Positions 1 through 46,139 of a stretch of DNA of 46,139 nucleotides are shown one piece after another. Each line of letters begins with the position of its first letter. Positions within the stretch are counted from its first letter, which is position 1. Source of the DNA: Veillonella magna DSM 19857 (GTDB lineage: Bacteria; Bacillota; Negativicutes; Veillonellales; Veillonellaceae); the NCBI RefSeq assembly GCF_000428745.1, contig NZ_AUAN01000012.1:1-46139 (forward strand), in the 5' to 3' direction. The notes below the pieces were generated by a model. It had not been told where the DNA came from. It searched no databases and was given only the letters and a program-made list of their open reading frames with translations. A program made the position numbers and the translations under genes.

Positions 1-1595
1 GTAATGGTATTACTCAGGGCACCATTATTTCCCGTAATCGTCTCAATGGCACTGTCTAATTGTCTCTTATTAACGGCATCAGTAGCGTCTGTTCCAGTCG
101 CTACGCCCTTAAGTGGCTTATTATTCAGCGTCACAGCATCATCGCTTAATGTAATGGTCGCTCCATTGCTACCATTACTAATACTCGTGATTCCTGTAAG
201 CGTCTTCTTCAAGTCATACGTAATAACGCCGTCCGCACCGGATGTCGCCGTCAGGTTTGTCCCTGCCGCGAAAGTGAGTCCCTTAGACAAGCTTACTGTT
301 TTCGATGCAGTATCCCCACTCGCTTTATAGCTAAGGTTCGTAGCTTCTGCTACTTTATCTGCATTGAACGTAATGTCATAGTTATCATGACCGTCTTCTG
401 TGCTCTTGCTTACAGTGATTGCCCCATCACTCGTTTCTGTGAGTGTCGTCTTAGCACCAGCTACTTTTCCTATTTTTTTCACAGCATCAGTGACTGCATA
501 TAACTGCGATCCGTTCACTACATCCGTCGATTCAGGAGAAAGATTACCGGCTGCTACATTAGTAATCATTCGTTCTGCACCTTTTGCCCCAACACTGACA
601 ACCCCATTACCAATCACATATTGTTGTTGTTTATAATAACCGGCAAAAGAATATGTTGTTTTCTCATTCCCTATTGTTATCTCCCATGACTTTGCCGTTT
701 CATTTTGGTTGGCAGCTCCAGCTTCCGAGCCATATCCCAATGCTACGCTACCTTCTGCTGTTACCTTCGCATCCTTTCCTAGCGCAATCCCCCCCCCAAT
801 ATTATTATGTCCACCATCAACAGATGCACCTGCTCCTATAGCAATGCCATAGTAATCACTCGTACCAACATATCCTCCCGATACAGCAAAACCACCTACA
901 GAACCGACTGCCGAACCTGCCCCCAAAGCGATGGCATCCTGGTTTGTTGCTTCTGAGTTTCTCCCCAAAGTTATAGCACCATTATAGGTAGATGAACTAT
1001 CTGCTCCTATAGAAATAGCACCTACTCCATTAGCACTTCCACCACCAATAGCCACAGAATTTGTCCCCAGTGCGGTCGAATGATTTCCGATAGCCACAGA
1101 TCCCTCCTCCGAGGCTGACGATTTATTGCCTAAAGCAACAGCACCTCTGCCTGAAGCCCCTGAATTACCGATAGCAACTACACCCGTTCCATTGACCGCT
1201 GTACTCCAACCTATAGCCACCTGTCCTTGGCCTGTCCCTTGATCCTCATCAGAGGCTCCTTTTCCATCGGTTTTTCCCCCACCTATGGCAACAGATGACC
1301 CACCTTTTGCTGTAGATTCTTTACCAATGGCCACCGTATTGGAGTTACCTTGCGCCGTAGCATTACCTACCACCGTTCCTTCTCCGTCCTGAAACTTAAT
1401 AGTTTCATTCCCCCCAGTAACAGCAAATACAGGACTACTAGAAATAATCCCCAAGATACATGCTCCCAATACACCTCTATACAGCCCTTTTTTGGCTATG
1501 CGCTTTGATTTAGATTGATGCGTTTTTCCAAATTCATTAATAACTACAAAACATCCCTTCACTTGACTCCAAACCACTTTAAATATTTTATTCAT
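1..1595 (-). CDS. Trimeric autotransporter adhesin, N-terminal part (runs off window)
   Basis: The reading frame is open from an ATG at 1595 to the window edge, giving about 531 codons; the C-terminal part, including the membrane anchor, lies outside. It begins MNKIFKVVWSQVKGCFVV, the extended signal peptide region typical of type Vc autotransporters, followed by a hydrophobic signal ending near SSPVFA. The next 250 or so residues are YadA-like head repeats with recurring VAIG, IALG and AISIG units. A neck with VNGSQLYAV follows near residue 360, then stalk-like repeats. The ribosome site AAAGGAG sits 9 bases upstream of the ATG. The family forms homotrimeric surface adhesins that cross the outer membrane through a C-terminal barrel. 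A run of nine G (coding strand) falls within the head. The frame is intact through it. Confidence 0.93.
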   Translation of the reverse strand, partial: MNKIFKVVWSQVKGCFVVINEFGKTHQSKSKRIAKKGLYRGVLGACILGIISSSPVFAVTGGNETIKFQDGEGTVVGNATAQGNSNTVAIGKESTAKGGSSVAIGGGKTDGKGASDEDQGTGQGQVAIGWSTAVNGTGVVAIGNSGASGRGAVALGNKSSASEEGSVAIGNHSTALGTNSVAIGGGSANGVGAISIGADSSSTYNGAITLGRNSEATNQDAIALGAGSAVGSVGGFAVSGGYVGTSDYYGIAIGAGASVDGGHNNIGGGIALGKDAKVTAEGSVALGYGSEAGAANQNETAKSWEITIGNEKTTYSFAGYYKQQQYVIGNGVVSVGAKGAERMITNVAAGNLSPESTDVVNGSQLYAVTDAVKKIGKVAGAKTTLTETSDGAITVSKSTEDGHDNYDITFNADKVAEATNLSYKASGDTASKTVSLSKGLTFAAGTNLTATSGADGVITYDLKKTLTGITSISNGSNGATITLSDDAVTLNNKPLKGVATGTDATDAVNKRQLDSAIETITGNNGALSNTI

Positions 1596-1872
1596 AAAGT
1601 ACACTTCTCCTTTAAATTTTATTACGAATAACCTAAAATCAGCTATTATCATAAAAACCTACATCTTATGAATATAATAATAACTTAGGTAATCTTCTTA
1701 ACTACAAAACAAAAAAAGTAATTTTAAGCAATAGATATAGAATTTACAATTAAACTGTCCAAAGCATAGATTACAAAAGTCATTTCAAGAGTTCAGAATC
1801 ATCATATAAAATTGTCTTCTTCATTTTTACTTTCCCTTTCAATATGCATCCCCACCTCACATTCACTTATAC

Positions 1873-2331
1873 TTATACTTCTCCATCGGCAATCAGTCTC
1901 ATAATATCATGACGCGTGATTACCCCTTGCAGGCAGTTGTCTTCATCAACAACCGGTACGGATTTCAAATGTTTTTCCAACATTACACCGACTACCTCTT
2001 CTACTTCCGTTTCCGGATGACAGGTAATAACATCCTTTGTCATTAATTCTGCTACGTGGGTAGCCAACAACTTTTTAAACTGTGCGTTGTATTCGCCGAT
2101 ACCGCTGTAGTAAATACTTGCTCCCAGTACATTCACATAATGCGGTGCATGAGGCCGTACTTTTTTATACAACAAATCGCCTTCGGTAATAATACCTTCC
2201 AGTTTATTGTGTGCATCCACAACGGAAATAGCTGTTAAATTATGTTTCACTAACAACTGTGCCGCTTCGTTAATGGTGCCATCACGACTTATAATAGTAG
2301 GATACTTATTCATTACTTCACTAACTTTCAT
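1873..2331 (-). CDS. CBS-domain pair protein
   Basis: This 152-residue protein consists almost only of two CBS domains. The first covers about residues 4-60 (VSEVMNKYPTIISRDGTI, EGIITEGDLL) and the second about 92-148 (VAELMTKDVITCHPETEV, LQGVITRHDIMRLI). CBS pairs bind adenine nucleotides such as AMP, ATP or S-adenosylmethionine and act as energy or ligand sensors; the partner cannot be told from sequence. The ATG at 2331 is preferred over the upstream GTG at 2340, because GAGAGG abuts the GTG but lies nine bases from the ATG. It is the last gene of the minus-strand group that starts with walJ, with a 136-base gap before it, so it may have its own promoter. Confidence 0.85.
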   Translation of the reverse strand: MKVSEVMNKYPTIISRDGTINEAAQLLVKHNLTAISVVDAHNKLEGIITEGDLLYKKVRPHAPHYVNVLGASIYYSGIGEYNAQFKKLLATHVAELMTKDVITCHPETEVEEVVGVMLEKHLKSVPVVDEDNCLQGVITRHDIMRLIADGEV

Positions 2332-2476
2332 AGTTGTCACCCTCTCAATTTGATTCTATTGGGACCTAGCCAAATATGTAATTTAATCGTCCTATATTGT
2401 TATAGTTTGACACACCTACGCCAAATTCCTTTTATTTACTCTATATCTTATTTTTCCTGCTATATATCACTTCGCA

Positions 2477-3349
2477 TTACAACGTAATAAAGTAATGCGC
2501 AACAAGAACGATAGCTACCAGTGCTATCGCAATAATAATAGCCTTAATACCCTGACGATTTCCGCCGCTTCCGCCTTCTTCCGTACCGATGAGATTTCCC
2601 TCTTCATCATATTTATGACGATATTGACCTTCCAAATCTTCATAATCACGGACATCTTCTACTTTCGCTTGATATCGTTGCTCGTTGATTTTACGGCGCC
2701 GTTCCGCTACCTGTGCCTCTAAACGACTTACTTGAGAGGCCGCCATTTGCTTCCGGATATCCCGTAGCAGACTATCAATATACATAATCCTTTTATCCAA
2801 GGATTTATTAAGTTCTAAGCCGCGACGAATAAAATCTTTATATTCATTGTTTACTTGCTCATGATCGGTTGTATCATCCATTCTGCTGTGCATCAAGTTC
2901 TCCAACGAACGATTCTCGGTAACCAACGCATTGACTACCAAGACGACATAATAATTTAAATCGGTAAGCAGTGAATTAAATTCTCTATTTTGTTCCAACA
3001 ATGAGTTCAGCTGATGCTCTGCATACGTTGGCTGACTGTCCCGAAGCAAGCTCAGCATGGATGACGCTTCTTTATAGGTCTGCAACGAACTGCATAAAAG
3101 CTCACAATACGATGTAATAGCCTCTACAGAATAGCCAATCGTAAGTAAACGTTCTTTTATGTGTTCATTACCATATATTGTTTCTGCTTTTGTCGTCAAC
3201 GAAGTGTGCTGCAACGCTATTTGCTGCGCCATTTGCTGCAAGCGCATTCGCACCTCGTCAATGTCACGCCGATACGCTTCATCGGGAGACATGGTTTCCA
3301 CAGACCATAGTAATGCCGGCTGTTTCAATAAAATAATATCCTCTGTCAC
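2477..3349 (-). CDS. Tail-anchored coiled-coil protein, function unknown
   Basis: This is a hydrophilic protein of about 290 residues rich in Glu, Gln, Leu and Arg with predicted helical and coiled-coil stretches (roughly 20-60, 100-135, 195-245). It then has a Gly/Glu linker (EEGGSGGNRQG) and ends in one hydrophobic segment (IKAIIIAIALVAIVLVAHYFITL) that should anchor it in the inner membrane with the N-terminus in the cytoplasm. No enzyme motif is visible and I do not recognise the family. A GTG at 3349 is a better start than the GTG at 3358, since AGGAG is eight bases from the former and almost touches the latter. It follows rlmH by a short gap, so it is probably cotranscribed with walJ-htrA-rlmH. 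Confidence 0.8.
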   Translation of the reverse strand: MTEDIILLKQPALLWSVETMSPDEAYRRDIDEVRMRLQQMAQQIALQHTSLTTKAETIYGNEHIKERLLTIGYSVEAITSYCELLCSSLQTYKEASSMLSLLRDSQPTYAEHQLNSLLEQNREFNSLLTDLNYYVVLVVNALVTENRSLENLMHSRMDDTTDHEQVNNEYKDFIRRGLELNKSLDKRIMYIDSLLRDIRKQMAASQVSRLEAQVAERRRKINEQRYQAKVEDVRDYEDLEGQYRHKYDEEGNLIGTEEGGSGGNRQGIKAIIIAIALVAIVLVAHYFITL

Positions 3350-3372
3350 GGTTTCCACTCCTCTGTATTATA

Positions 3373-3852
3373 TTACCAATGATATGGTTCGCCACGATTA
3401 ATTTTACATGCCCGATACAATTGTTCCACCAGCAACAGTCGCACCATTTGATGGGTAAATGTCATTGGACTGAACGACAGCCGAAGCCGCGCAGCATTTC
3501 GCAGCTTCTCCGATACTCCGAAGGCGCCCCCGATGACAAAGGTCATCTCGCTGATACCATCGAGCTCCAGCTCCGCCACTTTCGCTGCTATAGCTTCCGA
3601 TGACATAGTCTTGCCATATACATCCAGTACTACAAGCCAACTCCTGTCATTCACCAATTTTAAAAGGCGTTCGCCTTCCTCTTCGACCACGTGTTGACGA
3701 TCTGCATCGCTGGGTTTATCGCCGATTTTACTTTCATTCAATTCTGTAATCGTAACTCCGCCGTACGGGCGCAGGCGCTTAACAAATTCTGCCACTCCAT
3801 CGCGTAAATAGGCTTCCTTTAGTTTGCCTATGGTAAGTATAGAAAATTTCAT
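3373..3852 (-). CDS. rlmH: 23S rRNA (pseudouridine-1915-N3)-methyltransferase RlmH
   Basis: The 159-residue length and sequence are typical of RlmH, the SPOUT-class enzyme that methylates pseudouridine 1915 in helix 69 of 23S rRNA using S-adenosylmethionine. Visible hallmarks are the start MKFSILTIGKLK, the cofactor-binding loop FVIGGAFGVSE near residues 105-115, the segment LSFSPMTFTHQMVRLLLVEQLYRA that forms the trefoil knot, and the C-terminal YHW that reaches the substrate. The ribosome site GGAGG overlaps the stop codon of htrA, so the two are translationally linked. The order walJ-htrA-rlmH is widely conserved in Firmicutes. Confidence 0.98.
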   Translation of the reverse strand: MKFSILTIGKLKEAYLRDGVAEFVKRLRPYGGVTITELNESKIGDKPSDADRQHVVEEEGERLLKLVNDRSWLVVLDVYGKTMSSEAIAAKVAELELDGISEMTFVIGGAFGVSEKLRNAARLRLSFSPMTFTHQMVRLLLVEQLYRACKINRGEPYHW

Positions 3853-3861
3853 GATACCTCC

Positions 3862-4971
3862 TTACGCTTCCGGCGCTGGCATTTTGCCTAAGGTAATATC
3901 AAGCACCGTTGTGCCCTGTCCCCGTTGCACCGTGAGCTGCACTGTATCCCCCGGCTTATGCGCATCCAACAGCTGCTTCATAGCCATCATTGTATTGACT
4001 GCCTTACCGTCAACAGCCGTAATAAAATCGCCTTGTCTAATGCCCGAATCCACACCGGGACCATTATCGTATACACGTGCTACATACAAACCATCGACAT
4101 TTAATTTGACACCATATTTAGCGGCCGCTTCTTTGTCCAATAGGCCAAGCCCCAAGTACGGACGAGTCACATAGCCATTTTTGATTAATTCATCAACAAT
4201 CGTCTTAGCTTCATTAATCGGAATAGCAAAGCCCATGCCTTCTACACCGGTATGCGCAATTTTTTCACTGTTAATGCCTACGACCTTTCCATCAGCATCA
4301 ACCAATGCCCCTCCGGAGTTACCGGGGTTAATAGCTGCGTCCGTCTGAATGAGAGGAAAGCGCTGTGATTCCATATCCAGCGTGCGATGCAGCGCGCTAA
4401 TAACGCCAGCCGTAACGGTTCCTTGGAATTCTAGCCCCAATGGATTGCCGATGGCAATGGCCGGCTCACCTACCTGTAAGCTGTCGGAATCGCCGAATTC
4501 GGCTACCGGCAAATTCTCGTTGCCATCGATTTTAACAACTGCCAAATCCGTCGTAGGATCTACGCCGATGACCGCACCGTCTACCGATGTTCCGTCGCTG
4601 AGCGATACCGTTACCTTTTTATCCGTCGCTTGTGCCACAACGTGATAGTTTGTCACTATATATCCTTTTTTATCAAAAATAACACCGGATCCCACGCCTT
4701 CACCGACTAATACTTGTCGATTAAAAATATCACGGTTGTAAACTCGCGTCGTAATCCCTACAACTGCCGGGCCTGCCTTCTTAACGGCTTTTACAATGGC
4801 TGTATCCCGCGCCGGTGTAAGAGGTACCGATGTTTCCTCCTTGGTGTCACTTGCCGTCGTAGTCGGCGTCGTTGGCACAGCCCACTCATGTGTTAAGTAG
4901 CCACCGATTCCACCAACTAAAACAAAAATAATTGCCATCAATATAAAAATATTTTTTTTCTTTCCGTCCAT
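3862..4971 (-). CDS. htrA: HtrA/DegP-like membrane-anchored serine protease with PDZ domain
   Basis: This 369-residue protein has an N-terminal membrane anchor (about 8-24), a low-complexity Thr/Pro linker, a trypsin-like S1C protease domain and one PDZ domain (about 270-362). The catalytic triad is visible: His110 in TNYHVV, Asp142 in TTDLAVVKID and Ser219 in INPGNSGGAL. The PDZ domain carries the carboxylate-binding loop YLGLGLLD. Such proteases degrade or refold damaged exported proteins outside the inner membrane, here in the periplasm. The gene lies between walJ and rlmH; the walJ stop codon lies inside the spacing between its own ribosome site (AGGAGG) and ATG. Confidence 0.96.
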   Translation of the reverse strand: MDGKKKNIFILMAIIFVLVGGIGGYLTHEWAVPTTPTTTASDTKEETSVPLTPARDTAIVKAVKKAGPAVVGITTRVYNRDIFNRQVLVGEGVGSGVIFDKKGYIVTNYHVVAQATDKKVTVSLSDGTSVDGAVIGVDPTTDLAVVKIDGNENLPVAEFGDSDSLQVGEPAIAIGNPLGLEFQGTVTAGVISALHRTLDMESQRFPLIQTDAAINPGNSGGALVDADGKVVGINSEKIAHTGVEGMGFAIPINEAKTIVDELIKNGYVTRPYLGLGLLDKEAAAKYGVKLNVDGLYVARVYDNGPGVDSGIRQGDFITAVDGKAVNTMMAMKQLLDAHKPGDTVQLTVQRGQGTTVLDITLGKMPAPEA

Positions 4972-4975
4972 CGCC

Positions 4976-5788
4976 TCAAGCCTCCTGTCCGACCATACTT
5001 ACACATTCCTTCGGTTGTCCGTGTTGTAGCCTAAAGTCTTTCCCTTCAATCAATCCAACTTCACCGGTAAGTCGATGCACTGTATCGTTCACCACCGGTA
5101 CGGCATTATTTTTTTCCGAACGATGCGCCAAGATTACTTGTAAATTGTCGGGGCGTTTCATCATAAGTAATGCTTGCGCCGCACTTTCATTGCTCAAGTG
5201 TCCGTATTCACCGGCAACACGGCGCTTTAAATCCGGCGGATACGGTCCGTATCGCAGCATTTGCGGATCATAATTTGCTTCCAGCACCAACATGTCACTT
5301 TCATCCATTGCCCGCAACATTCTATCGTCAATCGTACCCGTGTCAGTCATTAACGTCATTTTATGGGAGCCGCCGTAGCAGCTTATGCCCATAGAGTCAA
5401 CTGCATCATGCTTTGTCTTGAACGTCTCTACCGAAATATCACCGACAGTAATATTCGCCTTTGTCAAAACGGTAAATGACTGATAGCCGGCAACCCGTTT
5501 GCCAATAAGTGCCTTCATAGTCCCTTCCCTTGTCAACACCGGCACATCATATTGCTTGACCATTTGCAACAATCCTGCAATATGATCCGAATGCTCATGC
5601 GTAATAAAAATACCTGCCAGCTTAGCCGCATCCAAGCCCAGTGCCTTCATTCCCTGCGTAATTCGCCGTGCACTGATACCGGCATCGATGAGGATAGACG
5701 TATTTTTATAAGCCACTACTGTTGCATTGCCTTTACTGCCACTGGCCAACACATGCACTTGAAAGGCTGTCGTATTTCCTTTCCCCAC
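4976..5788 (-). CDS. walJ: MBL-fold hydrolase of the WalJ/YycJ family
   Basis: This 270-residue metallo-beta-lactamase fold protein carries the di-zinc motif THEHSDHIAGL near residue 63, a metal-ligand Asp in MTLMTDTG, and AHRSEKN near the C-terminus. The opening VHVLASGSKGNATVV is characteristic of YycJ/WalJ. Family members resemble 5' to 3' exonucleases and have been linked to cell-wall signalling and DNA repair, without a settled substrate. No walRK genes are visible nearby, but walJ-htrA-rlmH is preserved. The annotated start is a GTG with AAAGGA about 14 bases upstream, longer than usual, so an internal GTG before CATGTGTTGGCC is an alternative. Confidence 0.9.
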   Translation of the reverse strand: MGKGNTTAFQVHVLASGSKGNATVVAYKNTSILIDAGISARRITQGMKALGLDAAKLAGIFITHEHSDHIAGLLQMVKQYDVPVLTREGTMKALIGKRVAGYQSFTVLTKANITVGDISVETFKTKHDAVDSMGISCYGGSHKMTLMTDTGTIDDRMLRAMDESDMLVLEANYDPQMLRYGPYPPDLKRRVAGEYGHLSNESAAQALLMMKRPDNLQVILAHRSEKNNAVPVVNDTVHRLTGEVGLIEGKDFRLQHGQPKECVSMVGQEA

Positions 5789-5815
5789 GGTGTGTCATCT
5801 CATCCTTTCTATGAC

Positions 5816-5850
5816 TAAAAAACGGGATTGCCTTCGACAACCCCGTCGTT
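5816..5850 (-). terminator. Rho-independent terminator
   Basis: Read on the minus strand, ACGGGGTTG pairs with CAATCCCGT around a short loop and is followed by six T. It lies just downstream of the stop at 5858 and separates this unit from walJ. Confidence 0.75.
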
Positions 5851-5857
5851 TATCTGC

Positions 5858-6313
5858 CTATTTTGTTACTTCATATACATGGCCTGCGCCGAGATGGTCT
5901 TTAAGAACGCGCCACTGCGCACGTTTTGCTTCAATCCACGTCGCCTGATTTACTGCCGGGTCTTTATTGATGTTATCAATCACAAAATCATCGCGGTCTG
6001 CCCAATACAGACGTCCTCCTTGGTAAGCCAATACGGCGCCGGTAATTTCAGCCGTACAATTTGTTCTAATCGGTACCAAGTTTAAACGACTGGTATCACA
6101 AAATACTAGTTCAATGGCCGGCAAGTTTTTATCTTGGCGCTGAAATACCATGCGTACCCGTCGCTTAGCATTGATCGGATACATAGCCAACGCCGGTTGC
6201 ACATAGGCACCACTCAAATAGTCGAGCTCTGTTAACACACAGTTCCTAAATCCGTTGAATACCTTCATTAATTCATCAGCATCTTGTTGTGATCGAATTC
6301 TATGCCAATCCAC
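5858..6313 (-). CDS. Hypothetical protein, translationally coupled to larE
   Basis: This 151-residue soluble protein begins with GTG six bases after a strong TAGGAGG. It shows no signal peptide or membrane segment. The composition is a mixed alpha/beta protein with segments such as RRVRMVFQRQ and GAVLAYQGGRLYWADRDDFV. I do not recognise a family. The stop codon of larE forms part of its ribosome site, so it is likely translated with larE, but this alone does not define a role. A terminator follows it. Confidence 0.7.
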   Translation of the reverse strand: MDWHRIRSQQDADELMKVFNGFRNCVLTELDYLSGAYVQPALAMYPINAKRRVRMVFQRQDKNLPAIELVFCDTSRLNLVPIRTNCTAEITGAVLAYQGGRLYWADRDDFVIDNINKDPAVNQATWIEAKRAQWRVLKDHLGAGHVYEVTK

Positions 6314-6322
6314 GATAGCCTC

Positions 6323-7141
6323 CTACTCGGTAATCTGTCGATTAAGATTGCCGCTCTTAAAACCCTTAATGTCCACACTAACATATATAAAACCTATATG
6401 ATCAAATTCTTCTTGCACCTGTTTGCGCCAAGCAGAATCGGTAAATTTTACAAATTCCGCTTCGCTCACTTCTATACGTGCCATACCATCATGGTAACGC
6501 ACACGAAACGGCTCGTCAAGGAAACGACGCAGGTAATTTTCTCCTGCATCAATCATAGATAGCGCTTCCCGTGTAATCACATGATCGTACGGTATCCGCG
6601 TGGCCAAGCAAGGAGAGCTGGGCTTATCCCATACCTCAAGCCCCCACGCCTTGGCGACCGCTCTGATATCCGCCTTAGTAAAGCCGACTTCAAGAAGCGG
6701 ACTTCGCACCACCTCGAGTTCTTCCAAGGCTCGCATACCCGGTCGGTAGTCCTTGGTGTCATCGAGGTTGCCACCATCGAGTACTTCATTGATTCCCTCG
6801 CGGTGCGCCCAATCAATCAATTGCGAAAATCTATTCTTTTTACAATAATAGCAACGCTGTGAGTCATTGCGTACAAAATCCGGCATAGCCAGTTCATCAA
6901 TTTCCACGATTGTATGGTCAATTCCAATCATCGCTGCAAACCGCTTGGCGTCCTCGATTTCTCGTCTCGGCAACGTCGGTGAGCTAACAGTAAATGCTCG
7001 GGCCTTATCCCCCAATGCCCGTTTGGCTGCAGCCGCTAAAAATGTACTATCTACACCGCCGGAAAAAGCGACCACAGCACTTCCCATAGAACGTAAGCTG
7101 TCCAGCAGTTTTGCTACTTTAGCCTCCAATTCTTCCGTCAT
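6323..7141 (-). CDS. larE: LarE-type ATP-dependent sacrificial sulfur transferase
   Basis: This 272-residue PP-loop protein has SGGVDST at 27-33, which binds ATP. It also has RCYYCK (Cys97, Cys100) and SSPCLATRIPY with Cys178 at the place of the reactive cysteine of LarE. LarE adenylates a pyridinium dicarboxylate mononucleotide and inserts sulfur on the way to the nickel-pincer cofactor of lactate racemase and its relatives. The extra cysteine pair suggests the iron-sulfur-dependent form rather than the single-cysteine sacrificial form; this is inference. The ATG at 7141 is favoured over 7159 because AGAAGGAG precedes it. No larA, larB or larC is in the window, so the cofactor user is elsewhere, or the protein serves another thiolation. 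Confidence 0.88.
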   Translation of the reverse strand: MTEELEAKVAKLLDSLRSMGSAVVAFSGGVDSTFLAAAAKRALGDKARAFTVSSPTLPRREIEDAKRFAAMIGIDHTIVEIDELAMPDFVRNDSQRCYYCKKNRFSQLIDWAHREGINEVLDGGNLDDTKDYRPGMRALEELEVVRSPLLEVGFTKADIRAVAKAWGLEVWDKPSSPCLATRIPYDHVITREALSMIDAGENYLRRFLDEPFRVRYHDGMARIEVSEAEFVKFTDSAWRKQVQEEFDHIGFIYVSVDIKGFKSGNLNRQITE

Positions 7142-7216
7142 ATCTTCTCCTTCTCTCATCCATCCTTTAATACTAATTATGTATTTTTATGTTTTTCCTT
7201 AACAACGGCATGTATC

Positions 7217-7267
7217 TGCTTTGCTTGTATGTTTGCTTTGCTTATGTATTTGCCTTACTTGTGTATT
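7217..7267. repeat. Three tandem 17-bp repeats
   Basis: Three successive 17-base units start at 7217, 7234 and 7251 with the common pattern TGCTTTGCTTRTGTATT; a decayed fourth unit follows. They fill the gap between the RuBisCO-like gene and larE on the upstream side of larE. No terminator-like hairpin is visible there. Function unknown. Confidence 0.6.
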
Positions 7268-7307
7268 GGCTTTACACGTCTAAACTGTTTGTATGCGATA
7301 CATCACA

Positions 7308-8444
7308 TCACACACTGAGTTGTTCCAACATATCCACAAAGAAGCGCATGTTGCTTTCCAAATCATTGCCTCGTCGAAACATATCGCCGCCTACTAAAAA
7401 CATGGTATCGTTACCGTATAGTTGCAACAGCTCCGGCAAACGTGCTTCCGTCACGCCGCCCCCGGGGGAAGGACAGGCTGCCCGCAACCCCGGCATCGGT
7501 CGGCTGATATATTCATGAATTCGTTTACACTGCTCTGCCGTAAAAGTAAAGCGTCCGCCATACGATACAAAAATGGGCATATCACCACCGAAGAGACGCG
7601 GCAAAAATCCAATCCACAAATAATCCGCAATGCCTGACGTACCGGGCAATGCAAAGCCCCCCATCATCGCCGGATGCACAATCAACGGCAACCCTAAGCT
7701 TTCATCCTTCGCCAATCGTTGCAACCAACCGAATCCCGTCAGGGCCGGTGCCACCATCAACGCCGTTGCGCCGGCTTCCTTAGCAAAATGCGCACGCTCC
7801 AATACGGCTTCACCATCAGCCGATACATTCGCCGCATATAATGTATGACCTCCGGACTTGGCATTGGCTTCATGCACTACCGCTGCGCAACGCTTCACCC
7901 GTTCCTTGAAAGGCGCAAAGCTTTGATTGGTAATTCCATGATCATCCTTAATCACATCGGCTCCGCCCAATGCATACGCCCGACACATAGAGGCCAACTC
8001 ATCCGTTGGTGTCCCCATCGGTTTGATAACCGCCTGCATCAAAGCCCGTCGCGGCGTATGGCACAACCTACGCAGTCCGTCCAAGCCAAAGCGAGGACCT
8101 CCAAAAGCCTTTGCCAATCCTTCCGATATATGTATATCTACTACCCATATATGAGGCTGCAATGAAGAATTCCCGAACACTACATTTAAAAATTGTGTCG
8201 CTTCATAGGCAGTCAACGCATCGGCATAGGAAATTACCGCACGATACCCTCCGCTGTCGACCGCATCCAAAGAAACGAGCCGTCCCACTACATGGTCGCG
8301 AATATATTCCGATTGCAAACGCTCGTACAGAAACTCGATGGTCTGTTCCACCTGCACGCTCCACGCAATTTGCTTGGCCTCTTCATAGGTATCGGCCTCT
8401 ATTTGATATGTAACCGTAAATCGCTCTGTATCCAGTGCATCCAT
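7308..8444 (-). CDS. RuBisCO-like protein (form IV family)
   Basis: This 378-residue protein has the large-subunit RuBisCO fold. Recognisable are AVIKPMG (Lys141, matching catalytic Lys175), GGADVIKDDHGI (Lys166, matching the carbamylated Lys201, with Asp167 and Asp168), IVHPAMMGG (His257), SYGGRF and the phosphate loop SPGGGVTE (328-330). The third metal ligand, Glu204 in RuBisCO, is His169 here. The loop-6 lysine and the second lysine of KPK are missing, so it is not a CO2-fixing enzyme. Characterised relatives are enolases or isomerases of methionine salvage or decarboxylases of sugar acids; which applies is unclear. It is divergent from an aminotransferase; no other methionine-salvage genes are in view. 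The ATG has AAGGAG eight bases upstream. Confidence 0.9.
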   Translation of the reverse strand: MDALDTERFTVTYQIEADTYEEAKQIAWSVQVEQTIEFLYERLQSEYIRDHVVGRLVSLDAVDSGGYRAVISYADALTAYEATQFLNVVFGNSSLQPHIWVVDIHISEGLAKAFGGPRFGLDGLRRLCHTPRRALMQAVIKPMGTPTDELASMCRAYALGGADVIKDDHGITNQSFAPFKERVKRCAAVVHEANAKSGGHTLYAANVSADGEAVLERAHFAKEAGATALMVAPALTGFGWLQRLAKDESLGLPLIVHPAMMGGFALPGTSGIADYLWIGFLPRLFGGDMPIFVSYGGRFTFTAEQCKRIHEYISRPMPGLRAACPSPGGGVTEARLPELLQLYGNDTMFLVGGDMFRRGNDLESNMRFFVDMLEQLSV

Positions 8445-8461
8445 GGTATCACTCCTTAAGG

Positions 8462-8498
8462 ACCGCCCACATCTCCGGCGGTATGATTCATTATTATA
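8462..8498 (-). promoter_or_regulatory. Promoter and leader hairpin of the RuBisCO-like gene
   Basis: On the minus strand an extended -10 (TGATATAAT, box at 8493-8498) would start transcription near 8486. The RNA would begin directly with a hairpin in which ACCGCC (8476-8481) pairs with GGCGGT (8462-8467). The 14 bases TCATACCGCCGGAG and the 10 bases TGTGGGCGGT recur exactly upstream of the small membrane protein at 16702 with a different insert. It may be an RNA control element or an operator. Confidence 0.55.
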
Positions 8499-8558
8499 TC
8501 ACACTTTCCGGTCCATCACGGCGACTAATGAAATTCTATCCGTAATTGTTTTTTTATG

Positions 8559-8614
8559 GTACACTGTTGTACACAGAACTATTTTTACCCCGTTGACAGT
8601 GCTCACTGTCAACG
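8559..8614. promoter_or_regulatory. Two inverted repeats upstream of the aminotransferase
   Basis: GTACA-N4-TGTAC lies at 8559-8572. A near-perfect palindrome lies at 8591-8614, with 11-base arms (CGTTGACAGTG and CACTGTCAACG) and a 2-base centre. The second ends 24 bases before the ATG at 8639. Their place between divergent genes suggests operators; the binding protein is unknown. Confidence 0.5.
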
Positions 8615-8638
8615 AATACAAACAACGAGGTGAATTTC

Positions 8639-9805
8639 ATGGATTGGACTACAAAACTTTCAACAACAGCACAAACATTACCCCCTTCGGGAATTCGCAA
8701 ATTCTGGGAAATGGCTATGTCCATTGATAACGTAATTTCTCTTTGCGTCGGCGAACCCGACTATGCACCACCGGCTAAAGTCATCGACAGTTGTATTGCC
8801 AGCTTGGAACGGCGGGAAACGAATTATACCGCCAACGCCGGTTTGTTGCCGTTGCGCACGGCTATTCGTCATTGGTACCACAGTCGTTACGGCGTTGACT
8901 ACATCGAAAACGAAATGATGCTCACCATCGGTGCCAGCGAAGCCATCGATTTAGCACTTCGCGTCTTGGTTAATCCCGGCGACGATGTACTCATTCCCGA
9001 TCCGTCCTACGTGGCCTATCCGGCAGAGGTTCATCTCATGCAAGCCAATCCCATCATGGTTCCCACTACCCTGGAGGAAGGATTTAAATTGACACCGGCT
9101 GCGCTAGAAAAACACATTACACCGAAGACACGCGTTCTTCTCATGGGCTACCCCAGCAATCCTACCGGTGCTATTTTAACGCGTCAGGATTTAGAAGGTA
9201 TTGCAGAAGTAGTAAAGAAACACGACCTTATTGTTGTAAGCGATGAAATTTATTCCGAACTCACCTATGACACCACCCATGTAAGTATTGCGTCTCTTCC
9301 CGGTATGAAAGAGCGCACCGTCATCCTTAACGGCTTCTCCAAAGCCTATGCTATGACGGGATTACGTATCGGCTTTATGTGTGCCCCTCACGAAGTCATC
9401 GATGCGGCCATTAAAATTCATCAGTACAGTATCGTTGCGCCGGCTACTCCGATTCAACACGGAGCGATTACAGCCTTAACCGAATGTGATGATGCAGTAA
9501 TTGATATGCGCAATGAATACAAGGCTCGCCGCGAACTTATCGTCACCGGCTTCCAAAAAATGGGATTACCGGTAGCCGTGCCGCAAGGTGCCTTCTACGT
9601 GTTCCCCGATATTTCTTCTACCGGACTTAGTGATGAAGAATTTGCCGAACAACTACTCCTTACAAAGCACGTAGCCGTTGTCCCCGGCTCGGCCTTCGGT
9701 GTATGCGGCAAGAATCGAATTCGTTGCTCCTATGCATCATCCCGTGAAACAATCGCCATCGCTTTACAACGCATCGGTGAATTCGTAGCGGAACATAGTA
9801 AATAA
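8639..9805 (+). CDS. Class I/II pyridoxal-phosphate aminotransferase
   Basis: This 388-residue fold-type I aminotransferase has the expected landmarks: a substrate-loop region near SLCVGEPDYAPP, the cofactor region TIGASEAIDLALRVL, PSNPTGA, VVSDEIYSELTYD and the Schiff-base lysine in NGFSKAYAMTGLRIGF. A C-terminal NRIRCSYASS supplies the carboxylate-binding arginine. It is closest in style to the AspC/PatA group acting on aspartate, aromatic or branched amino acids; the substrate is not readable. The ATG at 8639 has GAGG eight bases upstream, so the in-frame GTG at 8630 is less likely. It faces away from the RuBisCO-like gene, where methionine-salvage aminotransferases can occur, but this pairing is only suggestive. 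Confidence 0.9.
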   Translation: MDWTTKLSTTAQTLPPSGIRKFWEMAMSIDNVISLCVGEPDYAPPAKVIDSCIASLERRETNYTANAGLLPLRTAIRHWYHSRYGVDYIENEMMLTIGASEAIDLALRVLVNPGDDVLIPDPSYVAYPAEVHLMQANPIMVPTTLEEGFKLTPAALEKHITPKTRVLLMGYPSNPTGAILTRQDLEGIAEVVKKHDLIVVSDEIYSELTYDTTHVSIASLPGMKERTVILNGFSKAYAMTGLRIGFMCAPHEVIDAAIKIHQYSIVAPATPIQHGAITALTECDDAVIDMRNEYKARRELIVTGFQKMGLPVAVPQGAFYVFPDISSTGLSDEEFAEQLLLTKHVAVVPGSAFGVCGKNRIRCSYASSRETIAIALQRIGEFVAEHSK

Positions 9806-10162
9806 AACATATTACACCATTTATGTATGCGGCTACTCTCCTTAGAATAAACTGCCTATATAATCAACTACTCCCCTTAACATAAGCTGCTTGGAATATA
9901 TCGCGTCATAGTACACGAAATATATTCTTTAATACATAACGATAAACAAAACCCCTGCGAAGTATGGTTACGGTATATCCCATCTCCACACATCGCAGGG
10001 GTTTTATATTTTATATGTATATTTTATTTTTGTATTGTGCTTGTACAGTTAATACTGTTTTACACATGTACACAATATAATTACTCTATCATTAACAACT
10101 CGATACGATGGCTAATGATATATCCACATTGCAGTTTATTCTTATATCAGCGTCCGATGCTT
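9806..10162. other. Intergenic region with CU-rich direct repeats
   Basis: No protein gene is visible. Two 23-base direct repeats (9833-9855 and 9868-9890, 19 of 23 identical, period 35) each contain a pyrimidine block, CTCTCCTTA or CTCCCCTTA. An AT-rich inverted repeat, GAATATAT with ATATATTC, follows, and then the terminator at 9948-10005. The plus strand could yield a small RNA from the aminotransferase 3' end. Confidence 0.5.
9948..10005. terminator. Bidirectional terminator between convergent genes
   Basis: The arms AAAACCCCTGCGA (9948-9960) and TCGCAGGGGTTTT (9993-10005) are perfect complements around a 32-base loop, with T or A runs on both sides. It ends the aminotransferase transcript on the plus strand and the flavodoxin transcript on the minus strand. 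Confidence 0.75.
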
Positions 10163-10582
10163 TTATGCTTCAGCCAATGCTTTGCCCTGAGCTTCGCACT
10201 GCGCATTGCCATCGTCATCAGGTGCACCTAAAATAGCTACATTATCGGCAACAATTTCACCGCCGGCTGCTTTTACGCGTTCTGCCCAATCATCAAGCCA
10301 TGTACCGCCCCAGCCATAGGAGCCGAAGAGCACAACCTTCTTACCACTAAGTTTACCTTCCAATTCGTTGTAGAACGGTTCGAATTCCATATCTTCCAAC
10401 TGCTCTGCACCCATATCGGCACAACCTAATGCGAGTTTATCAAAAGCGGCTGCTTCATCCACCGTTACATCGCTAACAGATTTTACAACTACATCTTGAC
10501 CGGCTGCAGCAATTCCTTTGCCTACCGCTTCCGCCATAGCAGCCGTATTACCTGTACCGGACCAATAAATTACACCAATCAT
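10163..10582 (-). CDS. Flavodoxin
   Basis: This is a short-chain flavodoxin of 139 residues. It begins MIGVIYWSGTGNTAAMAEAV, where SGTGNT is the FMN phosphate loop. LFGSYGWGGTWLDDW near residue 85 and LGAPDD near 125 form the isoalloxazine-binding loops. It carries low-potential electrons in the cytoplasm and commonly replaces ferredoxin under iron limitation. The ATG at 10582 follows AAGGAGG by seven bases; longer frames starting at 10621 are unlikely because they would overlap the DUF3793 gene. It is the second gene of a two-gene unit with DUF3793, with 19 bases between them. Confidence 0.95.
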   Translation of the reverse strand: MIGVIYWSGTGNTAAMAEAVGKGIAAAGQDVVVKSVSDVTVDEAAAFDKLALGCADMGAEQLEDMEFEPFYNELEGKLSGKKVVLFGSYGWGGTWLDDWAERVKAAGGEIVADNVAILGAPDDDGNAQCEAQGKALAEA

Positions 10583-10601
10583 TGTTGTTACCTCCTTATT
10601 A

Positions 10602-11171
10602 CTAGCACGCAGTGGCCGCAACTAATGCGCCTAATGCCTTTCCATTTAACAGTTCTGTATGACAGAACTCGCGACAAACGCGAAAGCAGTAAAACGAACG
10701 CATTGCCGACACCTGATTTTCATACACTTTCCATTCACCGCACAGCTTATAGCCGTTTCCTTTCGAGGCGATAAAGGCTTTTACATCTACCAACGGATAG
10801 CCGAGAAACAAGCCGATTTCGTGAGGGAAATCAACCTCTGTTTCCACACGCCGTCGCAAACGCACTAACCATGCCTCTAGCGATTCCCTCGCATCATAGC
10901 CATAGCGCTTCAAAAACGCCATATGACCGGGTTGTCGCAAGTAGTCATCCAACATCTTCTTGCGATACACCAAGAGTAATCGCCGCTCTTTGCAATGACA
11001 AAGCTCGTAAAAATGCAAGCCCTTCGGATTAAATTGTGTATTATAGTCAGACAATACAGATGCCACCATTGTATCTACATTACGTGGTATCGCCACAAGG
11101 TTTGCTACCTTTATTCCCCGTATTGCCGGTGCACAATGATAACCGATAATATATTCTACCAAGTTTATCAT
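10602..11171 (-). CDS. DUF3793 family protein
   Basis: This 189-residue protein matches the DUF3793 pattern: YHCAPAIRGIKVANLVAIPR at the start, NPKGLHFYELC in the middle, EIGLFLGYPLVDVKAFI and GYKLCGEWKVY further on. Cysteines and histidines are frequent, notably HFYELCHCKERR and YCFRVCREFCHTELL. The function is unknown. It is regularly found beside flavodoxin or iron-uptake genes in anaerobic Firmicutes, and here it is directly upstream of a flavodoxin. A promoter with an operator-like inverted repeat lies about 100 bases upstream. A role in iron or redox stress is an inference. Confidence 0.85.
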   Translation of the reverse strand: MINLVEYIIGYHCAPAIRGIKVANLVAIPRNVDTMVASVLSDYNTQFNPKGLHFYELCHCKERRLLLVYRKKMLDDYLRQPGHMAFLKRYGYDARESLEAWLVRLRRRVETEVDFPHEIGLFLGYPLVDVKAFIASKGNGYKLCGEWKVYENQVSAMRSFYCFRVCREFCHTELLNGKALGALVAATAC

Positions 11172-11257
11172 ATGATCTACCTGCCTTCGTCATATATTCG
11201 GAGAACACTTGCTCTCATGGCCTGTCATACTAGTAAATCCGGATTTATCTGATAATT

Positions 11258-11297
11258 AATCTCATATTATTATCATATGAGATTTTTAGGAAAACAA
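11258..11297 (-). promoter_or_regulatory. Promoter with inverted repeat over its -10 box (DUF3793-flavodoxin)
   Basis: On the minus strand, TTGTTT (11292-11297), a 17-base spacer and GATAAT (11269-11274) form a good sigma-70-type promoter. The -10 box lies inside a perfect inverted repeat, AATCTCATAT (11258-11267) and ATATGAGATT (11275-11284). A repressor bound there would block the promoter; a Fur- or metal-type regulator is plausible given the flavodoxin. The rest of 11172-11489 holds only AT-rich sequence and the terminator at 11424. Confidence 0.6.
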
Positions 11298-11423
11298 TAA
11301 TTTTCTAATCATCTTCTGGCTTAATCATACAACCAAACCATAATTATGTCAATATAATTGATATTTATTTTCATTTACTTAATCGCATAGAGGTATGCAT
11401 TTTTGATACATGTCAGTCTATAT

Positions 11424-11460
11424 AAAAAGCGATACCGCATTATCTGCGCTATCGCTTTTC
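11424..11460 (-). terminator. Rho-independent terminator
   Basis: On the minus strand AAAAGCGATA pairs with TATCGCTTTTT around a loop of about 15 bases, followed by T-rich sequence. It is placed 30 bases after the stop of the exported protein and ends the 2-hydroxyacid dehydrogenase-glnS unit. Confidence 0.75.
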
Positions 11461-11489
11461 TTATATTATTAGAGACGCTTTGTAGCCGC

Positions 11490-12131
11490 TCACTTGGTTA
11501 CATTCATCATCTGTTTCAGTTGAGGCCATAACAGGGCATCATCGTCACCGGCAATTGCCAAGATACGCAAGGTTGGACCGAAGTAAATATTGTCATATAC
11601 CACCATATGCAATACCTCTTTATAGGTAACTCCTTTTTCGTTGGTCGCCACTTGTAAGGTACCTGTATATAGCCCCTTTTTTATTTCCTTTAACGGCTCA
11701 ACTACAGTATACGGCACCAAAATATTGGCACGGCCGCTATTTATTACCGCCGCTACTTCAGGCAAAGAGCTATCCTCCAAATCTTTGCCCTGTGCTGAAA
11801 TTACCGGCATTGATCCGTTAACCCCAAGCCGTTGCAAGCCCTGATCACCAAGGCGTACATCGCCGATCCACGCATACTTAACGACATCGTTATCCTTGTA
11901 ATTCAGCAGAAACGAATGGGCACTCAACAGCCCCATATCCATAAAGGCTGCTCTTGCCGTCATATCTGTACGACCTACAAATAACGCCTTGCCTTCCGTA
12001 GATCCCGCTGTAAAACCGGCAGGCACGTCCTTAGCCGATAACTCCACAGTGCGCAAGCCCGCAGCCTGGACACTGCTTGCCGTAAGTGCTCCCGCCAACA
12101 ACACGGCACAACACCACGCTTTGTAATTCAT
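11490..12131 (-). CDS. Exported protein of unknown function
   Basis: This protein of about 213 residues has a clear Sec signal peptide (hydrophobic CCAVLLAGALTASSVQA, cleavage likely after SVQA). The mature part is a beta-rich domain without recognised motifs; the segments MGLLSAHSFLLNY and EVLHMVVYDNIYFGPTLRIL are typical of its tone. With two membranes in this lineage, the protein is probably periplasmic. The second ATG (12131) is better spaced from GGGGAG than the first (12134). The gene follows glnS closely and ends at a terminator, so it is likely in the same transcript; there is no obvious functional link. Confidence 0.75.
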   Translation of the reverse strand: MNYKAWCCAVLLAGALTASSVQAAGLRTVELSAKDVPAGFTAGSTEGKALFVGRTDMTARAAFMDMGLLSAHSFLLNYKDNDVVKYAWIGDVRLGDQGLQRLGVNGSMPVISAQGKDLEDSSLPEVAAVINSGRANILVPYTVVEPLKEIKKGLYTGTLQVATNEKGVTYKEVLHMVVYDNIYFGPTLRILAIAGDDDALLWPQLKQMMNVTK

Positions 12132-12148
12132 CATGTACTCCCCGCCTT

Positions 12149-13819
12149 TTATCCTTTTTTCTGCATCTTAGCCCACGAATCGCGAAGACCGACAATACGA
12201 TTCATTACAATATGATTTTCCGTACTGTCCTTATCCGTTACAAAATAACCTTGACGCAAGAACTGGAAGTGGTCTTCCGGCTTTGTCGCAGCAAATGCCT
12301 GTTCGCCTTTTGCCTGACAAATCGTAAGCGAATTTGGATTGATTTGTTTTAAGAAGTCTTTATCCGGCGTTTCATCGTCGCTCTTCGTAAGCAAGTAATC
12401 ATATAGACGTACTTCCATATCCACTGCCGTAGCGGCATCAACCCAATGTAAAGTACCTTTTACTTTACGCTGACAACCGGAACCGCTGCGACTTTCCGGA
12501 TCATACGTGCAATGGATTTCCGTGATGACACCATCTGCGTCCTTCACTACATCTTCGCACTTAATAATATACGCACCCTTCAAGCGGACTTCCTTGCCCG
12601 GAGCCAGGCGGAAGAATTTCTTCACCGGTTCTTCCATAAAATCTGCCCGTTCAATGTATATTTCTCGGCTAAAGCTTACTTCACGACTGCCCATAGCTTC
12701 ATTTTCAGGATTGTTTTCCAATGTCAACATTTCCTGCTGACCTTCCGGATAGTTGGTAATAACAACCTTCACCGGATCGAGAACTGCCATCTGACGCGGC
12801 GCTTTCATTTTTAAATCTTCGCGAATGCAGAATTCGAGAAGGGCTACATCTACGATGCTATCCGCTTTAGCCACGCCGATACGCTGACAAAAATCACGAA
12901 TTGCCGCCGGCGTATAGCCACGACGACGCAAGCCAGAAATGGTAGGCATACGAGGATCATCCCAGCCGCTGACCAGCTTGAGTTCTACCAACTGACGCAG
13001 CTTGCGCTTACTCATAACCATATTGGTGATATTCAAACGAGCGAATTCAATCTGCTGTGGTTTTTCCGTATCGTCCCAATCTTCCAATACCCAATTATAT
13101 AGCGGGCGATGCACTTCAAACTCCAAGGTGCAGATGGAATGCGTAATGCGTTCGATAGCATCACTTACAGGATGCGCATAATCGTACATCGGATAAATGC
13201 ACCATTTATTTCCCGTACGATGATGTTCGGTATGTAAAATACGATATAATACAGGATCGCGCATAACAATATTCGGTGATGCCATGTCGATTTTAGCACG
13301 CAACACCTTTTCGCCATCTTTATATTTGCCGGCCTTCATTTCTTCAAACAACCGGAGATTTTCCTCTACCGAACGATTACGGTAAGGGCTGTCCGTCCCC
13401 GGCGTAGCAAAATCACCGCGGTTGGCCTTAATCTGTTCCGGTGTCTGATCATCTACATAGGCTTTGCCTTTTTTAATCAACACACACGCATAGTCATAGA
13501 GCTTATCGAAATAATCGGATGCATAGTACGGCTCCTTATCCCACTGGAAGCCCAACCATTTTACATCTTCTTCAATAGACTGTACGTATTCTACATCTTC
13601 TTTCACCGGATTGGTATCATCAAAGCGCAAATTGGTTTTCCCGCCATATGTCACACCGAGACCGAAGTTCAAGCAAATCGATTTGGCATGGCCGATATGC
13701 AAATAGCCGTTCGGCTCCGGCGGAAAACGAGTGTGTACACGCTTGCCGTACGTCCCCTCTTCATTGTCTTTGTTGATGATGGCTTCAATAAAATTTACTG
13801 CCTCATTTGTCGTTTCCAA
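12149..13819 (-). CDS. glnS: Glutaminyl-tRNA synthetase
   Basis: This class I synthetase charges tRNA-Gln with glutamine in the cytoplasm. The HIGH-type motif is [21 protein letters not shown] near residue 30 and the KMSKS-type motif is [12 protein letters not shown]. The anticodon-binding beta-barrels occupy the last 200 residues. The length of about 556 matches the E. coli enzyme (about 554). The start appears to be TTG at 13819: AGGAGGAG lies seven bases before it, whereas the longer frame from a GTG at 13846 would place that ribosome site inside the coding region and has none of its own. Confidence 0.96.
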
Positions 13820-13861
13820 CCGTAATCTCCTCCTATATGCGGCCACGCCTTGGCGAAGCCC

Positions 13862-14839
13862 TTACTCCTTATAATTGATTTCTTCGTTCACACATGTTTT
13901 CAGCGGTTTTTGCTGCACGCCGTTTATAATATTATCCGCCGTTAAAAAGGCCATGTCCTTACGAGTTCTGTCCGTAAAGGATCCGATGTGCGGTACTACC
14001 AACACCTTACCGGTCTTCAGTAACGGATGGTCCGGCGGCAACGGTTCCGGATCGGTTACATCCAATGCAGCATAATCGATGTCACCTTCATTCAAGGCAT
14101 CCACCAATGCATCGGTATCTACAATTTTACCGCGTCCCACATTAACAAACAAGGCATCCTTTTTCATTTTTTTGAACGCTTCCCTATTCATCATGTGATA
14201 CGTTTCTTCCGTAAGCGGCGTCACAACCAGCACCACATCACTGTCCCGAAGCAGGCTGTCCATATCACGATATTCAATCATATACAAATGATCGTCCTTA
14301 CGAGGATGGCGATTATGGTAAATAACAGTCATACCGAAGGCACGAGCCCGGCGGGAAATTGATAAACCGATATTGCCCATACCGATAATCCCTAGCGTGG
14401 TGCGACTCAAATCACGCCCCTTAATATTCGACGGACGCTGTGCCCACTGGCCGGATGTAACGAACTCCATATTTTCCAGTATGCGACGACGCGCTGTCGC
14501 CACTAAGGTAAAGGCCAGCTCAGCCACCGTTTCCGTCAACACATGCGGTGTATTGCCATAGGGAATTCCCTTAGCCGTAAGATCATCCACCTTAACATTA
14601 TCATAGCCAACAGAAGCTTGGGCTATCACCTTCAGCTTCGGCGCATCCGCCACTAAGTCCGCATCAACGGACACATTATTAATACTCCAAAGTCCATCTG
14701 CTTCACGGAGCCATTCCTTTAATGTTTCCCGTGGCATCGGCGTCTTTTCCGTCCACTGTCTTACCTCTACGTGTTCACTTAAGTAGGCAATGGCATCCTT
14801 ACGCACCAACCCCGGTACAACAACCAACGGTTTTCCCAT
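13862..14839 (-). CDS. D-isomer-specific 2-hydroxyacid dehydrogenase
   Basis: This 325-residue NAD(P)-dependent oxidoreductase has the N- and C-terminal catalytic lobes around a Rossmann domain with GIIGMGNIG (GxGxxG). The catalytic residues are visible as Arg in VNVGRGKI, Glu in DVTDPEPLP and His in VVPHIGSFTDRTR. The family reduces glyoxylate, hydroxypyruvate or other 2-oxoacids; the GRHPR/glycerate dehydrogenase group fits best, but the exact substrate is not fixed. The ATG at 14839 has TGGAGG in front and is preferred over the ATG at 14875. It leads a unit with glnS. A TGTTATAAT extended -10 lies on the minus strand at 14922-14930. Confidence 0.92.
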   Translation of the reverse strand: MGKPLVVVPGLVRKDAIAYLSEHVEVRQWTEKTPMPRETLKEWLREADGLWSINNVSVDADLVADAPKLKVIAQASVGYDNVKVDDLTAKGIPYGNTPHVLTETVAELAFTLVATARRRILENMEFVTSGQWAQRPSNIKGRDLSRTTLGIIGMGNIGLSISRRARAFGMTVIYHNRHPRKDDHLYMIEYRDMDSLLRDSDVVLVVTPLTEETYHMMNREAFKKMKKDALFVNVGRGKIVDTDALVDALNEGDIDYAALDVTDPEPLPPDHPLLKTGKVLVVPHIGSFTDRTRKDMAFLTADNIINGVQQKPLKTCVNEEINYKE

Positions 14840-14921
14840 GGTAATCCCTCCAATCGTAACTCTCTGTTTTTTCATTTAGTATCGTCTACAGCCGGTGGCC
14901 ATATACGACATATGATGTACT

Positions 14922-14930
14922 ATTATAACA
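14922..14930 (-). promoter_or_regulatory. Extended -10 promoter of the 2-hydroxyacid dehydrogenase unit
   Basis: TGTTATAAT on the minus strand is a consensus extended -10; no good -35 box is seen at the usual distance. It lies about 85 bases before the ATG at 14839. Confidence 0.5.
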
Positions 14931-14994
14931 CATATTCACTCTTCTTAGGCTACGTTTGCCTATAAAATTTATATACTTATATACTGAATATACT

Positions 14995-15022
14995 TTGTTT
15001 AACCGCGCTCATCTGCTATACT
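14995..15022 (+). promoter_or_regulatory. Promoter of the 15125-16438 unit
   Basis: TTGTTT (14995-15000), a 16-base spacer and TATACT (15017-15022) form a good promoter on the plus strand. Transcription would start near 15029, leaving a 5' leader of about 95 bases before the chosen ATG at 15125. Confidence 0.6.
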
Positions 15023-15124
15023 AATGATATGAAATATAATACCGCTAGGTATGTAATTTCCTTATCCACTAATATAAACAGTACAAAAGAAACATGTATC
15101 TTAAAGAAAGAGAAGGATTGGACT

Positions 15125-15529
15125 ATGTCAGTATTAGAACAAATCGATGAGAAAGAAATCACCCTACGGGAGGCAAAGAGCATACTCGTAAAGCTGATTG
15201 CTGACTATGACCCGGATCTTCCTGTTTTCTTGACCATTGACGAACACGGTCTGAAAAAGACCTTCAGTCTTGTGCCTAAGAGAACAAGACGCCGTGCCAA
15301 CGGAGAAGCATTCAGCATCAGAGAAATCCCATTCGAAGAATTAGAAACAGTAACGGAACCGGGTACCTATTTGGCCATTGATAAATTTAACATGGCACCG
15401 GATACGGTAGTACCTTTTATTTACGGTCTCTACATTAACTATAAGAACGAACGCGATTTGCGCTTTTTCAACGACCGTAAAAGCTGCGAAAAGTGGCTGC
15501 TGAAAAAAATTAAACTTTTGGAAAAATAA
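15125..15529 (+). CDS. Hypothetical protein
   Basis: This 134-residue charged soluble protein, MSVLEQIDEKEITLREAK at its start, has no signal peptide or membrane segment. A basic patch, PKRTRRRANG, lies near residue 60 and the C-terminus is Lys-rich (KSCEKWLLKKIKLLEK). I do not recognise the family. The ATG at 15125 is chosen because AAGGA precedes it by seven bases, while an in-frame ATG at 15029 coincides with the predicted transcription start. It is followed after 15 bases by the fumarylacetoacetase-family gene and shares its promoter. Confidence 0.75.
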   Translation: MSVLEQIDEKEITLREAKSILVKLIADYDPDLPVFLTIDEHGLKKTFSLVPKRTRRRANGEAFSIREIPFEELETVTEPGTYLAIDKFNMAPDTVVPFIYGLYINYKNERDLRFFNDRKSCEKWLLKKIKLLEK

Positions 15530-15544
15530 GAGGAGTTGACAAGT

Positions 15545-16438
15545 ATGAAGGTTGCTACCTTTACAACCGCAAACGGCTTTCGTCAGTGGGGCGTCATCGA
15601 CGACGAAACACAGACGATTTTAGGAGCCGCCGATTTAGAGGAAGCGTATTTCTCGTTTCTCCCGGAAACCTTGGATGAACTTATCCGTGAAGGCGACGAA
15701 GGAATTCTGCAATTGGCGTCCACCTTGCAAAAGCATCGCGAAACACCGATTGCCGAGCCGTATCGCCTAAGCGAGGTAACCTTGGAAGCCCCGCTGACTA
15801 TGAATAAAAATGTAATTTGCGTCGGCAAAAATTACGATGAACACATTGCCGAATTCGATCGTGAAAAGGCAGCCGTACCGGAGCATCCCATTTTCTTCTC
15901 CAAGCTGCCGACCAGCGTTATCGGCCCGGGCAAAACGATTCGCCTGCACGAAGATACTACCTCACAGGTAGACTACGAAGGCGAATTGGCTATCATCATC
16001 GGTAAACGCGCCTCCCACATTCCGGCGGACGAAGTGTACGATCACATCTTCGGCTATACCATCGTCAACGATGTAACGGCGCGAGATTTGCAAAAGCGTC
16101 ACAGTCAATGGCTGTTGGGCAAGAGCCTGGATACCTTCTGTCCCATGGGACCGGCCATTCTCATCGGCGATAAGCAGCCGAAAACATTTGAAATTCATAC
16201 GTACGTTAATGACGAGTTACGCCAAACCGGTTCAACGGCGGATTTAATTTTTGACATCCCCACCTTGGTATCTACATTGAGTCGCTCCATTACTCTCGAG
16301 CCCGGTGACGTAATTGCCACCGGTACCCCTGCCGGTGTGGGCATGGGCTTTACACCGCCTCGCTTCCTGGCAGACGATGATAAAGTATCCATTACCATCA
16401 GCGATATCGGTACCCTTGAAAATCCGGTAGGACGCTAA
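15545..16438 (+). CDS. Fumarylacetoacetate hydrolase family protein
   Basis: This 297-residue protein has the FAH fold. The metal site is seen in QVDYEGELAIIIGK, where acidic residues bind Mg2+ or Mn2+. The catalytic region continues with NDVTARDLQKRHSQWLLGKSLD and DTFCPMGP, and the glycine-rich VIATGTPAGVGMG closes the active site. Members hydrolyse or decarboxylate 2-oxo-acids such as acylpyruvates or oxaloacetate, or isomerise hydroxymuconate-type intermediates; the substrate cannot be named here. The ATG at 15545 has GAGGAG nine bases upstream and is preferred to the TTG at 15536. A structured terminator follows. Confidence 0.92.
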   Translation: MKVATFTTANGFRQWGVIDDETQTILGAADLEEAYFSFLPETLDELIREGDEGILQLASTLQKHRETPIAEPYRLSEVTLEAPLTMNKNVICVGKNYDEHIAEFDREKAAVPEHPIFFSKLPTSVIGPGKTIRLHEDTTSQVDYEGELAIIIGKRASHIPADEVYDHIFGYTIVNDVTARDLQKRHSQWLLGKSLDTFCPMGPAILIGDKQPKTFEIHTYVNDELRQTGSTADLIFDIPTLVSTLSRSITLEPGDVIATGTPAGVGMGFTPPRFLADDDKVSITISDIGTLENPVGR

Positions 16439-16452
16439 GTCGTTAACCAAAT

Positions 16453-16563
16453 AAAAAAAGCCTTTGGATTTGTCGTTAATAAACTGACCCCCGATTGTTA
16501 GACCTAACATCTAACGACCGGGGGCAGTTCAGTTTTAGACAACCTAAAGGCTTTTATTTTTTT
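16453..16563. terminator. Long nested hairpin terminator
   Basis: The outer arms AAAAGCCTTTGG and CCTAAAGGCTTTT enclose an inner stem in which AACTG-A-CCCCCG pairs with CGGGGG-CAGTT (one bulge), capped by GTTAG with CTAAC. T-runs occur on both strands. It can end the FAH transcript (plus) and the 46-residue gene (minus), but at about 110 bases it is far longer than needed. Confidence 0.65.
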
Positions 16564-16702
16564 ACACGCCAAGCAACCAGAATACGCCTAATCGCAATAA
16601 ACTTAACAGGATAACGAGGCTCCCCAAAAAGTGAAGCGTCCCTTCCATGCCTTGTCCAAAACGAGTAAGCCCTGTTTTATTAATAAGTTCAAAATAACAC
16701 AT
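16562..16702 (-). CDS. Small membrane protein, 46 residues
   Basis: A short frame begins with ATG at 16702, seven bases after a consensus GGAGG, and ends at the terminator. It encodes MCYFELINKTGLTRFGQGM followed by a hydrophobic stretch (LHFLGSLVILLSLLRLGVFW) likely to span the inner membrane. I do not recognise the family. Support for its being a real gene comes from the strong ribosome site, the membrane-like composition, and an upstream element shared with the leader of the RuBisCO-like gene. It may be a single-span regulatory or stress peptide; this is speculation. Confidence 0.65.
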   Translation of the reverse strand: MCYFELINKTGLTRFGQGMEGTLHFLGSLVILLSLLRLGVFWLLGV

Positions 16703-16755
16703 AGTGTCACCTCCGCATATAGTTGTGTATCCCCATCATTACCTCTCAAGCATGC

Positions 16756-16794
16756 ACCGCCCACAATTATTTTGTCTGTGCTCCGGCGGTATGA
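16756..16794 (-). promoter_or_regulatory. Leader element shared with the RuBisCO-like gene
   Basis: On the minus strand TCATACCGCCGGAG and TGTGGGCGGT flank a 15-base insert; the same two blocks occur at 8462-8486 with only one base between them. ACCGCC and GGCGGT pair, and within the insert CACA can pair with TGTG. The rest of 16703-17001 shows only AT-rich sequence. Confidence 0.5.
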
Positions 16795-17001
16795 CAAGTA
16801 CGGTATTGTCTACGAAATATTTCATTACCTTTATGGTACTACATTTTGATAATTTAACTCAAGTTATAATTTATATTAGATATACGCTTTTCTCATATGA
16901 TATACTGATACCAAACCATGCCTTACCTTACAAGGCATATCCACATTATGCGGGTTTCATCTTGATGTTGTATTTCGTATATTCACGAGGGATATCTCAT
17001 T

Positions 17002-18720
17002 ATGACTGTAGAAGTATTACTTTTTGAAATGATAAAGCGTATCAGCATTGCCGTCGTATTAGGCCTTATTGTATCACAGATGCGCTTCTTCGATCGACTG
17101 ATTGCTCACAAGCTGTCAACTAAGGACAGTACCATCTTTATTATCATCTTTGCCGGCATTGCCATCGCCGGTACCTACGCTGGCATTCCCATTGATGATG
17201 CCTTAGCCAATTCGCGTATGGTGGGCATTATGGCCGCCGGTCTCATCGCCGGACCGCGCATCGGCGGTATCGTCGGGCTGTTAGCCGGTATACATCGCTA
17301 TTCCCTGGGCGGCTTTACCGCCTTGGCCTGCGCCATCTCATCCATTCTGGAAGGGTTACTGGCCGGAATTATTTACCGCTACTCACCGCGTACACCCATT
17401 CCCGCCGGTTGGGCCTTACTCATCGGCTGCATAGGCGAACTGTTGCAGATGACAATTATTTTGCTCGTTGCCACGCCATTTGCCCTGGCCTATCATTTGG
17501 TCAGCGAAATCGCTCTGCCCATGACGATTGCCAACTCCATCGGCTTATCACTTTTCATAAAAATCATCAAGGACAGTATGCACCGCCGAGAAATTTTAAA
17601 GGCCAGCCAAAGCCAAAGCTTATTGGCCATTGCCCGACAAAGCGTAAGCTATCTGCGCCAAGGTTTAACACCGGACACGGCCACTGCTGTGGTTAAGATC
17701 ATCAAAAAGCACACCGCCTACGCCGCCGTGTCCGTTACGGACACGGAGCGCGTCCTTGCCTATATCGGAGCCGAAGCCAATCATCACGGCCCGGAGCGTC
17801 CGCATCCATTAACCAGCGTAACTGTAGAATCCTTGCGCACCGGTAAAATTCACATTGCCTATAACCACGATGAAATCGGTTGTAACGTCCCCCATTGTAC
17901 CTTACAAAGTGCCCTTGTCGTGCCCTTGACCATTAAGGATACCATCATCGGCTCTTTAAAGCTGTACTACACCGAGCCATCTCGCATTCCCGATGCATCG
18001 GACATCGCCTTTGCCCAAGGACTGGCAGACCTCTTCTCCACACAGCTGGAGTTGACGGAAATCGATCGCCAAGCCAAGCTGACGGAAGAGGCAAAAATGC
18101 AAGCCTTGCACACCCAGATTAATCCACACTTTTTATTCAACACCTTGAACACTATTTCGTCCCTTATCCGCACCAATCCCGAAGCAGCACGGCGACTGTT
18201 GATTAAATTTTCTCAACTGTTCCGCTTCACCTTGCAGTATACGGGACGCATCATTTCCTTTCAAAAGGAATGGGAACAGGTGTCCGCCTTTTTGGAAATT
18301 GCCGTGGCTCGTCACGGGGATCGCTTATTTGTAACGCATACCATCGATCCGGCGTTATTCGCCTACGGCATTCCCTCGCTAACGCTGCAGCCCATTATCG
18401 AAAACGCCATTAAACACGGCCTTCAGCCCCGTGAGGAAGGCGGCTCCATATCTATTCTCGGTGCTGTTGACGGCGATGACATGGTCATAACCGTTATCGA
18501 TGACGGCGTAGGCTTTGACAACGATCCGACCTATTATTTGGAGCATCCCCCGGAAGGGCATATCGGCATCAGTAATGTGCATAAACGCCTACAAGGAATA
18601 TATGGCAAAAAATACGGCCTGTCCATTACCTCCGAACCGGAGGAAGGCACGCAAATAACCATTCGCCTTCCCCGCGAATTACCGGAGGAAGCCACCCGTC
18701 GTCACATCTCTACCATTTAA
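17002..18720 (+). CDS. LytS/BtsS-family sensor histidine kinase
   Basis: This 572-residue inner-membrane kinase has, in order, a 5TM-LYT sensor region (about 8-190, with GLIAGPRIGGIVGLLAGIHR), a GAF-like domain (about 205-345), a His_kinase domain with the phospho-acceptor His376 in QINPHFLFN, and a HATPase domain with ENAIKHG and the glycine box DDGVGFD. It would autophosphorylate on sensing an extracellular small molecule or a membrane change and pass the phosphate to the regulator downstream. E. coli BtsS, of the same architecture, binds pyruvate. The regulator starts 18 bases after its stop. cstA is convergent. Confidence 0.93.
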   Translation: MTVEVLLFEMIKRISIAVVLGLIVSQMRFFDRLIAHKLSTKDSTIFIIIFAGIAIAGTYAGIPIDDALANSRMVGIMAAGLIAGPRIGGIVGLLAGIHRYSLGGFTALACAISSILEGLLAGIIYRYSPRTPIPAGWALLIGCIGELLQMTIILLVATPFALAYHLVSEIALPMTIANSIGLSLFIKIIKDSMHRREILKASQSQSLLAIARQSVSYLRQGLTPDTATAVVKIIKKHTAYAAVSVTDTERVLAYIGAEANHHGPERPHPLTSVTVESLRTGKIHIAYNHDEIGCNVPHCTLQSALVVPLTIKDTIIGSLKLYYTEPSRIPDASDIAFAQGLADLFSTQLELTEIDRQAKLTEEAKMQALHTQINPHFLFNTLNTISSLIRTNPEAARRLLIKFSQLFRFTLQYTGRIISFQKEWEQVSAFLEIAVARHGDRLFVTHTIDPALFAYGIPSLTLQPIIENAIKHGLQPREEGGSISILGAVDGDDMVITVIDDGVGFDNDPTYYLEHPPEGHIGISNVHKRLQGIYGKKYGLSITSEPEEGTQITIRLPRELPEEATRRHISTI

Positions 18721-18738
18721 ACGAAAAGGAGGTTTACT

Positions 18739-19575
18739 ATGCTACGCACCATTCTCGTAGACGATGAAAAGCCGGCCCGCGATGAGCTGCGCTACATGTT
18801 GGAAACCAATCACGCCGATGCTGTTCATATCATCGGCGAAGCCGATACGGCAACCAACGCAATTTCTCTCATAACGAAATCTCAGCCGGATCTTATCTTT
18901 CTCGACATTCATATGCCGGGCCTATCCGGCCTTGAAATCGCATCGGTCATTCACGATATATCGCCAAACAGCATTATCATTTTTGCCACAGCCTATGACG
19001 AATATGCTTTGCAAGCCTTCGAGCTACAGGCCTTAGACTACGTGGTAAAACCCATAGAGGAAGAGAGACTGACCAAGGCCATCCAACGTGCGCGTCAAGT
19101 CTTACGGGATGATACCGACACCTATGCTACTACGCAGCCAACCGGCAATACTCCCCCCGCCGCTGCTACAACTACGGAAGCACCGCCGGGTGCTTCCGAT
19201 ACCGATGAGCCCCTCATGCCGCGTCCTAATAAACTGGCCGTAGATAACGGTGCCCATATTCTCCTGATCGATCTCGACAGCATCTACTTTATCACCGGCG
19301 AATCCGGTCGCTTGGAAGTGCACACCACCACCGGTATTTACAGCTCCAACAAGACATTAGCCGATATTCAAGAACGGGTCAAAGGAACTACCCTGTACCG
19401 CGTGCACCGCAGTTACATTGTCAATCTAAACCGTGTGCGCGAAGTAGTTCCTTGGTTCAAGGGCACCTATTGGTTACGACTCCCCAATAAGACGGCCAAA
19501 GGCGAAGAGCTCATCGACATTCCCGTAAGCAAAGCGCAGGTAAAATTAATTAAAGAAATTTTAGGCATCGGCTAA
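18739..19575 (+). CDS. LytTR-family response regulator
   Basis: This 278-residue protein has a receiver domain (1-120; acidic pocket VDDE, phospho-acceptor Asp56 in FLDIHMPG, Lys in VVKPIEEE), a flexible Thr/Pro/Ala-rich linker (about 125-162), and a C-terminal LytTR DNA-binding domain (about 170-275; GESGRLEVHT, LYRVHRSYIVNLNRV). The linker is longer than in most relatives. A strong AAAGGAGG precedes the ATG. It forms a two-component system with the upstream kinase. Tandem 20-bp repeats upstream of cstA are candidate binding sites. Confidence 0.94.
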   Translation: MLRTILVDDEKPARDELRYMLETNHADAVHIIGEADTATNAISLITKSQPDLIFLDIHMPGLSGLEIASVIHDISPNSIIIFATAYDEYALQAFELQALDYVVKPIEEERLTKAIQRARQVLRDDTDTYATTQPTGNTPPAAATTTEAPPGASDTDEPLMPRPNKLAVDNGAHILLIDLDSIYFITGESGRLEVHTTTGIYSSNKTLADIQERVKGTTLYRVHRSYIVNLNRVREVVPWFKGTYWLRLPNKTAKGEELIDIPVSKAQVKLIKEILGIG

Positions 19576-19680
19576 GTCAACGTCGTATCCTATCTTCACC
19601 CTTCGATGCCTGTGGTCAACAACGGCGGTCGATGGCTGTATCCCTTATATATCTACAACAATTACATAACTTACACATAA

Positions 19681-19726
19681 AAGAGCTGTAGCCAATGAGT
19701 TCTCTACCTCACTGGCTACAGCTCTT
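19681..19726. terminator. Terminator between the LytTR gene and cstA
   Basis: Arms of 19 bases (19681-19699 and 19708-19726) match at 18 positions and carry AAGAGCTGTAGCC/GGCTACAGCTCTT, followed by T-rich sequence on the minus strand. It mainly ends the cstA transcript. Confidence 0.75.
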
Positions 19727-19798
19727 AATGTATAGATGGACAATCTCGTCCGTCTTTATCAAACCAAGTCACAATTCAGTCTTGGTCACAATCCGATC

Positions 19799-21652
19799 TT
19801 AGTCGCGACCTACTTCCATATTCGCTACCATACCGGAATCCATAGATTCCAGCGTTTCCTCTTCGATTTCTTTCGACGTACGATAGTCCGGTTTTTCTTT
19901 TGCCAAACGAATCCAGCTGCGAACAGCTTCTACCATTACTAAGGCTACAAGAGCAAACATGATAATACTTACTACTACGAGCATGTATTTACCTTGTGGC
20001 ATGTAGCTGCCGAATACGTTCTGATAGTCAGCCATAACGGTAATTACAGCGATGAACACACACGGGATAGCCGTTACCCATGCATAGCGCTGGTGACCGA
20101 GACGCATGATAACCGTTGTACCGATGGCCAGACCCATTGTAGCAAGCAGCTGATTGGATACGCCGAAGAGCGGCCAAATCGTACCGATGTTACCCTGCAA
20201 TACCAAGTAACCCCACGTTACGCATACCAAGAAGGAAGCGATATATACACCCGGAGTCCAATGGGCATCGCGCATTTTCGGGAACGCAAAACCTAAGAGT
20301 TCCTGTACCATGTAACGACTTACACGAGTACCGGTGTCGATCAATGTCAAAATGAACAATGCTTCGAACATGATGCAGAAATGATACCAGTAACCCATGA
20401 GCTGTGCCATGCTCGGAATCTTCGAGAAGATATGAGCCATACCTACCGCCAAGGAAACGGCACCACCCGGACGGTGCATCAAGTCTTCGCCTACCATCTG
20501 GGACAACTGCGGTAATTCATGAACGGATAAGCCCAAGGCAGAGAAGGTTTCTGCCGTAGAGTTAATTGCAAAATAATCATTCGGGTTAAGGCTGGTAGCT
20601 GCGATTAACGCCATCATAGCGATGAACGCTTCGGTAAGCATAGCGCCGTAACCGATAGGAAGCATTTCTTTTTCATTCGTAATCATTTTAGGAGTTGTAC
20701 CGGTGGATACCGTAGCATGGAAACCGGACAACGCACCACAAGCAATGGTGATAAATACAAACGGAATCGCGGAACCACTCAATACCGGACCGCCGCCCCA
20801 TACATAGTCAGAGAAGGCAGGCATATGAATCACCGGCATTACCACAATAATTCCCAATGCCAACGCACCGATGGTACCTACTTTCATGTACGTAGATAAG
20901 TAACCGCGCGGTGCCAATAAGAGCCATACCGGCAACGCAGCTGCAAAGAAACTGTATACAGCCAACATAACTTCGATGGACTGACGATCGTACGTGAAGT
21001 ACGGTGCCCACGAAGAAGCAGCCACATCAGGACCGTAGAACACAGCGGCCAAAATCATAGCTACACCGATAATCGTAGCTTCTCTGATTTTACCAGGGCG
21101 CAACCAACGAAGATAAATACCGATGAATACGGCGATAGGAATCGTCATACTTACCGTGAAGAAACCCCACGGAGAGTTCTCCAACGAGTTGGCAACTACC
21201 GCTGCCATCCCTGCCATCGTGATGATGAGCAAGAACAACGTAGCAAGCATCGTGCCGATACCGGCTACACTGGAAATTTCCCCCTTCGCAATATCGGCAA
21301 TCGATTTACCGTTATAACGAACAGAGGCGAACAACAATACAAAATCGTGAACCGCACCGGCTAATACAGAACCGATCAAGATCCACAACACTCCCGGTAA
21401 GTAACCGAATTGGGCCGCAATAACGGGACCCACCAACGGACCGGCACCGGCAATCGCCGCAAAGTGCTGACCAAAGGTTACCCACTTGTTCGTCGGCACA
21501 TAGTCAACACCATCGTTGATGGCAACGGCCGGCGTAACGCGATACTTATTAACAGTTAAAACTTTTGCTGCGATGAAAGCACCATACAAACGATAGGCAA
21601 TCATCAAGACACAAGCTGAAACGATAACTAGATACAAGCCATTCATTTCCAT
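19799..21652 (-). CDS. cstA: CstA-family pyruvate/peptide transporter
   Basis: This is a 617-residue inner-membrane protein with about sixteen hydrophobic spans. It shows the CstA signatures FGQHFAAIAGAGPLVGPVIAAQFG near the N-terminus, ACGALSGFHATVSTGTTPKM in the middle and LLATMGLAIGTTVI in the last third. Family members import pyruvate (BtsT, CstA) or peptides during carbon starvation. It is shorter than E. coli CstA (about 700), as is usual in this group. GGAGGAGG ten bases before the ATG at 21652 sets the start; frames beginning at 21721 lack one. Its neighbourhood with a LytS/LytTR system parallels the E. coli BtsSR-BtsT pyruvate response. Confidence 0.93.
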   Translation of the reverse strand: MEMNGLYLVIVSACVLMIAYRLYGAFIAAKVLTVNKYRVTPAVAINDGVDYVPTNKWVTFGQHFAAIAGAGPLVGPVIAAQFGYLPGVLWILIGSVLAGAVHDFVLLFASVRYNGKSIADIAKGEISSVAGIGTMLATLFLLIITMAGMAAVVANSLENSPWGFFTVSMTIPIAVFIGIYLRWLRPGKIREATIIGVAMILAAVFYGPDVAASSWAPYFTYDRQSIEVMLAVYSFFAAALPVWLLLAPRGYLSTYMKVGTIGALALGIIVVMPVIHMPAFSDYVWGGGPVLSGSAIPFVFITIACGALSGFHATVSTGTTPKMITNEKEMLPIGYGAMLTEAFIAMMALIAATSLNPNDYFAINSTAETFSALGLSVHELPQLSQMVGEDLMHRPGGAVSLAVGMAHIFSKIPSMAQLMGYWYHFCIMFEALFILTLIDTGTRVSRYMVQELLGFAFPKMRDAHWTPGVYIASFLVCVTWGYLVLQGNIGTIWPLFGVSNQLLATMGLAIGTTVIMRLGHQRYAWVTAIPCVFIAVITVMADYQNVFGSYMPQGKYMLVVVSIIMFALVALVMVEAVRSWIRLAKEKPDYRTSKEIEEETLESMDSGMVANMEVGRD

Positions 21653-21742
21653 GTCTAAAAAACCTCCTCCAATACATGTAGTTACGTATGATTCCGTAGT
21701 AGTTTTTCTACCTGTACGCATTCTACTCTATATCGGGGGAGG

Positions 21743-21760
21743 TCGTAAACGCTTTTACGA
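21743..21760. promoter_or_regulatory. 18-bp inverted repeat upstream of cstA
   Basis: TCGTAAA-CGCT-TTTACGA is a perfect 7-base-arm inverted repeat 91 bases before the cstA start. It loosely recalls catabolite-responsive elements but does not match the consensus length, so its binder is left open. Confidence 0.4.
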
Positions 21761-21790
21761 TGAATGGAATAAATTGGGGGTTAAATGGAA

Positions 21791-21870
21791 ATACAAGGTT
21801 TCTAAAAAGAAATATCTCTCTGTAAAAAGAGACGGCGCCCTGCCAAAAGAAGTATCCCTCTGTAAAAAGA
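21791..21870. repeat. Four 20-bp direct repeats upstream of cstA
   Basis: Units at 21791, 21811, 21831 and 21851 each end in AAAAGA with an exact 20-base period. Units 2 and 4 are identical at 18 of 20 positions and contain CTCTGTAAAAAGA; unit 3 shares CCCTG and AAAAGA, and unit 1 only the 3' half. Two-turn spacing suits a LytTR regulator binding direct repeats. Confidence 0.55.
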
Positions 21871-21884
21871 AATCGCGCTCTCTA

Positions 21885-22436
21885 TTATCGCTTCCAGTAG
21901 GACTGCCATAACCCGTAAAATCCGGTGAAGAAATATACGAAGTACGCTACCACTACACCGATACCGGCTTGGAGTATTTCAAAAGGCAGCTTAATCCACG
22001 CATACTCCGGTGTGCTGTACACGAAAGCACGCCCCAAGGAATAGCCGGTAACCATGATAACGGCTCCCACCAATAATGCAAAAGCCACCCACAGCTTTGA
22101 TCGTGTCCAACCGGTACGCGCTACCAACGACGATACCGCATAGGCTTCCAATCCATGCGTAACGAGGGAAACAAACATAGGTGCCGGATAAAAGAAGAAG
22201 TCACCTAAGAACGCACCTACACCGCCGATAAAAAATGCTTCCCGCGGTGTAAACAGCAACGCTGCCAAACAAATGATAATATCGTTTACATATAAATGAC
22301 CGCCCGGCACCGGTACGCTCACCGAACTAAGGGCAATATTCATAGCCATGAAGACGGCGGCTACGGTTAACCGCTTTGTGGTGTGTAATGACGATGCCCC
22401 TGTATGAGTATCTAATTTTTCTGCTAACTGTGACAT
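21885..22436 (-). CDS. ECF-type transporter S component
   Basis: This 183-residue membrane protein has about five to six hydrophobic spans after a short hydrophilic N-terminus. The segment FMAMNIALSSVSVPVPGGHLYVNDIIICLAALLF followed by GGVGAFLGDFFFYPAPMFVSLVTHGLEAY is typical of the ECF S-component fold, which binds a vitamin or other trace substrate and docks with a shared energising module (EcfT, EcfA) encoded elsewhere. The ligand is not readable. The second ATG (22436), eight bases from AAGGAGC, is preferred to that at 22442. A short inverted repeat, AGGTAC-ATA-GTACCT (22466-22480), lies just upstream. Confidence 0.85.
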   Translation of the reverse strand: MSQLAEKLDTHTGASSLHTTKRLTVAAVFMAMNIALSSVSVPVPGGHLYVNDIIICLAALLFTPREAFFIGGVGAFLGDFFFYPAPMFVSLVTHGLEAYAVSSLVARTGWTRSKLWVAFALLVGAVIMVTGYSLGRAFVYSTPEYAWIKLPFEILQAGIGVVVAYFVYFFTGFYGLWQSYWKR

Positions 22437-22523
22437 ATACATCGCTCCTTTTTCTCAATTCCTGTAGGTACATAGTACCTTACTTTTGTATCTATGTGTA
22501 TATCCAGTTTAAGAAAAATAAAT

Positions 22524-22557
22524 AAGGACAGCCAACCTAATCGGTCAGCCGTCCTTT
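22524..22557. terminator. Rho-independent terminator
   Basis: AAGGAC pairs with GTCCTT, with partly complementary interior (GCCAACC and GGTCAGC). It lies after the galM stop on the minus strand, followed there by T-rich sequence. Confidence 0.65.
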
Positions 22558-22668
22558 TTATATCAATTTCTACAGCAATCTTTTTTTTTACACCTATCGC
22601 TATACAAGACACATTTGCATGTACTTGTTCGTTTCGCTATATGTATGTACTCGATACGCATTTATTAT

Positions 22669-23817
22669 TTACTCCGTCATAGAAGTATCCACCGTATACG
22701 CAATGGTCCGTTTATACCAACGCCCCTTCTCTGTTAACGATTGACGAAATGCAGGTAAATTTACATCATTGGGAATAAATTGCGGCTCAATGCATATGCC
22801 CGCATAAGGTCCATACGCTTCACGGCCTGCCGCATCATCCAACCAGTTTCCCGTATACAACTGAAAGCCCGGCGCATCGGAACTGATGGTCAGCATGATA
22901 TCACACGTACGAAAGGATCCACACAGCATATGTGTCGCCTCTTCACTGCCCTTTACCTCATCATTTTCGTGTATCAACCGTATATTATCAGCTACGATGC
23001 CTTGTTTAGTCCCATCAGGTATAACGCACGGCATGTCCATCGCCGGAGGCTGCGTCACATAATGATGATCGTAACCGCGATACAGTGCTAACGCCTCCTT
23101 GTACCTATGAAGCTGCCGCCCCATCCGCTGCCACGCCGTAAAATCAAAGGGACTTCCCTTCACCGTAACTATGGAACCGTCGGGAATCTGCGGTCGTCCA
23201 AACGGCGCATAATGTGTCGCATACAATCGCACCTCATGATCCAATATATCGCCGGTGCCATTGAGATTAAAGTAACTATGGTTTGTTATATTTACCACCG
23301 AATCCTCGGTAGTCCGATAGTAATAGGTTAACCGCAGCTCTTTACCATAAAGGCCGGCCATCATGTAGACCTCTGCATCGCCGGGAAACCCATCTACCTC
23401 ACCGGGCATAGTCACCGTGAGACATACACTGTCATCGGCATCACTCATGACTGTCAAAAGACCCGGGGGTAACTCCCCTTGGTGCCACAGTATCGTTCCC
23501 AATCCGGCAGATCCGCTGTGCAGAAGATGCGTTCCATCATTGGGCGAAAACGAATAGGTCTTGCCGTTAATTGTAAAGCACGCATCCGCTATGCGATTGG
23601 CCACACGTCCTACGGTAGCTCCTAAGGATGCCCCGTCGTGCAGATAACCTTCTAACGAAGGAAATCCCAATACAATATTACGGGCTAACGGTCTTACAAT
23701 AAAATCCGTCAGTCGCGCGCCGTAATCAATGAAGCGCACCATTATCTCTTCATTGCTCAGTTCATAGCCCTGCACCGTCCGACCGGTTTCATCAACACCA
23801 TATATGTATTGCCGCAT
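22669..23817 (-). CDS. galM: Aldose 1-epimerase (galactose mutarotase)
   Basis: This 382-residue enzyme interconverts alpha and beta anomers of aldoses in the cytoplasm. Diagnostic features are LGATVGRVANRI, the catalytic histidine region NITNHSYFNLNG, and the catalytic glutamate in AGICIEPQFIPNDVN. There is an insertion of about 40 residues around 285-315 compared with compact members. AAAGGGG precedes the ATG. It starts 23 bases after the moaA stop and is therefore probably cotranscribed with MOSC and moaA, although no shared pathway is apparent. Confidence 0.92.
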   Translation of the reverse strand: MRQYIYGVDETGRTVQGYELSNEEIMVRFIDYGARLTDFIVRPLARNIVLGFPSLEGYLHDGASLGATVGRVANRIADACFTINGKTYSFSPNDGTHLLHSGSAGLGTILWHQGELPPGLLTVMSDADDSVCLTVTMPGEVDGFPGDAEVYMMAGLYGKELRLTYYYRTTEDSVVNITNHSYFNLNGTGDILDHEVRLYATHYAPFGRPQIPDGSIVTVKGSPFDFTAWQRMGRQLHRYKEALALYRGYDHHYVTQPPAMDMPCVIPDGTKQGIVADNIRLIHENDEVKGSEEATHMLCGSFRTCDIMLTISSDAPGFQLYTGNWLDDAAGREAYGPYAGICIEPQFIPNDVNLPAFRQSLTEKGRWYKRTIAYTVDTSMTE

Positions 23818-23840
23818 TGCGTTCCCCTTTCAACGATAAC

Positions 23841-24809
23841 CTAACCGCCGATACGCCACATTTCTCGCTGCGGTGTGTCCATACTTATACCATCATGCTT
23901 TTCCTTGCGCAACTGTAAGGCCTCCGCAATATACATAGCCAGTGCCTCACTATCCAGTCCTTGGCGCACCTGTCGGGCAATGTCCGCTTCGTCATCCCGC
24001 AACAGGCAAAGCCGCAACTTGCCATCCGCCGTCATGCGTACACGATTACAGGAATCACAATAGCTATGACTCATGGGAAAAATAAATCCTACCTCGCGAC
24101 CGTTCGGCAATGCATAATAGGACGCCGGCCCAAAGCCATGTACGTGACGCACTTCACGAAGCTCGCCACCGGTAAGTCGTTCCAATTGCGCACGCCATTC
24201 TTCAAACGACGGTCCCTTAAACGTATCGCCTTGGAAAGGCATGTATTCGATAAAACGCCAAATAACAGGCCATCTATCGATATACGCCAACAGCGCTCGT
24301 ACCGAATCATCGGACAAGGACTCCATAAGAACGGTGTTGATTTTTACATTCACAAAGCCTGCCTGCAGGGCGGCTTCGATACCGGCCAACACATTTGCCA
24401 TCTGTCCGCGCCGACCTGTGCGCGCATCAAAGGTCGTTTCATCCACGGCATCCAAGCTAATATTAACGCGACTCAAGCCGAGCTGACGAAGCCGTTTTGC
24501 CTTTGGTGCCAGCAAGCTACCGTTGGTAGTCATTGAAATATCTTCAAACCATCCCGTAGCTGCTACGCGCTGCAAAAGCTCTTCCAACTGGGGATACAGC
24601 AAAGGTTCACCGCCGGTAAGCCGTAAAGCACGCACCCCAAGGCGATGATAGGCTTCGAGAATAACCATCCACTCATCAGCACTGACTAAATTATGTTGGC
24701 TTTCCGGAGTAATCTCTTCCGGCCTGCAGTAGGGGCAACAAAAATTGCAAGCCTCTGTCAAGGAGATACGTACATATTCAATTGTTCGCCCCCATGAATC
24801 CGTTACCAT
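23841..24809 (-). CDS. moaA: GTP 3',8-cyclase MoaA
   Basis: This 322-residue radical-SAM enzyme catalyses the first step of molybdopterin synthesis from GTP. It carries the SAM-binding cluster motif CNFCCPYC (Cys21, Cys25, Cys28), LRLTGGEPLL, and the C-terminal second cluster CDSCNRVRMTADGKLRLC (three cysteines). The C-terminus ends in Gly-Gly, which is needed for activity in the family. It follows the MOSC gene by 22 bases. No other mo-genes (moaC, moaE, mogA) are in the window. Its position next to the purine cluster suits the molybdenum demand of the hydroxylase. Confidence 0.96.
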   Translation of the reverse strand: MVTDSWGRTIEYVRISLTEACNFCCPYCRPEEITPESQHNLVSADEWMVILEAYHRLGVRALRLTGGEPLLYPQLEELLQRVAATGWFEDISMTTNGSLLAPKAKRLRQLGLSRVNISLDAVDETTFDARTGRRGQMANVLAGIEAALQAGFVNVKINTVLMESLSDDSVRALLAYIDRWPVIWRFIEYMPFQGDTFKGPSFEEWRAQLERLTGGELREVRHVHGFGPASYYALPNGREVGFIFPMSHSYCDSCNRVRMTADGKLRLCLLRDDEADIARQVRQGLDSEALAMYIAEALQLRKEKHDGISMDTPQREMWRIGG

Positions 24810-24831
24810 ATAATTACCTTTCTCTTCGCAG

Positions 24832-25287
24832 CTACGCTACTGTTTCAATGCGAAGCGCATCACCGACACGGATGATACCACCCGTTACTACCTTTGCAAA
24901 AATGCCCTGTGTCGGCATGATGCAAGAACCAACCTGTTTAAAAATTTCACAACCGGAATGGCACTCCTTGCCAATCTGCGTAACTTCCAGCACCACACTA
25001 TCACCGATGTGCATAACCGTGCCTACCGGCAGTTCGTACAGGGTTACCCCTTCTACGGTAATGTTTTCCGCAAAATCGCCGGGCGCTACATCGGCTCCCT
25101 TGGCCCGCATAAGATCGATGCTCTTAATACCGAGCAAACTGATTTGACGATGCCATTTACCGGCATGAGCATCTCCCTTCATTCCAAAATCGGCAATCAG
25201 CTCCGCTTCGGGGATATTATGTTTTTTCTGCCCCTTCTTTTCACTGATAGAAATAGCGATTACCTTAGCAGTTGTCATGTCTTTCAT
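24832..25287 (-). CDS. MOSC domain protein
   Basis: This 151-residue protein consists of one MOSC domain (beta-strand rich, DFGMKGDAHAGKWHRQISLL near 35-54, PGDFAENITVEG near 72, and the conserved cysteine segment GKECHSGCEIF near 107-117). MOSC proteins bind the molybdenum cofactor or transfer sulfur or selenium through the cysteine. Together with moaA it suggests cofactor sulfuration or delivery for the nearby molybdenum hydroxylase; this is inference. AGGAG five bases before the ATG at 25287 sets the start. A TATAAT box (25334-25339) and a small hairpin (GACGG with CCGTC, 25309-25323) lie upstream. Confidence 0.88.
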   Translation of the reverse strand: MKDMTTAKVIAISISEKKGQKKHNIPEAELIADFGMKGDAHAGKWHRQISLLGIKSIDLMRAKGADVAPGDFAENITVEGVTLYELPVGTVMHIGDSVVLEVTQIGKECHSGCEIFKQVGSCIMPTQGIFAKVVTGGIIRVGDALRIETVA

Positions 25288-25468
25288 ATATACTCCTATA
25301 CTGCGCGACGGCATCACCGTCGGCTTACACATTATTATAAAATCAACTACCTCATGATCGCCTACACCTGTTTTTTATTATAACATAACTAGCCAAGTTC
25401 CATGAGGTCCTATAATTTGTATTGTACTTAACCCGACTGCCCCTGACCGTTGCCCACGCAACTATAAG

Positions 25469-25519
25469 AAAAAGCCTGCAAGCTACATTCCGATGGAATA
25501 TAGCTTACAGACTTTTTTA
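25469..25519 (-). terminator. Rho-independent terminator after the distal permease
   Basis: On the minus strand AAAAAAGTCTGTAAGCTA pairs with TAGCTTGCAGGCTTTTT around ATTCCATCGGAAT, which itself pairs. It ends the permease transcript, so MOSC-moaA-galM probably starts from its own promoter. Confidence 0.8.
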
Positions 25520-25549
25520 GTATCCAAGCGGGAACCTTGATTTGCAAAA

Positions 25550-26884
25550 CTAATCCTCTTCTACATGATATTCCTCGCCGAATCCGTTTAGAATCAGGTT
25601 GAGAATCACCGCTGTCAAGCTGCCCAATGTAATCCCACTGTGAAGCACAATCTTTGCCCAACCTGGGAAGTTGTGGTAGAAGTTCGGCACAGTCAATGTA
25701 ATCATACTGATACCGATACTGATAGCTACCAACATCAGGTTGTAATTGCCTTCGAAGTTAACTTTAGACAATGCGCGAATACCGCTGGCAATAATCATAC
25801 CGAACATGGCAAGACCGGCTCCGCCCAATACGGAGTTAGGAATGCAGGCTACGATAGCCGCCATTTTCGGGAATAGCCCTAAGGCCACCAAGATGATGCC
25901 CGACGCAGCCACTACAAAACGACTCTTAACGCGTGTTACCGCTACAAGGCCTACATTCTGTGCAAATGCCGTGTACGGGAAGCTGTTAAGAATACCGCCC
26001 AGCAAGGTAGAAAGACCATCCGCGCGCAAACACTTAGCCAAGTTTTTGCGTCCGATAGGTCGTCCTACAATCTCGCCGATAGCAATGCAGTCACCGGTCG
26101 TTTCTACCATAACGACGAGCATTACGATACACATCGAAATGATAGAGCCTATATCAAAGACCGGCACACCGAAGGCCAAGGGAGTTACGATATCAAACCA
26201 GTTGGCACGCCCTACTTCGCTAAAATTAGCCTGTCCCAGCAGCATAGCAATCACCGTGCCACCGATAAGACCAATCAAAACAGCGATATTACTTAAGAAG
26301 CCTTTACAATAACGATATACAATGATAACGATACACAAGGTAATAAAGGCTAACATAAGATGCATGGGACTTGCAAAATCCGGGGAATTCGGATTTCCGC
26401 CCCCACCAATCCAACGTACCGATACCGGCAATAATGTAATACCGATAATGGTAATAATGGTACCGGTTACTACCGGTGGGAACAGACGAATTAAACGACT
26501 GAAATACGGCGCAATGAGGAAGGTAAATAAACCTGCCGCAATGATGGCTCCGTAAATCGCCGTCATGCCGTGTTCAACCCCGATGAGTATCATCGGAGTT
26601 ACGGAAGCAAAGGTTACGCCTTGAATCATAGGAATCTTAGCCCCTACTTTCCAAAAGCCGATGGTTTGAATCAACGTGGCAATCCCGCATGTGAATAAGT
26701 CCGCGTTGATCAAACGAATCAGTTCTTCAGGCGACAAGTGCATCGCCTGGGCGACAATAATAGGTACTGCTACTGCACCGGCATACATGGCCAACACGTG
26801 CTGAAGGCCATACGCAAACAGCTGCGTCACCGGTAGCATCTCATCGACCGGATGGATGTCGCGGTCTTTTACGTTATCGTTCAT
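25550..26884 (-). CDS. NCS2 purine (xanthine/urate) permease, copy 2
   Basis: This 444-residue inner-membrane symporter of the nucleobase-cation symporter-2 family has about fourteen spans. Motifs are FAYGLQHVLAMYAGAVAVP at the start, ETTGDCIAIGEIVGR, the conserved QNVGLVAVT region (TAFAQNVGLVAVTRVKSR) and GAGLAMFGMIIASGIRAL. The ETTGD and QNVG regions form the purine site. It is a paralogue of the permease directly upstream, about 60 to 70 percent identical by eye. AGAGGTG precedes the ATG, and a separate promoter lies at 26986-27014. Confidence 0.93.
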   Translation of the reverse strand: MNDNVKDRDIHPVDEMLPVTQLFAYGLQHVLAMYAGAVAVPIIVAQAMHLSPEELIRLINADLFTCGIATLIQTIGFWKVGAKIPMIQGVTFASVTPMILIGVEHGMTAIYGAIIAAGLFTFLIAPYFSRLIRLFPPVVTGTIITIIGITLLPVSVRWIGGGGNPNSPDFASPMHLMLAFITLCIVIIVYRYCKGFLSNIAVLIGLIGGTVIAMLLGQANFSEVGRANWFDIVTPLAFGVPVFDIGSIISMCIVMLVVMVETTGDCIAIGEIVGRPIGRKNLAKCLRADGLSTLLGGILNSFPYTAFAQNVGLVAVTRVKSRFVVAASGIILVALGLFPKMAAIVACIPNSVLGGAGLAMFGMIIASGIRALSKVNFEGNYNLMLVAISIGISMITLTVPNFYHNFPGWAKIVLHSGITLGSLTAVILNLILNGFGEEYHVEED

Positions 26885-26985
26885 GGTTCACCTCTAAATT
26901 CTGCGTTAGTTATACGCTAATCGTGAAACTTGATACTACGACCTGTTCTTGCATCCCTTTGTGGTCCCGCTTTGATGGCATACCT

Positions 26986-27014
26986 ATTACACATATTTCG
27001 ACAAATGTAAGCAA
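26986..27014 (-). promoter_or_regulatory. Promoter of the distal permease
   Basis: TTGCTT (27009-27014), 17 bases, and TGTAAT (26986-26991) on the minus strand, about 95 bases before the ATG at 26884. This allows expression of the second permease independently of the main operon. Confidence 0.5.
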
Positions 27015-27095
27015 AATTCCTTTTTTCTTATCAATAAACTTACATACATTAGCTTTCTCTTATTAATACATCTTAATACACCGACACACGTTACT

Positions 27096-27149
27096 CCGAT
27101 GTATGACGTTATACCGATGTATGACGTGATGCCGACGTACGTAAGTTAC
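27096..27149. repeat. Three tandem 18-bp repeats
   Basis: Units start at 27096, 27114 and 27132 with CCGATGTATGACGTKATR in the first two and a diverged third that runs into the stop codon of the upstream permease. No known role. Confidence 0.6.
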
Positions 27150-28480
27150 TTTATTTTATCCGGACGATCTGACGGATGTCCTTCACTGCCGTTAAGAAGC
27201 AAATTCATAGCAACCGCTACTAAGCTACCGAAGGTAATCCCACTGTGCATGACAATCTGTGCCCAAGACGGGAATTTGCTGAAGAAGTGCGGCTCTGCCA
27301 ATGTAATCATTCCCAGGCTCAAGCTGACGGCTACGATCATCAGGTTGTAGTTGCCGTCAAAGGACACCTTACCCAATGCACGAATACCGCTGGCAATAAT
27401 CATGCCGAACATGGCAAGCCCTGCTCCGCCGAGAACGGCACTCGGAATCGACGCAATAAGCGCGCCCATTTTAGGGAATAAGCCCAAGGCCAATAAGATA
27501 ATACCGGAACAACTTACTACGAAGCGACTCTTAATCCCCGTTACCGCCACGAGGCCTACATTCTGGGCAAAAGCGGAATGCGGGAAGCTGTTTAAGATTG
27601 ATGCGATAAACGTAGATAACCCATCGGCGCGTAAACATGCAGCCAAACGCGGTTTGTCAATGCGGCGACCAACGATTTCACCGATAGCAATGCAGTCACC
27701 GGTCGTTTCCACCATAATAACCAACATAACTACAACCATGGAGATAATACCGGATAGTTCAAAGGTAGGTACACCAAAGAACAATGGCGGTACAATGCCC
27801 ACCCAAGCTGCATGTTCCACAGCCGAGAAATTAGCATAGCCCATAAAGTAGGCGATTAAGGTACCTCCTACCAAGCCGATGAGAATGGACAAATTGCTGA
27901 TAAACCCTTTAAAGCAACGATATACAATCACAACAATACCCAAGGTAATGAGCGACAATAACAAATTATGCATGCTTGCAAAATCCGGAGCTGCCGGATT
28001 ACCGCCGCCGGCCCAGCGCACGGCTACCGGCAACAAAGAAATACCGATAAGAGTAATGATTGTCCCCGTAACAACCGGCGGGAAGAATCGAATTAAGCGG
28101 CTGAAATACGGCGATAGGAAAAACGCTACCGCCCCGGCTACCATAACCGCTCCGAAAATGCCCGGCAACCCTTGCTCGTGACCGATGACGAGCATCGGCG
28201 CTACCGATGCAAAGCTTACCCCTTGAATCATCGGAATTTTAGCCCCTACATTCCAAAATCCCAATGTTTGAATCAACGTAGCTATGCCGGCAGCCATAAG
28301 GTCGGCATTAATTAAATATGTAAGCTGCTCCGTACTGAGCCCCAATGCCTGGGCCACGATGATCGGCACGGCTACCGCACCGGCATACATGGCCAATACA
28401 TGCTGTAATCCATAGGCAAACATATGGCCTACCGGCAGAATTTGGTCTACCGGACTTACTGTTGTTTCGCCTTGTTTCAT
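27146..28480 (-). CDS. NCS2 purine (xanthine/urate) permease, copy 1
   Basis: This 444-residue paralogue of the next gene has the same NCS2 features: GLQHVLAMYAGAVAVPIIV, ETTGDCIAIGEIVGRRID, FAQNVGLVAVTGIKSR and LGGAGLAMFGMIIASGIRAL. It would bring xanthine, urate or a related purine in with H+ or Na+. The TAG stop of the molybdenum hydroxylase gene is only a few bases before its ribosome site TCAGGAG, so it is part of the purine operon. Its C-terminus is a hydrophilic tail, EGHPSDRPDKIK. Confidence 0.93.
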   Translation of the reverse strand: MKQGETTVSPVDQILPVGHMFAYGLQHVLAMYAGAVAVPIIVAQALGLSTEQLTYLINADLMAAGIATLIQTLGFWNVGAKIPMIQGVSFASVAPMLVIGHEQGLPGIFGAVMVAGAVAFFLSPYFSRLIRFFPPVVTGTIITLIGISLLPVAVRWAGGGNPAAPDFASMHNLLLSLITLGIVVIVYRCFKGFISNLSILIGLVGGTLIAYFMGYANFSAVEHAAWVGIVPPLFFGVPTFELSGIISMVVVMLVIMVETTGDCIAIGEIVGRRIDKPRLAACLRADGLSTFIASILNSFPHSAFAQNVGLVAVTGIKSRFVVSCSGIILLALGLFPKMGALIASIPSAVLGGAGLAMFGMIIASGIRALGKVSFDGNYNLMIVAVSLSLGMITLAEPHFFSKFPSWAQIVMHSGITFGSLVAVAMNLLLNGSEGHPSDRPDKIK

Positions 28481-28497
28481 TCTTCTTCAACTCCTGA

Positions 28498-31050
28498 CTA
28501 TTTCTTATACCCCGTATGTTTGAGTGGAAGGGAACGTCTTTCCTCACCATCAATACGACGATACGCATTTGAAATAGCCGGAGCCATTGGGATACTGCTG
28601 ATTTCACCAATTCCTTTGGCACCGTACGCCATTTGATCCGGCGTTCCCTTTTCAATAAAGCTTACATGAATTTGAGGGCGCTGCTTGGCTCTAAGAAGGC
28701 CAAGGGTGCCGTATTTACTTTTTACTTGTCCCTTATCCATAAGGAAATCTTCCGAAACGCCGTACCCCATGCCCATGAGTGTACCGCCTTCCACCTGACC
28801 TTCGCAGGCCTTCGGATTGATGACGCGACCTACATCGAACGCCACGTCCATTTGGGACACAAAATTCTTTTCATCGATAGTCGCCACACAAGCACCGTAA
28901 CCATATGCCACATGGCTGACCGGATGCGGTTTCGGCGATCCCATCTTGTCGGTAATACCGTGATATTCCTGGTAGAATTCCATACCTTCCAAATCGGCAA
29001 GCGTCTTACCTGCCAACGCTTCTTTAAGATCGGCAGCTGCTTTGCGGGTAGCCTCACCGGTAAAGACGGTCTGTCTTGATGCCGTCGTAGTACCGGAATC
29101 CGGCGTTAAATCCGTATCCGGCGCTTCCATAACTACATCATCTGCCGAAATACCTGCCGTTTCGCATAGAATCTGCGTAGCCACGGTACCGATGCCCTGA
29201 CCGATACAAGCGGCCGACGTACGAATATGTACCTTGCCATCAATAACCACGAGACGCACTCGACCTACGTCCGGTAAACCTACGCCGATACCACTGTTCT
29301 TCATGCATACCGCCAGCCCCGTACGTTCACCGGCATAGTAAGCATCCTTAACGGCTTCAAGGCATTCCACCAGCCCCGTTTCCGGTCCGGCTAACTGCCC
29401 GTTCGGTAACGATTCACCGGGGCGAATCGCATTTTTATAACGGAATTCCCACGGATCCATGCCTACCATCTCTGCGAGCAAGTCGATATTTACCTCTTGC
29501 CCGAAGCAACTTTGTGTTACCCCGAAACCACGGAACGCGCCGCCCGGTACATTGTTGGTATATACACAGGTGCCTTCCACATAAAAGTTATCGTAATGGT
29601 ACGGACCACCGGAGTGCGTGCAGGCACGCTGTAATACCGGGCCACCCAAGGATGCATAGGCACCACAGTCGGATACGATAATTACCTTACTGCCAACGAT
29701 GTTGCCTTCTTCGTCGCAAGCGGTGGTAATATCCATTTCCATGGCATGACGTTTTACGTGAATGTCCAGACTTTCCTGACGAGAGAATTTAACCTTTACC
29801 GGTTTACCCGTTTTCCACGCCATAAGCGCCGCATGGTGCTGTACGCTCATGTCCTCTTTACCGCCGAAGCCGCCGCCGACGAGCATGCTGTGTACATGTA
29901 CGGCCTCTGCCGGAATTTCTAACATCCGTGATACTTCATGCTGTTCATCGTATACACTTTGTCCGCCCGTATATAAATCGAGTTCGCCATTATCGCGTTT
30001 TACGGCAATCGCACATTCCGGTTCCATAAACGCATGATCTGTTTGCGGAGTCGAATAATGACGCGTCACCACATATTTAGCGTTAGCAATAGCTTCCTCC
30101 GCATTGCCGCGAGACAACACTTCATGGGCCAGTACATTCCCTTTCGGATGTAGCTTCGGAGCGCCCTCCGCCAATGCCTGCGCCGGCGAAGTAATCGGTT
30201 CCAATTCCGTATAATCTACATCGACTAACCCGCATACTTCATCAAGCGTTTCTTTATGAGCCGTCGCCACCAAAGCAATGGCATCGCCTACATAGCGCGT
30301 CGTATCGCCTTCTGCAATAAGTACGTCCCAATCCGGAATGATATGACCGGTCTTATTAAAAGGAACATCCTTTGCCACCAATACTTCTACGCAGTCCGGA
30401 TGTGCCTTTGCTTTTGAAATATCGATTTTATTTACGATAGCCCGCGGATATTTAGAGCGTACTGCCTTGGCATAAATCATACCCGGCAATACCATATCAT
30501 CTACATAACGACCGGTGCCCAAGGTTTTTTCCTTCGCATCCACCCGGTGAAGCAGCGTACCGATTTTACCGGACCGATCACTTTGCGGAATGGGTAAATC
30601 TTCGCGGAAAAATTTAGCAGCCATCAAGATGGCATCTTCAATTTTTACATAGCCCGTACAACGGCAAATATTACCGTTAATCGCCAGCTTTACATCATCA
30701 CGCGTAGGATTGAGGTTTTCATCCAACAACGCTTTTGCGCTGATGACCATACCGGGAATGCAGAAACCGCACTGTACAGCACCGCACTCGCCGAACGCGT
30801 ACGCATAGACCTCACGTTCCCGTTCGGTCAAACCTTCTATAGTAACTACGTGCTTACCTTCCAACATGGACAACTTAAACACGCAGGATTTTACTTTTTT
30901 ACCGTCTACGATTACCGTACAAGCACCGCATGCACCGGCACCACAGCCGTCTTTAGTTCCCGTTAAATGCAATTCATCACGCAAGTAATCAAGTAGCTTC
31001 ATGTCTTTTTCGGACTCGCGCCACTCACCATTTACCTGAAAACGAAACAT
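28498..31050 (-). CDS. xdhD: Molybdenum hydroxylase, selenium-dependent xanthine dehydrogenase (XdhD) type
   Basis: An 850-residue fusion of a two [2Fe-2S] domain and the molybdopterin domains, without an FAD domain. Cluster ligands: Cys36, 41, 44 and 56 (DGCGAGACGACTV), then Cys94, 97, 129 and 131 (QCGFCIPGM, ICRCTGY). The molybdopterin part shows GGGFGGKED, PGGAFRGFGV and, near the C-terminus, GAKGIGEISS with the catalytic glutamate. The fused layout and the neighbours (ssnA, ygfK, ygeW) match the selenium-dependent hydroxylases of anaerobic purine degraders, which hydroxylate xanthine or hypoxanthine and often need a labile selenium; that need is inferred. No selenium-handling gene is in the window. 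The ATG at 31050, ten bases after GGGAGG, is preferred. Confidence 0.93.
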   Translation of the reverse strand: MFRFQVNGEWRESEKDMKLLDYLRDELHLTGTKDGCGAGACGACTVIVDGKKVKSCVFKLSMLEGKHVVTIEGLTEREREVYAYAFGECGAVQCGFCIPGMVISAKALLDENLNPTRDDVKLAINGNICRCTGYVKIEDAILMAAKFFREDLPIPQSDRSGKIGTLLHRVDAKEKTLGTGRYVDDMVLPGMIYAKAVRSKYPRAIVNKIDISKAKAHPDCVEVLVAKDVPFNKTGHIIPDWDVLIAEGDTTRYVGDAIALVATAHKETLDEVCGLVDVDYTELEPITSPAQALAEGAPKLHPKGNVLAHEVLSRGNAEEAIANAKYVVTRHYSTPQTDHAFMEPECAIAVKRDNGELDLYTGGQSVYDEQHEVSRMLEIPAEAVHVHSMLVGGGFGGKEDMSVQHHAALMAWKTGKPVKVKFSRQESLDIHVKRHAMEMDITTACDEEGNIVGSKVIIVSDCGAYASLGGPVLQRACTHSGGPYHYDNFYVEGTCVYTNNVPGGAFRGFGVTQSCFGQEVNIDLLAEMVGMDPWEFRYKNAIRPGESLPNGQLAGPETGLVECLEAVKDAYYAGERTGLAVCMKNSGIGVGLPDVGRVRLVVIDGKVHIRTSAACIGQGIGTVATQILCETAGISADDVVMEAPDTDLTPDSGTTTASRQTVFTGEATRKAAADLKEALAGKTLADLEGMEFYQEYHGITDKMGSPKPHPVSHVAYGYGACVATIDEKNFVSQMDVAFDVGRVINPKACEGQVEGGTLMGMGYGVSEDFLMDKGQVKSKYGTLGLLRAKQRPQIHVSFIEKGTPDQMAYGAKGIGEISSIPMAPAISNAYRRIDGEERRSLPLKHTGYKK

Positions 31051-31149
31051 ATACAAGGAACCTCCCTTCATTAGTTATCACTATTACAGGCACTGCGATA
31101 CCAACCAGTACCGCAGACCTGTAATATTTATCTACATTATGCACATAGG

Positions 31150-32838
31150 CTAGAAATAATACGGCATCGTTTCTTCAAACGTTGCAATAATCGGTTGCAG
31201 CTCCGCCGGTACATCCGCTAACGGCGCTACGCCACGCTGCCCTTTAAAGCGGAATCCCCACCGATCTCCCTCTTTATAGAAACCATCATTCGTGCTGGCT
31301 TCCATTCGCGCTTCATCAAGGAAGAGCGTCAAGCGATCCTTATACGGTTGGCACGGCTCGATACAATTACAAGCACAGTTGCCGCATTCGTTACACGATT
31401 CATCAATATGTATAATCAATTTTTTACCATCTACGGTAATCATTTCGTTAGTTCTGTTCGGGCATACGCGAACACAGTTGCCACAAGTAATCTTGCAGGC
31501 ATAGTCCGTGGAATGCGCATCTTGGAAGCCCGGTTTGGCATCACGCTTTTTGCGCATAGCCGCTGTTTTATGTAAGGCTTGGTTGCTCTTGGCTTCCTCT
31601 GCCAATGCTTCAATAGCGGCTACATCAAGTGTTCCCACTGTACCATAGTCTACGGCTTCCACTTCCTTCGCCAAGGCATCCAGCTGATTGTAGCCGGCCC
31701 CCTGAAGAAGCGTCGTACATACGGTTACCGGCCAAATGCCGGCAGCAAAAATGCGTTTAATCGTCTTGCGATCCGCGCCACCGCTGTAAGAAATGGCCAA
31801 TTTACCATCGCAAGCCTTCGCCAACGCAGCCGCAACGGAAATCGTCAACGGGAACAAGGACTTACCGGACATATACATCTGCTCACCCGGCAATTCACCG
31901 TGTCCGATTGTCACCGGGAAGGTATTCGTCAACTTCACGCCAAACTGTTTGCCAATGCCTTCCGCCACTTTCTGAAGACGCTGAATCATCGGCACTGCAT
32001 CATTCATTCCCGGATCGACTTCGAACTGATGCTTATCAAAGGTAACATAATCAAAGCCCGTTGCATCAAGTAGCTCGCGTACCGTGTCATAGCCTAACAG
32101 CGTTGGATTACATTTCAGATATACGTTCAGTTTCTTTTCCGTAATGAGATATTCGCAAATAGATTCAATTTCATTGGCCGGACAACCGTGCATGGTGGAT
32201 AACGTAATGGACTGGCAAATTTCATCGCTAATGCTTTCCACATAAGCTGCATCAACATTGGTGAAGCGATGAAGATTTTGTAACGCCCATTCCTTGCAGC
32301 TCTGCCAGCATTGGGTAGCCCCTGCTTTTTTTAGATTTTCGATAAAACCATCGATCAACGGGTCCTTGATACCGGCTAGGTTATAGCCTACGCTCATATT
32401 AAAGATAAAGCCGTTCGGATCGCCAAAGCCGAATTCCTTGCTGATAAGCTTTACCGCAAACCATGCTTTGATGTATTCGTTCATGGCTTCATCAGCGCGA
32501 TATTCCGATGACCATTCCACATTATATGCTTCATCGTTAGAGTTAATGCACGGACGAGGAATGCCCAGTTCTTCGCCATACATGGTCTGTACGGTTTTTA
32601 ACTCGATAAAACGTGCCCCGCCCACATAGGCTGCTACAATATTCTGCGCCAACTGCGTATGCGGACCGGCTGCCGGTCCCAAGGGATTTTCCATCGTCAC
32701 GCCGAAAGCCGATAAGGTATTGCTTCCTTCATAGCGATGTATTGACTCTACATTAAAAATACGGTTATGCAACGCATATTCCTTAAAAATATGATTCATT
32801 AAGGTATCAAAACATACGGGATACATAATGTCGCTCAT
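31150..32838 (-). CDS. ygfK: YgfK-type oxidoreductase, lacking the central flavin module
   Basis: The first 420 or so residues match the dihydroorotate-dehydrogenase-like N-terminal domain of YgfK (PLGPAAGPHTQLAQNIV, ARFIELKTVQ, LSTMHGCPANEIESI, LPGEQMYMSGKSLFPL, ISYSGGAD). The C-terminal 120 residues match its ferredoxin-like part with two four-cysteine sets (CGNCVRVCPNR and CNECGNCACNC). In E. coli YgfK, about 1,030 residues, a glutamate-synthase-small-chain-like FAD/NAD(P) module of some 430 residues sits between them. Here the two ends join directly, in frame, without stop or frameshift, at 562 residues. It probably passes electrons between the purine or amino-acid intermediate and ferredoxin. 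AAAGGAGAG precedes the ATG. Confidence 0.88.
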   Translation of the reverse strand: MSDIMYPVCFDTLMNHIFKEYALHNRIFNVESIHRYEGSNTLSAFGVTMENPLGPAAGPHTQLAQNIVAAYVGGARFIELKTVQTMYGEELGIPRPCINSNDEAYNVEWSSEYRADEAMNEYIKAWFAVKLISKEFGFGDPNGFIFNMSVGYNLAGIKDPLIDGFIENLKKAGATQCWQSCKEWALQNLHRFTNVDAAYVESISDEICQSITLSTMHGCPANEIESICEYLITEKKLNVYLKCNPTLLGYDTVRELLDATGFDYVTFDKHQFEVDPGMNDAVPMIQRLQKVAEGIGKQFGVKLTNTFPVTIGHGELPGEQMYMSGKSLFPLTISVAAALAKACDGKLAISYSGGADRKTIKRIFAAGIWPVTVCTTLLQGAGYNQLDALAKEVEAVDYGTVGTLDVAAIEALAEEAKSNQALHKTAAMRKKRDAKPGFQDAHSTDYACKITCGNCVRVCPNRTNEMITVDGKKLIIHIDESCNECGNCACNCIEPCQPYKDRLTLFLDEARMEASTNDGFYKEGDRWGFRFKGQRGVAPLADVPAELQPIIATFEETMPYYF

Positions 32839-32884
32839 GAGGACACTCTCCTTTGTCTAATTAGATACCGGATACTTATCCGTC

Positions 32885-34213
32885 TTACGCCAACAGCCGC
32901 TTCCAAAGTCCGTCCGCTACGCGGCGTACTTCTTCCATCAGCTTTTCTTTATCCATACCTACCAACTGACGATCCTGCATACGCACGATACCGTCACTGA
33001 TAGTAGTAATTACATTCATACCGTTGGCGCCGAACAACAAATGTCCGTTTATATTTGTTGCATCTAATCGCGTCGGTGCCGTGTAATCCATTACGATAAC
33101 ATCCGCTGCCGCTCCCGCCTTCAGTATGCCTACCTGGGCATTAAGGAAATCACCAGCAATGTCTCTGTTATTGTCAAAGAGCATCGTTGGAATTTCCGTC
33201 CACCCTTGATTCGGTAGCCCGCTTCTGTGTTTTACCAAGCAATTGGCCACCTTATACGATTCCAGCATATCACTGGTATAGCCGTCCGTACCGAGACCAA
33301 GTCGTACACCGGCTTTGTACAATGCTAGGATGTCCGGTGCCCCTACAGCATTACCCATATTGCTTTCCGGATTATGTACCACCGTCGTCTTTGTCTCTTG
33401 CAAACGTTTAATTTCTTCCGCATCTACGTGAATGCAATGACCGGCAATCGTGCGATCGCCCAAAATCCCCTGACGATACAACCGTTCCACCGTCCGTACA
33501 CCGTACTTGGCCAAGCTGTCATCCACATCGGCCATACCTTCCGCTACATGAATGTGATAGCCTAGCTTATCTATATTTTGTTCCCTTACATACGCCAACG
33601 TATCATCGCTTAACGTAAACGATGCATGTAAACCAAACATGGCACCTAAATGCGCCGGATCCTTAGCCGCTTCCTTGCCAAAGCGTACGTTTTCCGCTAC
33701 CGCTTTTTCCATTTCTTCATGGCCGTTGCGATCGCTTACTTCATAGCAAAGACAGGAACGCACGCCGAATTGACGCGCTACATCGGCAATCACGCTAAGG
33801 GACCCTTCCGTTTCCCCATAACTGGCGTGATGATCAAAAATAGATGTCACGCCGTTTTCAATGCACGCCAGATAGGTAGCCACCGCACTGGCCCACACGT
33901 CCTCTTTCTTTAAATGGCGATCGAGGAAAAACCATAAGCCTTCTAATATTTCATTAAAATTGGTTGGATTATTACCGGGAATGCTAAGTCCGCGCGCAAG
34001 AGCCGAATAAATATGATGATGCGCGTTAATAAATCCGGGCATAATCAATTTACCGTGCGCGTTTACAACGGTCGCATCCGCATACTTACTTTTCAATGTA
34101 TCATACGCACCGACTTCCACAATGGCTCCCTTATCCATTACCACTGCCCCGCGGGTGATGATAGGATTGGCAGGATCCCGTGTAATTACTGTGCCTTCAC
34201 CAAGCAAAATCAT
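32885..34213 (-). CDS. ssnA: SsnA-type amidohydrolase
   Basis: This 442-residue metal-dependent hydrolase of the amidohydrolase superfamily shows the metal site in FINAHHHIYSALARG (about 62), the second His region YHIHVAEG, AGHCIHVD, and the aspartate in LGTDGYTSDM. The superfamily deaminates or opens purine and pyrimidine rings. SsnA is a regular member of the anaerobic purine cluster, where it is thought to open the xanthine or urate-derived ring; the precise step is from the literature on the cluster, not from this sequence. AAGGAG sits directly upstream. The gap to arcC is 23 bases. Confidence 0.92.
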   Translation of the reverse strand: MILLGEGTVITRDPANPIITRGAVVMDKGAIVEVGAYDTLKSKYADATVVNAHGKLIMPGFINAHHHIYSALARGLSIPGNNPTNFNEILEGLWFFLDRHLKKEDVWASAVATYLACIENGVTSIFDHHASYGETEGSLSVIADVARQFGVRSCLCYEVSDRNGHEEMEKAVAENVRFGKEAAKDPAHLGAMFGLHASFTLSDDTLAYVREQNIDKLGYHIHVAEGMADVDDSLAKYGVRTVERLYRQGILGDRTIAGHCIHVDAEEIKRLQETKTTVVHNPESNMGNAVGAPDILALYKAGVRLGLGTDGYTSDMLESYKVANCLVKHRSGLPNQGWTEIPTMLFDNNRDIAGDFLNAQVGILKAGAAADVIVMDYTAPTRLDATNINGHLLFGANGMNVITTISDGIVRMQDRQLVGMDKEKLMEEVRRVADGLWKRLLA

Positions 34214-34236
34214 AGGTAACTCCTTCCTGTAACGGC

Positions 34237-35172
34237 TTATAAGTGAATTCGAGTCCCCGTTTTACCTTCAATACCTTCACGGGCTTTTTCGAGAAGTGTA
34301 ATAATAGCCGTACGACCTTTTTTACTTTCCGCAAATTTAATCGCTGCATCCACCTTAGGAAGCATGGAGCCCGCAGCAAACTGACCTTCTGCCGCATATT
34401 GACGAGCTTCTTCTACAGTAATATCATCCAGCCACTGCTGATCCGGTTTACCAAAGTTTACAGCCACCTTTTCTACTGCCGTCAAAATAATGAATACATC
34501 CGCATCAATTTCGGCAGCCAACAAGCTACTGGTCCAATCCTTGTCGATAACGGCCGAAGCACCGGATAAATGATTACCGTTGTGTACAACCGGAATACCG
34601 CCACCGCCGCAGCAAATCACCAATTGTTTGCCAACGAGCTGTTTAATGGCTTCCAATTCCACAATTTCTACCGGTGCCGGCGAAGCTACGACACGGCGCC
34701 AGCCGCGACCGGAATCTTCTACGCATTTGTAGTCGTAATGTTCTTCTGCATACTTAGCTTCTTCTTCCGTCATGAAATGACCGATCGGTTTTGTAGGATG
34801 CTGAAACGCTGGATCTTCTTCATCCACGCGTACCTGCGTTACCATAGTCGACACTGCCAAATCCTTGATATTTCGATTGAGCAGCTCTTCGCGAATCGCA
34901 TTTTGCAAATCATACCCGATGTATGCTTGGCTCATGGCCACACATACGGATAACGGCGTATTCGGCTGCTTCGGATTTTCCCTAGACAATGCTGCCATAG
35001 CGTTATTAATCATGCCTACCTGCGGACCGTTACCATGCGTAACTACCACATCATAGCCGGCTTCCACTAAATCGACGATAACCTTAGATGTTCCCTTTAC
35101 GGCAATCATCTGTTCCGGCAATGTATTTCCCAAAGCATTACCGCCTAAGGCGATAACAGCGCGTTTTTTCAT
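34237..35172 (-). CDS. arcC: Carbamate kinase (YqeA/ArcC type)
   Basis: This 311-residue amino-acid kinase fold enzyme opens with KKRAVIALGGNAL and contains VVTHGNGPQVGMI, VICCGGGGIPVV and AVIDKDWTSSLLAAEI (Lys, Asp in the active site), ending with GMLPK-like AAGSMLPKVDAAIKF. It converts carbamoyl phosphate and ADP to ATP, CO2 and ammonia. In this operon the carbamoyl phosphate would come from the YgeW reaction, so it is the energy-yielding step. The gene follows ygeW after a hairpin at 35235-35262. Confidence 0.96.
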   Translation of the reverse strand: MKKRAVIALGGNALGNTLPEQMIAVKGTSKVIVDLVEAGYDVVVTHGNGPQVGMINNAMAALSRENPKQPNTPLSVCVAMSQAYIGYDLQNAIREELLNRNIKDLAVSTMVTQVRVDEEDPAFQHPTKPIGHFMTEEEAKYAEEHYDYKCVEDSGRGWRRVVASPAPVEIVELEAIKQLVGKQLVICCGGGGIPVVHNGNHLSGASAVIDKDWTSSLLAAEIDADVFIILTAVEKVAVNFGKPDQQWLDDITVEEARQYAAEGQFAAGSMLPKVDAAIKFAESKKGRTAIITLLEKAREGIEGKTGTRIHL

Positions 35173-35234
35173 AATTCCACCTCAATTAATACCTGTGCTT
35201 CTATATCTATAAGCTTCATTTTTTGTAAACATAA

Positions 35235-35262
35235 AGAGCTACCTGGGAACCCCAAGTAGCTC
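35235..35262 (-). other. Intercistronic hairpin between ygeW and arcC
   Basis: GAGCTAC-TGGG pairs with CCCA-GTAGCTC in the 99-base gap, on either strand. It has few T after it, so it may be a weak terminator or an RNA stability element. Confidence 0.5.
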
Positions 35263-35271
35263 TCGTCTCTC

Positions 35272-36465
35272 TTAGCGGAGAACCCGTTTAGTTCCCTTTT
35301 CTTCTAATTCTTTTAAGAGACCTACCGGATCCTGGAATTTGCTCAAGAAAATCATAGCTGCAATAACATACGGTTTGTAGCTTGCTTCTTTGTAAAGCGG
35401 TACGCGATAACGATCGAATACAGTAGCATCTACTTCACCTTCGTCGCAGCTTACCCCCGTAATATCTGCCGGCAAGCAGTGTAAGTATAATGCTTTGCCA
35501 TCTTTCGTTAATTTCATCATATCTTCAGTGCAAGCCCAATCTTTGTGCTGTGCATTCTGTTCCAATAATTCTTTTTCCAGCTTTTTAATGCCTTCCATGT
35601 CGCCTTCACCGTACAAGTTGGTACGTTTTTCCATAGCTGCAAACGGTGCCCAGCTCTTCGGATATACGATGTCTGCATCTTTGAAAGCATCTTCCATGCT
35701 ATTGGTACGACGGAAGGAACCGCCGGATGCCTGTGCATTTTTCTTAGCTACTTCTTCTACTTCCGGCATTACTTCATAGCCTTCCGGATGCGCCAATACA
35801 ACTTCCATACCAAGGCGAGTGAAGAGACCGATTACACCTTGCGGTACGGAAAGCGGTTTACCGTACGACGGGGAGTATGCCCAAGTCATAGCAATTTTTT
35901 TGCCTTTAAGGTTTTCAAGGCCGCCGAATTCGTTGATGATATGTGCTGCATCGGCCATGCACTGTGTAGGATGATCGATATCGCACTGGAGGTTAACAAG
36001 GTTCGGACGCTGTTCCAATACGCCGTCTTCGTTACCTTCCTTAACTGCATCAGCTACAGCATGCATGTAGGCATTCCCTTTACCGATATACATGTCATCG
36101 CGGATACCGATAACATCAGCCATGAAGGAAATCATATTAGCCGTTTCACGTACGGTTTCACCGTGAGCGATCTGCGATTTACCTTCGTCGAGATCCTGTA
36201 CTTCAAGACCTAACAAGTTACAAGCGGAAGCAAAGGAGAAACGAGTACGGGTAGAGTTATCGCGGAACAAGGAGATACCGAGACCGCTGTCGAACACTTT
36301 CGTCGAAATGTTGCGTTCGCGAAGAGCGCGAAGAGCATCGGCTACAGCCCAAACAGCTTTTAATTCATCTTCGGATTTTTCCCAAGTCAAGAAGAAATCA
36401 TCACCGAACATGCCTTTGAAATCCAATTTTTCTAAGTCTTTAATTGCTTTGTTGAAATCAGTCAT
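35272..36465 (-). CDS. ygeW: YgeW, knotted carbamoyltransferase
   Basis: This 397-residue protein is a transcarbamylase. The carbamoyl-phosphate motif is FRDNSTRTRFSF (STRTR), the DHPTQCMAD segment is the usual HPTQ site, and LYLHCLPADI with DATVFDRYR forms the second-domain site. It is longer than ornithine or aspartate transcarbamylases, as is known for the YgeW group, which has an extra knotted segment. The substrate was long unresolved; its place between ygeY, dpaL and a carbamate kinase suggests phosphorolysis of a carbamoylated diaminopropionate-like intermediate (inference). AAGAGG precedes the ATG. Confidence 0.94.
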   Translation of the reverse strand: MTDFNKAIKDLEKLDFKGMFGDDFFLTWEKSEDELKAVWAVADALRALRERNISTKVFDSGLGISLFRDNSTRTRFSFASACNLLGLEVQDLDEGKSQIAHGETVRETANMISFMADVIGIRDDMYIGKGNAYMHAVADAVKEGNEDGVLEQRPNLVNLQCDIDHPTQCMADAAHIINEFGGLENLKGKKIAMTWAYSPSYGKPLSVPQGVIGLFTRLGMEVVLAHPEGYEVMPEVEEVAKKNAQASGGSFRRTNSMEDAFKDADIVYPKSWAPFAAMEKRTNLYGEGDMEGIKKLEKELLEQNAQHKDWACTEDMMKLTKDGKALYLHCLPADITGVSCDEGEVDATVFDRYRVPLYKEASYKPYVIAAMIFLSKFQDPVGLLKELEEKGTKRVLR

Positions 36466-36509
36466 TGTTGTATCCTCTTTTCAATTTATAGTTATTATAT
36501 TTGTTGCAC

Positions 36510-36546
36510 CATACCACTCCGGCGACGCGAGGTCGCCGTCGGTATG
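36510..36546 (-). other. Strong intercistronic hairpin between ygeY and ygeW
   Basis: CATACC pairs with GGTATG outside and CGGCGAC with GTCGCCG inside, in the 91 bases between the two genes. There is no T-run, so it is probably an mRNA-stability or processing element. Confidence 0.55.
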
Positions 36547-36556
36547 TATAGGATTT

Positions 36557-37867
36557 TTATTTGCAGTACATGCCCGGTAAGGTTGCGTATACAGCGGCGC
36601 AATGTACAAGGTCTTCTTTCCAAGTTTTTTCGTTAGGCGCATGTGCCTGTGCTTCCGCACCCGGTCCAAAGCCGATACAAGGAATGCCGTTACGGCCCAT
36701 GATGGATACACCGTTTGTAGAGAAGGTCCATTTATCGGTAAGCGGACGAGCTTTACGCATTTCGATAGTCGTGGAGTCACCGATGCGTTCTTCACCGTAC
36801 AATGCTTTATACGCTTCTTCCAAAGCTACCGTTACTTTGTGATCCTTCGGAATAACCCAAGTCGGGAAGTAGCATTCGATAGGATATACAAGACCGGTGT
36901 AGGACGGACGATCATACTGGTACATGGATACTTTTACATCGTCGCCATATTTTTTAACAGCCGGCAATGCACGAATTTCATCGAGGCAGCTTTCCCAAGT
37001 TTCACCGGCCGTCATGCGGCGGTCAAGAGATACTGCACAGGAGTCGGCTACAGCGCAACGGCTCGGAGAGGTAAAGAAAATTTCGGAAGTCGTTACCGTA
37101 CCGCGACCCAAGAAGCGAGCTTCTTCCCACTGATCGTTGTATTTCGGGTCGAGCATTTTTACGAGACCTTTAATTTCCGTACCTTCTTCGGCATCATTTT
37201 CGTTAAGATCGCGAATGTTTTGAAGAATATCGGCCATTTTGTAAATCGCATTGTCGCCGCGTTCCGGAGCCGAACCATGGCAGGATACGCCTTTAACGTC
37301 AATGCGGATTTCCATACGACCGCGCTGACCGCGATAGATACCGCCGTCCGTCGGTTCCGTGGATACTACGAATTCAGGACGAACACCGTCTTCCTTGATA
37401 ATATATTCCCAGCAAAGACCGTCGCAGTCTTCTTCCTGTACCGTACCGGTAACGAGCACTTTATATTTATCATTTAAAAGACCTAAGTCTTTCATAATCT
37501 TAGCACCGTACACAGCGGATACGATACCGCCCATCTGGTCGGATACGCCACGACCACCGATTTCGGTTTCTGTTTCATAGCCTTCATACGGATCGAATTC
37601 CCAGTTATCGCGGTTACCGATACCTACTGTATCGATGTGAGCATCATAACCGATCAATGTTTTACCGGTACCCATGTAACCGAGTACATTCCCCTGTTTA
37701 TCGATGACAACTTCATCAAAGCCAACGGCACGCATTTCTTCGGCGATGCGGTCGATATGACCTTTTTCATCGCAGCTTTCGCCCGGAATGCGAACCAAGT
37801 CACGTAAAAACTTAGTCATAGCGCCTTCATATCCCTGTGCCGCTTTTTTAATTGCTTCAAAATCCAT
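36557..37867 (-). CDS. ygeY: YgeY, M20-family metallohydrolase
   Basis: This 436-residue M20 peptidase-fold protein shows the metal-binding segments [18 protein letters not shown] (His and Asp ligands), [14 protein letters not shown] and VQEEDCDG (Glu base), with a dimerisation domain near 180-300. Enzymes of the family remove acyl or carbamoyl groups from amino acids, such as in hydrolysis of ureido compounds. YgeY is a steady member of the purine cluster and probably acts on a ring-opened ureido intermediate; this is inference. AGGAGG lies 8 bases before the ATG. Confidence 0.93.
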
Positions 37868-38014
37868 TGTAAAATTCCTCCTCTGTGTCCAACCTACTTT
37901 ACATGCGTTCTATGTATTAGAAGTGTATATCAAATCATGTGTTACTCATTCGTGTTACTTAGTTGAGGCTACCGTTACTATCCATAACGTAACGGTAATT
38001 GTGTCGCTATTGTC

Positions 38015-39223
38015 TTAGAAGTTTTTACCTTCCCATACGATTTCTTTGTAGCGAATCGGATCCGTATCCCCTTCGGTGGAGAAGCAAAGCACCTTAGAAT
38101 CTTTGCCAAGACCTAATTCATCACGCAGCTCTTTATACGCATCCATCGTCATAATCGCCGCTACCGTACCGAACGGAACCGCACCGGATTCACCGGATAC
38201 GATAGGTTTATCGCCTTTAAGCGGTGCTGCCGTCATGCGCATACCCAATTCCGCTACCCAATCAGGAGCAGATACGAATACATCCACATGGTTACGCAGG
38301 ATATCCCAAGAAATCGTGTTCGGTTCACCGCAAGCAAGCCCGGCCTGAATCGTCTGAAGGTCACCGCCTACGATACGCGGTTTACCATCGCCGGCCAAAG
38401 CGCCTTGATACAAGCAATCGGCTGCCTGTGCTTCCACAACGATAATCTTCGGTTTTACCGGTGCATCCTTATAAAGATTAGTGAAATATCCGGTAACCGC
38501 ACCGGCTAAGGAACCAACCCCGGCCTGAACAAAGATGTGTGTCGGCATAACGCCCTTTTCGTTAAGCTGATCGCCGGCTTCCAATGCCATCGTACCGTAG
38601 CCCTGCATAATCCAACTCGGAATTTCTTCATAGCCGTCCCAAGCCGTATCTTGAACCACTACGCCGTTATCAACTTTAGCGGCTTCCGCTACTGCCTTGC
38701 GTACGCAATCGTCATAATTTAACTCTTCGATAGTAACCGTAGCGCCTTCTTTTTCAATATTCTTTAAGCGCGTCTCGGTGGTGCCCTTCGGCATAAAGAT
38801 AACTGCCTTTTGACCTAACCGTTTAGCTGCCCACGCTACACCGCGACCATGGTTGCCGTCAGTGGCAGTAAAGAAGGTCGCCTGTCCGAATTCCTTGCGG
38901 AGCTCTTCGGAAGTGAATACATCATATGTTAATTCCGATACGTCCTTACCCAATTTCTGAGCTACATACTTAACCATAGAGTAGGAGCCGCCCAATACCT
39001 TAAAAGCGTTCAAACCAAAACGATACGACTCATCCTTTACAAACAAGGTACCGAGACCAAGATGATCCGCCATCAGCGGCAGCTCCGTCAACGGAGTTAC
39101 CTCATACTGCGGGAAGCTTTGATGAAAGGCTCTCGCTTTTTCCCCTTCTTCGATGGACATAATCGCCAGATTTTTATCCTCCGACTTCGTCATCGTATTA
39201 ACTACCCATTTCATTGCATCCAT
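38015..39223 (-). CDS. dpaL: Diaminopropionate ammonia-lyase (DpaL/YgeX)
   Basis: This 402-residue fold-type II pyridoxal-phosphate enzyme splits 2,3-diaminopropionate into pyruvate and two ammonia. The Schiff-base lysine is in RFGLNAFKVLGGSYSM, the cofactor-binding loop is DGNHGRGVAWAAK, and AGVGSLAGAVTGYF is the phosphate loop. The closing VSGESGAVPFG and STEGDTDPIRYKEI match YgeX. As the pyruvate-forming step it links purine breakdown to fermentation. GGAGGAG precedes the ATG, only 17 bases after the regulator stop, so the two are cotranscribed. Confidence 0.96.
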   Translation of the reverse strand: MDAMKWVVNTMTKSEDKNLAIMSIEEGEKARAFHQSFPQYEVTPLTELPLMADHLGLGTLFVKDESYRFGLNAFKVLGGSYSMVKYVAQKLGKDVSELTYDVFTSEELRKEFGQATFFTATDGNHGRGVAWAAKRLGQKAVIFMPKGTTETRLKNIEKEGATVTIEELNYDDCVRKAVAEAAKVDNGVVVQDTAWDGYEEIPSWIMQGYGTMALEAGDQLNEKGVMPTHIFVQAGVGSLAGAVTGYFTNLYKDAPVKPKIIVVEAQAADCLYQGALAGDGKPRIVGGDLQTIQAGLACGEPNTISWDILRNHVDVFVSAPDWVAELGMRMTAAPLKGDKPIVSGESGAVPFGTVAAIMTMDAYKELRDELGLGKDSKVLCFSTEGDTDPIRYKEIVWEGKNF

Positions 39224-39240
39224 TCCGTTGTACTCCTCCT

Positions 39241-39906
39241 TTATAATGCGGCGTCTTTTTCCTTTACCGAATTAAGATCGCTGTATAACGTGAATTTTGA
39301 AATACCAAAGTAATCAGTAATTTTATCGGCTGCCTTAGATATTAAGAACGCTCCGGCATCATTGAGATATTTAATCGCCTGACACCGTTGGGCTTTCGTC
39401 ATTTCACCGGCTGGTACACCCACCAAGGCTACCGCTTGCGCAATTAAATCATCCAGTAAGTCCGCTACGCTGGTGGTAATTCGTTCCGCATCCGGTTTTT
39501 CCGCGGGACCTTCCGTAAGACCCGTGCTACCGGTAATACCGGCTACCGCTTTTTGCAGATTCAACAAATCCGTAATATCCGAGTTGATACAGAATACATA
39601 ATGAATGTTGCCGTCTTCATCTCTGATATAAATGGTGCTGGACCGAAACACGCGACCGTCCTTGGTTCTTGTTAAATATCCATACCGATCAGCCAACTCT
39701 TTGTCGCCACTTTTAATGGCTTCCAGTACTGCATGGGAAGGTCCATCACCTACGCGACGATTGGATATCTCGCCGTTTTCTATGCAAACAATGGTGCCTT
39801 CCATGCCTTTTGTTCTCGCATCATGGATAACCACTTCACACGAGCTACCAAATTGCATCGCAAGCCCATGAGCGATTTGCTCCAGTTGCTTTAAACCATA
39901 TTGCAT
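39241..39906 (-). CDS. YheO-type PAS/HTH transcriptional regulator
   Basis: This 221-residue protein has an N-terminal PAS_6 (YheO-like) sensor domain (about 1-115, GSSCEVVIHDAR, NRRVGDGPSHAVLEAI, GRVFRSSTIYIRDEDGNIHYVFCINSDIT). A linker and a C-terminal helix-turn-helix follow (about 170-215, KAQRCQAIKYLNDAGAFLISKAADKITDYFGISKFTLYSDL). As the first gene of the operon it likely controls it, responding to a purine or breakdown product (inference). Strongly similar 17-base sites lie upstream, two of them within the predicted leader. The ATG at 39906 follows GGAGGG. Confidence 0.9.
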   Translation of the reverse strand: MQYGLKQLEQIAHGLAMQFGSSCEVVIHDARTKGMEGTIVCIENGEISNRRVGDGPSHAVLEAIKSGDKELADRYGYLTRTKDGRVFRSSTIYIRDEDGNIHYVFCINSDITDLLNLQKAVAGITGSTGLTEGPAEKPDAERITTSVADLLDDLIAQAVALVGVPAGEMTKAQRCQAIKYLNDAGAFLISKAADKITDYFGISKFTLYSDLNSVKEKDAAL

Positions 39907-39914
39907 AGGCCCTC

Positions 39915-39973
39915 CCTAACAATCTTTTTGGTTTACCTATTGTTTTTGGTAATCAATCTAACAATTTTTTAGG
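39915..39973 (-). promoter_or_regulatory. Two operator-like sites at the start of the purine transcript
   Basis: CCTAACAATCTTTTTGG (39915-39931) and TCTAACAATTTTTTAGG (39957-39973) are part of two 25-base direct repeats with 22 identities, 42 bases (four turns) apart. They follow the predicted transcription start near 39982, and the first touches the ribosome site of the regulator gene. A bound protein would block transcription or translation start. Confidence 0.6.
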
Positions 39974-39988
39974 TTTCCCTATGGCCAC

Positions 39989-40017
39989 ATCATAACATAC
40001 AGTTTGGCATACAACAA
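39989..40017 (-). promoter_or_regulatory. Promoter of the purine operon
   Basis: TTGTTG (40012-40017) and TATGAT (39989-39994) are separated by 17 bases on the minus strand, with an extended TGT before the -10. Start is predicted near 39982. Confidence 0.6.
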
Positions 40018-40264
40018 TTGCTGTTTGGTTATAATTAATCACACTTTATATGTTTATTAGAAAATTTTCTTCAGCACAGTAAAGAATTTAATCGAATTTC
40101 TATAGGATATACATTATTAATTTATCAATAAAATTCAACAAAGTCAGTGATTATGCGATTTTTCTTTTATCTCTTCTGTTCTCTCTATCCTAATTTCACT
40201 TCTTGCATATGCTATGTCTTTTAATCATCACTAACATAAAAATTATTTTGATTTATAACTTTTA

Positions 40265-40315
40265 CCTAACAATTCGTTAGGTTTGTTTTGAAAATCCACC
40301 AAAAAATTTGTTTGG
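40265..40315 (-). promoter_or_regulatory. Second pair of operator-like sites
   Basis: CCTAACAATTCGTTAGG (40265-40281), a perfect inverted repeat, and CCAAAAAATTTGTTTGG (40299-40315) share length and ends with the two sites near the operon start. They lie some 290 bases upstream of the promoter, suggesting looping or a second promoter. Confidence 0.5.
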
Positions 40316-40344
40316 TACACCATTGATATGAGAATTTAGTAAAT

Positions 40345-40397
40345 AAAAAACTCCTGTAGGACAGAGTCTTGATTATACCCATCCTACAGGAGTTTAT
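40345..40397 (-). terminator. Terminator of the collagen-like adhesin gene
   Basis: AACTCCTGTAGGA and TCCTACAGGAGTT form a 13-base stem followed by TTTTTATTT on the minus strand, 70 bases after the adhesin stop. Confidence 0.8.
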
Positions 40398-40465
40398 TTT
40401 ATTTATTATATATACCCAATCTTCTTTTACAACGTGATCCCACTCACGGTTATAATAGATAGCTA

Positions 40466-43400
40466 CTATTTACCCTTTTCGATAGCAGCTAAACGTTCTC
40501 TCAACTCAGCTACCATAGCACGTAACTCTTTCACTTCATCTTCAAATTCAGAAGTAGCTTTCGGCACCTCTCCACTACCGATGCGCCATGTTACACCTAA
40601 GTTGGCCATAACATGAGAGTTACCTGCATAAGCAATACCACCGTTAAGCATAGTACGACCATTTACATAATGTGCCGCACCAACAGCAACTGCTTGTTCA
40701 CCTCGATATGTACCTACACCGGCCATAATCTGTGTCGGTTCTGCCGGATTATAGGCTACCGGTTTAAGAGCAGCAAGAGCCGCATTCATCGCATCGCCTT
40801 TACGGCTTTCTTTCCGAAGATCACGAATAGCTTGTGTATTATTGCCAACCTGCTGTTCTACCTGATCGATGCGTTTCGTATTAGTATCTACTTTCTTTTC
40901 TACCGCGTATAACTGACCACCGTTTACTGCATCCGTAGAATTCTCAGTTTTATCTCCATTCTCTACATTGGTTAACTTTACAGGAACACTACTATCACGA
41001 TTTACATCAGTCAATACCTGTACAGCTGCTACATCCTCAGGATTTACCGGCGTCGCAGACTCTTTTACGGAACCGTCCTTATTTAAATCAGACACTTTGT
41101 AAATCGTATCACCTATTTTAGTAACGAGATAACCTTCCTTATTATCCTCGGTTACACCGGCTTTAAAGATAGCACTACCGGCTACATTTTTAACTACAGT
41201 CGTCTCTTTAGTAACATTTTCTGTACCGGTCTGTCCTTTATCTCCGGTCTCACCTTTAGCTCCCTGATCACCGGTCTGTCCTTTGTCTCCGGTTTCACCT
41301 TTGGCGCCTTGTTCACCCCGAGGACCTTGTTCTCCCTGTGGGCCTTGTTCACCGCGTGGGCCCTGTTCGCCCTGTAAGCCTTGTTCACCGCGTGGGCCTT
41401 GCTCACCGGTTGCACCTTTGTCGCCCTGTGGACCCTTGTCACCGGTTTCACCCTTAGCACCTTGCTCACCGCGTGGACCTTGGTCGCCGGTCTCTCCTTT
41501 AGCTCCCTGGTCTCCGGTTACACCTTTATCTCCGGTTTCACCTTTAGCACCTTGCTCACCGCGCGGACCTTGGTCACCGGTTGCACCTTTATCACCCTGT
41601 GGACCTTTATCTCCGGTTTCACCTTTGTCACCTTGTGGGCCTTTGTCTCCGGTTTCACCTTTAAGGCCACGGAAGCTTTCATCATTATTAATCGTTTCTT
41701 TATCAAGCCCTACGAAGATAACGTTCTTATTGCCATCTTTTACAGCTTTCGCCAGTAAGCCATCGCCAAAATCAAAGGCAAGATCGTTTACTGTAAAGGA
41801 CCCTTCATTAGGCGTCACTGCGCTCCCCTTAGTGTAACCGCTGTCTGCTACTTTGCCGCCACTGGAGATGCGAACCGGTGTATTCATTACAGCATACAAC
41901 TGGCTACCATTAATAGCATCTGTGCTATGTACACCGATAAAGCCCGGGGCCACATTCTGAATACGACGTGTAGCTGTGCCGGAACCCACGCTGACTACAC
42001 CAACAACTTGATCGCCACCGGCAAATGTATAATTGTGTTCACCATTGCCCATAGAAGTGTAATCATTAGCCGTGCCTTTCGTACGGTCTACATCATCGGC
42101 AACATACGCACTGCCGGAGCCTAAAAATACAGAGTTAGCTGCCGTAGTAGTAATGCCATTCCCCAATGCAACTACCTGAGCATTCGTAATAGTATTTTCA
42201 CTACCAATCGCAATAGAGTTTTCCGCATCGTCAGCTATCCCACTTTCACGCCCCAACACAATAGTATCATCCGAGGTAGATTTTGCTTTGGTACCCACCA
42301 CGATAGCATTATTTACTTCTTTCTGTTCCGTCTTGCTGCTGGCATCCTGCTGACCTACACCGGCCTCGCTTCCTAAGAACACATTGCCTTGACCTTTAGC
42401 CAAACGACCGGCCTTATCACCGATAGCAATATTGCCGACTGCCGTCAACATACTACCGCCATCAAGAGCTTGTAATGAACCGGTGTTTTTTAAATTATCC
42501 ATCATGACACCGGCACCGTTACCGATAGCTACCATGTTGGAAGATAACGTATTGAGTCCGGCCTGTTCACCGACAGCTACATTGCTGTAGCCCATATTCG
42601 CCACTAACGCTCTGTGACCGACAGCTACGTTGTTGCCGCCGCTATTGCTTTGTCCGGCCTGGTATCCGTAGAAAGCATTTCGATTACCGGTACTGTTCAT
42701 ACCGCTTTCAACGCCGGTCATTGTATTTAAAGCACCGGTCACTTCTTTACCGGCCTGTTCACCAATGTACACATTACGAGTGTCGTTATCATTGCCATGA
42801 CTATTTACACCGGCACCGGAACCAATAAATACCGACTTGGCATTCTTATCAGAGCCTACACCGGTTTCTCTACCGATCGCAATCATTTCATTGCCTACAG
42901 TAGTAGCGTTCGCACCGATGGCTACCGCATAATTCACTTCTTTCTGACGAGTCTTGATAGGCGTTGCGCTTTGATTGCCTACACCGGCACCGTCACCGAT
43001 GAAGGTATTGCCTTCGCCTTTCACCAAACGACCTGCCTTATAACCAACGGCCACGTTGCCGATAGCATTGGCCTGCGCACTACCATCAAGTGCCGTATAG
43101 GTATAACCGGGGTCACTCGTTCCTTCTCTTATTAAGTTTTCCATCATATAACCGGCATCGCTACCTATACCCACACTGCGTGCCGCACGGGACTTGTACA
43201 TCGACATATGACCTACTGCGGTATTGGCTTCGCCTTTACCCTCGTTAAAGGCATGTGAACCTAACGCTGCATTATAGCTTCCCACAACAGCTTCACCGGC
43301 ATACATACCGAGCAAGGTATTGCTGCTACCATTTCCTAATCGACCGGCTCTGTAACCCCCCACAACATTATGGCTGCCGACCAGACGATCGCCGCTTTCT

Positions 43401-44404
43401 GCACCTAAGGCTATGTTATAATCGCCAACCATGCCAGGACCGGCACTCGCACCCAATGATGTATTAAACTCACCTTGTACGGCCGTTCCGGCATGATCAC
43501 CAACGGCTACTTGATTAGAACCTTGTGTTGCACGTCCTGCATAAGGACCTACGGCAATATTATTATCCCCATGAGTACTCATGCCACTGGACTCACCAAG
43601 AAAAATATTATTGCTTCCTTGGACCGGTGTAATATCAGCTGCTACATCCTCTTCTTTATCATCCCATCTTGTACCGGCCCGTTTACCGATCATAATATTA
43701 CCGCTGCCTTGTGCTTGGTACCCTGCTTCGGAGCCGACAAAGAAATTGTCATCGCCTACCGTCTCCATACCGCTTTGATTGCCTAGGTTGATATTTCTTG
43801 TACCATGCTGCTCATAACCGGTATTTCCACCGATATGTATGTTCTTAGCACCTTGCTGCGTATAACCGGCTTGCTCACCAATAGCGATCATCATGTCTGC
43901 GTCAGCTGCACTGCCACCTGCCGTAGGACCAATCGCTATCGTACTACTACCGGACATATTATCACCGGCATTGGCACCAATCGCCACCACTGCCTCACCG
44001 GATGTACTCTTACCGGCATGGTGTCCAATATAAATAGCATTTGTTGCTGTACTCGCCTGATTTTCTTCATTATCTGTAGATATACCACCGGTATTGGCAC
44101 CGATAGCAATGGTGCCATACGTAGTTGCAGCCGCGCCATTACCGATAGCAATAGCATCCGTAGTTGTCGCCGTCGCATCTACATTGTCACTGCCGGTCAT
44201 GTACATAGCGATGCGGTTATTAACATCAGCTACTTTGTGCTCCTGTTCAACTGCACTTACCGTAGAGGTTACGCCTAGTGCAGCCGTAAAGGCCGTCCCT
44301 ACTACCAACGCTGATAATACGCTTTTCGTTAACAATTCTTTCTTTTCGGATGACCCATTCCGAAAAGCTGTCGTAAGAGTTAACTTATTTTTACCCTTTC
44401 TCAT
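40466..44404 (-). CDS. Trimeric autotransporter adhesin with collagen-like stalk
   Basis: A 1,312-residue surface protein. An N-terminal signal ([27 protein letters not shown]) is followed by some 750 residues of YadA-type head repeats with IAIG, VAVG and NIMIG units and repeated G-Q-A-G motifs. A neck follows ([11 protein letters not shown]), then about 50 uninterrupted Gly-X-Y triplets (41224-41674), a second neck ([14 protein letters not shown]), a coiled coil and the YadA anchor barrel ([39 protein letters not shown]). An unusual 35-residue helical tail ([21 protein letters not shown]) follows the barrel. Such proteins trimerise and mediate attachment; collagen-like stalks may bind host proteins. 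The second ATG, seven bases after AGGAG, is taken as start. Promoter TTTACA-N18-TATAAT at 44510-44539. Confidence 0.95.
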
Positions 44405-44509
44405 CGTCATCTCCTAACATGTCCCCAAAACAAAAAAAATACAAAGCACAACCCACTACACTATAGCCAATTTAAAGTATACATAAACCATAGTATATTT
44501 CCGTTTCAT

Positions 44510-44539
44510 ATTATAACTACACTCATTGGTTTTTGTAAA
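44510..44539 (-). promoter_or_regulatory. Promoter of the collagen-like adhesin
   Basis: TTTACA (44534-44539), 18 bases and TATAAT (44510-44515) on the minus strand, about 100 bases before the ATG. The layout equals that of the two small RNA promoters further upstream. Confidence 0.6.
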
Positions 44540-44634
44540 GATATTTCTAGGTATTTCTAGGTATTTTTTTGATTTCCATAGATAATTAAATATTTTACTT
44601 ATTTATAACGTTATTCAGCGTAATATAGCGAAAA

Positions 44635-44675
44635 AGAACAGCGGAAATACTTGTGATTACCGCCGTTCTCTTCTT
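44635..44675 (-). terminator. Terminator-like hairpin upstream of the adhesin
   Basis: On the minus strand GAACGGCGG pairs with CCGCTGTTC (one G-U) and TTTTTC follows. It ends some transcript between the small RNA and the adhesin promoter. No convincing gene is seen before it, though a short frame reaches into the hairpin. Confidence 0.5.
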
Positions 44676-44810
44676 CTACTACTTGTGCCAACTGCACTCT
44701 ATATAAATCTCTTCTTTTTTCCGTATAACTCCTCACATACACAAATACCGAGGAAATACATTAACAAGATACATATAGCATCCATGTCCATATACTATAT
44801 GATACTTAAA

Positions 44811-44982
44811 TAAAAAAGAGCACCTATGCAGTGGGGACAAGAGTGTTGGATATAGCATAGGTACTCTCTCTGTACGGTAATTACTTAAGCCTATATATTT
44901 AGGTTGTTGGGAAAAATATATAGAACTATAGCATGTCACGAGGTTGTGAAGATGACACAATACAGTGCTTCAAATAACTACC
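44811..44982 (-). ncRNA. Structured small RNA, copy A
   Basis: About 172 nucleotides are predicted from a start near 44982. The promoter is TTTACA (45013-45018), 18 bases, TATAAT (44989-44994). The 5' end GGUAGUUAUUU pairs with AAGUAAUUACC (11 pairs). Inside lie a hairpin closed by UGUCA/UGACA with loop CUUCACAACCUC, and a hairpin with stem CUAUAUAUUU/AAAUAUAUAG and loop UUCCCAACAACCU. A terminator follows (GAGUACCUAUGC with GCAUAGGUGCUC, then six U). No frame with a ribosome site is apparent. Copy B repeats every stem with different bases. The C-rich loops could pair with ribosome sites of target mRNAs. I do not recognise the family. Confidence 0.72.
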
Positions 44983-45134
44983 ACAATCATTATACTAAAG
45001 AATACATATACATGTAAAGTATTTTTTATAAATTATATTTATTATTTGTTATAACGTTTATACAATTCATGTACTATTATTTACCTATCTATCAACTTCC
45101 TTATTTTAATCATATATCTTTTCATACAAATCAT

Positions 45135-45320
45135 AAAGAAACACAGCGGAAGACACCTATGTCAAGGGGTCATTGAATCTGACATAGGTGCCTTCCGCTG
45201 TGTGTAGTAATTATTCTATTCTATATATAATTAGAGTGTCGTATCATGTGTGGGAATTATATATAGGGTTATGTCATCGTATTGTGAAAATGACATAGCG
45301 AGGAGATAAAATAATTACCT
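45135..45320 (-). ncRNA. Structured small RNA, copy B
   Basis: About 186 nucleotides from a start near 45320. The promoter is TTTACA (45351-45356), 18 bases, TATAAT (45327-45332), with CTTTAG between the boxes as in copy A. The 5' GGUAAUUAUU pairs with GAAUAAUUACU. The inner hairpins are UAUGUCAU/AUGACAUA (loop UUUCACAAUACG) and CUAUAUAUAAUU/AAUUAUAUAUAG (12 pairs, loop CCCACACAUGAUACGACACUCU). The terminator is a 23-pair stem (45142-45164 and 45180-45202, one G-U), then UUUCUUU. The sequence differs from copy A at many paired positions while stems are kept, which points to selection for structure. Confidence 0.72.
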
Positions 45321-45558
45321 GGTAGTATTATACTAAAGAGTATGTTATTCTGTAAATATATTTTATAAAATTATAATAAATTTTTGTAAAAATAAAATAG
45401 TCTCCGTAAGTCATGACGTATAGCATTCATATATAGGACTTTTATAAATCAATACTGAGAGTACGCACTAGCACCGAGAGTAGAATAATGAACAGTTCAA
45501 AAGTTACATAGGATAACAACACTTCCTCCTCGTACTTTTAATAGTAAGGAGGGATTAT

Positions 45559-45990
45559 ATGATTACCAAACGACTTTCTTCTAATGTGGATAGCATTACG
45601 TCTGATAGAATAGACACCGTGTCTAAGAGAAGAAATATATCCGCAGATGAAGCCACCAACACCGATACTTATTTTTCTTACGCGTTACCTACTGGATCGT
45701 TATTAGTCCATGAAGATATAATAGACTACGAAATGGAATTACTGGTGCGACATAATGATGGTATTCGTGAAGGAATTGCCATTGGACGTAAGGAAGGATT
45801 AGCTGCTGGACGCAAAGAGAGACTGAGTCAAGGGCTAAAGCAAGGACAAGCTGCCGGCAGTCAATTGCGCGCGCAAAAAATGGCCATATCCATGTTGGAG
45901 GACAAAGCCTCCATAGCTTTAATTAGCAAATACACCGGCTTATCAGAACAAGAAATCCGTTCCCTCGCAAAAGAACATCATTTACTATAA
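45559..45990 (+). CDS. Small protein resembling the C-terminal tail of Rpn/PD-(D/E)XK transposase-like proteins
   Basis: This 143-residue protein has a strong ribosome site (AAGGAGG, eight bases before ATG). The second half contains the run of GREGIAIGRKEGLAAGRKE-type Gly/Arg/Glu repeats and ends AISMLEDKASIALISKYTGLSEQEIRSL, which is typical of the C-terminal tail of Rpn (YhgA-like) nuclease proteins. The N-terminal 65 residues lack the nuclease motifs. It could be the remains of a truncated gene, but the frame is clean and the start well formed. In some bacteria the short tail acts as an antitoxin of the full-length nuclease; this is a possibility, not a finding. Confidence 0.65.
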   Translation: MITKRLSSNVDSITSDRIDTVSKRRNISADEATNTDTYFSYALPTGSLLVHEDIIDYEMELLVRHNDGIREGIAIGRKEGLAAGRKERLSQGLKQGQAAGSQLRAQKMAISMLEDKASIALISKYTGLSEQEIRSLAKEHHLL

Positions 45991-46062
45991 GATATAAACC
46001 ACATAACCAAGAGGGCGACTCATGTCTTAGCAGTCAAGTCTTACGAATGAAATGAATAGATA

Positions 46063-46139
46063 AAAAAGTATCCTACGATAGCTCTTTGAAGCCCGGTCTT
46101 ACGAAGGGCATTCTGCATAGCTATCGTAGGATACTTTTT
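46063..46139. terminator. Strong terminator at the window end
   Basis: Two perfect 21-base arms (46063-46083 and 46119-46139) with A-run and T-run, and an inner GCCC/GGGC stem, form a 77-base hairpin. It can end the 45559 gene on the plus strand or a minus-strand transcript from outside the window. Confidence 0.75.

Follow-up and report, generated by a model that had tools for sequence, protein, structure and literature searches.

The window analysed here is a stretch of 46,139 nucleotides from Veillonella magna DSM 19857, in which a gap of 1148 bases separates a gene for a YadA-type trimeric autotransporter adhesin with collagen-like repeats (1314 aa; 40466-44410, minus strand, start near 44404/44410) from an open reading frame of 143 aa on the opposite strand (45559-45990). 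Two units lie in this gap, copy A at 44811-44982 (~172 nt) and copy B at 45136-45319 (~184 nt), both on the minus strand and with predicted ends placed from promoter and hairpin positions; A, B and the adhesin gene run in the same direction within this one 1.1-kb gap. The original prediction had described two minus-strand units of like layout upstream of the adhesin gene, and both were found at that place, with folds that agree independently.

Each of the two units is preceded by a sigma-70-type promoter, TTTACA-N18-TATAAT (11/12 match), at 45356-45327 for B, where CTCTTTAG directly precedes the -10 box, and at 45018-44989 for A, where TTCTTTAG holds that position. The promoter scan placed the same hexamers at the same spacing ahead of the adhesin gene (44539-44510), all three promoters being on the minus strand. 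Counting the adhesin's own, the gap has three promoter sites matching at 11/12 positions or better, compared with a mean of 0.15 in dinucleotide-shuffled sequences, of which 1 in 300 had at least three; at the looser threshold of 9/12 the region shows no excess of promoters (9 found versus 10.2 expected). A CTTTwGTATAAT block is common to A, B and a third copy (C, below) ahead of their closing stems and is not present in the adhesin promoter. In addition, copy A is separated from the adhesin promoter by a terminator-like hairpin of presumed role (44627-44677, minus strand), which came to light through a match to a miRNA model that is otherwise meaningless. The promoter layout that A and B were predicted to share with the adhesin gene is hence shared in hexamers and spacing, but not in the CTTTwGTATAAT block, and the hairpin intervenes.

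Separate minimum-energy folds of A and B led to the same layout of promoter, closing stem (P1), two hairpins inside P1 and then a long 3′ hairpin. In copy B, the 5′ strand of P1 (45306-45319) pairs with 45206-45219 around hairpin 1 (45270-45297, loop region UUUUCACAAUACGA) and hairpin 2 (45221-45266, 12 AU-rich pairs, loop starting CCCACACAUG), and the 3′ hairpin (45141-45203) has 25 pairs, the loop region AUUCAAUGACCCC and a weak U tail. In copy A, P1 (44970-44982 with 44876-44888) surrounds hairpin 1 (44932-44959, loop CUUCACAACCUC) and hairpin 2 (44891-44923, 10 AU-rich pairs, loop UUCCCAACAACCU), while the 3′ hairpin and putative terminator (44813-44871) have 17 pairs, a U6 tail and a loop, AUCCAACACUCUUGUCCCC, that resembles the one of copy C; all of these elements are on the minus strand. 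The fold of A has an extra outer helix beneath hairpin 1 that is not found in B. As P1 starts 6-7 bases past the -10 box, it begins near the predicted 5′ end of the RNA. Both units are far more stable than their shuffled counterparts (z of -10.0 for B and -8.0 for A, with 0/200 shuffles as low for either), and the same is true of the cores without the 3′ hairpin (z of -6.0 and -5.5, respectively; 0/500 shuffles as low). The AU-rich stem was expected to have 10 pairs in A and 12 in B, as the folds bear out; for the 3′ hairpin the expected 12 and 23 pairs were wrong, the folds giving 17 and 25. Rho-independent terminators had been proposed for both units, which is convincing for A with its U6 tail but not for B, where no good U tract follows the hairpin (GUGUUUCUUUAU); a terminator pattern scan of the region reported no terminator. 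The 3′ hairpin is present in A, B and C, with a good U tail in A only.

The third copy was found with a covariance model of the A/B core (R1), from which the promoter and the 3′ hairpin had been left out. Run over 28 genomes of the family, R1 gave one clear match besides A and B (E 3.5e-4), located in the same genome (G000:C2; L021:1430-1564, minus strand, ends uncertain). Read along the minus strand, copy C has the promoter TTGCAC-N17-TATAAT, followed by P1 with a single inner hairpin and by a 3′ hairpin. The loop of the latter, AUCCAACAC...UCCCCAC, closely resembles the one in copy A and is the best-kept unpaired stretch between A and C. Since neither the shared promoter block nor the 3′ loop is part of R1, they confirm C independently. 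Copy C sits between a tRNA-Thr(CGT) gene and a convergent radical-SAM gene, which is present in all six congeners examined; the loci after this gene in the six congeners contain no unit, scoring at most 17 bits with a full-length model (R3) versus 107.5 for C. The core of C is less striking than those of A and B (z -3.8; 1/500 shuffles as low). Inner hairpin 2 is absent from C and its U tail is weak, which together with the weaker core fold indicates that the family is modular and its ends uncertain. What had been predicted as a family of two copies is correct as to A and B, but has to be extended by a third member that is one inner hairpin short. On the computed units, structures and paralogy, A, B and C are real: three paralogous small-RNA genes, each with its own promoter.

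Paired changes between the copies support these structures. Between A and B, 15 of the 44 aligned pairs are changed without any loss of pairing, and 5 of these carry changes on both sides. Not in this list are four hairpin-2 pairs, of which two are gapped in A and two are unchanged; a gap in hairpin 1 was corrected by hand for it, and its structure is taken from the same sequences. Random substitution on the same sides kept a mean of 5.5 pairs, the maximum in 100,000 trials being 13, which upholds the original prediction that the stems are kept by compensatory change. The uncorrected MAFFT alignment of all three copies points the same way: 97.4% of its cells pair, it has 6 pairs with double changes versus 2.9 in shuffles (reached by 5/500), and its covariation score was reached by 2/500 shuffles, while in its number of pair types it does not stand out (87/500). 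Sliding the partner strand by 1-3 columns lowers pairing from 97% to 32-49%.

The family is apparently undescribed, judged by Rfam 15 and by literature on Veillonella small or noncoding RNA, and the original prediction of an apparently new structured small RNA (sRNA) family stands. None of 4227 Rfam families matched the window at the gathering score. A cmscan of 44400-45560 at E <=10 gave 8 matches, mostly miRNA hairpins and none near its cut-off (the best, a miRNA hairpin, had 25 bits and E 0.0034 against a cut-off of 110); LhrC, RsaE and 6S were not among the 8, LhrC being represented by an Rfam model. Around copy C, Rfam reported the neighbouring tRNA only. Among the matches listed in the literature search, no title concerned trans-acting sRNAs of this group. 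Motifs ahead of metabolic genes (ilvD, potE, gltD, ldh2) have been reported from Veillonella and other Negativicutes (PMC8632094), and the part of that source available does not present any of them as a free-standing sRNA near adhesins.

Homologues were sought in a genome set with one genome per species. In a DNA search with A and B over seven genomes of the genus, only self matches were returned at E <0.1. With R3, copies A, B and C were found among 61 genomes of the order, the best other match having E 0.0101, and at E <=0.01 this genome was the only one with a match among 380 genomes of the class; both searches used stricter filters with few candidates scored per genome, by which strongly diverged relatives could be missed. 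A spread over the Negativicutes is not supported, with 1/380 class genomes positive under these strict filters. Over 433 kb, R3 returned 11 matches, namely A, B, C (178.6 bits for B and 169.1 for A, both of which are in the R3 seed) and eight others: two that overlap B and C on the opposite strand, one next to C on the strand opposite to it, and five weak ones (E 0.079-0.95).

Weaker candidates were read individually. Three weak R1 matches from the 28 family genomes (L018, L019 and L022; E 0.095-0.28) were rejected on reading, L022 lying within a gene. A model of the 3′ hairpin (R2) gave 35 matches outside this genome at E <=1 in the same 28 genomes, 24 of which were read and none accepted: their best closing helices have 6-10 pairs, where the same rule gives 11-16 for A, B and C, none shows the loop motif AUYCAA...CCCC by eye, and most look like ordinary terminators. 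Four weak R3 matches beyond A, B and C in the 61 order genomes (E 0.0101-0.084) were all rejected on reading. Over 39 loci taken from weak matches, R3 gave 25 matches, the best with 27.7 bits versus 107.5-178.6 for the three copies; E-values in this set, from 0.0006, are low because the set is small and preselected. A strict pattern of the 3′ hairpin had no match in a collection of 84,980 species genomes that may omit this genome's records. The relaxed pattern gave four, in unrelated metagenome-assembled Proteobacteria and Nitrospirae, a number close to a rough chance estimate, and no R3 match was obtained for them at E <=0.1.

The predicted RNAs have an unusual composition where they are unpaired. 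In the folds of A, B and C, C makes up 37-42% of the unpaired bases and G 1.5-6%; unpaired C in shuffles is 27-30%, and the observed level was reached by 0, 0.4% and 2% of 500 shuffles for A, B and C, respectively. Unpaired G is below the shuffles for A only (P 0.016; 0.65 for B and 0.26 for C). By comparison, the unpaired bases in four 6S RNAs of relatives are 19-22% C and 10-14% G. The C-rich loops originally described for copy A are supported, and an excess of unpaired C over shuffles is seen in all three copies. The open reading frames within A, B and C all lack a Shine-Dalgarno match; a promoter of their own and the absence of an open reading frame with a ribosome-binding site are the features expected of trans-acting sRNAs. 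The genome has no match to the Hfq model TIGR02383, though 6S RNA is present, and since no Hfq was found these RNAs would act without it or with another partner.

Based on these features, we propose that the closing stem and the 3′ hairpin would provide a stable scaffold exposing C-rich, G-poor unpaired segments in hairpin loops and junction strands. These segments would most likely pair with mRNAs at G-rich regions around the translation start and keep ribosomes from binding, and the first candidate target is the mRNA of the neighbouring adhesin. Its putative leader (44405-44503, minus strand, from a predicted transcript start) carries UUUUGGGGACAUGUUAGGAGAUGACG ahead of the second ATG (44404), which is the probable start codon. 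A candidate seed in the 3′-hairpin loop of A, UGUCCCCA (44832-44839, minus strand), is an exact complement of leader positions 44420-44427 with weak statistics, UGGGGACA of the leader being the exact 8-base complement of this loop, and the leader's AGAUGAC and AGGAGAU are 7-base complements of A and B. The 3′ loop of A and its hairpin 1 (GUCAUCUUC, with one G-U pair) are complementary to neighbouring stretches of the leader and ribosome-binding site, and the junction strand AUCUCCU of B is complementary to the adhesin's Shine-Dalgarno sequence.

Target prediction covered 294 translation starts in the window and 18 further stretches (~406 kb of 2.2 Mb). A screen with whole RNAs scored 3, 8 and 14 of the 294 starts, without the adhesin among them, and was replaced by a screen of 12 separate segments. 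Without and with accessibility, the adhesin ranked 4th and 5th of 294 for hairpin 1 of A, 8th and 2nd for the 3′ loop of A, 5th and 1st for the junction of C, and 15th and 7th for the 3′ loop of C; for the remaining eight segments, all four of B included, it ranked 16th to 266th. Summed over the 12 segments, the adhesin ranks 7th and 8th, and 1 of 60 dinucleotide-shuffled decoy sets placed it as high without accessibility, while taking the best segment per RNA gives ranks of 11 and 7, as good as in 5 of 60 decoy sets. Compared with their own shuffles, six segments have P of 0.024-0.14 and the other six 0.32-0.80, and some other starts outscore the adhesin. For the linked control of the adhesin that had been thought plausible, the rank of 7-11 among 294 starts speaks in favour, but the P values of single segments are weak and the second statistic is equalled by 5 of 60 decoy sets; the adjacent adhesin gene is a suggestive candidate target of A, B and C.

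The N-terminal 150 residues of the adhesin are found in this genome only among seven of the genus, and relatives of the whole adhesin occur in 40 of the 61 order genomes, counting this one. The leader 10-mer UUGGGGACAU, also written TTGGGGACAT, has two occurrences in the window and 21 further stretches, one being its place in the leader and the other lying at L111:1357-1366, behind another adhesin gene; by estimate this is not above chance. Other adhesin genes carry poly-G tracts, with nine G just within the coding start at L111:1738-1746 (G000:C17) and eight G upstream of a second such gene, apparently in a promoter spacer, at L113:5292-5299 (G000:C26). These tracts look like phase variation. 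A run of nine C on the plus strand at 789-797 of the window may belong to a further phase-variable gene, on the minus strand.

Antisense action of A, B and C is likelier than its rivals, yet the reading as a whole, in which three paralogous sRNAs would be transcribed and their C-rich segments would pair with mRNA starts, repressing among others the adhesin, has in our estimate about even chances. An unlikely but still appreciable alternative is that these are real RNAs which bind a protein or another RNA, as a sponge or decoy, through the loop AUCCAACAC...UCCCC and not through mRNA starts. It would fit the conservation of the 3′-hairpin loop as the best-kept unpaired stretch between A and C, and also the lack of a general pairing excess of the loops at translation starts over composition-matched decoys (z of -1.2 to 1.8 at 150 of the 294 starts, with 20 decoys per segment). 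Against it, the C-rich make-up of the unpaired bases is typical of antisense sRNAs such as LhrC, as far as the available part of PMC4132741 describes them, and GGA, the motif of CsrA-type binding, occurs by eye only in stems of B and C and in no loops.

We consider it improbable that the copies are a small non-coding mobile element of the MITE kind, carrying promoter-like and terminator-like sequence without a regulatory function. Three diverged copies that were not found in six other genomes of the genus would suit such an element, as would the position of copy C behind a tRNA gene, tRNA genes being common insertion places. However, the inverted repeat P1 is internal, with homology running into the promoter on one side and into the 3′ hairpin on the other, so that it takes in promoter blocks outside P1; the stems are kept by paired changes, and no target duplication or transposase was noticed by eye around the copies. 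Nor did collections of phage, plasmid or viral sequences yield a convincing match: blastn matches to phages (the best 20 of 35) and plasmids (4) were short in all those listed, covering at most 10% of the query at E >=0.05, and viral contigs, in a collection that may omit this genome's records, gave no match with either the strict or the relaxed 3′-hairpin pattern.

Very little weight can be given to a cis-acting leader or attenuator of the adhesin gene within one long transcript. The co-directional order of B, A and the adhesin gene in a single gap would permit it, but each unit has its own promoter, a U-tailed hairpin ends A, another hairpin precedes the adhesin's own promoter, and the gene downstream of copy C is convergent. 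A divergent 6S RNA (RF00013) or another known Rfam family, suggested by the similar length of A and B (~172-184 nt) and the long closing stem, is already contradicted and hardly conceivable, because no Rfam model matches at the gathering score and the genome has one canonical 6S RNA elsewhere (G000:C4:75670-75842, the sole RF00013 match reported in it). 6S RNA is present in all 28 family genomes, and A and B differ from it by their three-way junction and by unpaired bases with more C and less G than in the four 6S RNAs of relatives, in line with the original view that the units are not 6S-like.

For the antisense reading, the nearest working analogue is LhrC1-5 of Listeria monocytogenes, a multicopy sRNA with C-rich motifs in a loop, a single strand and the terminator loop, which binds the adhesin mRNA lapB and hinders its translation (available part of PMC4132741). 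As in LhrC to the extent described there, the family here has several genomic copies (three) and C-rich unpaired bases, and an adhesin is the candidate target. Unlike the LhrC copies, which that text gives as near-identical, of 111-114 nt and with two stem-loops, the copies here are ~130-184 nt long and strongly diverged, and their closing stem encloses one or two inner hairpins; LhrC also binds Hfq, and no Hfq was found here. The same part of PMC4132741 describes UCCC motifs that bind mRNA in RsaE and other sRNAs of low-GC Firmicutes, a motif also present in the family here, which differs from them in its three-way-junction core and in the lack of an Rfam gathering-score match.

A further comparison is with an sRNA of Helicobacter pylori, RepG, which acts on a G-rich mRNA leader (available part of PMC8295292). 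As with RepG, UCCCC in the 3′ loop here faces GGGG in the adhesin leader, a likeness of motifs in sequences that were not compared; RepG, as presented in that excerpt, targets a variable G-repeat, unlike A, B and C. By these comparisons, A, B and C apparently form a new RNA family whose members would be regulators of a known kind. RepG is said to be single-copy and of another layout, and it reportedly acts via its terminator loop. A more far-reaching version of the antisense reading, which we hold to be rather doubtful, is that a recent lineage-restricted sRNA family with a three-way-junction core and no recognisable Hfq exposes several C-rich loops simultaneously, which would let a single RNA pair with two neighbouring sites of the G-rich adhesin leader and would tune an adhesin repertoire whose other members have poly-G tracts, an LhrC- or RepG-like solution that would have evolved independently in a diderm Firmicute. 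A three-copy sRNA family with stems maintained by paired changes, present in one species but not in six congeners, would make a good example of a regulatory RNA family of young age, and the neighbouring adhesin offers a directly testable target. Autotransporters drive biofilm formation and autoaggregation in Veillonella parvula, according to the available part of PMC7549365.

Elsewhere in the window, a 21-bp inverted repeat without mismatches, flanked by A/T tails (46063-46139), ends exactly at the contig end; it could be a terminator, or else a repeat at which the assembly broke. A selenium-linked purine degradation cluster occupies 28498-39906, with genes for a Se-dependent xanthine dehydrogenase, carbamate kinase, YgeW, YgeY, diaminopropionate ammonia-lyase and a YheO-like PAS/HTH protein.
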